DNA of 64,000 bases, from NCBI GenBank assembly GCA_032622095.1, contig CP136069.1, positions 43,624,194-43,688,193 on the forward strand, in the 5' to 3' direction. This document shows positions 1 to 64,000 of the stretch, piece after piece; within the stretch, counting starts at the first letter, position 1; every line of letters begins with the position of its first letter. The DNA is from Siphonodentalium dalli (lineage: Eukaryota > Mollusca > Scaphopoda > Gadilida > Siphonodentaliidae). Under the pieces are notes generated by a model that saw only the letters and a list, made by a program, of their open reading frames with translations, was not told where the DNA came from and did no database searches. A program made the position numbers and the translations under genes.

Positions 1-427
1 TTCAAGCTGTTCGTACGTCGTGCCAGAAAGGTATTCCAATTTTAGAAAGGAGAGTATCGACTTATTTTGATCCATAAGTCGCCAGCAAATGTTCAGATAT
101 ATCTCAGGCTGCTTTGCTCAACCGGCAGGTGATTTTATGACACATATATGCATCCATGTTATTTTAAGGGCATCGGTGATATATATATCATACAAAAATC
201 ATCATCAGCAGCAGCATCATCATAACCATCACCATCTTCTGCGTCATATATCCAGTACCTGGACGAGGCCTAATCGTCTATAAGCTACCTGATGTCAAAA
301 TTCAGGTTTAAGTATTTTATTCTCATCTCACCGTGGACCCATTCGCTGAAGGATAACCTGGTCGAATAACTTAAATATCGATATTCGATGATGTGTACAC
401 CAAGAGGTCCAGTGTATAACTAAGGAA
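1..427. other. Non-coding, no gene seen
   Basis: I see no coding exon, RNA gene or recognisable transposon end here. The only structure is a short CAT/CAG-rich simple stretch at about 201-245. Confidence 0.5.
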
Positions 428-770
428 CGGCAGAGTTTGGAGTTTGGAGTTTGGGGTTTGGGAAGATCCCCCGGGAAGATTTGAAAGGGCTGTAAGCCCT
501 CTCATACAACCCACGTTTGGGTTACATAGTGCCGCTGTAGAGCGTTTGTTGAGATTGGTTGTGAGTGTTTTCTAGTCATTTGATGCTTGCCTGTGCAGTA
601 TGGGTTACATGCCACCCTAGCAGGAAGCAAAGCCCCCCCCCCCATTCCAAAAGCGGACCAGCGAGAAGACTTACCTTGTTTGTAATACGAGTTCTGTGTG
701 TTTAACTTAGTTGATATCTTTTTATTTAGTGGTTTGTTGTGAACTAGTGTCCATGTTAGTGCATGCATGA
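428..770. repeat. Dispersed repeat shared with the LINE at 9-10 kb
   Basis: A block beginning with short GTTTGGAGTTTGGGGTTTGG repeats is followed by sequence closely resembling 9,891-9,980, including GGGAAGATTTGAAAGGG, the run GTAAGCCCTCTC, and GTGCCGCTG followed by AGAGCG. The second copy lies inside the minus-strand non-LTR relic, between its endonuclease and reverse transcriptase parts. This block is therefore probably a fragment of the same family. No intact protein frame is present. Confidence 0.55.
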
Positions 771-1840
771 ACTCCGTTGCCTTAGTCTCTTGTATTCAGG
801 GCTTATCCTACGGGCTCAACTCTAGGAATGGTGTGCAATGCCGGCCGGTTGACTTAAGGTCGGTCGGGGCTCCCCAACTCTCGGTGGTGCAATGCCCGCC
901 TTACACTCCTGTGTGAGTCTCAGAACCCGTTGACCTGATTGTGTTGTGATGCGCAGATGTGGAAGCAGCTGAGGCCAGACTGTTGGTGGTATGTCTCTGA
1001 AGGTGGGAACCGAGTGTTATTGCTAGTAGTTATGTCTTCATGTACGCACGGGTGTGGTTGAAAGCATGTGTGCTAAGGAACGGCATATAAGGGTAATTGA
1101 GTAAGTAGTCTATGCCGCTCGCCACGCCTCGTGCTCATGGTGCCAAGAATGAACCGGGGCCCTTCGGACAAAGGGGGGCATTGTCCGTTTACAAAGAATA
1201 TATGTCGTTACATCTCCGTTACTGCAATTGTCTCCCAGTCTATGCGCGTAGTCAGTCAAGATCACAGTGGAAATAAGGCTGTACATGTATATCGACAAAA
1301 TCAATCTTATTTTATCTTATCTCCTTGGACTCTGTTCGGTATCCTTTGAAATCTATTCGTCGGACTGACGCTGTTTGTTTGTTGTTGTTTTTTTTTTGCT
1401 TGAAAGAAGCCTTGTCCTATTCAACACCACTAAAAACAACCACCACCAGTATGTTTTATATACGAGAAAATAATTAGATCCCATTAATATGAGGTTTTGA
1501 TGGCCAGAGATTGACTTTCAGAAGTGTTGACACATTTTGAAACTTTTGTCAGCCTAGAAAAAAAATTGAATGATTAATGATAGCCTATTTTCCCTCTTTT
1601 TTGACGTATTATTCATGAATGATTTTTTGGGGGATTTTTGCCTGTGTGATACGAATAATGTTGTTTGCAAGTGGTTTTCATTTTCATTTGCCTGGTATGC
1701 TGATGACTGGGTTAGGATTTTGAATTATATTGAATCTATTAAATCTGATAGAGGATATTAACCTTCCTATACTAAATACTCATGTACGGGTAGTTCCCTG
1801 AAGAAATATTCAAATAATAAGTTCAACAAACGACTAATTA
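771..1840. other. Non-coding, no gene seen
   Basis: No exon-like frame with splice signals, RNA gene or transposon terminus was recognised. A poly-T run lies at about 1,390. Confidence 0.45.
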
Positions 1841-1844
1841 TCTG

Positions 1845-2011
1845 AAAATTTCCCATCAATGAATATGAATCATTCTGCTCTTGTATTATAATTTTTTCTG
1901 TCTGTTGTCTGCTTATATTTCCTAAACACCCCTCGAAATGAATAATAAACTATCCCATTGTATACTGTTATAACTGAATGGGAGAATCCATTCAGTATAG
2001 AACGGGTTAAG
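1845..2011. repeat. Local duplication, copy 1
   Basis: This segment aligns by eye with 2,630-2,793. Shared landmarks are TTATCTGAA, CTTGTATTAT, GTCTGCTTA, AATGAATAATA and a conserved end around TTTAGTATAGAAAGGGT or its variant. The sequence just before it (1,785-1,845) also resembles 50,385-50,460, with AGTTCCCT followed by AATAATAAGTTCAACAAACG. This indicates a dispersed family of unknown type. Confidence 0.55.
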
Positions 2012-2204
2012 CACAAGTCACGTTGCCATCAGACGAACTGGGCGGCGCCAGACGAACCCCTCTCACTGAGAAATGCAAAAATGTGATATATACCTTCCAG
2101 TAATAATTATATTGCAAAACATGTATGACCTATTGGTGTTTATGTTTCGTCAAAATAAAAGCCAATTGGTCGGTTCCGCAGCGTGTGCATGGTAAATATA
2201 TACA

Positions 2205-2364
2205 TTTATAGAGGATCTCACATGAGTTTCTATTTTGTACGGAATTTATCAACCCAGTTCACCAAATTCGATTTGAGCCGAGGTTTACCGAAGATCAAAT
2301 AGAATTTAGTGGACGAGGTTGATAAATTACGTATGAAATAGAACGAGTTTGAGATACCTTTTAT
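2205..2364. repeat. Inverted-repeat (foldback) element
   Basis: The two arms, about 45 bp each, are reverse complements with scattered mismatches. The left arm contains GAGTTTCTATTTTGTACGGA and the right arm ends in TAGAACGAGTTTGAGATACC. They enclose only about 60 bp. No clear target-site duplication could be fixed, so the ends are approximate. It probably derives from a DNA transposon. Confidence 0.65.
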
Positions 2365-2629
2365 CACATGATCAAATAAACGCGAAGCAACGCCAAGTAT
2401 TCATCGAAAACAATAAGCATAAGCTTCAGCAATCACAAGTCATTTCAATAATGGCGTGACGTCATCGCACGCGCTAATATTACACGTGTGTCTTACCAAT
2501 AATTATGAAGCTGATTTTGTGGGTTAATTATGTGATAAATACTATTTAGAGAAGCCTTTTCAATATTAAATAATTTATTGACGAATAGTTATCCCGTATA
2601 GGAAATGTTCAGTGCATATGTCGTCTGTG

Positions 2630-2793
2630 CGGTTTGTAGAGCTTGTTATCTGAACATTTTCCTCCAATAAATGGGTCTTGTATTATCAGTCGTCTGCTTA
2701 ATTTTCCTGAATCCCCATCCAAATGAATAATAGACCATTCCAATGTATACATTCATGACGCAGTGGGGGAATTGATTTAGTATAGAAAGGGTA
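2630..2793. repeat. Local duplication, copy 2
   Basis: This is the diverged copy of 1,845-2,011 in the same orientation, about 780 bp away. It may be the second end of one larger element or a simple tandem duplication. The sequence alone does not decide between them. Confidence 0.5.
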
Positions 2794-3512
2794 TTGAAAC
2801 TGAGCCCATGACCACGTGTACTCAAAAATGATTACCTTTACTCAAAGACATTACTGTGTAATGTACCCAGCCAGGCGAGCCACACAAACAAAGTGGTTCG
2901 ATGGTTCGAAAACAACGGGCCAGCTCCTTGAAACTGAGGTCGGTTCATTTTTATCGACGGAAGGCCAGCGCGGCATGCATTCCATGGGTCCGGTAGGTGA
3001 TTTTAATGAAATAACTTTGTTCTCTCATACACTTCATTGATAATAGGTCGTTGGTCTCGAACGGTGCGCTGTTGTAGGTACGGACCTGGTCGATTCTGAT
3101 GTACCCACCGTTACCTTCATAACAGCCGAGTTATCGACGCCGCAGCGCCACCTTTAATGCATTAACTCGCTTCTAAGGGGCGTAATCGATTGATCTCGAC
3201 AGCAGAGTTATTTGACGGCCAATAATATGACTTGTTGAAACCTCAATTACCTAACCGGAAATGACTGTTGCGATTTTATCGAGCAGATTCCGATTCATAT
3301 ATAGAATCGGAGTACTTTAGTCTTCCTTTAGCGGAAAGGAATTGCATTAGTAATGACGTAACATATTTAGCGTACAGGAACGTTTGCATGTGTACCGACA
3401 TTTATAATTAATTTTGATCACTTTATATATGTAGTGAATGTGAACATAAATCTTACTCCTAAATATAGTGTTCTGTCCTTGTCTATGCAATTGGAGGGTT
3501 GTTCGCGTGCGG
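2794..3512. other. Non-coding, no gene seen
   Basis: No exon, RNA gene or clear repeat was recognised before the direct repeat that flanks the first palindromic element. Confidence 0.45.
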
Positions 3513-3513
3513 C

Positions 3514-3566
3514 GGTTTACCAATAGCTAGCACCGCAACGACCATACCATGTTTACCGTCGTGTCC
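3514..3566 (+). repeat. 53-bp direct repeat, left flank of element A1
   Basis: This 53-bp segment, starting GGTTTACCAATAGCTAGCAC and ending CCGTCGTGTCC, recurs at 3,953-4,005 with one visible substitution (AGCTAG versus ATCTAG). The two copies sit immediately on either side of a family A element. Other family A elements are flanked only by TTAA, so this long duplication is unusual. Confidence 0.92.
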
Positions 3567-3950
3567 TTTACCCAACAGAAGGGCCCTGTGCCAATGCATT
3601 CTCTTATATATGCGAGTCGACCATAGGTCGCCTCGCATATATAAGAGAATGCATTGGCTTAACACATTACAAATTATAAAATTGTTAAAGAATGTAAGAA
3701 AAAGTGGTAAAAAGTGTTAAAAAAAGATTTTTTTTTAGGCCAATGCATTCTCTTATATATGCGAGGCGACCTATGGTCGACTCGCATATATAAGAGAATG
3801 CATTGGCACAGGGCTAACTGTAACTATCATAATGTGGTCAAGGAGCCGGTTCCAATGATATCCATATTTGTATGGTTCTATTGAGACAGACCGAAGATAT
3901 TTTAGGCTGTTGAAGCTTTATTTGGCCGGTTTTGGCCGGTTTGTTGGGTA
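3567..3950 (+). mobile_element. Family A palindromic element, copy A1 (atypical ends)
   Basis: It has the standard family A body: left arm TTTACCCAACAGAAGGG, the core CCCTGTGCCAATGC, two palindromes of about 69 bp around an A-rich spacer, then the right arm ending TTGGCCGGTTTGTTGGGTAA. It lacks the complete CCC and GGG termini and the TTAA target duplication seen in other copies. A 53-bp direct repeat flanks it instead. It has no coding capacity. Confidence 0.9.
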
Positions 3951-3952
3951 AT

Positions 3953-4005
3953 GGTTTACCAATATCTAGCACCGCAACGACCATACCATGTTTACCGTCG
4001 TGTCC
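3953..4005 (+). repeat. 53-bp direct repeat, right flank of element A1
   Basis: This is the second copy of the 3,514-3,566 repeat, differing by one visible base. It directly abuts the right end of the A1 element. A repair-associated duplication or a recombination event is more likely than a canonical target-site duplication. Confidence 0.92.
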
Positions 4006-4435
4006 GCGGGTTCAGTGACTGGAACCTACGTTACCAACTGGCAAGTCTCTAAATTCACAATGCAAATTAAAAACTCAGCTACCGTTAACAACTCATCTAT
4101 AACTGAAATTTACATGGAAAATAGGTATCTACTATGTCCCCATATTGTTAAAATTTTGATTAATTCTTAGCCAAATTGACATATTTTAAATTGCCTGTAA
4201 TTAAATACTTTTTCTCAAGTAATTGAGAGTAATTTGTAATTGGGGAATTTCTCAATTACAATTTATTGAAATTTATTAATTACTTGGACAAATAGACATG
4301 TAATTCAATTACTTTTTCAATTGTACCCAACTGCTTTATGAACAATTAATTAGTGCAACGCCAAGCGTGCCATGTGCCCCCAATGCTCAGTTTAGAGAGT
4401 GGGCAGTAGATTGACTTTTTTTTTAATTTTCTAAA

Positions 4436-4950
4436 TCCAAGAAGTGGGTATCCTTCCCCTTAAACTGGGCTAGCAATACACCAAAGCACAACCAAATCCG
4501 ATGATCCATGCCCAAGGTACAAGCTGAAATGATCATACTTAGACAAAATTAAGAAATTCCCAAGTCAAACATGGGCTGTAACTCTTTAAAAAATGAATGG
4601 ACGAAACCTGCAGTAAGTCGGTATACTTTCCCGTGCTGTCCTATCAAAATTCCAAAGCACGACTGAATCAGAAGACCCTTGTCCAGTTACAAGCTGAAAT
4701 GTTCTTTCGGACACAAAATTCACAAATGTCCAAGTCAAACAACGGCCGTAACTCTGGTAAAAATTAATGGACGAAACACGTAGAATGTGGATACCTTTCC
4801 CCCAACCTGTGCTACACGTACCACCATGCCAAAGGACAACGACATCCAATAATAAAGACATCCGCAATATACTGTGTGTTATGGACGCGTTGACGCGTTT
4901 TACACTAATTCCGGCAAAGGTCCATAACTCTGGAAAAAAGTGCGGACAGT
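4436..4950. repeat. Tandem repeat, unit about 170 bp, three diverged copies
   Basis: Three consecutive units share the order: GTGG/GTATNCTTTCCC, ACAAGCTGAAATG, CACAAA or AAATT followed by AAGTCAAACA, GGCYGTAACTC, AATGGACGAAAC. Units begin near 4,438, 4,610 and 4,780, and the last is incomplete (CCATAACTCTGG near 4,920). No open frame is conserved across units. Confidence 0.75.
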
Positions 4951-4961
4951 CATTTGAATGA

Positions 4962-6860
4962 GTTTATTGCTAGCCACGAATAAACATGGAATATGCAAAC
5001 ATATAAACATATATACAATAACACCAAAGTATATTGATGCACAATAGGGAACATCAGCATAAATACACATGTATCTTATATACATTCAGACATATATACT
5101 GGTATAACTCAACACCGCTACTCACAATTGTGAGCAGATCTTGATCGTGCACCGTCCATACTTCACACCCACATCGAAATTCAAAGGAGAATAAATTGTG
5201 TCCCTCTGAATGCTTTATTTAAGAAAATCGATACGGATTTCAGAATGCTCACATTCTGTGTGGAGAGAAGTCTGTGAAACTTCCCCCTGTCTGGGATCTG
5301 CCAATGACATTTCGGGATATATTGTCTACGCAATTCATTAAAATAGCTACACATAATCATAAGATGATATTCGTCGCCCATGCATGCCAGATTGTATGAC
5401 AAATGGGACATACTCTTTGTTCTTTCTGTATCTTTTTTGATGTGCCACTTTCTATGGCTAATTGGTGATTAGAAGTTCTTATCTTCATGAGATATTCCCC
5501 CAATTGTGGTGGTGGTTCGATCAAGTAAGTTATCATTTCGAACGTGGGAGTTATAAAGTTATACAAATTACCCCTGGATGATGACATCATGTTACCATAC
5601 TATTCTTGGTCGATCAAGATCTGCTTCATGTGTGTGCTGTCATGTTTAGAGAGTTGTAATTGTGCCATCCATTTGGAATTTGAACCCGTGTTTTGCAATA
5701 TATACTTTTTATGGATCTGACCATCTATGTTTGTGTTCACAACTGCTGTCATTTTGATATAACGTGTAAGTAATCTGGTACATTTGGCCAATTCAGAACT
5801 CAGACCAGTAAGAAATAGCTCGACACTTGGCCTCTATTATAAGAGGGTGCTTTCCTAACTCTCCATAAACCATGACATTTGGCGAATTAGATTTCATGCC
5901 GAGTAAATTGTTTGCAACTTGATGTGCACGGCTTCAACCGTTTTCATTGACTCAAAAAGCCATATTTCACTGCTGTGTAATAAAATTGGTACAACCATAA
6001 TAATCAAACAGCTGTAGCATGAGGTCTATTGGAAACTTCATATTTCTGGTTTTGTTCAAGAGGGCAAAACCTGCACTATGTGGAGATCCTTTCGACAATG
6101 CTGGTCTGCCGGCATGCTAAATGACTTACAACTTGGATTATCGATAATTGAGCTGTGTTGTGAATTTTTTTTTTTTTTTTTTTTTTAATTCTTTATTGAC
6201 AATATATACATGGACATATTCATATATTTAAAATACAACATAATGACAACAACAAAAATAATGTCCTGGTATTTTCGAAAGGGGGGCTTTCGCTCGCAAC
6301 CCACACACGCCTTACACACGTTCAAAATCGAAGACACCTCATGCGTGTTTTTGATTACACAGACTATGTTTATGACTGGAATGTCACCAGAAATCGTTTT
6401 GTATGTGTTGTGAAATGTTTGTTACAAACGGTCTCGACTATATATACCCCTGAATCATCCTTCGGAGGGCCGGGGCATAATAAAAATGAACATCGTTTAA
6501 AGAGGACATTATAACGTTTTTTTTTACATTTATTGGAGAGGTTTCGTCATGCAGTTGTTAATGTTAATATATCCTGTCAATGTGGAATACCATTCATAAT
6601 TTATTCGATTGAGGTTTTTTTTATTTTCCTACATGCATTGCAACCAATGCATAATATTTCAACTATAAATTATGTGCATATTCAGTTAGAATAAATATCC
6701 AGCATAATGAATCACAGGCGCGTAAGAATTCATGCACCCTCCAAATAGTAACAGAGATAAATACACGGATACGTTCTTACCGTCAGCAATACGCCCATGA
6801 AATAATATACCAGTCTCAATAAAAGCATCATCAACCGTGGAAGAATTCAAGCGTCTTCTG
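4962..6860. other. Non-coding, no gene seen
   Basis: I found no supported exon or transposon end. A long poly-T run at about 6,167-6,186, followed by AATTCTTTATTGACAAT, resembles the reverse complement of a polyadenylated retro-insertion 3-prime end. It is too short to assign. Confidence 0.4.
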
Positions 6861-6869
6861 AATGTCGGT

Positions 6870-7257
6870 CATACTAATTTGGCTAAGTTTTATTATCATA
6901 GTCACTCTCGTAGAGGCCAAGTATATCACACTAGAATGAGACTGGGGTGTATCTGAACAAAGTTCTTGTTTTGAATTACGTAAGCGATTCCCAGTTGTGT
7001 CCTTGTGGGGATTTTTTTGCGAATCCGCGTACCATTTTCTTTTGCAATGTCCCCAATATAGTCAAATTAGAACTGATCTGATAGCCGCTGTATATACCAT
7101 TTTCGCGAGTACATGTGGAAATCGATGTCCTATTGTATGGGTCTAATGAGATGTCCGATGAAACAAATTCAATAATATTTGAAGCTGTACAAAAGTTTAT
7201 CATCCAAAGTCGACGTTTCGAATAATGTATGAACTTCGTGTGCAGGGGGTCGTGCAT
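6870..7257 (+). pseudogene. Non-LTR retrotransposon C-terminal relic
   Basis: Plus-strand frames, joined only by frameshifts, resemble the C-terminal region that follows the reverse transcriptase in many LINE proteins. HTRMRLGC is followed by a leucine/asparagine-rich stretch, then CPCGD, then HFLLQCPQYSQIR. That is the familiar C-x-C-G ... H-F-L-L-x-C-P pattern of a zinc-binding tail. At least one stop (about 6,956) and one frame change interrupt it. It is a dead fragment; the minus-strand frame over the same bases is a shadow. The family call rests on pattern memory without an alignment. Confidence 0.65.
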
Positions 7258-7259
7258 GT

Positions 7260-7740
7260 AAAAACGGGGTTCATATCTTGTTTGTATAAATATGTAAGTC
7301 GCGTTTCTGCCCCTTGTGTTCGGGCATATCCGACTGTCTGCTCGTTGGGCAACCGTGATGACCTTGACATATTGATGGACTAAAAGATACGGGCGGCGTT
7401 GGCTGTGGGTATGCTGTTAAAATATGCAGCTCCGTCAAAAACCGCCATAAACAAAAAGAATAGTAAAATATAGACAGACTTTATTCTTATATCAATCCGA
7501 AATATGGCACAAACAGTATGTTATTGTCAAATGTTTTTTCTTTGTTATGTAAACAAAAGCAAAAAACGATTACAGAACCTGGCTTTTATTTAGATCCGGA
7601 TATGGTAAACATAAAGAGCGTTATTTGTTACTGTTTTCCTGATATGGATATAATAAAGAGCGTTTGTATCATTTGTGTGTGATTAACCAATATAATTGCG
7701 CTGTGTTATGTAAACAGAAGCAAAACTTCTGTAACATGAG
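7260..7740 (+). repeat. Dispersed repeat, copy 1 (inverted copy at 36.3-36.7 kb)
   Basis: The segment around GTCAAAAACCGCCATAAAC (about 7,433), then TTATGTAAACAAAAGC, CATAAAGAGCGTTATTTGTT and CATTTGTGTGTGATTA, recurs in reverse orientation at 36,310-36,690 in the corresponding order. A shorter piece lies at 22,775-22,850. It may be the 5-prime portion or a nested part of a retroelement, since LINE relics flank it on both sides. Confidence 0.7.
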
Positions 7741-7741
7741 C

Positions 7742-7983
7742 AGGTTCTTACTTACGTACAGCATCGTACGTCTTGACGACAATATACTAAGAAGCAAAAC
7801 ACCGAGAACATGTTTTTCAGAAAATCTACCAACACATACTTTTCCCAATGTGTGGAATTCGATTAACTCCAAAATAAAAATTTGTAAGTTTAATTATGTA
7901 TTCAAAAAATTATTATCTACTGAACTAATAGGTAAATATTCGGCTACATGTAACATCAAATCATGCTACATTTGCGATAGATA
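7742..7983 (+). pseudogene. Non-LTR retrotransposon C-terminal fragment
   Basis: The plus-strand frame contains HTFPNVWNSINSKIKICKF followed by NYVFKKLLSTELI. This matches the common LINE C-terminal tail of the type F-P-x-x-W-N-S-L/I ... F-K-x-x-L. It ends at a stop near 7,983. No upstream reverse transcriptase is joined in frame, so it is a 5-prime truncated copy. Downstream AT-rich sequence leads to a short ACATCT-type tail at 8,519-8,550, which may be the 3-prime end of the same insertion. Confidence 0.6.
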
Positions 7984-8518
7984 ATCATATCACTTGCCTC
8001 AAGCAACTTACAACTTAGAGTTATCACCTGAACATCCGCCCTTCCAGACAGCCCTGTGACATACACGGCGGCGTCCGTGAATTTTTAAATTGAAATGTTA
8101 TATATGATAAGGCAAATTATGTACGGCATTATGCTGTCATAAAAAATCTAACTTATTGCCTGGTATCCGCCGTCCACTCTGATTATTTCAAAAACTACAT
8201 TATATAGGGCCGTCGCGACCTCACAATGTTATTCCGATTTAGCTTTTCTAACTTGCCCATCAAACGCAATAGTATATAAGATATATACTCTTAAGTTCAC
8301 AATTTATACCATTTTCAATTAAAATTATCAATATAGTTAAATTATTTAACATTTAACACCAACCAGCAAACCTGAAACTACATATGCCATCATATTTTCT
8401 TATTGTATTATTGATTGAGGGGCAGCAGGAAGACGGCCAGTAGGTCATGCTGCTCCTGTACGATACCATTAATTCATATATCAATGCTTTGTTATCTATT
8501 CTTATCTATTGTACAAAT

Positions 8519-8550
8519 AAACATCTACATCTACATCTACATCTATACTA
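8519..8550 (+). repeat. Short (ACATCT)n tract, possible LINE 3-prime tail
   Basis: About four to five tandem hexamers follow CAAATAAACATC. Short 3-prime microsatellites of this kind terminate several non-LTR retrotransposon families. It lies about 540 bp downstream of the C-terminal fragment ending near 7,983. Confidence 0.55.
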
Positions 8551-8959
8551 GTTACGCGCTGATTATGTTTGGCATATGAACAAAACTATATATTTTGTAA
8601 TATTCCCTCCGTTGATGGCGATTTGAACAAATATGAATATTTCTGCAACGAACGCCGCCAGTGCCTTTAATACTCATTGCATTTACTAATTGTATGTACT
8701 TTATTGATACACACTAAGGGTATAACAATGATCTTTATATATACATTGTTTCATGTATCATCTCTCCTGGGTGCTGAGACGTATTGGCGTCTAATTCCGT
8801 TTCTATATTGGACACTACACCATAATTTTAGCACGATCAACATTTATGGTCCGTTTAAATTATTTCAATGAAGGAGTCGTCTTTACTGAGTCGGGTAAAC
8901 TATTCCAAGAACGTGTAGTTGACGGTAGAAAGGTGTTCATAGGCGTATTCCTATTGCTG

Positions 8960-11210
8960 TCAGGTGGTGAATACTAGCATGCCTAAAATTGTAACCAGAC
9001 GACATAGAATCAGACGGAACCATGTTGGATAAATAGGATGGAGTTTTTTTCTTGTCATTTTGTAAAATTGAATCAATTTCTGTTTACTTTTTCGTAACGC
9101 AAGTGTTTCCCATCCAGTTTCAAATAACATGTTGAGGTCGCTAGTACTTCTAGTTGCCCCAGTTACAACTCGTACCATTTCATACCGAATATCACCAATG
9201 CGATAGCTCATATATTTCGGAATGTCCCAAACATGTGATACATATTCCAGTATAGTGCGAATGAAAGAAACATATACGGTTTCTAAAGACTTTCTGCTTA
9301 AACGAAACTTGTGTTTCTTTACATATTAATTCTTTTAATGCCTTGTCGAGTATACTACAAATGTGACTTTCCCCAGAACTATCAAAGATAACCTCGAGAT
9401 ATGAATGATTGCTTACTTCTGTTATTAGTGATCCAGCCATGAGTAGGGGTTGAACTACATCCAATCTCTTCCTTTGTACTAACAATGCTTCGGTATTCAG
9501 GGGGTTGAACTTAACCAGCCACATGCATGACCATTTGACGATAGTGTCTATGACTCTGTTAATTATTTCTGCGGCGAGGGTAGGGTTCTCAAACCACAAA
9601 TAAATCGAATTGTCATCTGCAAAAAGACGCCTGCGGATACATATTTCCAGTCAGAGCTAGCGTTGTCAATCAAAACTCTCTGTTGGAGAGATTTAAGGTA
9701 GGATGCTATTAGTTTGTATAACTTACCATTGATACCCATTTCGCGGAGGAGACCTTTGTGCCAAACCCTATCAAATGTCATCAAATTTTATCAATTTGTT
9801 CTTTTTTTCTATGTGTAAATTGCCAATGTTCTGTTCTGTTCTTTCGTTCAAATAAAATATTGTTTACACTAACATAATGAAAAAAACAAGTTTGGAGTTT
9901 GGGATGATACCGGGGAAGATTTGAAAGGGACGTAAGCCCTCTCCTACAACCCACTTTATTTATGTTGTGGTGCCGCTGAAGAGCGTATGTAGAAGTCTTG
10001 GATTTCTTGTGGTGTGATAGTGGTTGTCAATGTATGTTCATCGTCTGTCTCGTATACGGGCGATTTAAGTGTACGAATGTATGTTTGTTTTGTCTGACAT
10101 AATCAATTACATGTTTTCTGAATTTTTCGATAAATCGGTAGCTTCCCGTTTTCCAGTTTAACTGCTTTGTTTGTCTTGTTAAATTGTTATACATAGCTCA
10201 ACATTCAATGTCTTTATGATGTTTTTGCATGTTTTTCGTTTGAGGTGAATTCTAGTGCTTCTCGTGATACTCTTCATGTATCTTGCTTTATTTTCTTTTT
10301 TGGGCATGCTGTTTCGATGGCCTCGTTAATATTGATTTGGCTGCCATTTCGATGTCATTCGGGGTGTTAAAATGTGCACTGCCAATGTTTAAGTTACGTG
10401 TTCCCTAAATGTATCCCAGTCTGCATTTCTAAGGTTTCTTTTGAGTATGTTTTTGTTGTGTTTTGATTTTACGTTTGTTATGTAGAGTTTGACCGGATAA
10501 TGGTCGCTCCCTACATCGAATCCTATTTTGCATTTATGTATACTTTTTGCAATGGATGGCATTGCTAGTCTAGCATTTCTCATGATTTGCTTCTGATGTC
10601 GTGGTGTGTTACTATGATTTCATCTTTAAGTTTGGACGTGTTGATAATGGTGTATTTTATGTGGTGTCTAACTAATATCGCGACCCCCCCCCCCGGCAGA
10701 GGATCGGTTTTTTCTATGTGTGTTGAAGCCGGGGGATGAGAATTTGATGTCATTGCCGAGTTTGGTTTCATTTACTGCTAGTATGTCTATTTTATTTTCT
10801 TCTACGTATTCTATTAGTTCATGTTTGCGAGCTCTGAAGCTGTTAGCATTTATATGAGCTATATTTAGGTTGGTGCTGCCATTATGAGTGGAACGGTTGT
10901 GATGTTTAAGTGTCAGTGATGTTGTTGTCTGCTTGCGTTGTGTGTCGATAATGTTTTTGTCGTGGTAGAGCACAAGGCCTCTTGTAATATTTGTTTTGTA
11001 GTATTTATTAACATTGTTTTGTATTGATTGAATCATTTTGCTTTGTGATTGTTCTGCGTTTTGGTACCCCAATTTGTGGGACTCGAAAAGGCTTGAAAAT
11101 AATGTGTTGACCAGTCTGAGTGCTTCTGTTGATTCTGCCGGTTTTTGTGCGATGGTTGCATATGATAATTTCTTACTTTCGGCGTATTTTACTGCCAACA
11201 TAATGAACAA
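8960..11210 (-). pseudogene. Decayed non-LTR retrotransposon (APE endonuclease plus reverse transcriptase)
   Basis: This copy of a LINE is read on the minus strand from 11,210 to 8,960. The first frame (11,210-10,668) has a poorly conserved N-terminal part, then LNIAHINANSFRARKHEL and IDILAVNETKL, the start of an APE-type endonuclease. Later frames carry VAILVRHHIKYTI and GFDVGSDHYPV, the conserved late endonuclease motif. The reverse transcriptase part is at 9,784-9,192: FDRVWHKGLLREM, then a thumb-like region. The C-terminal part at 9,211-8,960 has GWETLALRKSKQKLIQFYKM. Frames are split by stops, shifts and small deletions. The segment that should carry the P-Q-G and catalytic D-D motifs is damaged near 9,600. 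The family may be CR1/jockey-like. It cannot be active. Confidence 0.85.
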
Positions 11211-11780
11211 AAATAGATTCTATTGTATTATTCATCTATTGAAATCCTGATGAGGATTAAATGCAAGTCAATTTCCTTGAATCCCATAAATGTCATAACG
11301 GCTAATTATAGGTCAATTGAGGTGCATCACACTTGCTTTGTTCAGTTATGTGATTAGCTCGATTGTCCTAATGTGACTTGTACAGTGATTGTCTACTATT
11401 GCTACACGCTAATTCGGTGAAAATAAGACTAATTGAAGTTGGTTAGTCTCTGTATTCATATTGCATATGTTGTGTCACACATTTCTTGCCACTCCTACAT
11501 ATATACAAAGATGCATAATACAATTTATTTCACGAATTTGTAAGGACCAGAGAGCACCTACATTCCGGACCATATACCAATTCGTACTGTATTCAACACT
11601 ATACGCCTTCTGTGGTTTTAGTTGTGTCTTTTCGTTCACTGACATAGGATAAACTTTGGAACAAAGGTATTTTATTTTAAAATGACTCCACCCACACTGT
11701 CTTCTAGTCAATATAATGCCGGAATATTGTTTTCATGCATGTCGTATACATGTAATACCTCTGATTTATAATAAAATACT

Positions 11781-12105
11781 AATGCTGAAGGGTTCACTCT
11801 CACAAAAAAGTGCTGAAGGGTGCACAGATTTTGAAAATGTGCTGAAGTGTACACAGGGTTTGTGATCGGCATTAACGCAGTTACTTCAACTGTGCTCTTG
11901 AAAATCTGGCACCCGTCAACAGTTTGCTGTTAATTTTAATTCGAACGTAAACATTTTTTATATTACAAAAATCATGACAGACACAAAAACTAAACGTAAT
12001 TTAGAACGAGATTTCAGGACCTGTGTACCTTTCAGCACATTTTCAATACCTGTGTACCCTTCAGCATTCGTTTTGGTGAGAGTGACCCCTTCAGCAACAC
12101 TGAGT
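11781..12105. mobile_element. Inverted-repeat element with TGCTGAAGGGT subrepeats
   Basis: The left arm (11,781-11,860) reads ATGCTGAAGGGTTCACTCTC and then two more TGCTGAAG units. The right arm (12,015-12,105) is its approximate reverse complement, with the same spacing of GTGTACC/CTTCAGCA units. The arms are about 80 bp and enclose about 150 bp. Repeated short motifs in subterminal arms are typical of non-autonomous DNA transposons. No clear target-site duplication was found. Confidence 0.7.
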
Positions 12106-12930
12106 GTTGACATGTGCTCTACATCCATACTTTTATTTCCATAACTAGGGGCTCTAAGGTTCCAAGTGTGCAAAATTGGATAATAGCATGAAACTTGGTA
12201 TACACATAGTACATGATATGGGGTCAATATAAGAGCGAGACCCAAGCGTGAAAGTGACATTGATGATAAACAGTTCACAACGAAACATTCAAGACTATTT
12301 AAAATTCCAGTAAAGGCGTACTGTACCCTATATGTGGTCATTTATGGGACAATCTCCTTTTATACTTAACAGATTATATGCAAAAAAAATAATTAATTTG
12401 AGCCATGTATTAGTGCAAAACACACTAATGTGCTCTGTGAACGATGCAAACGACAGGGTAATTATTATGAAAATTTATTTGTGACTCCAGTCGAACTACA
12501 TGTATATTTGATTTTCTTATCTACCGTGCAGTTCCGTGTGACTGAATTCTCACAGGAAAGCTCTTCGGTAAAGAACAATAAAGAGCGTTTTGTTAGTATA
12601 TACCTAATATGGTAAAATGAATTGCGTTTCATGTTATACATGCAGTTGAATATTGTCAACTTCGCTTAACGAAGCACCGAAGAAGGCCTTGGTCTGAAAA
12701 CTATCCTTAAACGGACATGGCTTATTCGAGCTTCCAAATTGTGTCTACATAATTTGGTAGGAGGTGTAAGATATGTAAACAGAACGCTCTTTTCTGTTCC
12801 ATGCCACACAAATGGCTATTGTTTGTTTGGGACCAAACGATCGTGTTCAAAGTTGTATTGTTTATGACTTCAATGCCTCTTTCTGTGACATATTGTGCCC
12901 GTTCAAGTATTTATCGACATATTTAGATAC
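12106..12930. other. Non-coding, no gene seen
   Basis: No exon or transposon end was recognised. AATAAAGAGCGTTTTG near 12,579 is one occurrence of a short motif found in several repeats of this window. Confidence 0.4.
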
Positions 12931-12933
12931 CGG

Positions 12934-13116
12934 TTAAAATTCAAAAGCGAATATTATTAGGTTTATTTTGGAGCGCAAACCACCAAGTGCATTAAAATTA
13001 GTGCCGCAGTTACATTGTTGACGACCCCATCCCTCATTTGGACAATGGTGTCCAATCAATTGGCATATGCATTGATCAGGTGGAGTTGTAGTTACCGTTG
13101 GCGGAAGGCGTGACAT
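12934..13116 (-). other. Cysteine-rich open frame, unassigned
   Basis: The minus-strand frame contains CICQLIGHHCPNEGWG followed by RQQCNCGTNFNALGG, with five cysteines in about 25 residues. A threonine/proline stretch precedes it. It could be an exon of a secreted cysteine-rich protein, but no convincing splice pair was fixed, the frame is short, and there is no signal peptide. The frame at 33,462-33,650 has a loosely similar arrangement (a cysteine, a glycine-tryptophan or tryptophan-glycine pair, then CG). I do not recognise the family and cannot exclude chance. Confidence 0.25.
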
Positions 13117-13533
13117 CGATGTTGGCTTATGTATGGACCTGTCGTAGTTATGTTTGTTGCCTCACAAAATATAAAAGTCAATTAACAGGCCGCAGACAGA
13201 TGGCAGTGGTAACAAACTGGGATCCATGCACGCGGTTTCCGTCGGTCCTTTTAGGAAATAAGAGTTAAACTGTTATTTTAACCTTTGTTGAAACTGGAGA
13301 TGCCAAATTCTGACCTGCAATTTCCCTGACTTATAAATTGAACGTCCCGATGAGAAGGGTTTTATGTTTTCCTTTTTTGGTATACGCGGGTTTTATGCCA
13401 TTTTAAAGCGGTCTTAAGTGGTATATGGGATTGAAATAAAAGGCTGGTGCTCGATTTCGACGGGTACTAATTGTAGTATAGGGCCCTTTTTATCCTTTTT
13501 CGGGTCTCGTTCTGTTAATTAATCGGCCGCTTT

Positions 13534-14033
13534 CGCGGTGGGGAAACACGTGGTTTCAATTTGATGAGTATCACGTATTCAAAATGGCTGAGGCGATCTC
13601 AAACGCGTCCAGAAACGAGGAAAAAGTTACTAATAATATATACACAGTATTTTGGCAGCTACGAGCATATGCTATACTATTTTTCAAACAGGGTGATACC
13701 TCATTAATGGTCCAAGCTCACTGTTGTTTGCTCTAACATTCTCACCAAAGTTGTCAGTCAAAGGATTCTCCTAAATGTATGGACTGGTGTTTTCCACGTA
13801 CCTCCGACGGGCAACTTTGGTCAAAATGTTATAGATAACTACTATGTATTTCCGAACAAATAAGGTATCAACTTGTTTTTAAAATAAACTAGCATGTGCT
13901 CGTAACAGTCAAGATGCTATATATGATTTGTGTCAGTTCCACACATTATAAGTTGTTGTGCGTTTGCACTCGCCTCGAGCATTTTGAATGCGTTTTACTC
14001 ACCAACCTCGAAACCACGTGATTCCTCACCGTG
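13534..14033. mobile_element. Inverted-repeat element, family L, copy L1
   Basis: The left end reads CGCGGTGGGGAAACACGTGG and the right end is the reverse complement, ending CACGTGATTCCTCACCGTG. The interior is homologous to the second copy at 54,631-55,123, with AAAATGGCTGAGGC near the left end, ACCAAAGTTG blocks and a central palindromic region. No target duplication is evident here; the left terminus has a G where the other copy has A. It is non-coding. Confidence 0.85.
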
Positions 14034-14212
14034 TGACAGGCATTCACACATCAACGGTGTCGTATACATCCGGTCCTCACTGTGTCGGAAAATATAGTAA
14101 TAGATGTAAGTAGACATTAGGACCTTTTATCTTAATTTGGTACAGTTTGGCAGATCACTTTTGAGAAGAGCTATGAAAAGTGCCTGTGAGATATATGCCC
14201 TTCATCGCAATC

Positions 14213-14667
14213 TCTTACTGGTATTCAGTGTTCACCACATTTGTTATCTGGCATTCATTATTCACCCATCTGTTAACTGGTATTCGTATCCACCCTCTGT
14301 TAACTGGTATTCGTATCCACCCCTCTGATAACTGGTATCCGTATCCACCTCTGTGAACTGGTATTCATATCCACCCCTCTGTTAACAGGTATTCGCATCC
14401 ACCCCTCTGTTAACTGGTATTCGTATATATCCACCCTCTGTTAACTGGTATTCGTATCCACCATCTGTTAACTGGTATTCGTATATATCCATTATCCACC
14501 CCTCTGTTAACTGGTATTCGTATCCACCCCTCTGTTAACTGGTATTCGTATATATCCACCCTCTGTTAACTGGTATTCGTATCCACCCCTCTGTTAACTG
14601 GTATTCGTATCCACCCCTCTGTTAACTGGTATTCGTATATATCCACCCTCTGTTAACTGGTATTCGG
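14213..14667 (+). repeat. Minisatellite, 26-bp unit
   Basis: This array of about 16-17 units is built on TGTTAACTGGTATTCGTATC plus CACCCC. Some units carry an extra TATA insertion (GTATATATCC), which gives a higher-order pattern of alternating unit types. Unit divergence rises at the left edge. It contains no gene. Confidence 0.95.
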
Positions 14668-15790
14668 GATTCAAGGAGAGGGTTGACACACTTGGTGAGC
14701 TCACGATTTCGAAGGATTGTAAGGTGGGGTCCGAAAAACAGTAAAATAAGTATCTGGGGACATAATTGCCAGTGCAGCCTGTATTAAATGTGGTGTTACT
14801 GGTTCATTATATTTACAATGCTGTGAACGCTAATAATAAAGTAAGTAATTTGGATGCGTAATTCGTATTCAATCCGTGTGTTTGGCTATAAGAAAATAGC
14901 CCGACCTCTCTCCCCTGAATTATGTGTTCTGTCTTTGCAAGAATTTTTTTTGAAATTGCTACAAATACTTTTTTCTATTTCAAATAATTCTCAGTTCTAC
15001 AATAGTCAATAGATATATCAGGTATATATAGAAGAAGCTTATTTACTGATATTCGCTCTGTCGTGGTCTGCTCTTGGGTTGAAAGTGATCAATTTTAGTT
15101 AAAATAAGAATTGTTAAAATCGGAGGTTTCGTGTGTTCAAATTAAGGGACATAACTCAGTGATTAACAGCACACGAATAAGTCAAACTACAGATATCTGA
15201 TTACGCCATGCAATCGTTGATCTCTGAAATAAAAAACGATTCGTGGGGATTTTGCGCCATGCAATGATAATGGTTCAGCATATATTTGAAGTTGCCTATA
15301 TAGTTTCTGTATTGTATATTGCTATACATGTGTGAGCTCAATTCCATACAGATACACAATAAATGTTAATTGTATTGTGCAGGATGTAATTGAATGTAAT
15401 TATAACGACAATGTTAAAGAGGTTTTTATGACTGCGCTCTTCTAAAACATATATATAGTCAGTGTTATAATGAACCCCCGCCCCACTCATGCGCAACAAT
15501 GCACACGCGGTGCTATGAGGAGTTTGTCAGCAGATTAATTACAAATTCAACTATGATTGGACAATATCTCCCGCCATAACTTATATTGAATAATATTCCA
15601 CCTCACCCAGAAATGGCGCCTTCTAATTGGCCGAGAGATATGCCCTATATGGTGTAGTTTTGCGCTAAATATAGCACACGTACTATACTTCTATAGTATC
15701 GTGCTAAATTAGTAAGCGTGTCAAAATGAAATTAAAATATTAAAAAATTTCACAGGAACGACGTAAACTTGCGAAGAGGCAACATTCGGT
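14668..15790. other. Non-coding, no gene seen
   Basis: No exon with splice signals was supported. The stretch 15,470-15,700 is locally richer in CpG (ATGCGCAACAATGC, AAATGGCGCC) and could be regulatory, but nothing specific was recognised. Confidence 0.4.
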
Positions 15791-15794
15791 TTAA

Positions 15795-16186
15795 CCCTTT
15801 ACCCAACAGAAGGGCCCTGTGCCAATGCATTCTCTTATATATGCGAGTCGACCATAGGTCGCCTCGCATATATAAGAGAATGCATTGGCTTAACACATTA
15901 CAAATTATAAAATTGTTAAAGAATGTAAGAAAAAATGGTAAAAAGTGTTAAAAAAAGATTTTTTTTAGGCCAATGCATTCTCTTATATATGCGAGGCGAC
16001 CTATGGTCGACTCGCATATATAAGAGAATGCATTGGCACAGGGCATAACTGTAACTATCACAATGTGGTCAAGGAGCCGGTTCCAATGATATCCATATTT
16101 GTATGGTTCTATTGAGACAGACCCAAGATATTTTAGGCTGTTGAAGCTTTATTTGGCCGGTTTTGGCCGGTTTGTTGGGTAAAGGG
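15795..16186 (+). mobile_element. Family A palindromic element, copy A2 (complete, reference copy)
   Basis: TTAA target duplications at 15,791-15,794 and 16,187-16,190 flank ends CCCTTTACCCAACA and TGTTGGGTAAAGGG. This is the piggyBac signature: a TTAA target and CCC...GGG ends. The structure is a left arm of 20 bp, a core from CCCTGTGCC (15,815) to GGCACAGGG (16,043), then a right arm of about 140 bp ending in TTGGCCGG repeats. The core holds two palindromes, 15,821-15,889 and 15,969-16,037, which are reverse complements of each other. They flank a spacer with TTAAAGAATGTAAG. It is non-autonomous; the apparent open frame through the palindrome is not a gene. Confidence 0.96.
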
Positions 16187-16487
16187 TTAATTCACATCGT
16201 AGTACAGTTTCGGGTTTTCGGGCATTCAAAACCAAAACCTAAATACTGCGCGTTTCGGTTTATTGAACTAGATTTCAACACATTATTGCGACGAATATGT
16301 TTCTCTTAAACTGTTCATCGATAAGTGGATAATCATATTCGTTCCCCATAAAACAAGTTGTTCTCGATTTCTTTTAACGCCTTATGAAGGGCCTTTGGAC
16401 AGTCGAGCAGTTAGTGTTGGACTGTTGGTATATTACTGTTATGCAGTATATGTGCATGCTACAAGTTCGAAATGTTCGGTGAATATA

Positions 16488-16636
16488 ATAAATAGAGCAT
16501 GTCTTATCGTTAACTACGCGGGTATAGTGCCCAGTGGGTGGGTATATATAGTTCAATACGCTTCGCGTCGTGAACCAAACCCACCCATTGGTCACTATAG
16601 CCGCGAAAAGTCAACGACACGACATGCTCTATTTAT
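16488..16636. repeat. Foldback element, about 149 bp
   Basis: The outer arms are ATAAATAGAGCATGTC and its complement GACATGCTCTATTTAT. Inner blocks also pair: GTTAACTACGCGGGTATAGT with ACTATAGCCGCGAAAAGTCA, and CCAGTGGGTGGG with CCCACCCATTGG. The whole unit would fold into one imperfect hairpin. It is probably a short DNA-transposon derivative or a foldback insertion; no target duplication was fixed. Confidence 0.75.
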
Positions 16637-16839
16637 GAATTATAGTCTGTTGGTGCTTGACTTGACTTGACTTGAGTTTTTCAATATAAATATGTAAATG
16701 CTACGACGTATATATATATAGAAATATCAAACCAATCAAAGAGCCAGAGGTTCGCCATAGCTTAACATGGATGGGATCTATTGATATACACCACACCTTT
16801 AAGTCGATTAAACTGGTCTGCACCATGTTCGCTCGTCAC

Positions 16840-17110
16840 AGATCGATCAGCCCGGATCAGATCGGCACGATAAATGCCTGTCAACTAACACGGCGCGCGT
16901 CTGAGTGATCCACATCCCGGAGGAATTATTTCATTTCCCCAGACGCGCGTTCAAATTCTTTCTGAGTTTTTCCGCTTCCGGAGAAATGTTTTAAAAGTGT
17001 TTAAAGGGATTTATAGATGATTTCTTTTGTGATTGTGATTCGGGACTGGATTTTGTGTGGTATGGAAGTTTATTTGAGGGTGTTATGGAGATTATAATCA
17101 TGATAGGTCA
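16840..17110 (+). promoter_or_regulatory. CpG-rich stretch, possible promoter/first exon
   Basis: CpG density rises sharply here against AT-rich surroundings (CACGGCGCGCGTCTGAG, CAGACGCGCGTTC). An ATG with a short frame lies downstream near 17,062, followed by GATAGGTCAG near 17,102, which could serve as a splice donor. This fits an unmethylated start region of an invertebrate gene on the plus strand, but no conserved protein was recognised. The only confident plus-strand exon in the window is 30 kb further on, and a link to it is speculation. Confidence 0.2.
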
Positions 17111-17527
17111 GTTAACTTAAATAGTTATATTGTCGTTCAGTATAATTATAGGCCGTCGGCGTAGCTTCCGATACAAAATAAATTCACGTGTATCGTATTT
17201 CCTTGTCAAATGAGTGCTAAAATATCGGACACAATGTGTTGATGTACATGTATACTTTGACGCTTGGCGACAATCAAGCCTTTACAGCTATATACGTGAT
17301 ATGGAAGATTTTTTTTCATTTCTCTCTCGCTATAAATAAAAATAGTGTCTTCTCTTTTCTATTCAAGTATATTAATGTCCAGAGCAAACAATTGTTGAAA
17401 GGGTGCCGGCTCAAAATTTAATTTTGCCAAATGAAAATAGTTTTACTAAATTACTGATTCAGTACAAATAGTCAAAGCCACGCAGACGCGTTAATTTGTT
17501 GAATATTCTCGGTGATTCTTGAATATT

Positions 17528-18300
17528 TTGGGGCCATTCAGCCAAAAAACATTGCCGCAGCAGCCATCTTGGATTTTACTCTTTGTATGACTAAATCCTT
17601 TAGCATGGGCTACAGGTCATACCTTTAGTCTGATCATCATAAAATTTGTCATGGATGTTAACAATGACATGTAGATGGGAACGAGTCATTTTGGGGTCAT
17701 TCGGCCGAAAAACATGGCCGCCAGTGGCCATCTTTGATTTTACTCTTTGTATGACTAAATCCTTTAGCACTGGCTACAGGTCGTACCTTTAGTCTGATCG
17801 TCATAAAAATTTTCATGGCTGTTGAAATTGGAATGTAGATGGGAACTAGTCATTTTGGGGTCATTCGGAAAAAAAACATGGCCGCCAGCGGCCATCTTGG
17901 ATTTCAAAATTCAATCCATTAGCACGGGCTACAGGTCGTACTGTTCATCTGATCATCAAGACATTTGTCGTGGGTGTTAATATTGACTTGTAGATGGGAA
18001 CGAGTAATTTTGGGGTCATTCGGCCGAAATACATGGCCGATGGCAGCAATCTTAGATTTTACTCTTTGTATGACTAAATCCTTTAGCACGGGATACAGGT
18101 CGTACCTTTAGTCTGATCATCATAAAATTTGTCATGGCTGTTGAAATTGACATGTAGATGGGAACGAGTCATTTTGGGGTTATTCGGCATTAAAACATGG
18201 CTGCCAGCGGCCATTTTTGATTCTACTCTTTGCATGACTAAAGCTATCAAATGTTTTTGAATTGTTGGAAAACATAGCCGCCAGCAACCATCTTAGATTT
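17528..18300 (+). repeat. Tandem array, unit about 163 bp, about five copies
   Basis: Units start with TTGGGGTCATTCGG at 17,528, 17,691, 17,855, 18,010 and 18,174, giving periods of 163, 164, 155 and 164 bp. Each carries ACATGGCCGCCAG, GGCCATCTTGGATT, TTTACTCTTTGTATGACTAA and GTAGATGGGAACGAGTCATT. The last unit is partial. A single reverse-complement monomer sits inside the hAT-like element at 57,218-57,747. Confidence 0.95.
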
Positions 18301-18462
18301 TACTTTTATATACATGTATATATATATATATCTTTTCATGTTGATAAACTAGTATTAGACATTCAACTTTCCACATTCCTAATCACTCCATCAACAGTAA
18401 CACATTAAATTATTCCCTTTCCAAGTTGAGCTACAGTGTCATTGACACTTTCATTTAGAAAG

Positions 18463-18927
18463 CCCTGTGCCAACGCATTCTCTTAAGTCGCCTCGCATAT
18501 ATAAGAGAATGCATTGGCCTAACCAATTTTATATTATTTTTTATTATTGTTAATTAATGTAAGAATTTCTTCTTTTTTTTAAATGATAATTTTTTTAAAG
18601 AATGTAAGAAATAATGAAAACAAATAATAAAAATTGTTAAAGAATGTAAGAAAAAATGATAAAATTGTTAAAGAATGTAAGACAAATGATAAAAATATAT
18701 AAAATTGTTAAAGAATATTAGAAAAAATAGTAAAAATTGTTACAGTATGTAAGAAAAAATGATTCAAAAATGATAAAAGAATGTAAGAAAAATGATAAAA
18801 AAAAATGATCAAATTATTAAAGAATGTAAGAAAAAATTATAAAATATGGTCGACTCGCAAATATAAGAGAATGCATTGGCACAAGATCTTTAATGTTAGG
18901 CCAGCGCAGCTCCCATCATGAAAGGTC
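18463..18927 (+). mobile_element. Decayed family B element with expanded spacer (B1)
   Basis: The left side starts directly at the core CCCTGTGCCAACGCATTC (18,463). The right arm reads CAGCGCAGCTCCCATCATGA and ends AAAGG without the final TTAA. Each palindrome has lost much of one arm. The A-rich spacer, normally about 80 bp, is expanded to more than 300 bp by repeated TTAAAGAATGTAAGAAAAA units (about 18,595-18,845). This is a dead copy. Confidence 0.85.
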
Positions 18928-19207
18928 TACGAGAGCAGTCAGACTCGATGTGCAACGTGCAGCAAAACAAACGAGTGCTGTAATGTGCACTGCCATCACA
19001 CGCATATGTGGTTCTGTACTCACTACAAACCCACCCCTGGTCAAGTAGTCCTGCTAGTCTGATAGATGTGGATTGGTCCTGATGAATTTTTATGATGCTG
19101 GTAGGGCAACCTGATGCCGTTACATGTACGAATAAGTGCAATTATTTTTCTGAAGTTTGTCATTTTTTGCATTCTTTTGCTAAGTCCGAGCGATTTGAAA
19201 AAAGGCC

Positions 19208-19735
19208 AGTGTGAAACATTCAAGACATCATGGGTACCCTAATTAACAATGTGGATATCATGTGTACCTTAATTAACAGTATGTATATCATGGATACCCC
19301 AATTAACAGTATATATATTATGGGTACGCAATTTATATTATGGATATCCTGGGTACCCTAATTAACATTATGTATAGCATGTGTACCCTGACCAACAGTG
19401 TGGATATCATTGGTACCCTGTACCATAATTAACTTTTTTGATATCCTGGGTACCCTAATTAACATTATGTATACCAATTCTACCTAAATCCTGCAACGTT
19501 TTATTTGTGATCCCATGTGTCCTAATAATACGTTTTGGATATGCTGGGTACCCTAATTAACATTATGGATATCCTGGGTACCCTAATTAACATTATGGAT
19601 ATGCTGGGTACCCTAATTAACATTATATATATATCCTGGGTACCCTAATTAACATTATGTATACCCATTCTACCCAAATCCTGCAAGGTTTTATCTGTGA
19701 TCCCATGTGTCCTAGTAATATGTTTGAATATGCCG
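19208..19735 (+). repeat. Minisatellite, about 30-bp unit, with higher-order repeat
   Basis: Units are built on ATCCTGGGTACCCTAATTAA followed by CATTATGGAT. A longer segment (CCTGCAACGTTTTATTTGTG and flanking sequence, about 19,488-19,550) recurs at 19,676-19,735. Part of the array is therefore duplicated as a higher-order block. It is non-coding. Confidence 0.92.
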
Positions 19736-20124
19736 GTTGAACACAAACAAGCAGCTATGCGTTCGACTGTCTGAACTAAAATATATGACGTCAATGTCAA
19801 CCAGCCACGAATAGTGGCAAGTCTGGTCGGATCCAAGTAAATCTGTCCTGTCCAATTTTATGCCAAATAATTCCCTATTTCCTAAGCCAAGAATTACCAT
19901 CATCATTGAGTACTTTTACTCAGAGAACAGGGACCAAACTGATCTACTGGGACAGGAGCGAGACAGACTGTATACTTTATTGTGTTCTGTCTCGCTTGTC
20001 TCGGCTTGTCCCAGAACTTATCACTGGGACAAAAATGCCGATCTATTTTCTGTTGGCCACGTGTCTTGCCATATATGTCGTTGTCTACATATTTTGGGCA
20101 ACGGAAGCATGGACGCTTTATGTA

Positions 20125-20280
20125 GAGTAATGCTCTAAATAATCGACTCCTTAACCACAGCAGAATTATGGGTAATTTTTCAGGATTTAGTCGGAAATAT
20201 GGCTCACTGAGAGCTTTCCGATGAATGACAACAAGCCATATATAATGTGATTAAAGAGTCGATTATTTATGGCATTACTG
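20125..20280. mobile_element. Foldback TA-target element, family D, copy D1
   Basis: TA flanks (20,123-20,124; 20,281-20,282) bound ends GAGTAATGCTCTAAATAATC and the complementary GATTATTTATGGCATTACTG. The left arm runs on through TCGACTCCTTAACCACAGCA. The right half is internally deleted compared with D2. TA duplications and CAGTAATG-type ends suggest a Tc1/mariner-type non-autonomous element. Confidence 0.85.
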
Positions 20281-20699
20281 TAAGTTTGATCACTGGACTT
20301 TTTGCTAGGCTTGGCCAGGTTTATGTACGAGGAACGTGTTTGGTTGGGAGGTTTGTCCATTTGTGAAATAACTGCCACATAACAAATTGATTGCATGACG
20401 TAGGTTCGTGACCATGTCTATAGATAGTCTGGATTAACTGATACTGTTGTTTTTTAATTAATCCTGGGTATATTAAAGGTTCCAGGTCTGATTTGACACC
20501 AAATATTTTACAAAATGTCCTGAACCGATGACAGTCCAATGACCCACGCCCTCGCACCGCCTGTGAAATCACTATAATTAATAAAATGATTTATGTGTAT
20601 TGCTTACATATATGTAATATAATACAAAACTGAGAGATACTTGAAATTATTATCATTCGTGTGACAGAGTCATCTCGAAAATGCACAAATCATACATAA

Positions 20700-21055
20700 C
20701 AAGCCTGAGTTTAGTGTGCCTGTCCCCAGAGGCTGAATTTAGTGACGCTATCCCGCATAGCGGGCTAGCATCACTAAATTCACCTTCTGGGGACCTCATT
20801 CTGCTTAGGCCTCATCTTCTTAGTTTAGATTCTCTATATCCCCAAATTGGCAGAGACACATTGCATAACCATGATAACCGTAGTTCCCAATGGGTCTACA
20901 TCACAATATTCACCATTTAGGAACATCCATCTGAGTCTACACAGAATGAGGTCACCAGAGGGTGAATTTAGTGATGCTAGCCCGCTATGCGGGATAGCGT
21001 CACTAAATTCACCCTCTGGGGACCTCATTCTGCAAATTAAATAAACGCAGGCTTG
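20700..21055. mobile_element. hAT-like non-autonomous element, family C, copy C1
   Basis: A perfect 8-bp target duplication, ATACATAA (20,692-20,699 and 21,056-21,063), flanks ends CAAGCCTG and CAGGCTTG. Inside, two near-perfect palindromes lie at about 20,724-20,792 and 20,951-21,022. They carry GTGAATTTAGTGATGCTAGC or variants and GGGGACCTCATTCTG. An 8-bp duplication with short inverted ends is typical of hAT elements. No transposase is present. Confidence 0.95.
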
Positions 21056-21251
21056 ATACATAAGTAATACACCGAAAGACATTACGAACAATTCATAAAT
21101 GAGAACGCTCTTTATCATTTATCGCTTTTTGTGCGACGGAAGGCAGTGAACGCTCTCTATAAGGGACAGTCATTTTGGTATTTTTTGCTTGGCTGACACA
21201 AATTCAAAATGCGTTTTTAACTTCCTCTTTGGAAAGTCGATATCTGGTAAT

Positions 21252-21822
21252 CAAAACCTCCTATTAATGGGCTCATGTGTTCAATCTAATTAAACCTCAT
21301 ATTAATGGGCTCATGGGTCCAATCTAATTAAACCTCATATTAATAGGCTTATGTGTCCAATCTAATTAAACCTCATATTAATGGGCTCATGGGTCCAATC
21401 TAATTAAACCTCATATTAATGGGCTCATGGTCCAATCTAATTAAACCTCATATTAATGGGATCATGGGTCCAATCTAATTAAACCTCATATTAATGGGCT
21501 CATGGTCCAATCTAATTAAACCTCATAGTAATGGGCTCATGGTCCAATCTAATTAAACCTCATAGTAATGGGCTCATGGATCCAATCAAATTAAACCTCA
21601 TATTAATGGGCTCATGGGTCCAATCTAATTAAACCTCATATTAATGGGCTCATGTGTCCAATCTAATTAAACCTCATATTAATGGGCTCATGGGTCCAAT
21701 CTAATTAAACCTCATATTAATGGGCTCAATGTGTCCAATCTAATTAAACCTCATATTAATGGGCTCATTGGTCCAATCTAATTAAACATAATATTAATGG
21801 GCTCATGGGTCCAATCTAATTA
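21252..21822 (+). repeat. Minisatellite, 38-bp unit, about 15 copies
   Basis: The unit combines ATTAAACCTCATATTAATGG with GCTCATGGGTCCAATCTA. Copies are very similar, with single-base indels at the GGGTCC/GTGTCC/GGTCC position that mark subtypes. It has no coding potential. Confidence 0.96.
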
Positions 21823-22260
21823 TATTCTGGTTTAGAACACGTACAGATGTTGTCAAATAGAACAGTGCATCTTTAACAATACAATGTATTGTGATACCAT
21901 GGTTACTTAATCAACGGGGTCATGCGAATTTGGTCAAATAAACCCAATTAAGGTCAGACGTTCAAGGCGAAGGTCAGATCGTATTTCAAATTACTGTAAA
22001 AATGGGGACTAATTACATATGAGGTATAATCGAGCGAAGGTGAACCGTGAACGCCTGAATTCAGAGACTGCAGTTGCTTGCTGGGAATCGTTAAACTATA
22101 GATAGTTTGACCTCGGTGATGGCACTTCAATTGTCGTGCGTCCTGTGATCAATTTATCAAAACATATGCAGCTAGGTCTTTCAAGGTCATATCGAATATT
22201 TACTTGTTTGCTGACGCGTAATTTATCAATGATCTCAATGGAGACTAATCTCGATACAAT

Positions 22261-22703
22261 CAAGCCTGCAAACAGTGTGTATGTCACTTGCAGAATGAGG
22301 TCCCCAGAGGGTGAATTTAGTTATGCTATCCCTCGCGGTGGGATAGCATCACTAAATTCACCCTCTGTGGACCCCATTCTGGTTAGGCCTCAACTGCTAT
22401 GGGAGACGTAGGATCAGGTTGAATTTCCCTGGTTGGTGTTGATGGTGTTCACCCATTGGGCACCTCAATAATGCATTTTATATTCTGCAAATTAGGGGGT
22501 ATAGAAACTTCCCAGAAGGGAAAAAGTAACTAAAAACAAAGTTAATTTTAGACTATAGATACTTCCCAGAAGATGATCCTGAACAGAATGAAGTCCACAG
22601 AGGGTGAATATGGTGATGCTAGCCCGCTGTGTGGGATAGCATAACTAAATTCACCCTCTGGGGACCTCATTCTGCAATGACAGACACCCTATTTGCAGGC
22701 TTG
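22261..22703. mobile_element. hAT-like non-autonomous element, family C, copy C2
   Basis: A perfect 8-bp target duplication, GATACAAT (22,253-22,260 and 22,704-22,711), flanks CAAGCCTGCAAAC and TTTGCAGGCTTG. Two palindromes lie at about 22,300-22,372 and 22,592-22,668. The interior includes a short internal repeat of AACTTCCCAGAAG (about 22,507 and 22,561). It is the longest of the three family C copies. Confidence 0.95.
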
Positions 22704-22774
22704 GATACAATGTGCATTTAGATATTTCTGATTGGTATAAGAACAAGGTTTGTCTATATTTTACTATTCTTTCT

Positions 22775-22850
22775 GTTTATGGCGGTTTTTGACGGAGGTG
22801 AATATTTTAACAGTATACCCACACAGCCAACGCCGCCCGTATCTTTAATG
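22775..22850 (-). repeat. Fragment of the 7.3/36.5 kb dispersed repeat
   Basis: TTTATGGCGGTTTTTGACGG, followed by AATATTTTAACAGTATACCC and the run to CCCGTATCTTTAA, matches the inverse of 7,385-7,450 and runs parallel to 36,605-36,680. Confidence 0.7.
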
Positions 22851-24080
22851 CAGCCCCTCTCCCAACAATATTTGCGCAAAATGTTTATAACCAAGACAAC
22901 AGAACTAATAGAATAGAATGTACATGTTCTAAGCATTTGGTGACGATTTATGATTGGTGATATGTGACCACCGGTCCCAAGGTTCTCTCCTATATAGATA
23001 TCACTATAACATCCACTCTGTAGAAACGCTACTTTCGGTGACCCTTTACTGTCGTATAAAGAAAATGGTGAAATTTTCAAGGCGGTTCTTGCCTACATTC
23101 AAGACACTGGTCGATTTGCTCGGAACTGATAAGCAATTTTGATTGGTTTTGTATCTCTCACCATCTTTTTGTTCTCAAAACATGTATATGTTATATCCTG
23201 TTTGCAGGTCAATGATTGCAATTCGATTGTTTCAATATTTTAGTCTGCTCGTTGCTGAAATGATGGTGTCTTTTTACTTGGGATCAGTGGCTGTCATACC
23301 ACAACAATAACTCCACGTTACTACCGAACTCCGATATATGTACCAATTCACCAATACATCCCGAACTCATTCCGAATTCATCGCACTCATCTTTCTGTTC
23401 TTTTATATATATTGTAATCATGCCTATATATGTGTATTATATTTACTCAATATGTGTTTGCTTGTCATCAATGTGTATTATTGTTCTAGTGTTTTGTATT
23501 GGGGAGAGGAGGGGAACTCTAATTGTTTAGCACTTGTCCTCCAATCCCCTTTGCTTTAATATGTACATTGTATGTATGAGCAAATAAATATGTTTAAACC
23601 ATAGATATCACATATGTTGCCAATGGCGTGTACATAATTATAGTACTGAATATTTTTGTTTGAAAACGTGCAGTTGGAAAAACTACTGAAAAAGAAGTGA
23701 TTGGTACCTCACGCTGAGCATGTATTCGATGGCTTCACCTTCGATGGTTCTCAGGTGGGACCCTGGAAAGCGGGAAACAATACAACAAGTGTTTCCTAAT
23801 GGAAAACAATGCAACGAGTACTGCGTAATGAGTGCGGGGAAGTTTCGCGCGAGGTGTGGGAACTCTCGCGATAAATCGATTTGAAGCATATGGGACGAGT
23901 GTTACATGTGCACTGCACCGGTCGACTTTCTCGGCCTTTCGAACCCTGGCCCAGGTGACGGTTCAAAGTAATAAGTCGGACGCAGAATCAATGCTCGTTA
24001 AAGAAGATACCAATGTATCATAGTGGTTATTTTGATTTACTGTATTCTCTCTTTCGCAAATCATCGGATTATTGAATGAG
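22851..24080. other. Non-coding, no gene seen
   Basis: Several short open frames occur here, but none shows recognisable domains or splice structure. TGAGCAAATAAATATG near 23,577 could be a polyadenylation context. No gene is supported. Confidence 0.4.
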
Positions 24081-24082
24081 TC

Positions 24083-24990
24083 ATTATGGCGTTATAGAGC
24101 ATGTTAGCGATTTGTGATGCGCGGGTTGGTACATCATGCCAAGGGCAAGTTACAAAGAGCCCTGCTCTGCTTTGACCAATTTGCCAGTCGGTATGGTGTT
24201 ATCATTTAACGATTTGTGGTGGTTGTTGGTATGCGACACCAAGGGCGTGTTGCAAAGAGTACTGTTGCGATTGACCATGTTTGAGAGTATCGTACACATG
24301 GTCTGTTGGCGTTTGTGACTTGTGCGATTTACAAATGGTGCTGTCCTTATTTGCCAAGTTTGTCAGTAAGGTGTTAACATAAGTTAAAGGTTCTCAATCC
24401 GAGTCGATGGTCACCATATCATCAGATTCCAACAACAACAACATTTCTTGAAATGCCGCTTCAGTGATCAGAATTAGAATCAGAATCGTTTAATTGCCAC
24501 ACAAAAAATAAAGCATTGTCAGCTATGGTATAAAATTTCCCAAAACATGTTATTTATCAACATTTCGTTCAACAAAATTTGGCCGGATTGTCAAATATCT
24601 AACACCCAAAGCCCCTTGATTTTAGAGTTATCCATCTTCATTCGCAATTTTGTCCGAGACCTTTGGCTTGACGAATATTTGCCAGGCCACCAAAGATAAC
24701 AAATTTCAAAAATCGATATCTGATCACTTCGAGCTTTGACTCGGATGTGTGGGTTCCTCGACTCGAAACAAATATTTTTTACCCATGAAACCAAAGAAAT
24801 AGTAATTTAGGAGCGTCTGATCGGATTTTAAAGGTGAAGTTCTGGGAAGCCAAATTTGCCAGTATGGTATTTTACGTTAACGATTTATGAGATTTGATAT
24901 GCGAGACATTGCAAATGTTCTGGGTAGCCAAATTATTAGCCATGCAGTATGGTGTTATATAGAATGTTAGCAATTTGTGGTGGCAAAGAA
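24083..24990 (+). repeat. Degenerate tandem repeat, unit roughly 100-150 bp, interrupted by K1
   Basis: Loose units share GTTATAGAGCATGTTAGCGA-like starts, GATTTGTGGTGG, GCGACACCAAGGGC, GTTGCAAAGAG and TTTGCCAGT-type ends. They continue after 24,833 (TTTGCCAGTATGG, CAAATGTTCTGGG, GTTAGCAATTTGTGGTGG). The K1 element therefore sits within this array. Confidence 0.6.
24384..24833. mobile_element. Inverted-repeat element, family K, copy K1
   Basis: The ends TTAAAGGTTCTCAATCCGA (left) and the complement of CTGATCGGATTTTAAAGG (right) form imperfect inverted repeats. The interior aligns with K2 (56,541-56,958): CCATATCATCA, CAACAACAACAACATTTCTT, AATTTCCCAAAAC, TTTTAGAGTTATCCATCTTC, GTGGGTTCCTCGACTCGA. 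It is non-coding. Its superfamily is uncertain because no target duplication was fixed. Confidence 0.8.
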
Positions 24991-25829
24991 CTATTTTCAA
25001 CGGGTCTTATTCTCAGGAGTAAGAGATATCACACTTTTCCAATTTCACACAATTAAACCATTTCTTAAGCAGATCCCATCTCTTTGCTTGAGTGTTGTCA
25101 CACATGCAGTGACGTGGCGGCCTGGGGTTGGGGTTTTTCATAGCCCAACTTTGGTCAAAATATCAACGGTTGGAAATTTAATGCCTGACACAATATATAC
25201 AACCAGTATTTAGTTTGCAATTGTTATTTTTAGACCCAACATATATATTTTTCTAACTTTCCGTCAAATATTTGATTTTGATTTAAATAGCCAACAATAT
25301 GGGGTGTCACATGTAGGTTGAACATTTTCAACAGTAGGCAGCACAGGGTACCTTGAAATCTTCCAACCCATGCAAGCAAGGAAATGCACATAGGATTTCG
25401 CGGATTTTGTCATTTCTGGTTCAAGGGTCGCAGAGAATGGTGCAGATGGAAATACTAAATTTTACCCTCTTCCCCAACGGAAACCCTTTAACCACGTAAA
25501 CGTGACAACGTACCATGTGCCTTATCAACCGAGTCACCGATGTTCCACCGTCCATCCAATTTAGTCATTTGCGACATTCACCGGACACACTGTGTTGATA
25601 TGTTTTTTATTCTCTGATCCAATGTACATAAACGGATATTGAGAAATATAAATGAATATACATGTATATACATAATATACATTGACTCTCTGGTTGACAT
25701 GCAGCATATTAGATCAATCTGACCTGGTACAAATACGTATAGTGACCTTGTTCACTCAAAATATAAATTCGTGTTCATGATCAGCAGCATTATACTTGTA
25801 TACCACTATACCATGCATCCTCGTCGATC
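24991..25829. other. Non-coding, no gene seen
   Basis: No supported exon or repeat end was found in this AT-rich stretch. Confidence 0.4.
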
Positions 25830-25955
25830 ACCACCACTACTATTACTACCACTATCGTCGTCTCAACCATCATCGCCATCATCATAATCATATGTAGTTA
25901 TGTACTCACCATCATCATCATCACACCACCACCACCACCACCATCATCATCGTTC
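25830..25955 (+). repeat. CAC/CAT trinucleotide-rich simple repeat
   Basis: Impure runs of CAC, CAT and TAC trinucleotides end in a clean CACCACCACCACCACCATCA stretch. This is ordinary slippage DNA. Confidence 0.9.
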
Positions 25956-25979
25956 AAGAATGACTGGAAATTTATTATA

Positions 25980-26483
25980 GATCATGCCATGTATCTCTAC
26001 TCTGTCTAAAGCCCGTAGAGATCAAATTCCACCAGTACAAAACCTGGGAACTTTTTGAAGTTTACACAGGGAACCTTATAAAGGCGAAAAATAACACCTG
26101 AAATATATTTCTTAGTTATGATCCGTTCCTTACTAATGCACTTCACTGTAGGTGAAGGTCGCAAATCGAAATTTCACGATTTAAGTGAATTTGTGAGCGA
26201 TTTTGCGTCCCGTCGTTTACAATTATGGCATTTCTCCTGGGTGTGTATTGCGATATCGGCTCAAAAAATCACATAAAAGCATGCAATTTTGAGTTGGGAC
26301 AATCACCTATGTACAGTGATGTACAGTATTGAGTAACAGATAATAAGTATGAAATATATTGCCAGCGTAATTTTTTGGACTTTATAAGGTTCCCTGTCAA
26401 AACTTAAAATAGTTCCAAGGATTTGTACTTGTGGAATATGATCTCTATGGGCATTAGCCAGATTAGAGATTCGTTGCATGATC
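25980..26483. mobile_element. Inverted-repeat element, family M, copy M1 (complete)
   Basis: TA flanks at 25,978-25,979 and 26,484-26,485 bound inverted arms of about 100 bp. The left arm begins GATCATGCCATGTATCTCTA; the right arm ends in the complement, AGAGATTCGTTGCATGATC. Both arms also carry AAATTCCACCAGTACAAA-type and GGGAACCTTATAAAG-type blocks. The interior has AATATATTTCTTAGTTATGA and TTTTGAGTTGGGACAATCAC, shared with M2 and M3. It is non-coding. Confidence 0.9.
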
Positions 26484-26485
26484 TA

Positions 26486-26686
26486 CAGTAATGCCCTAAT
26501 TAATCGACTCCATAACCACAGCATAATTATGGGTAACTTTTCAGGATTTAGTCTGAAATATGGCTTGTTGCCATTCATCGCGAGAGCTTTCCGATGAATG
26601 GCAACAAGCCATATTTCCGATTAAATCCTGAAAAATTACCCATAATTCTGCTGTGGTTAAGGAGTCGATTATTTAGAGCATTACTG
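26486..26686. mobile_element. Foldback TA-target element, family D, copy D2 (complete)
   Basis: TA duplications (26,484-26,485; 26,687-26,688) bound CAGTAATGCCCTAATTAATC and the complement ending GAGCATTACTG. The element is one long hairpin of about 200 bp with almost no loop. The left arm runs through AACCACAGCATAATTATGGG and ATGGCTTGTTGCCATTCATC, matched on the right. Its left TA is also the right TA of element M1. Confidence 0.93.
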
Positions 26687-26689
26687 TAC

Positions 26690-27867
26690 GTCAACATCAA
26701 TCTAAGAATCTCACGAATTGTTGATAATTTATCGGCGATCGAACCGCAGCGCACAGCGTTAAAGCGGAAATTTATAACTCTAATTTGACGCCGAGAGTTC
26801 TCCAGCGGTTCTTGTTCACTTAGTGAGATTGTTAATAATGTGCGATAACTAAATTTTTTCGCATGCAATTAACATTTCATTCTAATTCATATCGATGGAG
26901 TGCTTGTAGATTATTCCTGTACTATACGCATGTAATGTGTTGGGTCCTGACTATAGGATAATAGGGATTCATGCTGAGAGGAAATATTTTAAACCGATGG
27001 TGAGTATATATATGGACGTATTGTAAATGCGGTGATTTGTTATGCCTGCAACTATACATGGTAAAGAATGGAATAGAATATTGTATAGAATAGAATATGT
27101 ATTGCAATGCACCAAATATATAGTCAGTTGCAAGTTACATACTGATTAAAACATATACAACACAAAATAAGATCATGAGTGTGAATTTTCGAAGATGAGC
27201 TATAGTGAAAAATTTCAAACGGTTATGATGAGAAATGATCAGGGTTCGCTCTGGACCTAAATTTACTTTTGCCAAATGAAAATATTTTTTGCCAAATTCT
27301 TTCAGAAATTGCCAAACGCTATCACTTTCTGCAAAATCGAGTTTGATATTTCTACAAGCGTTGTTTGAAAAACTTTTGTTATCGATAGGAAAGCAGTTAA
27401 TTATTAATAATTTTCGCCTCTATACTGTGGTTTATCATAGAACAACAAACCATTTTACCGAACAGTACGATTGTTGAAGGGTTGCTTCACCAGAAGGGCA
27501 AATAGAAAAGAGGATTATCTATATGTAAACACCACAACAATAAATTATATAGTAATCTCATCGATATTAATGCTATCATATTACATGCATCTTGATAAAG
27601 GTGTTAACCTTATAGACCGCAGCTAATTGCATTGGTTTCCTGAAATTAATGTCATGAGTGACCAATATTATTTTGTTTTTGGAGAATTTAAAAAGTGCCT
27701 TGCCAAAACTTTTGCCAAATTAAAATATTTTTTGCCAAATGTAAATTATTTTTGCCATTGGCAACATGCCGTGTGCAACATGATCCGGTTGTCCTACCTC
27801 AGAAGGTGATCTTTGAAATTTATTGATAAAATAATTGTGGGTGTCGAATGATAATGCTTTTACATTC
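26690..27867. other. Non-coding; TTGCCAAAT-rich segment
   Basis: No gene was recognised. TTTGCCAAAT or close variants recur around 27,268-27,310 and 27,700-27,760. The wording resembles 17,420-17,445, so a short dispersed repeat may be present. ATAGAATAGAATAT simple repeats lie near 27,070-27,100. Confidence 0.4.
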
Positions 27868-27871
27868 TTAA

Positions 27872-27936
27872 CCCATCCATGACTGGAGCTTCCTGATGTT
27901 TTGCGAAAACCCTGAGCCAATGCATTCTCTTATGTA
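27872..27936 (+). mobile_element. Truncated family B element (B2), left arm only
   Basis: TTAA (27,868-27,871) precedes CCCATCCATGACTGGAGCTT, the family B left arm, and the first half of the core palindrome. The element stops at TTCTCTTATG, midway through the palindrome arm. The remainder is deleted. Confidence 0.85.
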
Positions 27937-28689
27937 GTTTGAATCAATCCTTATTTGTACAGCAATGCAATCGATTTAGTTTCTCCCCAATCACCAGCAT
28001 ACACCACATATTCGCAGCAACTGCGAACATTCAACATTGGCGGCATATAAATTATCCAGTTTGAGTCACATATAACACGGAACTGAGTTGAGTATCAGGC
28101 AATTTAATGTTCCAAATACCAAACATATAACAAAATAGTTTAGTACTCTCTCATATTACACAACGTGAGCAGTCAACGTGTCAATTTTTAGGTTCTGTAA
28201 CTCTGTCGGAATCTCTATGAAAGACTCAAACTCCAGGCAGAGTTATCTCCCATCGCTCTGCTGAGATACCACTGCCATACGGACATTTGGGAAGGATTTC
28301 TTACGTGTTCTTAGTTCTTATGTTTTAGGATTAAAATTGTCTATATCTGGCTCAGTTCATATTGGTCTTATCCACACTGATCCACACCGAAATAATTAAC
28401 ATTTTGGTGGTCAAAATAAGAGAATAGATGACTAAATATAGTTCCGACGATATGTAAAAATAGATGTATCGGTCCGCAAAGTAACATCCTTGTGGCAGTG
28501 CTATATCGCAGTGATAACGTAGAGGGCGCTGCGTGGAGTTTGTGAAAGTCTGACAATCCACAAAATAGGGCATATAGCAAACATTATGCAATTCGATTAT
28601 ATCATCTGCAGGGATGTGGCGCGACATGGGGTTGTGGTTTCGTCCACCCTACATAGTTTAGCGCAGGCAGCCCCTGTGAGATAGCTATG
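27937..28689. other. Non-coding, no gene seen
   Basis: No splice-bounded coding segment or transposon end was recognised. Confidence 0.4.
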
Positions 28690-29390
28690 TGACATTCCCT
28701 GTCTCACCCAACACGTGACCAGCTGCATCACCCTACCCACGTGGCTGCTTTACCTATTTAATTAAGAGCCGGAACTAATTTAACAATCCGTCATCATGTT
28801 TTGTGTCAACTAAAACAAGGGCGACCAACCAGCTACGCTTCACGTTTCAGGTAAATAAATACGGACGAATTCGTGGACGCTAATACAAATGGGGATAAGC
28901 CTCCAACATGATAATCAAGAAGAACCTTTAACATAACCTCACTTGCAGACGCAGAGTTGCACAACATGCAATATAAACGACTAATTGTTCGAACACATTC
29001 CATAAACAGAAGGCCCCAAGCGAAACTGGCATTACTTGCACATTTCGTAACACGTAAACAATAGCCGCTTCACAAATGACGAACGAAACAGTTCCACATT
29101 CGAACAGTAATGTTGTCATCGTTGTAATAAATCGTCGAACGCGTCTAACTAACATTCGTCTATCATATATACACATGTTTCCTTTTCTAAATAATGGTAC
29201 CGATATGGACATTTCCCATGACAAACACGATTAGTCTAGTTGTTTATACTTCATATATATCAATACGCGCGTTTCTGGGGAATCTGTGCAGGTGCAACGA
29301 TGTGACGTATTCATGTCTATTTCACAAGACCATGTCGATTTCACTCCAACGTATTAACCCTGCGCGCACGGGTAGTGCGCATTGTTTTAC
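28690..29390 (+). repeat. Tandem segmental duplication, copy 1
   Basis: This copy aligns with 29,520-30,140 plus the sequence after the A3 element. Shared blocks include TGTGTCAACTAAAACAAGGG, CCGCTTCACAAATGACGAA, CATCGTTGTAATAAATCGTC, GACAAACACGATTAGTCTAG and a TATTAACCCTGC end. Divergence is substantial, so the duplication is not recent. The short open frames in the copies do not correspond, so there is no conserved protein. Copy 1 has an uninterrupted TTAA at 29,354-29,357. Confidence 0.85.
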
Positions 29391-29519
29391 AGTATATACC
29401 TTTGGTATATACCGAAATCATCCCAGATAATCACGAATATCGCATCCGAATGAAGCTCTTGTGTTCCATCACAAGCCTCATGTCCGGCCCAAATATTTGG
29501 CCCTGAGGGTGAGATTTTT

Positions 29520-30140
29520 CCATCCCACACCCCAGGTCATGATGGATAATATTAATCTCACCCACCCACGTGAATGCTATCTCACCCCACCGGAACTATT
29601 TAACGAGCCATCAGCATGTCTTGTGTGAACTAAAACAATGGCGACCAACAGTTACATGCACTTCACGATTCAAGTCATTCAATGCGGATTAATTCGAGTA
29701 CACTTGCGAACAGCCGAGTAGCATTTCCAGAAATTTGACCTACACCAAAACCACGGAAAGGGACTGGTGAATCTCTTAAACATCCGAACGGCGCTGGATG
29801 AATCAAATGCGGCCGCGACTCAGTGATCTAGCTTATACTTGTACATTTCGAAAATAAACCGCTTCACAAATGACGAAAGAAATAGTTCTACTTTCGACAA
29901 ATTATTATCGTTGTAATGATTCGTTGACTGAATTCGTTAAACTAACATTACATATGTCACGTAAATGTTCCCTTTTCATATACAGTAGGGATATTCTCAG
30001 TGACAAACACGGTTGGCATGGTTGCAAAGACTTAATATTAATACGCGTTTCTCGAAATTCATGACAGGTGCGAAGATGTTGTGACGTACCCCATACCATG
30101 TCGTTTTACGAGCCATGTCAATATCATTCAAACGTATTAA
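29520..30140 (+). repeat. Tandem segmental duplication, copy 2
   Basis: This is the second copy of 28,690-29,390 in direct orientation. It is interrupted at its right end by element A3. After that element the homology resumes with TTAACCCTACTCGCCCGGG, matching TTAACCCTGCGCGCACGGG in copy 1. Confidence 0.85.
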
Positions 30141-30493
30141 CCCTTTACCCAACAGAAGGGCCCTGTGCCAATGCATTCTCTTATATATGCGAGTCGACCA
30201 TAGGTCGCCTCGCATATATAAGAGAATGCATTGGCTTAACACATTAAAAATTATAAAATTGTTAAAGAATGTAAGAAAAAATGGTAAAAAGTGTTAAAAA
30301 AAAGATTTTTTTTAGGCCAATGCATTCTCTTATATATGCATTGGCACAGGGCTAACTGTAACTATCACAATGTGATCAAGGAGCCGGTTCCAATGATATC
30401 CATATTTGTATGGTTCTATTGAGACAGACCGAAGATATTTTAGGCTGTTGAAGCTTTATTTGGCCGGTTTTGGCCGGTTTGTTGGGTAAAGGG
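30141..30493 (+). mobile_element. Family A palindromic element, copy A3 (second palindrome collapsed)
   Basis: TTAA duplications lie at 30,137-30,140 and 30,494-30,497, with full CCCTTTACCCAACA and TGTTGGGTAAAGGG ends. The first palindrome is intact. The second has lost its centre and reads TTATATATGCATTGGCACAG. That is the deletion expected when a hairpin is skipped during replication. The paralogous site at 29,354 shows the empty target. Confidence 0.95.
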
Positions 30494-30739
30494 TTAACCC
30501 TACTCGCCCGGGTAACGTTCTTTGTTTGGTATGTACTGATACCATAACCACGATAATCGTGATTATTATTTGATCATACGTTTCTTTCATCAATTCCCAT
30601 GTTAAAACGTACCGAGATATATAACGATGTTCACCTCAATAATGAACCAACAGGTTAATAACAGTTCTGAGTGACGTCAGATACTTCAGGGGTTAACTCG
30701 TCCAATCAAAGCGCGTTTCATATAATAAAACAGTTATCC

Positions 30740-30865
30740 ATTGTTTCTTGGTTGACACGAAGAATTGTCAGCCATTGAAAGTCAATATTCACCTCGGCCT
30801 ACGGCCTTATTGGTGAATATTGACTTCCTCGGATTGACAATTCCTCGTGTCAACCTCGAAACAAT
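30740..30865. repeat. Foldback hairpin, about 126 bp
   Basis: The arms pair closely: TTGTTTCTTGGTTGACACGA with TCGTGTCAACCTCGAAACAA, and AGTCAATATTCACC with GGTGAATATTGACT. The short centre is CTCGGCCTACGGCCTTATT. A relic of a short inverted-repeat transposon or an inverted insertion is likely. Confidence 0.8.
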
Positions 30866-31011
30866 GCGATAATTGTATAATATTGCATTAGATTTCTCCC
30901 CAGATGTGCGATTACGAACCTACTGAAGTGTGCCAAAGATTTGTAGAAAACAAAACATGATAAAGAGGCTGTTGGATAGGTAGAAAAATTATCTATCATG
31001 ACCTGGAATGT

Positions 31012-31140
31012 GGGCATGGAAAAATCTCACCCTCGGGGCTCGGGGCCAGATATTGGGTCCTGACATTCGGCAAGCCTCGTGTCCGCCCCAAATAACTGGC
31101 CCCTTGGTGAGATTTTTCCATCCCACGTTATAATGGATAA
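31012..31140. repeat. Foldback segment related to 29,490-29,560
   Basis: ATGGAAAAATCTCACCCTCG on the left pairs with GGTGAGATTTTTCCATCCCA on the right, and GGGGCCAGATATT pairs with AATAACTGGCCCC. The right half, with GGATAATATTAGTCTCA, also matches 29,490-29,570. This is a small dispersed inverted-repeat family. Confidence 0.65.
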
Positions 31141-31514
31141 TATTAGTCTCAACCAACTCCCCAACTTTGGTAAAACTTTCTCAACAGTTGGAAGTTTCAT
31201 GCCTGACAGAAATAGGTTGAATTTGTTCTCATAAATAGATTGGTTTTCTAACCAGTATTTAGTGGTATTGTTTTTATTTTCATTGTTTTTTTGCACCGAC
31301 AGTCATATATTTTCCTATACAGTCCGTAAACATTTAGCAGTGAAATGGTCATCTGTTGAATAATTTCCAACATTCGGGGATGTCAGGTTGCAAATGTCCA
31401 ATAGTTGAAAATCTTGAGATGCCAGTTGAAAAGTTCCAATCCAAGGGGGTGCAATGGAAAATTATCAACCTTGGAGTTTTGTGTCGTTCAAGGGTGGAGA
31501 TGCAGTCTGAACAT

Positions 31515-31640
31515 CGTGAAGAACCAAATTATTGAATGTTGGTTCTTCATTTGGTTCTTTATTTTGGTTCTTCGTGAAGAACCAAATCAAGTATATTTGG
31601 TTCTTTATTTTGTTCTTTATTTTGGTTCTTCACGAAGATC
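31515..31640. repeat. Nested AAGAACCAAA inverted repeats
   Basis: GAAGAACCAAA and its complement TTTGGTTCTTC alternate at least six times within about 120 bp. They form overlapping palindromes such as TTCGTGAAGAACCAAA. This is a locally amplified inverted repeat of unknown origin. Confidence 0.8.
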
Positions 31641-31659
31641 CAATACATAGTTTCTGTGT

Positions 31660-32522
31660 GTAAACAGTTCAAATAACCTGGGATTTGTTTAAAGTTGTGA
31701 CATGGATCGTTATAACATTGAAAGCATAACGCATGCAATATATTTCTTAGTTAATATCTGTTCGTTTGTAAAGTATTTCACATTAGTTGAGGGGTACAAG
31801 TTAGTGATTATATTATTTAGGCGACTTTTGTGAGTCGAATTCGTGATAAACATGAATTGTATACCTGGGCAATTTTATAAGCGCTATATCGACGAATTTG
31901 TTCGGAAATCTTCCGCGTAGAGGTATGTTTTGAGATAACTTCTCATCAAATTACATGTATTTATCCATAAGTGTGGGGTCCGAACGAGCCAATTCCGTTT
32001 AACCCTTTACCCAACAGAAGGGCCCTGTGCCAATGCATTCTCTTATATATGCGAGTCGACCATAGGTCGCCTCGCATATATAAGAGAATGCATTGGCTTA
32101 ACACATTAAAAATTATAAAATTGTTAAAGAATGTAAGAAAAAATGGTAAAAAGATTTTTGTTTAGGCCAATGCATTCTCTTATATATGCGAGGCGACCTA
32201 TGGTCGACTCGCATATATAAGAGAATGCATTGGCACAGGACATAACTGTAACGATCACAATGTGGTCAATGAGCCGGTTCCAATGATATCCATATTTGTA
32301 TGGTTTTATTGAGACAGACCCAAGATAATTTAGGCTGTTGTAGCTTTATTTGGCCGTTTTGGCCGGTTTGTTGGGTAAAGGGTTAACTTGGAAATATATT
32401 ACCTGTATTATTCTTTCAATTTTATAAAGTTCAACGTCAGAAGATCACAAAGTTGCCAGGTTTGAACTGGTGAAATAGTAATCTTAATAGGCGAAGCCAG
32501 AGTAGAGATTCGTGGCATGATC
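31660..32522. mobile_element. Family M element M2, interrupted by A4
   Basis: The interior matches M1 (AATATATTTCTTAGTTAATA, CTGGGCAATTTTATAAGCG). The right arm ends GAGATTCGTGGCATGATC before a TA, as in M1. The left arm is diverged and its exact start is uncertain. The complete A4 element interrupts it, so M2 inserted first. Confidence 0.7.
32003..32382 (+). mobile_element. Family A palindromic element, copy A4
   Basis: TTAA lies at 31,999-32,002 and 32,383-32,386, with complete CCC and GGG ends. Both palindromes are intact. The spacer is shortened after AATGGTAAAAAG, and one GCCGG unit is lost from the right arm. It is inserted inside family M element M2. Confidence 0.95.
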
Positions 32523-32524
32523 TA

Positions 32525-33461
32525 TACTATATACGTGAGAATACATGTACCTGCCTGTCGGCAACGCGTACAAAAGATTATGTCAATACCTGTATCATCA
32601 TTCTTTATAATGAGCTTAGTAACACAAGAGGCATTAAATGGTCTCTCAAAATTACTACTGCTGAAAGTTTATGAGCACAATATATGCGGAACATCAATAT
32701 TTTCTTGTATAGAAAATCACGACAGTATCGACAATAAAATGGAATGGAACCACAACAAAGTGAAAGTCAGCAGGTATTTGATCGATGTTAAAACTTTAAG
32801 TGCACATATTTAAATTGACCCGTCGCACGCATCGCATCTCACCAGCTGACGTATACCCATTAGGCCAAACTGAAGTAATTTCTAGGCTTTCATCCAAGTC
32901 CGCCTCGATTTTAAGACCGGCCTCGACAAATTTGATTTATATATACCCTGATTATTGCAGCCCATTTTATCAACTAAGATCAATAAACCTAGATTAAATG
33001 GAGACTGTATACCAATTTCAATAAATTCCCGGTAATAACAACGATCTAATATCGATAATATATAGAAAAATAAGTAATTTGAGTCGAAGATGTATTCTGT
33101 AAACGTTCAGGTTAACAGGTTATCTTAAAATCAAAGTTAATAATTTGATATAAATTTAATTTATGGCTCAAGCCATACGAATTTCGGTGTACAGGCCTTA
33201 ATCAAATTAATTGACGGAAAGTGGATTGGGCAACACGTGGCACACACTATCGTGTCAACCGCTCACTGACTAGTGGTTATACCCAATAACTTAAATGAAT
33301 ATCTGGGACCAGAAAGCATACAATATAACATTTATTTTATACATTTGCTTGAAAACTGTACAATAATTTCTCGACGACGATAGTTCTATTTTCGCATGCT
33401 TGTTATAATCTGCCATCCGTAACATTATTTCGTACTCAACAGACTTTCAAATAATGGAAAT
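32525..33461. other. Non-coding, no gene seen
   Basis: Frames at 32,517-32,997 look like chance frames in AT-rich DNA; no domain or splice pair was recognised. Confidence 0.4.
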
Positions 33462-33650
33462 CTAGTTACCGTGTTCTACAAAGCAGAGACTATAGACACC
33501 AACAACAATATTTGAGCACAGTACTAATTTAAGTCCACACTGAAATGCCTCTGTTGTCCCCCAACTGCATGCGTTGGTCGAACAAGTGCCATCACCCACA
33601 CAATGTAAGCTTTTCTCACATTTTTTGTTACCGACTTTTGTTGGGTGCAA
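33462..33650 (-). other. Cysteine-rich open frame, unassigned
   Basis: The minus-strand frame has CVGDGTCSTNACSWGTTEAF followed by QCGLKLVLC, with seven to nine cysteines in about 60 residues depending on the start. It could be a cysteine-rich exon, loosely like the one at 12,934-13,116, but no splice boundaries are clear and the reading is short. It lies just left of the family P element. I do not assign a function. Confidence 0.25.
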
Positions 33651-33691
33651 AATGCCGACATTTCTCCAGGTTTGTTGTCGTGGCTGCTTAA

Positions 33692-34151
33692 GGAATCACT
33701 GAACTAAATGGTTTCCCATAGACGACAGTGTTAACCTTTCGGCCTAATTCACTAAATTGAAGCCTGCAGGCCACTCCAGTGATATTTACCCAGATAGATT
33801 GACACCATTTGATCACGAAAATGCAAGAAAAATCATAGGTAATGTGTTTACTTTTTAAAATAAATCCCCAAGTGTACGACGGGGCTATCCCACAGCCAAA
33901 TTTTACCTGAAAAAACCCAGAACTACAGTAGCTAGTTAAATAAATTTCCCACTGACAAAAATCCATTCCCCCATTAATTCACCAGTTTAAATTGTTTAGA
34001 TATGATGTACAAATCACATAAACAAGATTTCATCCTTTAATAACGTGTCAGATGTATCATGCAGGTGAAGGCCATTTTTCAGTTACCTTCACCTCCAGCA
34101 CTCGCTTCCCGACTCTGGAACACATTTGATCACATTTAGCTCCCTGATTCC
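33692..34151. mobile_element. Inverted-end element, family P, copy P1
   Basis: Ends GGAATCACTGAACTAAATGG and the complement of ACATTTAGCTCCCTGATTCC are inverted repeats of about 20 bp. The body is strongly similar to P2 (51,583-52,041) along its whole length. A minus-strand open frame through both copies (with YGKPFSSVIP) is explained by this shared repeat and is not evidence of a gene. A TAA direct repeat is present at the edges, but the duplication length is ambiguous here. Confidence 0.88.
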
Positions 34152-34863
34152 TAAAGAACGCTACTGGAGTCACCACAGGGTTATACAGTTACTCGATCAT
34201 GGTAGTTACAGGGACCTCCACATAATCTGCAGTACATTGATGGCGTCGGAGTAATATGTAGAAGGACAGGAAGTTGTTCGTGTGCTGCTCCGAGTAAACA
34301 ATGTAACGCATCCCGAGATTCGACCACCGGAAAAAGGATGTATCACTTCATAGCATTTATGACGATGAAAACATGTATTTGGTGCAGTTTCTTTTGTGGA
34401 TTTAATTGATAAACTAATTCGCTGAATATTCGGGGATTCCAGCATGAAAACAGTTAGTTTGGTCCCTTAAGGGTTGAATCTGGTTGAATCGTGAATTTAG
34501 TGACTAAAGCATAAAACTTAACATATGTGTTGCATAGTTATATGGGAAACTGGGGGGGTTGTGTGTGGGCAATCCTCTGTCGGGATAAATCAGGTTTCCA
34601 TTGCAACGGTATAAAATATTTGTGGAGAAAATTTGAAAACGGCCATTGTTTGGAACCAATGAGCCTTGCGGTCGAAGGAGCGTGAACTCGCCGGTACAAA
34701 GTGTTTTCAAACTGGAAACACCGGATATCCAACTCGACAGAGAACTGTTATCTCCTAATCCATCAGCCCCCCCCCCCCCCGGTCACACTTACGAAATAAA
34801 GCAATATGGTAATCTAGCATGGTTTTATAATGGCCTTATACGTCGGTTATCACGGCGTGCCCA

Positions 34864-35493
34864 TCTACTATATATTTTGGGACTTCTGTCTGTTTGTCTG
34901 TTAGCTATGGCCGGGAAAACTGCAGGACGGATTGACCCCAAACTTCATATATAAGGGTAAAATCCCACATGAAGTGTCATCGCACCCTTTTGAGAACGTC
35001 AGAGCACTCCTTCTCCATTCCCAGTCACCAAAATGACCGTCATTGGCACTGTGGGATTAATCGCGTTGATAGTTAAAGAGCGTTCGTATCCGCAGTGTCG
35101 TTGATAAAGAGCGTATGCGTGTAATGTGATTCTTATGTCTGGGGCCAGACGTGAGTGTGTCTGTATCCAGACATGAGCGTGTTGTGTGATTCTTATTTCT
35201 GTCTTCGTACTTAGGGGTTCCAAGGAACGGGTGAGATTTTCATCGGGTAAGTTTTTCCGCCCGAGGACCCACAAACGTACCTCTTTTAGGGACGGGTACC
35301 ATCACGGGACGCGTACCATCATTTCTCTTGATTAAAAAGGCAGAATTAACGGTTTCGACGAAATTTGATACCTAGGGATACTTTTGTCGGGTGGAGTGTT
35401 TTCGGCGGGTCAAATCGTGACCCCGATCTGACCTTGACCTTCAAAATGGTCAATACAAGGTCAAAGCCCGGACGAAGTCGGGTCACCTGCTAG
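34864..35493 (+). mobile_element. Short non-autonomous Helitron
   Basis: The left end is A/TCTACTATATATTTTGGGAC, with a TC start after an A. The right end has the short hairpin CCCGGACGAAGTCGGG, about 7 bases before a terminal CTAG followed by T. A TC start, a 3-prime hairpin plus CTRR end and insertion between A and T, with no target duplication, define Helitrons. A CTGTCTGTTTGTCTGT motif follows the 5-prime end, as in the fragment at 50,724. There is no Rep/helicase, so it depends on another copy. Confidence 0.85.
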
Positions 35494-36309
35494 TTATATA
35501 TAATCCTATACTGCGACAAGCCCCAATCGTGTGCATGCCACGCCACAGGCCGAGATCAGTTTTGCGTTGGTCACCCGTATCTGTCTCTGGGTACAGCGCA
35601 TGATCTGGTGACCTATATATCATATATCAACATACACTCTAACCGATTATTGAATGACATCGGCCCCCTGGGGCTCAGTTTGTACATAAGAACGCGGTAT
35701 GTGCTCCGGCGATCGAGAAATTGAAGTTAGTCGAGATATATGCGGATGTATTGTGCACGCGAATTGAGTGTGACATACTTTGTATATCCTGGGTATGTTG
35801 GTCAGTTGTTTACGGGGGTTCGGGTTTTTTTTTTTTTTGTCTGAATTATTTAAAGATGCCCCATGCGATATGACACCATACCACTATATACCATTGGTCC
35901 GTTTTCTATTCCCGAGAATAATTAGATCCCACCATGCGCAAACTAATAGCATAATTTGTTAGTCAGATAACCGACTTTTAATGGGGCTGTACACCAAATC
36001 CAGCCATAAACTCATTTTCATTATAATTACCATGTTGTTTATATAGTTCATAGAGCACGTGAATGTATTTTACACTCATTCTGGCTCAATTTCATTCATT
36101 TGTTGCATATATTATGTTGAGTATAATATGAGATGGTCCCATAAATTTCTGGAGTTGGTGTACAGTCCCCATTTAAAGGCACGTGCGGCCTTAATTGTCG
36201 AAAATATTCACATTTGTTCCAAACACCGTAAACAGAAAAACAGTAAAACGCATACAGTTCCGTTCATATATACCATGACCATCGCGTAAACAGCATGTTA
36301 TCATAAAGA
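35494..36309. other. Non-coding, no gene seen
   Basis: No supported exon. A poly-T run lies at 35,827-35,839. Confidence 0.4.
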
Positions 36310-36690
36310 CTTACTATATTTTACCTAAGCAAGAGCCTGATTGTGTTACAGAAGACAGCACAATGTTACTAGCTAATCACACACAAATGGCATAAACGCT
36401 CTTTAGTAGTTCCATATCAGGTATTCACCAACAAATAACGCTCTTTATGTTTACCATCATAATATAAACAAACACCAGAAAAAGTTACTTTTTACGCTTT
36501 TGTTTACATAACAATGGTCAAACATATGACCATAACAAACTGTTTATTGCGATATTTCTTATTTGTATACGCACAAAGTCTATCTACATTTTGATGTTCT
36601 TTCTGTTTGTGGCGGTTTTTGACGGGTGGAGATATTTTCACAGGATACCCGCCGCCAAGGCCAACCGTGTCTTTAACACATTTTGATTCA
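36310..36690 (-). repeat. Dispersed repeat, copy 2 (inverse of 7.3-7.7 kb)
   Basis: Read in reverse, it gives the same order of blocks as 7,260-7,740: the GGCGGTTTTTGACGG segment, TTTTGTTTACATAAC, AATAACGCTCTTTATGTTTA and TCACACACAAATGG. It is moderately diverged. It contains two ACGCTCTTTA motifs. Confidence 0.75.
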
Positions 36691-36894
36691 ACGATCGTCT
36701 CGGATAAAGGGCGTCCATGTTTTCGTTTACAAAAATTTGTAGATAATAAAGAGTGTTCTCAGTTGTGAATATTTATACACGTTTTCAAGGTAAAACTAAT
36801 GGATGCGTTTGTGATTGTTCTCGACACTCGTGCCATACGAATGGTGGATGGTGATAGCAAATGATTTCAAATTAACTTTTTCCTGTTAAGTTAA

Positions 36895-37272
36895 CCCTTT
36901 ACCCAACAAACCGGCCAAAACCGGCCAAATAAAGCTTCAACAGCCTAAAATATCTTCGGTCTGTCTCAATAGAACCATACAAATATGGATATCATTGGAA
37001 CCGGCTCATTGACCACATTGTGATGGTTACAGTTATGCCCTGTGCCAATGCATTCTCTTATATATGCGAGTCGACCATAGGTCGCCTCGCATATATAAGA
37101 GAATGCATTGGCCTAAACAAAATATTTACCATTTTTTCTTACATTCTTTAACAATTTTATAATTTTTAATGGGTTAAGCCAATGCATTCTCTTATATATG
37201 CGAGGCGACCTATGGTCGACTCGCATATATAAGAGAATGCATTGGCACAGGGCCGTTCTGTTGGGTAAAGGG
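36895..37272 (-). mobile_element. Family A palindromic element, copy A5
   Basis: TTAA lies at 36,891-36,894 and 37,273-37,276. It is inverted relative to A1-A4: the long GGCCAA-rich arm comes first, and the element ends GGGCCGTTCTGTTGGGTAAA. Both palindromes are intact and the spacer is short. Confidence 0.95.
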
Positions 37273-37276
37273 TTAA

Positions 37277-38204
37277 GATGAAAAATTTCTTACCAAATTT
37301 TGCCTAATTTGATGTCAAATCGTGCATATTTCAGTATCATGTATGGTTTCCAACTCATTTGCATAGCATTCTGGTAACACAATAGAAGAACTATATGATT
37401 GTATTGAGCAGGCATTCAAATTTACAGTATTTTCCATTCTATCATTATGTTTTAGTGTAGGAATTGTTCTCAAAGCACATTTGACTTTGGAGCGATTGGG
37501 TTTCGCTATTTTTGCTGGAAAATCCCATGCTAAATATAGAAACACGGTTACAGAGACTCAGAGTCAGACAGGAAGTATGACTGGTGCGCTCTGGTACATA
37601 TTGCATTTATATAGGGAGCTGAGGGCTATATTCGTATAAGAAAGCTCGATCCTATTGCGCCAATATAACACAGACGGCAAAGCCTTTCTTCTACATCTGT
37701 TTGGTTCAGACAGCCCATTTCAATTGACAAACGACGGTTTGAATATCGGAAGCGTATCAAAGTGTTCTCATGTCATTAAATTTCAATTGGGAAACATATT
37801 TTCTCGACTAAACAACATTTTGAATAAACTATAAGTGCGTCATTGTGTTAATAGCTTGTTTCTATTGTTGATGGAATTGATTCGTTTGTGCATTTTATCA
37901 CACCATTTAACCAGTTGTTGCTAAATTGATTCAACAATACATAGTTCATACTACTTGTAATGAGGATATTGTGCACATATTCCACCAAGGGGTGGGACAT
38001 GTTCTCATTTGTCATATTCCTCACGTAATACGAGTACAAATTATAACATAAGGCCGATAGGACAAACGTCCCCCGAATAAGGTGGATATATTTGACCGGT
38101 GGATTTTTTTATAAATGGAAACATTTATTCTGGGAACAATCATTAAATAAAACTGTCCTTCTAACTGCTCATATGATTAGACACTAGTATAGTCAGTAAA
38201 TTCT
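37277..38204. other. Non-coding, no gene seen
   Basis: No exon, RNA gene or transposon end was recognised. Confidence 0.4.
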
Positions 38205-38440
38205 AAGTCTATGAAGTTATCATCGGGAAACCAAAATAATCGAGAAATTCCAAGTTATCAAGGCTTATATAAAACTCCAGTAAAAATGTGTGGACCGAAC
38301 CCAAATTCAAACTTGACCTGTATTTTCATGCATATACCAAATTTGAGATCAATCCGATGTCCACAATTAAAGTTATCATTCAGTAACCAAAATAATCGGA
38401 ATATTCTCAGTCAACAAGGACCATAACTCCGATAAAAAAA
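38205..38440 (+). repeat. Tandem repeat, about 158-bp unit, two copies
   Basis: GAAGTTATCATCGGGAAACC plus AAAATAATCG (38,213) recurs as AAAGTTATCATTCAGTAACC plus AAAATAATCG (38,370). The next blocks are AAGTTATCAAGG and AGTCAACAAGGACC, then the ACTCCGATAA/ACTCCAGTAA words. The style resembles the array at 4.4-5.0 kb, but no direct identity was established. Confidence 0.65.
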
Positions 38441-38599
38441 ATTGGGGCGGGTGTTGTAACCAGTGGTGAAAAATTTCGCCCAATCACCCAACAAACCAAC
38501 CAACAACCAACCAAACATTTCATTGTGATCATAAAATATCTGTTAACAAATGTAGCAAATGACACATTCCAAGCCCTATTTGAACTATGTATACATGTA

Positions 38600-38770
38600 G
38601 ATCGTGAATCAAGTTTGCAACCAAACAACCACATGTCGAGTTGTGATGAAACTGCCAGTATGCATTAGAGTTATCATGTGGTGGGTTCTGCTGCTATACA
38701 TGGATCAAATTACCCCCACCGAGTGTCAAAACCGTGTACGGCGCAACGTTAATGTTCTAGTCATGGGGTA
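38600..38770 (+). repeat. Local duplication, copy 1
   Basis: CATGTCGAGTTGTGATGAAA through TATACATGGATCAAATTACC and AACCGTGTACGGCGCAACG matches 39,358-39,490. The copies lie on either side of element B3. Confidence 0.75.
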
Positions 38771-38788
38771 TAAACAATATCGCATTAA

Positions 38789-39045
38789 CCCGTCCATGAC
38801 TGGAGCTTCCTGAAATTTTGCGAAAACCCTGTGTCAATGCATTATCTTATATATGCGAGTCGTTCATAAAGCGTCTCGTATATATAAGAGAAGCATTGGC
38901 CTAACAATACTTATATACCTTCACCTTGTAAGCCAGTGCATTATCTTATATATGCGATGCTCCCTATGGGAGACTCGCATATATGAGAGAATGCACTGAC
39001 ACATGTTTTTAATGCTGCACCAGCGCAGCTCCAGTCATGAAAGCG
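38789..39045 (+). mobile_element. Family B palindromic element, copy B3
   Basis: TTAA flanks (38,785-38,788; 39,046-39,049) bound CCCGTCCATGACTGGAGCTT and the complementary GCAGCTCCAGTCATGAAAGC. The core starts CCCTGTGTCAATGC and holds two decayed palindromes whose loops differ (TCGTTCATAAAGCG and TCCCTATGGGAGA). A TTAA target and CCC...G ends fit the piggyBac type. Confidence 0.92.
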
Positions 39046-39314
39046 TTAACGGCGCATCTCAATATACAACTTGTTCTGACTTGTAATATGTGATAATGAC
39101 CGCTATCGCATGCATGGCAGACTGCATGCATGGGTATGCGTAGATAACTGATGGTCATTTCGGTCCACGTTTGGTTTAAAGCACTACCACACTGCATTTA
39201 CACACAACCAACCAGTCAATCAACGACAAGCACCCATTCAAGAGTTAGATTGAGACGCCCCCCACCCCATGTCGTCACGTCCCTGTCCCAAACCAGTAAA
39301 TTAGACAACCAACA

Positions 39315-39490
39315 ACAAGTAAGCAAAAAACCAACCAACGAATCAAACATCAAACCAAGCATGTCGTATTGAAAAGTGTCTATATGCATTGCAGTTGTCC
39401 TGGACCGATTCTGATTCTATACATGGAACAAATTACCCCACCCGAACGGCAGAACCGTGTACGACGCAACTCTTAATGTCCCACTCATCG
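39315..39490 (+). repeat. Local duplication, copy 2
   Basis: This is the second copy of 38,600-38,770 (CATGTCGTATTGAAAAGTGT, CATGGAACAAATTACCCCAC, CCGTGTACGACGCAAC). CAACCAACCAAC-type simple sequence precedes both copies. Confidence 0.75.
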
Positions 39491-42400
39491 TGTAGACAGT
39501 TATGGATGATAATGACCGTTATCGCGAAGCAGACTGCACACGAGTAGATACAATTGCAACACGATGACATTTAAACGTTGGAAGTAATTGCTAAAAATCG
39601 AAGTCAGTAGTACTGGGTGATCGATCCATGCATTGTGTGGGAACCACTCCCACGGCAGGGTCCTAGAATGCCGTATTCAAAGTACGCATAAGCGGTTGGT
39701 ATAGTACCATAGTAAACTCCGTGGCTGAAGTCTTTCGTGGAATGCAGCGAAAAAGGAAACTGCATAATACCACGAACTAAACTGGTCCATAGCTTACACG
39801 GAGCCAAATCCGCAATGGTTTTATAGGTATCTACCAGGTAAAACATCATGTAGATTTAGCAACAAATCACACCTGGCATGACAGCCGGTTTGACAGTAAA
39901 AAGTCATAATGAAATGCTGGCTGACGGCTCGAAAGCTTTTTGGTATGTCAAATTAGGATAAGCTGAAAGAAAAATGACCTGAATCACATTTTATCACAAA
40001 GTGAAGTTGGTAAAAAATGTATGGATGACAAGAGAAAGAAGAGGGAATCTGCAAAGCATAAGAAAATAGGGGGGGGGTAATGGAAGAGTGACCCAATTTT
40101 GTGCAGATACCTGATTCCTCGTTCACTTGTCATACCTTTGGAAAAGAATTTCGAACGTACTCAACAAAATATCTCAATTAATAAAACCCAAAAGTTTAAA
40201 TTTATAATTTATAAACGAAATCACCAGAGAAGGAAAAGAGACAACAAAGCCAATAAGATCTTCATCAGTTGCAAGTTGCTAACCCGGACTTACTAAACGT
40301 ATGAACACCAACTTGCGACCTTTACTTTATACGGAGCCAAATCCACAATGGACTCACAAAACCACGCCTATCGGGATTGGAACAGGGCTTTACAGACTGA
40401 GCCACCGCGGTTCCATCTTAGTCTGGTACATTACGTAGGGTCCACACACAATGATCCGATATCGTGCTTCTTCGTCGTTATTTTGCTATTGCAAATATTT
40501 CAATTACTCATCGGCGGTGATACAATCATGATGCACTCGTCTAATTTGTCGCTTTATAATCAAAGCAGAGTGCGTCTGTTATCAGAATAACACGCATATT
40601 GCAGATCTAGCATCGTTTCTCTCGCAGCGATAATAAATGTGAAACATTTTAGGTAGCAATACACAATTTCCAGCAATTTGGGAGGGAGTACTGTACTTCA
40701 AATGGATGCTGTTCCATTATTTGTGGAGCTCCATCAAGCATGTTTATAATTTCGACAGAAATGGTATGCGTAAACAAATAGAACTAGAACATGAAACCAG
40801 ATGTACTTCCATGGTATCGTCATACAATGGATATACTGTGTGTATATGCTAGTTCATCATCATGTAAAGACAATCTGGTTCTTCTTGATCTGCTTTTAGA
40901 CCTGAGTTGCCATTTTTACCTAAAATATATTGCTTGGCCAAAAGCCTCCGCCCACCCTCGACGCGTCCTCTCCGTTAGGCGTGGTGCCTTTGTGGTATCC
41001 GGTTCAAACTTTCTTCGCGTACTTAACGTATACCTAGGTATCGGCTCCTACATTAGCCTCGCTCCTACATTTATTTAACTATAGCAGCTGGTCGTCCTTA
41101 TATTGTTTTCGCTTTCGAACATGGGCGCCGCCATCTTGAATTAGGGGCGCCGCCATTTTGAATTTGAGGGGCCGCCATCATGACCTTGAAACGTCATTGC
41201 AATTAAATTAAAACTACAAAATGTTACTTTTCATATACCCAACATAACATTATTCATTGCGTTAAGGCATTACATGGTTTATTCTTTGAACAATAATCAT
41301 GACTTAAATCATAAATATTGTCGACCGGACTCGGGTTGCTATTCCATTCGGGAAATGTCGGAAATTTAGTAAAACTGCAAATTTTCCTTAGCCACCTCGT
41401 GAAAACAACATAATTCATATCGTAAATATCTGGAATGTTTATCATATAACTATAAACTTTACTTTAGTAAATTAATAGAAGCATGTTCACGTAAACTGTT
41501 AGGTTACGTCATATGCTGTATCCAAAGCGACGTCATATTGGCACGCGCATTTTCCCGCGAAAGTTATTGACGTTTTGACAGCGACGTGCATGACATAGCA
41601 CACAAAGCAGGCATAATGTTGGCATGGTTCGCATTAGGTTTTGTTGGGTTGACGATGTGTCATAGTGCATGGCTCTGAGTCCGCGCTGGTATAAATGTAG
41701 CTCCATGCAATTGTAATCAAACTGATCCCAACCAATAAAATCACTATAGAATTTGTACAGGTACAAACAAAACATGTTCTTGGAAATTGAATGTTCTTCC
41801 TTACTTATATTCTAATGATTTGGGTTGTGATTTGAAACAAACTAACAACCCAAATTATGAGGGGGTAAACCCAAGTTCTCACTCGTAATAACCCCAATTT
41901 CCAACCAAGGCCAAGGGTTGTGGAGGGGAGTACAACTTATATTTCATCCAAATTGAGAATGGGCATATGTGCCAGTCAAAAAATTGCTCCGGGGAGCCAC
42001 GATCGAAAGGCTGGAAGATACACGTATGAGTACAATATGATAATTATGAGGTACAGACTCAATCCCCCTACCACAAGCAACCAACTTCGTGTACGTAATT
42101 GGTTATAAGAAATATTTATAGTTAATTAAATCTTGACATTCATATAAGTCAACACATATTAGTCTGAGTAGTGCAGGTCGTGACTGCACGGTCGTCCTTT
42201 TTTGCATGGATTTCAATGCCATAATTTCTTAATATTTGGCTTGGGAAAAAGCTAACTCCTCCGTTTGATGCATTGAGGCGGCGCCACGGACAATATATTT
42301 TAAATGGGGAATTCCGGTTACATTCACTCTTAGCCATAGGAAGAGGTACGAACAAATATTTGTTGCTGAAACAGGGCTGATTAGCCTGTGTTGTGTCGGG

Positions 42401-43798
42401 TCTATACAGCGTTGTGCTACTACTGTTTTGATGTAAGTTGTACCAAATTTGCTCCTTCATTATCCAGTTTCGTTCGAAACGATAAAGACGAATGTGAATT
42501 CCAAATCCAGTTATCTGGAATGATATACGGGAGAACAGCTGGGTAGAATCAATTAGATGTGTGCCTATCTATGGGCGTAACTCCGCGTGTGGAAATCGCA
42601 GACACAAGGCTGATGCCCGTGGCCAGTTGGGCATATCGAGGGGTGCATACGGTCCAATTTTCGATGTTCTGCTCCTCACAATTTCAGAGATAGTAAAATA
42701 TAACAATATGAAGGGAAATAACTCCGCGTGAGAAACGCAGACAATATCCGTTATACAGTATGACAGTTAGAACTCATTATCCCCAACATATACATACATG
42801 TACTGACTTTTAGTTTGCTACTCTCTATATATAATCTCAGATATTAAGGCTTTGAAAAAGTGTCTAGTATAATATTAAGAATGAAAGATAATCGTAAAAG
42901 GGAGATAACTCCGAAAAGAAATGTTGGGTCGAAATTCTGATACCTTTATTTTCAGAAGACATTTCACGTTCCTATACAGCCATTCGTTTCTGAGTATTTC
43001 CAATTAAACAGAAAACGGCCCCAATATAAAAACAATATACTGCTTTGGTTACACCATGGAAGTACAATTATGTACTTATTGTACTTCTGTTTGTTCGTAT
43101 CGTTTGTCACTGAGTTATGCCCCTTGGTTTGCACAGGCAAAACGCCCAATCTTTCACATTGTCTGACTAAAATTTACCATTTTAAACCCAAAAGCAGATC
43201 ATAACAGAGCGAATGTCATTAAGTAAGCTTCTCGTTGATACATGCAGCTTGATAGAGCTCATGCAGAAATATTTGAAATAGGATAACAGTTATCGTGGCA
43301 ATTTCAAAATATTATCTTGCAAGCGCAGATGACATAATTCAGGAGAGAGAAATCGGGCTGGCCCGTTCTGCATGCGAAAATCATGTTAAGCATCCAAATT
43401 TTTCACTTTTTGTGGGAACTTTTACAGTAAAATAATCAAACCCCATCAAACAAGTAATTTCACATATAACACAGGCTTCACTGGCTGTTATGCCCCCACC
43501 CCATATTTTCTATTTTGTAGCCCTCATACAACCCATACTGCTACCGTAATCATATTCACAACAAATGGGTTATTGTTTTAACCGGACGTGGATTTGGGTA
43601 TGGGTGTTATAATAAAAATGGCCTATGTAGTTTTTTTTTAACTTGACAAGCTTTCATTTTTGGGGACTTACCCCCAATTCACTGACCTGCAGAATATTTA
43701 ATTTCAAAACTGGATATTCCGCTCATGAACTTAGCCAATGATTTGTTTCTGTGCACGGTATAATCAGGAATCCCGCAATCAAAAGTTGTTAACAAAGA
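39491..43798. other. Long stretch without a supported gene
   Basis: No domain or splice-bounded exon was recognised in 4.3 kb. Minor structures are a possible SINE fragment (40,331-40,434, listed separately), three short GCCGCCATCTTGAAT-type units at about 41,125-41,175, and loose repeats of AACTCCGCGTG...AAACGCAGAC (42,576 and 42,721) with a related AACTCCGAAAAG word at 42,907. A CpG-rich part (40,930-41,050) has no identified product. Confidence 0.45.
40331..40434 (-). repeat. Possible tRNA-derived SINE fragment
   Basis: On the minus strand the sequence GAACCGCGGTGGCTCAGTCT resembles a Pol III A box. TGTTCCAATCCCG follows, which could be a B box, but it lies too close for an intact promoter. 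The end GGATTTGGCTCCGTATAAAG resembles 39,797-39,820. This is a weak assignment. Confidence 0.35.
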
Positions 43799-44107
43799 TT
43801 GATTTATTGATTGATTGATTGATTGGGGTTCAATGTCGCTTTCAGCAACGACATTGCCAGTTTTAGTGGTGGAGGAAATCCGCACACTTACGGCTAATCT
43901 AACAGTTATTTCAATGGCTGATAAACTCGTCGACCATGTGCGGCAAACCACCGGCCATCGGCGAGTAACTGGCAACTCCACCATATATAACGATTTCGAG
44001 TTACAAAGCCCACAATGGAAACATGCGGATTTGAACCCTTATCGCCAGCGCTGGCGGACAAAACGGCTTGGAGTTGTACCCCTAACCGATTGAGCCACCG
44101 AGACCCC
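43799..44107 (-). mobile_element. tRNA-derived SINE, apparently full length
   Basis: Read on the minus strand, the 5-prime end GGGTCTCGGTGGCTCAATCG contains an A box (TGGCTCAATCGGTTAGG, 44,081-44,097). A B box, GGGTTCAAATCC (44,027-44,038), follows at the spacing seen in tRNA genes. The body continues for about 200 bp and ends in an (AATC)n tail at 43,799-43,826. A Pol III promoter plus a short tandem 3-prime tail is the mark of a tRNA-derived SINE. No target duplication was fixed, and the open frames across it are not genes. Confidence 0.88.
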
Positions 44108-44951
44108 TCTCCTCACAAAGATAAATATTTGTTTTGTAATAATGACCAAGTTATGTTCAATTACTTTTTAGTATATGAGTAGGTCCCAGAAATGCCACAC
44201 ATATCTACCGAAGGATGAACATCATACAAGAATAGAGGCAATCTGTATATATTTCAATATAAATGCCATTTAAATACTAGAATAATTAAATGAGCTGACA
44301 TTGGCATCACATGGATCATTTTAGGTTAAAAAAAACAATGAAAATATGTGAGAACTGAAGGAATTGTTCTTTTTGTCCAGTGCATTTTTTCCTCATCAGA
44401 AGCTGGACCCATCTCGTGATATCGTGTTATATAACAGAAGAGTACAGTTGATATTCATTTTGATAGCCCTCCCCATTCAACCATGGGATCGCTATGTACC
44501 AGTTTACCCTGGTTTAAAGGCCATAATAGGCATAATTTGTCATTAAACGTGGATTTTGAATCAAATTACATGACATTGGAAAAATATGCGGATACCTCAG
44601 ATGCCACCAATCCCGCACGGATCTCCACTATGAACAACGTCACTACCTAATGCCTATAGATCCCTATATACCTCTGCTCATCATGGTCTGTTCGTGTTGA
44701 ATGTAATCCTGGGACAATGATGCATTTTCAGCCTTCTGAAGCTCAAAGATAATCGGTCTACCGAGAGAGAACTCTGAAATCAATATTTTGATGTGATGAA
44801 AAATATAGAGTGATTGCTCTTCAATTGTCGCTATGGAACTGTTCCTGAAGATAGTTCTTTAATATATAATCTCCGTCTACGCCAACTGTCACACCGCGCG
44901 CCATGGTGATTCATTTGGCACTATGCATCATGCACGGCGCATGAGGCAAAC
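44108..44951. other. Non-coding, no gene seen
   Basis: Nothing was recognised between the SINE and element B4. Confidence 0.4.
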
Positions 44952-44955
44952 TTAA

Positions 44956-45197
44956 CCCTTCCATGACTGGAGCTTCCTGAAATTTTGCGGAAACCCTGTG
45001 CCAATGCATTCGATTATATATGCGAGTCTCATACAAGGAGCCACGCATACATTTTTAAGACAATATATTAGCCTAACAATATTAACATTGACTTTGTAAA
45101 CCAGCGCATATATATATGCGAGTATCGATATATAAGAGAATGCCCTGGCACATTATCTTTAATGCTGCACCAGCGTACAGCTCCCGTCATAAAAGTG
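44956..45197 (+). mobile_element. Family B palindromic element, copy B4
   Basis: TTAA lies at 44,952-44,955 and 45,198-45,201. The left end is CCCTTCCATGACTGGAGCTT, and the right end is CTCCCGTCATAAAAGTG. The palindromes are heavily eroded (CGATTATATATGCGAGTCTC; TTAAGACAATATATTAG), which suggests an old copy. Confidence 0.88.
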
Positions 45198-45910
45198 TTA
45201 AGGCTTCCAGTGCATGATGGCGGAGCTGTTTCTAATCCGGGTTAGCGAGGATTTATGATCCACGCACAGTGAACTTGAAGGTCATATGATTCGTGTATCT
45301 GGGTAAGTTTGTCAGTTGATTCCCGTGAATCTGTGGTTTTTGAATGCAGTGGGCTGATTTTCCAGTGAAATTTACCCTCCGCGCGGTCTTTTCTCCACCC
45401 ATACGAATGAGAACGTCGGGACAGGGACCAGCGGCTAAAATGAACATGATGAAGATAAACCCCAATAATATTACGCTAACGACGTCCGTTTTTTGTCTTT
45501 GCAGCGTAGCGAACTCATATATAATAGAATAGAATATAATTTAATACCATAAAGGACCACGAGGGGTATAATGTAGTGTATACTCAAACAAATATACAGA
45601 GATAAACGCAAATGTAAAAAAAAAAAATAACATGCATAATATTGTTATATATATGATATTACAAGAAATGTTAATGAGGCGGATAATAGAATGGATACAA
45701 AGCAGTTCCCTTGCGAGGGCGAATGTATTCCTACACCTAAATATGATGAACATATTATTGTGTAGTTGTTCCGTTGAATGGCGCGGGCCACGGTGAAAAC
45801 ACATTACCACGGTGAATATGCTTGTATGGAACCTATTACTCATATAGTGCCACATTGGGCTCATTTCGTTTTGAAATACGTTCATATTGAAACTATGTCA
45901 AAATAAACAC

Positions 45911-46331
45911 CAAGCCTGTCATTTGCAGAATGAGATGGTGAATTTGGTGACACTATCCCGCACACTGGGCTAGCATCCCCAAATAAATTCACCCTCTGAG
46001 GACCTCATTCTGGGTGGGCAATCTGCGATGGGAGACATAGACTCAGATTGAAGTTCCCAAATGCTGAATATTGTGATTAACACCCATTGGAAACCTTGAT
46101 TATACAATGGTAGTCTGCCAATTTGGGGATATAGAGAAACTAAATAATTAGAATCTATGTGAAGAAGTTTCTATAGAAGTTTGATAATGAAGAAACTTTC
46201 CAGAGAAGATGGCAGAATGAGGTCCACAGAGGGTGAATACAGTGATGCTAGCCCGCTATGCAGGATAGCATCACTAAATTCACCATTTGGGGACCTCTTT
46301 CTGCAAATGACAGACACTAAACTCAGTCTTG
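45911..46331. mobile_element. hAT-like non-autonomous element, family C, copy C3
   Basis: ATAAACAC (45,903-45,910) and ATGAACAC (46,332-46,339) form an 8-bp duplication with one mismatch around ends CAAGCCTG and CAGTCTTG. It has two palindromic blocks, at about 45,936-46,012 and 46,217-46,296. The first is eroded (GAATGAGATGGTGAATTTGG). Confidence 0.93.
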
Positions 46332-46357
46332 ATGAACACCATTGGATTATCGGTTAA

Positions 46358-46747
46358 CCCTTTACCCAACAAACCGGCCAAAACCGGCCAAATAAAGCTT
46401 CAACAGCCTAAAATATCTTCGGTCTGTCTCAATAGAACCATACAAATATGGGTATCATTGGAACCGGCTCCTTGACCACATTGTGATAGTTACAGTTATG
46501 CCCTGTGCCAATGCATTATCTTATATATGCGAGTCGACCATAGGTCGCCTCGCATATATAAGAGAATGCATTGGCCTAAAAAAAATCTTTTTAACACTTT
46601 TTACCATTTTTTCTTACATTCTTTAACAATTTTATAATTTGTAATGTGTTAAGCCAATGCATTCTCTTATATATGCGAGGCGACCTATGGTCGACTCGCA
46701 TATATAAGAGAATGCATTGGCACAGGGCCGTTCTGTTGGGTAAAGGG
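46358..46747 (-). mobile_element. Family A palindromic element, copy A6
   Basis: TTAA lies at 46,354-46,357 and 46,748-46,751. It is in the inverted orientation with complete ends. Both palindromes are intact apart from one change (CATTATCTTATATATGC). It lies only about 25 bp right of element C3. Confidence 0.95.
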
Positions 46748-46751
46748 TTAA

Positions 46752-47338
46752 GCTTATAATCCAGGAGAACAGGCTGTGCGAGTATCGGTGTGTACACATG
46801 TGACCGACACACATTTTCATAACCCGACTGTGTTACACTAAATCGTGGTCGGTGATTGGTCAACTGCCAATTTGGCAACCCGTTTCATATCCCAATAACA
46901 CGCAGACCCACAATAACACACAGACCGTAGAACGAACACGACGTCACAAACTGTTGACCTAATCTGAACTAACCACTAAAAGATGTCAGCAGAATAATTG
47001 GGCGTGCTTTTCAAAGTTCAGCCGAATTACATTTGAAGCCAGTTATTTATATCGATCACGTTATCGTTGCTAATTGCTTGGAAATCTTATATTGCGCTGA
47101 CTTAATGTGCTAGTCTCAAATTATCGGCAAATTTTGTGAAAATAAATAAAAATGTCGTTGGGGGGGCACGTTTAGTGAGAACCATTCTCGGTTCACGCAA
47201 CGTGACACAACGACCACAGAGCGTAACCCCCAATAACACACACCCACCAAATGATTTTCTATAAGAAATTTGATGAACCCCAGAGAAACTTCTAACGTTT
47301 GAAATCCCACTGACGTTTTGTCTGTTTTGTCTTTGCAG
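46752..47338 (+). other. Probable intron sequence upstream of the 47.3 kb exon
   Basis: No repeat or domain was recognised. The right end is a good acceptor tract, GTTTTGTCTGTTTTGTCTTT followed by GCAG at 47,335-47,338. Confidence 0.5.
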
Positions 47339-47585
47339 CGAGCATCAAACTTCCGGAGAAGGCTCGAGCGATGATAGGAGCGGCCGGCAGTCGACATGTC
47401 AACCAACGTCGACGGGCTTCGCTCGCTTCCGGTGGATACACGCCCAATATATTCAATCCACTGTCGCAACTCAATGAGGAACGTGAAATACGCCCTCCTC
47501 CGAGGAGGCGCGCGGTTGACACGTCAGACTACCGCACATGCGCACTCCTACAAACGAAGCTCAAGACAGTGCGACACTACCCGGA
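47339..47585 (+). CDS. Internal coding exon of an unrecognised host gene
   Basis: This is the best host-coding segment in the window. A pyrimidine-rich acceptor ending GCAG at 47,338 and a consensus donor GTAAGT at 47,586 bound 247 bp of locally GC- and CpG-rich DNA with one open plus-strand frame. The entry takes two bases to finish a codon and the exit leaves two, so the flanking introns are phase 1 and phase 2. The product is 81 full codons, starting SIKLPEKARAMIG. It has a basic stretch NQRRRASLASGG, with RRRAS fitting a protein kinase A-type site, a segment NIFNPLSQLNEEREI, then RPPPRRRAVDTSDY and LLQTKLKTV. It is highly charged, lacks membrane segments or cysteine motifs, and is probably a cytosolic or linker region. 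I do not recognise the family. No neighbouring exon was identified inside the window, so the gene must have long introns. Confidence 0.75.
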
Positions 47586-47710
47586 GTAAGTACATTAGAA
47601 GCTTTTAATTTTTAGTAAGGTGACATTTGTTACTTATTCCTTATTCGACGCATTCATTACTTATTCGCATATTCGCTACACTCGATACATGTATAGTACC
47701 GTCGTGATAA

Positions 47711-47965
47711 CCCTTTCATGACAGGAGCTCCGCTGGTGCAGGTTTAAAGATTCTGAGCCAGTGCATTCTCTTATATATGCGAGTCTCCCACAGGGAGCAA
47801 CGCATATATAAGAAAATGCACTGGCTTACAAGGTCAATGAAAATATTGTTAGGCCAATGTATTCTCTTATATATGCGAGGCTCCATATGGGAGACTCGCA
47901 TATATGAGAGAATGCATTGGATCAGGGTTTTCGCAAAATTTAAGGAAGCTCCAGTCATGTGATGG
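47711..47965 (-). mobile_element. Family B palindromic element, copy B5
   Basis: It is inverted. The left end is CCCTTTCATGACAGGAGCTC, preceded by ATAA (a decayed TTAA). The right end is GAAGCTCCAGTCATGTGATG, followed by TTAA (47,966-47,969). The palindromes have loops TCCCACAGGGAG and TCCATATGGGAG. It lies in the putative intron 126 bp downstream of the exon. Confidence 0.9.
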
Positions 47966-48012
47966 TTAATTTACCCTGAGTGAAGACGTATGCAGGTTGG
48001 CCCCCGACATTA

Positions 48013-48140
48013 CAATTAAGATTGCCAAACATCAAACATTTGCCAAACATTAAGCATTTGCTAAACATTAAACATTTACCAAACATCAAACATTAAACAT
48101 TTGCCAAACATCAAACATTTGCCAAACAATTGCCAAAATG
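48013..48140 (+). repeat. Short tandem repeat around CATTTGCCAAACATCAAA
   Basis: Degenerate units of about 13-20 bp (AAACATTTGCCAAACAT, AAGCATTTGCTAAACATT) repeat seven to eight times. Confidence 0.85.
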
Positions 48141-49279
48141 TGTGATCAAAAATAAAATTTTGCAATTTTGGCATCTTTGATCGTATTTTGACCGGATAAA
48201 GGCTACTGTATAAATGCTCCCGAACAAAACTAAGATGGTACCAACGATTGCCCGAAGATTTTCCAAAATATCAGATAAAAAAAACTCGAATTATCCATTT
48301 TGCACCGTTTTGTAGCGAATAATGAGTAATCAATGATTCGAATAACGAATAAATAACTAATGTCACCGTATATTTCAGTCTTTTAGAAAAGCCGACGAAA
48401 ATCCTTTATCGGATGTACGTCTCTAGAACTCTCTATTAAAATTAGGTTCTGTTTTGAAGGGATTCCCTCCATTTCATTGGAGAGTGGCGTAGGCTATATA
48501 CGGGCGATTCCATTGGTTTGTGGCATAACAGATCACTTCACAAATCTGAGATCAATGAGGCGTTGACAACTTGAATTTCCCACGCATTGTCAAACTTAAC
48601 TATATATATACCTTTATTTCCTCCGTAATACAGAGAGCTTACAGATAATGAACAAGAATACAATACAAGGATAATTAGTATTTACAGACATTTAGCACGA
48701 AGTAAATCAAACGTATATACATGTACACCACGCATAAATAACACACACGCACACATACACACCACAACCGCCCTTAGACACTCACATACACACACCCTTG
48801 TACACCCACCCACACATACCTATATACATACGCACATGCATACATACACATATACACTATACTGAATACAGACGATATATCCATAATTCATTTTACTCAT
48901 CGCAATACAGGAGACATCATCTTCGAGTGTTTATCAGTAAACGATATTCATGACTGATTATTCTTTCGCATCTTGTTGTATTTATAACTATTTCTAAATA
49001 CTACGATTCTCGTAAACAATTACTACGCTAGGAATGCACTCCATGTTTGGAATGTAAACGGTTTATTACCTCATGTTGGGAATGCCGCGTCGTCGTAGAA
49101 ATGAAATATAATGGACCCTTCTATAGAGAGGTACATCCGTTAGGATATTCGTCGGCTTTTCAAAGATACTGCGTATATTTATATGTTGACAATGTTCTCA
49201 AAACCATTTCGACAATGTTTGACTGTATCACATTGTTGAGCGAAAGCCAAGAAGCCACAATGTGTACAGGAAACATTAC
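48141..49279. other. Non-coding with simple repeats
   Basis: No exon was recognised. An impure CA-rich stretch (ACACACACGCACACATACAC and similar) covers about 48,730-48,860. Just left of it, CTTTATTTCCTCCGTAATAC (48,611) could be the inverse of a polyadenylated retroelement end, but this is not firm. Confidence 0.45.
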
Positions 49280-49620
49280 TCGGTAATTACTTACGTGTAC
49301 ATGGGCGTTATTTCGCGCTCCGCGTGTATAATGTTTCGCTGATTCATGGTATACATGGGCCATGGGCGTTTTATTTATAGAAATGGGAATTTTTGGGACG
49401 GATTAAAAGTCGAACTGCGACCAGTAGGCCGAGTCCGGTAAAAGATGTAGTTGGGGAATTCTGATGAGATGCATCAGAAACCTTCAGTGATAAGCCGTAT
49501 ATAGTTGTTGTAATAATTTGAATTATTAGTTTTAAAAGAATTATGAGTTGGTCATTCGTGAAACCAATTATATTTTATATTCTATAATTACAATCATGCG
49601 TATATAATATATGATCTTGA
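49280..49620 (+). repeat. Dispersed duplication, copy 1 (copy 2 at 61.37-61.83 kb)
   Basis: Shared blocks are GCGCTCCGCGTGTATAATGT, TTTTATTTATAGA, AAAAGTCGAACTGCG, GCCGAGTCCGGTAAAAG, TGTAGTTGGG, TGAGTTGGTCATTCGTGAAA and TATTTTATATTCTATAATTA. All are in the same order at 61,380-61,830. The second copy has extra material between blocks. The nature of the unit is unknown; it may be a larger transposon. Confidence 0.8.
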
Positions 49621-49797
49621 GCGCGTTACCATATCTGACATTGGTTTTCTTGTTTTATTTTGTTTGGGAAAATCGTGTTTGGGACCATGAATCATACATA
49701 ATTATTCACCAGACAGGACTGTGTTATAAACCGGCTGGTTTATTTCGTATAGTGGATCAACGCTTAGATCACCGGCGGCCTTCTTAACCCTTTACCC

Positions 49798-50179
49798 AAC
49801 AAACCGGCCAAAACCGGCCAAATAAAGCTTCAACAGCCTAAAATATCTTCGGTCTGTCTCAATAGAACCATACAAATATGGGTATCATTGGAACCGGCTC
49901 ATTGACCACATTGTGATGGTTACAGTTATACCCTGTGCCAATGCATTCTCTTATATATGCGAGTCGACCATAGGTCGCCTCGCATATATAATAGAATGCA
50001 TTGGCCTAAAAAAAATCTTTTTTTAACACTTTTTACCATTTTTTCTTACATTCTTTAACAATTTTATAATTTTTAATGTGTTAAGCCAATGCATTCTCTT
50101 ATATATGCGAGGCGACCTATGGTCGACTCGCATATATAAGAGAATGCATTGGCACAGGGCCCTTCTGTTGGGTAAAGGG
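49798..50179 (-). mobile_element. Family A palindromic element, copy A7
   Basis: TTAA lies at 49,794-49,797 and 50,180-50,183. It is in the inverted orientation with both palindromes present (one base change, ATATATAATAGAATGC). It ends GGGCCCTTCTGTTGGGTAAA as in the reference left arm. Confidence 0.95.
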
Positions 50180-50521
50180 TTAACGTTGCTATACTGTTGC
50201 CGAATGACGTGTTAGACTGACATCCGTCGCCCAACTCGTCGGTGATATTTCAAAATACCAGTGATTATACGATCATTAAACATAAGCTATATTTGCCGAT
50301 GTCTGGTATGCTTACACACAAGGCTCAGATATACCCGCAATTAAATGGTCCATTAAGGCTAACCCTGTCTATACTATATACTCATTGGCGAGTAGTTCCC
50401 TTAGGAACTATTCAGATAATAAATTCAACAAACGACCACATGCAGGTCGTCTGTTGAACTTATTATCTGAACTAAAGAATATGAATCCTTCTACATCAGA
50501 GTAGGGGTAGTCCCAGCTCGA

Positions 50522-51274
50522 GATTGCATTCTTTCTTCTTCTTCTTTTTTGTTTGTGAGTTTCGTGAGCCGATATCGCAAAAATCATTCAATTGATTGCC
50601 CGGGAGAAATTCAATGATTCTTAGCGACGGAAAGCAAAATCGCACACAAGGTCACATAAACCACTAATTTCGAGTTGGGACCTTCACATACAGTGAAATA
50701 CATAATTAAGAAACTGGTATCTATATATATAAAGAGTATAGGATCTGTCCGTCTGTCTGTCTGTCTGTATGGATTTTTCTCCCAGACTGCTGGTCCGATT
50801 TCAACCAAATTTGGTGTGGTGACTCGGTGTACCCTGGCGGAGGCTATAACGGGGTTAGTTTTTCAAAAAAACACAAGCAAAAAAATCAGCTCATTATGTC
50901 AGAATGTTATAAGTGTGACAATTTAGGTTCAATATGAACCTATTTGCAGACCAGATGTAGGCTATTTATATTATGCGTTTTCACTGTGGCCCGCGCCATC
51001 CAATAGAATAACGGGTATCAAATTTAAACATTAAAATAAGCTCACTATGGGCTTATGTCAGGATCATATAATTATGTCGAATATGAACCTATGTGAATAT
51101 TTAGGTCCAAATGTGCGGCACAATGTGACATATATTCCTGGTTTTGTTTTGTTTTAATGTTATAAAGTTCCTTGTCAAAAGGGTCGCCGTCAGACCATGA
51201 AAACGTTCCCAGGTTTTGTACTGGTGGAATATGATCGCTACGGGCGTAGTGGAGTAGAACTCCGTAGCATGATC
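50522..51274. mobile_element. Family M remnant M3 interrupted by a Helitron 5-prime end
   Basis: The interior words AAATCATTCAATTGATTG, AAAGCAAAATCGCACACAAG and TTTCGAGTTGGGACCTTCAC correspond to M1. The right arm (GTTCCCAGGTTTTGTACTGG, ending GTAGCATGATC before TA at 51,275) is the M right arm. The left arm is absent or too diverged. The TCTATATATATAAAG insertion start at 50,724 separates interior from right arm. Confidence 0.65.
50723..50940 (+). mobile_element. Helitron 5-prime end fragment
   Basis: After an A, the sequence TCTATATATATAAAGAGTAT is followed by four to five GTCT units. It then has TTTCTCCCAGACTGCTGGTC and CCAAATTTGGTGTGGTGACT, wording typical of invertebrate Helitron 5-prime regions and parallel to the start of the Helitron at 34,864. 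No matching hairpin-CTRR end was found downstream, so its right limit is unknown. Confidence 0.55.
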
Positions 51275-51582
51275 TAATACAATCTCTACATGTAACATGT
51301 TATTAATGTAACTGGATGTCTGGAACCATGAATACATCATTAATGTCGATGACTGTTTGTTTTATTGTAAATGTATGTTGCCCTGCAGTCGCCCCCTTGG
51401 CAATCATATACAAAGACTTAAAGGTTTGGCACAGAGTCACGAATGATTGATAACACAATGTGAGCATATGATATTTATCTGTTTGTGAGTCATCTGTGTG
51501 AGAATTTCTCTCTGGTGAATTATCAGAGTAACAGCAAAACTAGAGTTCGCTCCCTTCGTCTGGTATTGTGGCGTCAACTGAA

Positions 51583-52041
51583 GGAATCACTGAACTAAAT
51601 GGTTTCCCATAGGCGACAGTGTTAACGTTTCCGCCAAATTCACTGAATTGAAGCCTGCAGGCCATACCAGTGATGTTTACCCAGCTAGATTGACACCAGT
51701 TGATCACGAAAATGCAAGAAAAATCATAGGTCATGTGTTTACTTTTAAAAATAAATCCCCCAAGTGTACGACGGGGCTATCCCACAGCCAAATTTGATCT
51801 GGAAAAATCCAGAACTACAGCAGCTAGTTAAATAAATTTCCCGCTCACAAAAATCCATTCCCCCATTCATTCACCAGTTTAAATTATTTAGATATTATGT
51901 ACAAATCAAATAAACGCGATGTCATCCTTTAACAACGTGTCGCATGTATCAGGTGAAGGTCATTCTTCAGTTACCCTCACCTTTAGGGTCCCACGGTGTA
52001 CTCGCTCCCCGACTCTAGAACACATTTAGCTCCCTGATTCC
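51583..52041. mobile_element. Inverted-end element, family P, copy P2
   Basis: Ends GGAATCACTGAACTAAATGG and the complement of ACATTTAGCTCCCTGATTCC are flanked by TGAA at 51,579-51,582 and 52,042-52,045. The uninterrupted paralogous sites in the array read TGCAAATCGATG (53,455) and TGCATATGGACG (54,445), which confirms insertion with a duplication of about 4 bp. It is 459 bp long and non-coding. Confidence 0.92.
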
Positions 52042-52625
52042 TGAAAATCGATGTTGGTAGAGTTTACTGACGATAATTATCTCTGCTTTCCAAGAACACT
52101 CTTAATATTTCGCAAAGCCATACGGATGTCATATAAGGATTATAGTGTGTAGAGCAGAACTACAAGGAATAATTAGCTTCAAATTGACAAACTATATATA
52201 TATATACAGTTCGGGATACTGATATAGGAAATCAAAGTTATAGATTGTATTCAGGGTCCCAGACATCCAGTTACAACAACGACTTAGAGTTATCTTTTGT
52301 TATGTTGAAAAAGATGTTGAAAACCAAAATAGGACACATAAACTAGTCCTATGCCCCCCAGTTACAACACAACAACGACATAAACAATTATTATCATCGT
52401 CTTCTGCTTTGTAATGTTGGGAAACAACTTGAAAGCCAAAATACGACATATAAACTGGAATTTAAATTAACACAGAATATAATCTGGTTATTATAAATTT
52501 AACAAAATAATATTTGTCACAAATTGTTGTCTCTCTAAAAAATCGAAATCATAAGAATTAACTGCATAGAAAATTAAATATCAAGCAAAATGTTTGTTAA
52601 TGCAGCACGTCTCGTTCAAGCTATA

Positions 52626-53218
52626 GATCAAGTCTTCTCGGTCCAAAACATCTTAGGGTATCGGTTGTGTTGGTGCTGTTTTTGGACCGAGTCCCGTCCC
52701 GTTACTCTTCTATAGACTGTCACCCATAACTGTGGTCGGGAGTTATCTCGCTTGTATATCTTTGGATAAGGTCAAATGGACACTTTGCGTATATGAGAAA
52801 TTGAGCATAGAGTGCAGCCTTTCCCAAGCAAGATATCGAACATGCTTATATCAGACGTCCGTTGAATGTCAAAGCAACGAGATTTATAAGTAAACAAAAC
52901 CTTGTTTTCCCGAGAATTTCGATTTATCGCGATTTATCAGGAAATGTATGTAAACAATATATTAAACGATCGTATATTCACGTTACCTTTTCTATCACGG
53001 TAAATGATATATCATTTTGAAGACAGATTAATCGCGGACATGTCAGATGATTAATAACATTCAGCGGTTTACGTGGATGCCCTGGCTCCTCGTGTGAATG
53101 CATACTACGTCTTTTCAATGAAAGTATACGTTATAGAAGAGTAACGGGTCGTGACTCGGTCCAAACAGCATCAACATAATCGATACCCCAACATGTTGTG
53201 GACCGAGAAGACTTGGTC
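52626..53218. mobile_element. TA-target inverted-repeat element, family Q
   Basis: Imperfect inverted arms of about 90 bp begin GATCAAGTCTTCTCGGTCCA on the left and GACCAAGTCTTCTCGGTCCA on the right (read in reverse). They also share GGGTATCG, TGATGCTGTTT, GGACCGAGTC and CCGTTACTCTTCTATA. TA flanks lie at 52,624-52,625 and 53,219-53,220. The array copies at 53,885 and 55,375 lack it, which gives an empty site. At 593 bp with a TA duplication it fits a Tc1/mariner-type non-autonomous element, although family assignment is unproven. Confidence 0.92.
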
Positions 53219-53978
53219 TAGTTTAAGCACTAGAAACTAAATAAAAAGTAAAATATGGTTCGTAAAACTAAGACACAATTTATCATTTTCATTTAGAAAA
53301 ACACTGACTGATTGGTTGATTACACATGTGAGCATAGGATATCTATCTGTCTGTGAGTCATCTGTGTGACAAGGCATGTTCTCTGACGAATTACCAGTAT
53401 AAAGCACAGCACAACTAGAGTTCGCTCCCTTCATCTGTCATGGTGGCGTCATCTGCAAATCGATGTTGGGAGAGTTTACTGTTGATAATAATCTCTGCCT
53501 ACCAAGAATACTCTTAATATTAGAGAGATTTCGCAAAGCCACGATTGACAATTACGATACAGTATATAAGGATTGGCGCGTAGAGCAGAACTATGATAAG
53601 CATTAGCTTCAAATTAGCGTACTTCACTTCGGGGGATTGATATTCGAAATCCAAATTATAGATGCATGCAGGGACCCAGACCTCCAGTTACAACAACGAC
53701 ATAAACGAAAATATAAATTAATGTTTTCTGTTTTGTTATGTTGAAATGAATATCATTTTGTTATTCAAAAATTAACAAAATAATTTTGGTCACCAATTGG
53801 TCGCCCTCTAAAACTCGAAAAGATATGAAATAACTGCAGCAGAAAATTCAATATCAAGCAAAACAATGTTTTCATGTAGCTCCTCTCATTCCCAGCATTT
53901 TAATTTTATACTAGAATCTAAATAAAAATTATATTAAGTTTCGTAAAAATTAGCCTGAAACCTTGAATACACCTTTAA

Positions 53979-54231
53979 CGTTTTCATGACTGGAGCTTCC
54001 TGAAATTTTGCGAAAACCCTGTGCCAGTGCATTCTCTTATATATGCGAGTCGCCCATGGGGCGCCTCGCATATATAAGAGAATGCATTGGCCCAACAATA
54101 TTTACCTTGATCCTGTAAATAGTGCATTCTCTTATATATGCGAGGCTCCCTATGGGAGACTCGCATATATAAGAGAATGCACTGGTACATGTTTTTAGTG
54201 CTGCACCAGCGTCGCTCCCGTCATGATAGGG
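53979..54231 (+). mobile_element. Family B palindromic element, copy B6
   Basis: TTAA lies at 53,975-53,978 and 54,232-54,235. The left end CGTTTTCATGACTGGAGCTT has lost its CCC. The right end is GCTCCCGTCATGATAGGG. The two palindromes have loops TCGCCCATGGGGCG and CTCCCTATGGGAGA. It sits at the same place in its array unit as B7. Confidence 0.93.
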
Positions 54232-54630
54232 TTAAGACACCTGAAAAGACCTGTAAGACAATTTTATTTACACTTATAAAGGCAAGGAGACGCGAATGGT
54301 TGATCGATTACACAATGTGAGCATAGAATATTTATATCTATCTCCGAGTCATGCTGTGTGTGAGGAAGTCTCTCTGGCGAATTGTCAGTATCACAGCAGC
54401 AAAACTAGAGTTCCCTTCCTTCAGTTGTTCTGGTGGTGTCAACTGCATATGGACGTTGGGGGAGTTTACGGACGATAACAATCTCTACTTATCAAGAACA
54501 CTCTTAATATTAGAGAGATTTTGCAAAGCCATGATTGACAATCACGGATACCATATAATGATTAGTATGTAGGGCAGAACTGTGATAAGCATTAGCTTCA
54601 AATTAGCCTACTTCGCTTCGGGGTATTGAT

Positions 54631-55123
54631 CACGGTGGGGAATCACGTGGTTTCGAGGTTGGTGAGTACCAGAAAATCAAAATGGCTGAGGCAAGCACAA
54701 ACGTATACAAAAAACATAATATATGTGGAACTGACATAAAACATAACATTTGACTGTTCCCAGCATATGCTAGTTTTTTTTAAACAAGTTGATACCTTAT
54801 TTATTCGGAAATACTCAGTAGATTCTGACCAAAGTTGCCAGTCGGAGGTTCGTGTAATACACCAGTCAATACATCTAGGAGAATCCTTCAACTGACAACT
54901 TTGGTCAGAATGTTAAAGCAAACAACTGTGTGTTTGAACACGAATGAGGCATCAGCTTCTTTGAAAAATAGTATAGCGTATGCTCGTATTTACAAAAATA
55001 CTATGTAATATGTCATTTCCTAGTTTATTACCTTTTTACTCGTTTCTGCTCGCGTTTTCGATCGCCTCGGTCATTTGAATGCGTGATACTCGTCAACTCG
55101 AAACCACGTGATTCCCCACCGTG
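54631..55123. mobile_element. Inverted-repeat element, family L, copy L2 (complete)
   Basis: Ends CACGGTGGGGAATCACGTGG and the complement CCACGTGATTCCCCACCGTG are perfect over the first 20 bp. ATTGAT lies on both sides (54,625-54,630; 55,124-55,129). The sister array unit at 53,634 reads GGGGGATTGATATTCG without the element, so this is a true insertion. The CACGGTG terminus resembles Transib/RAG-type termini, but the 6-bp duplication differs from the usual 5 bp. It contains no transposase. Confidence 0.93.
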
Positions 55124-55471
55124 ATTGATATTCGAAATCCAAATTATAGATGCATTTAGAATTCTAGACATCCAGTTACAACTAGATATAAACAGACATC
55201 TAATTAAGCATCGTGTTCTGCTTGTTATGTTGAAAATAATATCATTTTGTTATTGAAAAATTAACAAAATAATTTTGGTCACAAATTGGTGGCCCTCTAA
55301 AAGATCTAAAAGATATGACATTACTTTCTAGACAATTCAATATCAAGTAAACATTTTTTTTTCATGCAACACGTCTCATTCATAGCATTTTAATTTTATA
55401 CACTAGAATCTGAAAAAAGAATTATTTTAAGTTTCGTAAAAATTAGCCTGAAACCCTGAATACACCTTTAT

Positions 55472-55727
55472 CCCTTTCATGACTTGGAGCTTCCTGAAAT
55501 TTTTCGAAAACCCTGTGCCAATGCATTCTCTTATATATGCGAGTCGCCCATGGGGCGCCTCGCATATATAAGAGAATGCATTTGCCTAACAATATTTACC
55601 TTGATCCTGTAAGCCAGTGCATTCTCTTATATTTGCGAGGCTCCATATGAAAGACTCGCATATATAAGAGAATGCACTGGTACATGGTTTTTAATGCTAC
55701 ACCAGCGCAGCTCCCGTCACGAAAGGG
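55472..55727 (+). mobile_element. Family B palindromic element, copy B7
   Basis: It is flanked by TTAT (55,468-55,471, a decayed TTAA) and TTAA (55,728-55,731). The ends are CCCTTTCATGACTTGGAGCT and CGCAGCTCCCGTCACGAAAG plus GG. Both flanks are homologous to those of B6 (CTGAATACACCTTTA; AAGACMCCTGAAAAGAC), so it was copied by the tandem duplication and did not insert independently. Confidence 0.93.
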
Positions 55728-56030
55728 TTAAGACCCCTGAAAAGACATTTAAGACAAATTTATTTCCACATAGAAAGACACGTAGACGCGAATGGTTGAT
55801 CGATTACACAATCTGTCTATGAGTCATGCTGTGTGTGAGAATATCTCTATGGCGTGTTGTCAGTATAACAGCAGGAAAACTAGAGTTCCCTCCCTTCATC
55901 CGTTATGGTGGTGTCAACTACAAATCGATTTTGGGAGCGTTTCCCGACGCCAATGACATCCAAGGGACTGAGTCTACTTACTATGGGAGAGGTTTCGCAA
56001 ATATATGACTTATAATTACGAATACCATCA

Positions 56031-56540
56031 GGTATACGCGACTGGAAGCCTTTGACTTTATGGAAACTCGGATTACAAGCAGTTATTGTCTTTCAACGCT
56101 GCTCTATTAATTATTTTCTAAGTTCATGATAGATATATTCAAAGTCACGAGTCGATCCAGCTATGGAAAATGACATGTCACGGAAACTACTATCAACCTC
56201 TGGGTTCGCTAACAGCATTAAGTCCTCGGACCTGAGATGCTTCGGCGGTACATTTGCACATATCTTATCATTAAGGTATTGCTCAGTTTTTTTATGACTT
56301 GTAAGTCATTGCAAACATCTTGAACTTATCCGCTCCGAAACTGGAAGCCAGTGTACATTTACCGCGCTTTGTCTTGTTGGCGACCCATATGCAATGGTAT
56401 AGAAAAGTATATGGAATATAATGCACAATTATAAAAAATTATTAAAGATGTCCCGGCGACGAGAGAAATCATCGTGGGTAGATTAGTCAGGGTAGAGAAA
56501 ATGTTGATGACTAAATACGGATAATTAATGCAACACCAGA
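56031..56540. other. Non-coding, no gene seen
   Basis: No exon or repeat end was recognised between the array and element K2. Confidence 0.4.
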
Positions 56541-56958
56541 CTTAAAGGTACTCAATCCGATCAGACTGTCCCCATATCATCAAGATACAACAACAACAAC
56601 ATTTCTTCAAAATACTCTTTAGTTATCAGAATCGATTAATTGCAACAAAATAATGCTATCAAATTTCCCAAAACGTGTTACTTATAAACCTTTTGTTCAA
56701 CGAAATATGGCCGTATTACCACTTGATTTTAGAGTTATCCATCTTCATCGGCAATTTTGTCTGAGACCGTCCGTTTGATAACGTTTTTCTGGGCCACAAA
56801 TAATTGCACATCTCGAGAAATAACAAATTTCAAAAACCTATATCTGATCACTCTGAGCTTTGATGCGTGGGTTCCTCGACTCGACTCAAATATTTGTTAC
56901 CCCCGAAACCAAAGAAATAGTAATTTAGGAGCGTTAATTCGGATAATGCATCTTTAAG
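56541..56958. mobile_element. Inverted-repeat element, family K, copy K2
   Basis: Ends CTTAAAGGTACTCAATCCGA and the complement of TCGGATAATGCATCTTTAAG form an imperfect inverted pair. The interior is collinear with K1 (24,384-24,833) with small deletions. It has no transposase, and no target duplication was established. Confidence 0.82.
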
Positions 56959-57217
56959 ATGCCCAAGTGACGACGTTGACCATCGCGGGTTTTTTATGTG
57001 AAGGAAAAACGGAAAATGAATCACCTGAAGGGTGTCCACGGAAAAAAATATTTTAAAGAGAAACAGGTTTATGCGCCCAAAGTGTAATTAACACTGAAAA
57101 CCAAGATGCTCACACAACGACTTAAACCATCGCGGTATATAAGGAAAGATAGAATGAAAGCAGATGAAGGAAACCCTATTGGATACGGTATTGAATTAAA
57201 TTTAGCTCTGACTAGCT

Positions 57218-57747
57218 CAGGGGGGGGGGGGGGTGTGGAAAAAGTTTTTTTCCGGGCACGTATGCCGGGGTGGGTGGGTGGTCGATAGGACCAACAAACA
57301 ATTTTTTCCGCAATTCCAAAATATTTTTCCTGCAAGTCTTTTTGACTGTTTCTGCAATGAGTTTGGCTTAAAACACATATATATGTCAATATTAACATAA
57401 ATGTAGCCCATGCTAATGGATTGAATTTTGAAATCCAAGATGGCTGCTGGCAGCCATATTTTTTTTGACCGAATGACCCCAAAATGACTTGTTCCTATTT
57501 ACATGTCAATGTTAACATCCATGATTAATAGTATGCACATAAATTCATATACAGCTGTTGACAGTGATTTTTTTCCCCGCAAATCTCTGTTTTAGTGTTA
57601 AAAGGGGGTGGGTGTCCAAAAATGGTCGGAAAAAACTGCCGAAAACGGAAAAAACAATTTGGACGCAGGGGTGGGTGGGTCCCAACAAGGGTCGAAAGTA
57701 AAAAAAAACAGCATACGTGCCTGCAAATTTTTTTCCGACTCCCCCCT
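57218..57747. mobile_element. hAT-like non-autonomous element carrying a satellite monomer
   Basis: An 8-bp duplication, GACTAGCT (57,210-57,217 and 57,748-57,755), flanks ends CAGGGGGGGG and CCCCCCT. Inverted arms of about 45 bp share GGAAAAAGTTTTTTTCCGGG or AGTCGGAAAAAAATTTGCAG and GCACGTATGC. The interior at about 57,425-57,540 is the reverse complement of one unit of the 163-bp array at 17.5-18.3 kb (CCAAGATGGCTGCTGGCAGC, CGAATGACCCCAAAATGACT). Open frames across it are artefacts. Confidence 0.9.
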
Positions 57748-57964
57748 GACTAGCTTATCTTTAAGATACTGATTATCCTTATATCCGATAACCACTCTTT
57801 TGTTGAGCGGTTCAGCTAGTTCTTCATACAACTTGATCGCCTTCAGGGCCTTCTTGTATATTCCATTTCCATGTTGCGGCGATTATATATACAAGAGGAA
57901 GACAGATCACGTTATTGTGCGAAACTGGATGAAACATTCATTCCATAAGGAGATGTGGTTTTAA

Positions 57965-58346
57965 CCCTTTACCCAACAAACCGGCCAAAACCGGCCAAAT
58001 AAAGCTTCAACAGCCTAAAATATCTTCGGTCTGTCTCAATAGAACCATACAAATATGGATATCATTGGAACCGGCTCCACATTGTGATAGTTACAGTTAT
58101 GCCCTGTGCCAATGCATTCTCTTATATATGCGAGTCGACCATAGGTCGCCTCGCATATATAAGAGAATGCATTGGCCTAAACAAAATTTTTAACACTTTT
58201 TACCATTTTTTCTTACATTCTTTAACAATTTTATAATTTTTAATGTCTTAAGCCAATGCATTCTCTTATATATGCGAGGCGACCTATGGTCGACTCGCAT
58301 ATATAAGAGAATGCATTGGCACATGGCCCTTCTGTTGGGTAAAGGG
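57965..58346 (-). mobile_element. Family A palindromic element, copy A8
   Basis: TTAA lies at 57,961-57,964 and 58,347-58,350. It is in the inverted orientation with complete ends. Twelve or so bases are missing after ACCGGCTCC, compared with other copies. Both palindromes are intact. Its right edge abuts the GIY-YIG-like relic, so a chance open frame reads from the relic into the palindrome. Confidence 0.95.
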
Positions 58347-58350
58347 TTAA

Positions 58351-58765
58351 AGCCTAATATCCCAAATACTTCTCGCTGCAGTCTCATAGATTCAGTTTCC
58401 TCTTCTGTTTCACAGAGAGGGACTTTCTCTATATATATGCATATAAAACGACAGTCAGTGAGTAAGTTATGTCCTGGTGACCTTAAATGGATGGCAACTG
58501 GCTTCTCTAACTTGAATTTGATATTTGAGAGATGTTGCCTCATGCGGATTATGAGTTCATTTTTGGTCTGCAAAACTAACAGTTTATGCGATAAATTACA
58601 CTTGCAGAGTAACAAACCATTTGATGAGTGATGCGATATTGAGTGCGAGTTGATTCGCTCTGAAAGATATTTCCTATCTGAATATATTGTTTGGTATTCG
58701 TGTCGCAATGTTTCTTTTAAAAGTAAATGATATTTCCGTATGTAATCACCATGGCTGAAACACAA
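58351..58765 (-). pseudogene. Retroelement C-terminal fragment with GIY-YIG-like endonuclease motifs
   Basis: On the minus strand, an open frame of about 138 codons from 58,765 carries KNELIIRMRQHLSNIKF, KPVAIHLRSPGHNLLTDCRF, then ETEEETESMRLQREVFGILGF. The order (R-M-R-Q-H, H-L-x-S-P-G-H, then an E-x-x-x-x-R-E stretch) resembles the C-terminal part of the GIY-YIG-like domain in Penelope-like and related retroelements. Upstream reverse transcriptase was not found, and the frame then runs into element A8. It is therefore a truncated relic and not a host gene. Confidence 0.6.
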
Positions 58766-58896
58766 AACAATTATAGCCCCTCAGAGTTCATAATATAGAT
58801 GACTGATATTAAACCATTTACATTTATATGTATAAATATATGTCCGATTGCATTTCGCTGAAAGCAATTTGTCTCGTAACCAAGCCTCAGTAACAT

Positions 58897-59136
58897 TTAG
58901 TCCACAACAGAAAGCCACCTCCCACCAAAATATAATGTCTCTGCATATTTGAAACAGTTTGTAGTACTTTGGGGGTCATCGTACACCTTGTCTTTCTTAG
59001 CTGCCAAACTCCGCAAAATAGACTCCAATTCTACCACGAATGCATGGCTGTCCGATTGCATTTTATAAGTAAGATCACTAACTCGCGGTGAATCCGCCAC
59101 TTGATCTCCGGAGGTCAAAGCATCTATTTTTAGCAT
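58897..59136 (-). other. Open frame of 79 codons, possible exon or retroelement piece
   Basis: The minus-strand product reads MLKIDALTSGDQVADSPRVS ... LRSLAAKKDKVYDDPQ and ends LYFGGRWLSVVD. Composition looks protein-like (mixed charged and hydrophobic residues, few low-complexity runs), and the frame extends upstream of the ATG as WKFPDWSH. No domain is recognised. It lies 132 bp upstream of the GIY-YIG-like relic on the same strand, so it may belong to the same retroelement. Confidence 0.35.
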
Positions 59137-60118
59137 ATGGCTCCAGTCTGGGAATTTCCAAAATAAAATGGCAACAGTTCGTTACCGAATCGCAGGTGTA
59201 TAGTAGATGGATTGAGTGTATCACGTATACATATATGTTTTTGCGTTATTATTTTATCGTAAATACTCGCTATTTACCAGTAAATTATGAGAAGTTCGTT
59301 GACAAAATGGGGCGTCCATCGCTTAAACGTCTGAATGTCCGCATCGTCACCAGATCCTAAGTCTGTAGATGACATGGCCACAAAACAATTCTTAAACCCG
59401 TAGTTGCACTCAGAATAACTGAAATTATGCCATCAAATGCTGATAAAAAAAATGATCGCACTGTCGAATGTTTACAAATCCATGGATGCTACTTCTTAAC
59501 TTTGACCTTTTACCGATGGGTTTGGGTAAAATACTAGGAATCGGACCATTTGGAACCATCGGCCATCTTGAAAATCGCGAACCAGTGACAAGGCTTATTG
59601 AAAGTGGGTTTTCTCGCAACCCGATCCTTTGCTGGAAAAAGCCATCACTCCCGTTGGTATTAAAGAATAATAAGTGTGATGGTCGGTGACGTACTATTGA
59701 ACACTCCGGACATTTATTGGCCAATGTGCCTCGTTTGTGCAATGGCCTCACCCAGTCGTACAACTACGTCATGTGTAATCAAATCACAATACAAAATATC
59801 GATACTCTTCAAGACTGATCTCCACCAGGGCAAAACACAAGGGAAATCAGCATATCCATCGGCGTAACGGAGATGTGTTCACATACATTTGGAGTACATA
59901 TATGTCGATGGAAGCTATTGGACGAGACATAACGCGCGTATACCATAAAATATGTATAGTCAGGGGCGTCAGAAGAAATCAAAAGATAGGGGGTTCGACT
60001 TCCAAAAAAGGATACCTTTTCAGAGGTATTATAGCTTAAATGCCGAACATGCTAAAATATGCAAAGCAAACAACATATTAAAACTCTTTCCAGGACCAAG
60101 CTCATATTAAACTATAAA
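59137..60118. other. Non-coding, no gene seen
   Basis: Overlapping open frames occur on both strands at about 59,425-59,870 but show no recognised motif, so none is called. Confidence 0.4.
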
Positions 60119-60193
60119 GATCATGTCACGAATCTCTATTCTGGCTACGGCCGTAGCGTATATGCGTAGCCAGAGTAGAGATTCATGACATGG
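60119..60193. repeat. Hairpin made of two family M terminal arms
   Basis: GATCATGTCACGAATCTCTA is followed by a short centre and then TAGAGATTCATGACATGG. These are the family M outer ends brought together with GGCTACGGCCGTAGC between them. It looks like an internally deleted M element or a joined-end product. Confidence 0.75.
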
Positions 60194-60373
60194 TAAAATT
60201 AAATTACTCTAGACTTAATATACGTGCATGTAGTTCACTTTTATTACAATAAATTAATGCCGTTTAGCTGATACATGAGATATTCATTGGAATTATATGA
60301 AGAACGAAGGGGCACCATGTGTACGTACATCTCTATCCACCCCCTCTAGGCTCCGGTGCGCCTGATAATAATA

Positions 60374-60601
60374 TGCCCTATCACTAACATTTTGGATCCA
60401 CCTATAGGTCCGGTTCCGTATAGGTTCATAGATTCATCCAGCCCCGGTTCCGTGGTTTCAGTCTACATTTCAACGTTTTGGAGTAGCATTTCCATATATG
60501 GAGCTTTTGAATTATGCATAACTCCCATATATGGAAAGTTAAGTAAAAACAGGGAACCGGCCCTGGTGAATCCAAAATGGCCGCGATTTAGTGATAGGGC
60601 A
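60374..60601. mobile_element. TA-target inverted-repeat element, 228 bp
   Basis: Ends TGCCCTATCACTAACATTTT and the complementary ATGGCCGCGATTTAGTGATA plus GGGCA lie between TA dinucleotides (60,372-60,373; 60,602-60,603). Arms also pair at TTTTGGATCCACC and GGTGAATCCAAAA. The centre has a secondary palindrome, TTTCCATATATGGAG with CTCCCATATATGGAAAG. It is a single copy in this window. Confidence 0.8.
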
Positions 60602-60756
60602 TATAATCTGGTCCTAGTTTTCTATGATCGCCAAGTCCGAGATTGCCTATACCAAATAAGAAATAAGATAGGATATGCTGATGCTAGGGAGGTCTGAAGG
60701 AACAAACGTGTGGCGCTGTATATAAGAACGTTCAGCGATGGCGGAGCACGGATTAA

Positions 60757-61011
60757 CCTTTCATGTCGTGAGCTGCACTGGTGTAGCACTAAAGATCCTG
60801 TGCCAGTGCATTCTCTTATGTATGCGAGTCTCCAATAAGGAGCCTAGCATATTATAAGAGAATACACTGGCTTACAAGATCATGGTAAATATTGTTGGGC
60901 CAATGTATTCTCTCATGTATGCGAGGTTCCATGTGGGATACTCACATATATAAGAGAATGTATTGGCACAGGGTTTTCGCAAAATTTCAGGAAGCTCCAG
61001 TCATGGAAGGG
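60757..61011 (-). mobile_element. Family B palindromic element, copy B8
   Basis: TTAA (60,753-60,756) precedes CCTTTCATGTCGTGAGCTGC. The right end is GAAGCTCCAGTCATGGAAGG plus G, with the right TTAA decayed to TCAT. It is inverted like B5. The palindromes are moderately eroded (CTTATGTATGCGAG; CTCATGTATGCGAG). Confidence 0.9.
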
Positions 61012-61042
61012 TCATATTTTGTGTTCCACACAAAGAAAAGTA

Positions 61043-61192
61043 CAGTATTGCCCTAAATAATCGACTACTTAACCACAGCAGAATTATGAGAGCTTTCCGA
61101 TGAATGGCAACAAACCATATTTCCGACTAAACCCTGAAAAATTACCCTTAATTATGCTGTGGTTAAGGAGTCGATTATTTAGGGCATTACTG
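61043..61192. mobile_element. Foldback TA-target element, family D, copy D3
   Basis: TA flanks (61,041-61,042; 61,193-61,194) bound CAGTATTGCCCTAAATAATC and the complementary TCGATTATTTAGGGCATTAC plus TG. The left arm has an internal deletion relative to D2, so the hairpin is asymmetric. Confidence 0.9.
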
Positions 61193-61369
61193 TATATGTA
61201 CATCATTACGTGTATCAGGGCAAGTTTGTCATTTAATTTCATGGAGTTGGTGGTTTCCGTGTTTAGTGCAGTGATATCCCGGTTATATTAACCCTATATA
61301 TGTGCGGCCTTTCCTTCACATTTAAAACTTGTCTGGCAACCGAAACAACGATAAACTTCAATAAAACAA

Positions 61370-61830
61370 ATAATCAAAACGAGTTTATTAGCGCGCGCCG
61401 CGTGTACACTGTTGTGCAAATTCTTGAAAGCTGTGGTCCGATGGGCATTTTATTTATAGATAATTGTTTTTTCCGGTTTAAAAGTCGAACTGCGCGACCA
61501 GGAAGCCGAGTCCGGTAAAAGGTGTAGTTGGGCATTTCAATTTCGTTTATTGTCCTTTACATTATTAAGTCAATAATGTCAATTTTTGGTTTGTGACAAT
61601 CTATGTCAATTACCAATAAAAGAAATTTAAAAGATAATTTGTAAGTCTTATATTTCAACTTTTATATATATGTTTCGTTCTGCAGCTCACTGATGGTTGT
61701 GGACGGAGACGGCCGAGTCGGTCGCCGGTTCGTTAACTAGGTGCTGGTTGTTATTCTGAGTTGGTCATTCGCGAAACCAATATATTTTATATTCTATAAT
61801 TACAAGCATGGGTATATAATATATGTGACC
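61370..61830 (+). repeat. Dispersed duplication, copy 2
   Basis: This is the counterpart of 49,280-49,620, with the same block order: GCGCGCCGCGTGTACACTGT, AAAAGTCGAACTGCGCGACC, GCCGAGTCCGGTAAAAG, TGAGTTGGTCATTCGCGAAA, TATTTTATATTCTATAATTA. An additional stretch of about 200 bp (61,540-61,740) is absent from copy 1. Confidence 0.8.
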
Positions 61831-61869
61831 CGCCATATCAAATCCAGTCGTAAGTCGGGATTTTTTTTA

Positions 61870-62236
61870 CCCTGTGCCAATGCATTCTCTTATATATGCG
61901 AGTCGACCATAGGTCGCCTCGCATATATAAGAGAATGCATTGGCCTAACAATTTTTTACAATTTTAATAATTTTTTCTTGTATTCTTTAACAATTTTATA
62001 ATTTCACCCATACAGAGCCCCAGACAAACATGAGCAGACGACACTCTTCTATATGCTTCTATATATGTGTGGGGCTCCCTGCAGGGTAATGGATGTTTTT
62101 TTTATTTTATGTCCTAAAAATTGTAAGTAACATTTATTTTTAAAAAATGATAAATTGTTAGGCCAATGCATTCTCTTATATATGCGAGGCGACCTATGGT
62201 CGACTCGCATATATAAGAGAATGCATTGGCACAGGG
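61870..62236. mobile_element. Core-only palindromic element (A9)
   Basis: It starts CCCTGTGCCAATGCATTCTC and ends GCATTGGCACAGGG, the inner core of families A and B, without either pair of outer arms. The palindromes at its two ends are intact, including the TCGACCATAGGTCG-type centres. The spacer of about 210 bp differs from that of family A and contains the sequence around CAGAGCCCCAGACAAACATG. The flanks are TTTA and TAAA. No TTAA is present, although a TA could be the target. Confidence 0.92.
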
Positions 62237-62239
62237 TAA

Positions 62240-63335
62240 AAAGATATCTCTTTCTTTTTGGGATTGCTCTTCTTGTTATACCAGACGCTGTACATTGTAT
62301 AATTGATGTACCGAGTCCCATCTGATTTAGTGCGACTACAGAGTACAAACTACTATGGTTCTTACCGCCCCCACTGCATGCAACAAACTGAAAGAGACAA
62401 AGCACATTGGACCAATAACTGGTTTGAATAAACCGTATCCCTCTGGCATAGACGCTCGTTATTTAACTGGATGCCAGTCTCTCAACAACCCTTTTTTTCT
62501 ATCCAATGAATATTCAGTTAGACTAATGAATAGTTCCATGTTTGGCACTGCGTAATAGCTGCCTCGGAATGAGTGGTTCTGTAGGCGTGTGATCAATTGC
62601 GGCTGTCATATAGCTGTAAACGGTTCTCCCTACAATTGCGTCTAATTCAGAATAATTCCGTGTTTACGTAACTCCTGATGGAGCAGCAGTCTGGATAGAA
62701 TTAATGGTTGTTTGTGACGAGGAAGATTCATGTGATATCTTGGATATAAATTATAATCATGGAACCGTGTGACTAGGGGCACATGATGAGGAGGCAGTGG
62801 GTACATGTATAGCAGGCACATGCAGGCACAAAGTGCCTTCCGTTCTTTATAGAATGCCAAGAAATATCAAATAATATCAAACAAAAATAGCATTTTTATT
62901 TTGTCCTATACTTTTTTTTAGTTTTTGGTTTTAATTTGGGTCTTCTCCAGATGATATCTTCAGCTACTGTCTTACTGAATGAAATTATATTTAGGATGGA
63001 TGTTTACAACCACGAAATACATGTTAACTAAGTGGAAGAATCCATTCATTGGTGAATGAGTTAACACTCTGTCGTGATTTTTATTTAACGAGATTTCTGT
63101 TTGCATTTATTTGAAATTTATATTTAGACGTATGTCCTACAATAAAGGCTTATTTTATCAGAGAATGTAATTCCCTGTCCCCAGTACAAACGTCAGAAGA
63201 AATATTTCAAACATACTCATTTTAAATCAGCTTTTAATATATAATATATGTTCAATTATCAAACTGTTCGGCTACTGCATGGCCTTCCTCATTGTTTTTA
63301 TCCAAAATACACTTTCGGCTACATGATACACGGTT
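62240..63335. other. Non-coding, no gene seen
   Basis: A short plus-strand frame at 62,355-62,555 has no recognised motif. Nothing else is supported. Confidence 0.4.
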
Positions 63336-63339
63336 ACTT

Positions 63340-63875
63340 CACAAAATGATAATCGGTTTAAGCTCGTTTAGATTCATGGCACCTAAAGTGTGGAATTCTC
63401 TTCCAGAGTCATGCAGAACCACAGAGACGATGAAAGACTTTGAATGTATGTTATAAACCTGGAATGTTTTTAAATGTAAATGCAGTGCCTGTAGGATATC
63501 CTAATTATATGTATGTTTGTAATTTAATTATCACTTTCTGGTCTGGTATCTCTGAATGGAACAAAACGTGTTATCCAGGAATGAAATATGGACTTGTTGT
63601 GTACATTACTGTGCTGTATATGAATAAAATACATATTTGTGTTTTACGATTTTGATTGAGTCAGGGCTACCTGTCCTCAGAGATTTTATTCGTCTTTTAC
63701 AATGTTTTAGCTAATACACATGTAATTTATTTTTCGAATAGGCTGTGTTTTATTCACGTTACAGTTTTTGTACATTTTCATTGTTTTACAGGTCAGTTAA
63801 GAGCTCAATGCTCATGTTTGTAATTTAAAATGCCTGACTTTATAAATAAAGCTTTTGAACTTGAACTTTGAACAG
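63340..63875 (+). pseudogene. Non-LTR retrotransposon 3-prime end
   Basis: The plus-strand frame FRFMAPKVWNSLPESCRTTE is followed by TMKDFECML and a stop near 63,453. It matches the LINE C-terminal tail pattern (P-K-V-W-N-S-L-P ... F). About 390 bp of untranslated sequence follows, ending ATAAATAAAGC and then a short TTGAACTTGAACTTTGAAC tail, as expected for the terminal repeat of a non-LTR element. It is 5-prime truncated. It differs from the fragment at 7.7 kb, so at least two LINE lineages are present. Confidence 0.75.
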
Positions 63876-64000
63876 GTTGCTGTGCGTAAAAATTGTCCGT
63901 CGTTATGTTAGAGATTGATATTGGCCGATTACCATTTAGTGAAGGAAATGTAACATGTAGCCGAAAGTGTATTTTGGATCATCACCGAGGAAGGCCAGTG

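Follow-up and report, generated by a model that had tools for sequence, protein, structure and literature searches.

Four sets of non-autonomous, MITE-like ends, called families A, B, C and D here, enclose one internal module in the genome of Siphonodentalium dalli; the homology of the module, its common edge and the two target-site classes are shown. The reading that joins the observations is that of four MITE-like families, among which a palindrome module has been transferred and in which amplification followed each capture, and it is given a probability of roughly 0.6. It is supported by the core in four arm sets, the TTAA sites of A and C, the flanks of D, the arm and spacer statistics, the substitution tests and the piggyBac matches of the genome; it is weakened by a C spacer that resembles those of A and long-B at the level of chance and by 24 piggyBac loci without matching end pairs.

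The window, i.e., the whole stretch of 64,000 nucleotides analysed, holds copies of A, B and D (Table 1). Members of family A are ~390 bp long and consist of CCCTTTACCCAACA, a short arm, the core, a long arm and the inverted end, with TTAA targets and CCC...GGG termini; direct reading of the element at 15795-16186 gives exactly TTAA plus CCCTTTACCCAACA at the left and TGTTGGGTAAAGGG plus TTAA at the right. All eight places at which an earlier note on this DNA had put family A do hold a copy, with TTAA at both ends in seven of the eight, the exception being that at 3564. Two-sided TTAA was found in 30 of 32 full A copies from the window, the samples and the fetched loci, 22 of which had been chosen by one-sided TTAA; among the remaining 10, it was present in nine. 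The set of 32 comprises 10 copies from the window and samples and 22 from 29 loci fetched by end matches, the other seven loci being dropped as their second end was absent within the piece. Family B is older and more ragged than A, with about eight copies or fragments in the window. Eight B places had been claimed, of which six are full elements; half of one lies at 27.9 kb, and at 18.5 kb a single B arm can be recognised. Exact two-sided TTAA occurs in 3/6 full window B copies, and B pairs found by a loose pattern and having no palindrome were excluded from the B count. Together with the 30/32 in A, this bears out the claim of TTAA targets for A and B; the CCC start and GGG end of the TIR are present in A, B and C, often with one changed base in B copies.

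Table 1. Positions of the elements and core parts in the window.
Feature	Positions	Strand
Family A reference element, short arm-core-long arm, TTAA-flanked	15795..16186	+
Core of reference copy, CCCTGTGCC-P1-spacer-P2-GGCACAGGG	15815..16043	+
Palindrome P1, 69 nt, near-perfect inverted repeat of itself	15821..15889	+
Palindrome P2, reverse complement of P1	15969..16037	-
Family A copy, flanks CGTG and TTAC	3564..3955	+
Family A copy, second palindrome 39 nt shorter	30141..30493	+
Family A copy	32003..32382	+
Family A copy	36895..37272	-
Family A copy	46358..46747	-
Family A copy	49788..50179	-
Family A copy	57965..58346	-
Long-B element, decayed core, spacer expanded by ~31-bp repeats, B arm recognisable only at right	18463..18926	+
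B element, left part: arm and first-palindrome start	27872..27945	+
Family B copy	38789..39045	+
Family B copy	44956..45197	+
Family B copy	47711..47965	-
Family B copy	53979..54231	+
Family B copy	55472..55727	+
Family B copy	60756..61011	-
Family D copy with left arm GTGACCCGCCATATC and full core, right arm missing past TAAAAA	61825..62243	+

The core had been described as containing two palindromes of ~69 bp in reverse order, and each does measure 69 nt, one being the other's reverse complement, which also makes the core an inverted repeat of 80 nt that is 99 per cent complementary and encloses 71 nt. The spacer between the palindromes is AT-rich with roughly 31-bp periodic repeats. Folded as single-stranded DNA, the core reaches -102.4 kcal/mol vs. 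-20.1 (sd 2.9) for shuffles. The palindrome half within 15821-15889 contains GCCAAT and TTATATAT, which we take to resemble CCAAT and TATA boxes, and from these motifs a role as a bidirectional promoter is conceivable. A Pfam search of six of the 13 listed open frames of the window returned no family.

The assembly consists of 2,226,750,531 bases in nine contigs, and the TTAGGG telomere repeat stands at one of the four contig ends read. The exact 69-mer is found in 87,657 genome copies (43,895 forward and 43,762 reverse), and TTAACCC followed after 10 to 40 bases by CCCTGTGCCAATGC matches 34,088 times forward and 33,720 times in reverse, vs. 0 for the control; both are counts of exact patterns, to which altered copies are additional. 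The window has 15 exact 69-mers vs. ~2.5 per 64 kb at the genome average, i.e., about six times as many, while ten 10-kb samples, taken at hand-chosen places with one beside the window, contain four exact 69-mers in three of the samples and core-like palindromes in five. The core end CCCTGTGCCAATGC has 29 window matches at two or fewer mismatches vs. 0.32 expected from shuffles, at least one of which, at 40374, is not a core. A repeat with CCATTGGCACAGGAATTAACCC, a core-end look-alike adjoining TTAACCC, occurs without the palindrome at positions 1669 and 3022 of locus L003, the copies being 1,353 bases apart. A viral source of the core was also considered, but the 16-mer matches in four viral contigs share one surrounding stretch, have no palindrome and were taken as chance.

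Family C, a third arm set starting with TTAACCCTTTGAGTGCC, was recognised among the matches listed, which cover the first 6.6 Mb of contig C1. Two-sided TTAA is present in 11 of the 12 full C copies read, 10 of which had been chosen by one-sided TTAA, and in both of the other two. The C interior consists of one palindrome, part of the spacer and then other DNA up to the far end; ten copies have one intact-looking palindrome, two have one decayed palindrome and none has two. In building this sample, 5/11 loci of one fetch were dropped for an absent second end, and the C-like element of locus L001 stands outside the alignment. Among the matches listed, ten C-type ends on one strand follow each other at 11.17 kb (one step of 11.41 kb) in C1:819972-920836, so that a large unit with the element in it is repeated there in tandem; the spacing is regular too among the matches listed in C1:742213-785829 (14.5-14.6 kb) and C1:94237018-94292223 (7.86-8.02 kb). 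The window itself has minisatellites, for instance, a 38-bp tandem repeat of fifteen copies with 94 per cent matches at 21254-21822 and others at 14217-14666, 17525-18242 and 19223-19733.

Family D is the fourth arm set, with the start GTGACCCGCC and arms GTGACCCGCCATATCAAATCCAGTCGTAAGTCGGGATTTTTTTTA at both sides of the core, and its inner arm with the core start has 4,286 exact genome matches. Its flanks are identical 4-bp A/T-rich target duplications in 14 of 19 full copies (ATAT in eight, ATTT and AAAT in two each, AATT and ATGT in one each), or in 12 of 16 without one of each of three locus pairs that look duplicated by eye (L145/L148, L146/L147 and L151/L152), and they are TTAA in 0/19. 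Six of 20 newly fetched D loci lacked a full pair of ends, and the interrupted D copy of L043 was excluded. The window copy at 61.8 kb, missing from the earlier note's list, belongs to D. With C and D, the core is thus known with other arms than those of A and B, the opposite of one outcome that the note had named as fatal to its reading, and since A, B and C are TTAA families and D is not, the module crosses target-site classes. Loci L043 (C1:19466700-19468800) and L044 (C1:32373770-32377390) were chosen for their widely separated ends, and in the D stretches of both, other DNA starts past CTCTTA inside a palindrome, perhaps another transposon targeting TTA. Diverged palindromes are also present in yet another setting at locus L009, where three of them lie 1.0 to 1.4 kb apart.

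The claim of unrelated arms around the same core in A and B holds, as the likeness of their arms is no better than that of shuffles; the other outcome named as fatal, gradual divergence of A and B from one ancestor, is not what the arms show. None of the local arm alignments between families, a test that left out the short A arm, beats dinucleotide shuffles, each score being reached by at least 34 of 200, and the positive controls, the B1-B2 and C1-C2 arm pairs, were reached by 0/200. Homology does join the spacers of A, long-B and D (z 8.2-12.6), those of C and D give z 4.7, and the C spacer is indistinguishable from chance against that of A or long-B, with each family represented by one copy in this test. 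The long-B element of the window has no strong spacer score on the strand used in the test; reversed, it scores 201, 78 and 64 against the L055 long-B, A and D, respectively (scores without shuffles). Given arms that are unrelated and spacers that are homologous, the common part is the core as a whole. An identical 69-mer is present in the A, C and D consensus cores, the arms within a family are at most a few per cent apart, and no intermediates joining the arm sets were noticed among the copies read.

The outer edge of the core falls on the same base, CCCTGTGCC, at both sides in A, B and D and at one side in C, and the earlier remark about CCC/GGG ends belonging to the core itself is correct as a description of the junctions. 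This common sharp edge suggests that the core was once a discrete element. In the joint reading, the outer ends of A-D would set how and where each family moves, and the module would be the two opposite 69-bp palindromes (one in C) around the AT-rich spacer. The movers would probably be piggyBac-type transposases for A, B and C and a different one for D. The module may have passed between families in the past, either by the insertion of a small, since extinct element that had CCCTGTGCC at its ends or by copying during gap repair, and each capture would have been followed by amplification because the intact palindrome pair helps its carrier to multiply, probably via the hairpin that the pair forms. 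Inspection by eye showed no direct repeat around the core in A or B elements, so that the route of transfer has left no direct sign.

Two accounts of that history deserve weight, and the first, with odds somewhat short of even, is that a transposon extinct today brought the core into one MITE by a single insertion, after which later families swapped their outer ends by nested insertion or recombination. The common edge in all families, a homology that runs through the spacer, and the more diverged cores of the B and L009 copies agree with this account, but neither an autonomous parent nor a duplication was found. According to the second, which is tentative though possible, abortive gap repair or template switching copied the core between MITEs, with the palindromes or T-runs as switch points. 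The C copies, in which one palindrome and a partial spacer give way to other DNA, and the broken D copies, which lose an arm within a T-run, would be expected from such copying; however, random switching leaves the identical outer base in A, B, C and D unexplained.

A third account, in which the core is a still-moving transposon with the ends CCCTGTGCC/GGCACAGGG that inserts into MITEs and elsewhere, has little chance of being right. The earlier idea of a mobile module in two sets of ends stands insofar as one core lies in more than two unrelated arm sets (A-D), but not as regards self-mobility today. The same outer base in four families is what a transposon end should give, and the D arms end in TA at both sides; the latter, however, follows from the symmetry of D. 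Against it, no solo core was found in 164 kb (the window and the ten 10-kb samples), where the outer edges were of the A, B, C, D or L009 type save one window D with a replaced right arm, in a scan limited to the palindrome halves found by the search, whose class D count, inflated by inner A junctions, was not used. Odd junctions listed by the unusual base or bases before the core number 1,045, 3,153 and 252 places, of which 20, 7 and 13 were read; 36 of these 40 copies are A, B, C or D elements with changed edge bases, and four (L083, L087, L127 and L133) have no recognisable full arm. Of the four, L083 and L087, at first candidates for solo cores, proved to be broken D copies on further reading. 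Nor was a target duplication seen around the core in A or B, and the core-free A, C and D places located by exact anchors, which miss diverged empty copies, number two, zero (in a search without a positive control) and one, all three being deletion scars with core remnants. The absence of solo cores in the DNA scanned, the known arms of the odd copies and the lack of a flanking repeat therefore give no support to a core moving by itself at present, and the still-moving reading is largely refuted. Quite improbable too is one ancestral family whose arms drifted gradually while the core stayed, for although A, B and C have in common the CCCTT start and the use of TTAA, their arms are like shuffles while A, C and D cores hold the identical 69-mer, arms are a few per cent apart within families and unrelated between them, and D is of another target-site class.

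The joint reading, in which the intact palindrome pair would favour its carrier, leads to the substitutions in the 32 A copies. Private substitutions are as frequent in the palindromes (22/3996) as in the arms (31/4750; P 0.58), so mutation after insertion has been equal in both. All substitutions together amount to 28/3996 in the palindromes vs. 110/4750 in the arms (P 4e-10), and columns with a variant common to at least two copies to 3/130 vs. 17/152 (P 0.004), where the bases matched in the search were left out of the counts for the 22 fetched copies and the P values overstate the evidence because columns are linked within few sub-families. The palindrome variation missing among the multiplied A lineages points to constraint during amplification, and the statistics indicate a palindrome that is conserved between amplified sub-lineages and unprotected after insertion. 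The depletion of shared variants could also stem from a recent common origin of the cores instead of function. Hairpin correction of the palindromes after insertion had been raised because 15 A copies showed far cleaner palindromes than arms, and it was rejected on the equal private substitutions in 32 copies. Five of the 32 A copies have lost 19-41 nt inside the palindromes, as unstable hairpins may be expected to show.

Pairing within the palindrome was followed in 27 chosen palindromes, 22 of which are from B, where 90.6 per cent of cells pair. Cells changed at both sides number 31 vs. 12.3 (sd 2.6) in shuffles and 13 or fewer in slid versions. Neither the both-side-changed pairs (8 vs. 6.0, reached by 71/500 shuffles) nor the pair types (24 vs. 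21.8, reached by 56/500) of these 27 palindromes are significant, and the paired changes are confined to three or four positions and mostly inherited. At least 90 per cent of the 27 palindromes retain a mismatch of position 28 with 42, and this retained mismatch speaks for one origin of the palindromes.

The genome has 128 piggyBac-domain matches, many in open frames, with some elements matched in two pieces. The earlier description of the ends as piggyBac-like suits A, B and C by their TTAA and CCC/GGG, but not D, and no full pair of A, B or C ends lies at any of the 24 piggyBac loci read with 1.3-1.5 kb at each side, B being searched for by one of its two arms. The core is absent from all 24, and 4/24 (L015, L019, L020 and L028) have a single weak C- or A-like end match at two mismatches. 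In L015 and L020, the match is TTAACACGTTGAGTGCC, a real-looking end that recalls C but is not identical to it. These two piggyBac loci, which lie in open frames, have asymmetric ends, one TTAACACGTTGAGTGCCGG and the other TTAACGGGGCGTAATACG.

How non-coding MITEs multiply to tens of thousands is still an open problem. Their internal sequence has been suggested before as a cause, among others for the coral CMITEs, but is hard to isolate. A single genome in which one interior occurs with at least four unrelated end sets, of two target-site classes, is a natural experiment in which the effect of the interior can be told apart from that of the ends. A bolder proposal, which is unlikely as it stands, is that the double palindrome acts in cis as a portable amplification cassette, the capture of which would bring any small DNA transposon, irrespective of transposase class, to very high copy number; the hairpins would perhaps create a single-stranded or stalled-replication state that turns cut-and-paste into copying. 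For annotation, it matters that similarity-based repeat annotation can merge unrelated transposon families via a shared cassette.

MITEs of the piggyBac type have TTAA targets and CCC...GGG ends, and A, B and C are like them in both respects, whereas D does not use TTAA and the interior here is common to several families. The nearest precedent, likened by description, is the CMITEs of Acropora, for which the available text describes TTAA-flanked MITE families with differing CC[C/T]T TIRs and one conserved interior, as in A-D, in elements of about 100 bp whose 75-base interior is more conserved than the TIRs (Wang et al., 2010, PMC2872659). According to the same part of the paper, A. millepora has an estimated ~1,600 copies, tandem arrays occur, the coral genome contains piggyBac-like transposons and the interior is suggested to aid transposition (PMC2872659). 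The interior here is a double palindrome, whereas the word "palindrom" is absent from PMC2872659; TTAA alone is described in the available text of that paper, whereas D is a non-TTAA family, and the ~1,600 copies estimated there stand against 87,657 for one exact 69-mer. Modularity is also seen in the pearl MITEs of bivalves, as far as their description was available, with an internal part of satellite-like tandem repeats and, in one of them, a conserved palindrome near the repeat junction; unlike here, that portion of the paper describes no sharing across two target-site classes (PMC5139131). In Aedes aegypti, the available account of the ATon elements is of abundant TIR elements that are non-autonomous and in some cases have subterminal stem-loops, no autonomous partner having been found; they differ from the families here in their insertion at AT dinucleotides and in the dissimilar interiors of ATon-I and ATon-II (PMC3422177). 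In the open-licence literature, no report of a palindromic module common to several target-site classes was found. The families of S. dalli are set apart from these precedents by their double palindrome, their scale, a family outside TTAA and the test of private vs. shared substitutions, and they are a real and very abundant modular MITE-like set, whose double palindrome is shared and apparently constrained.
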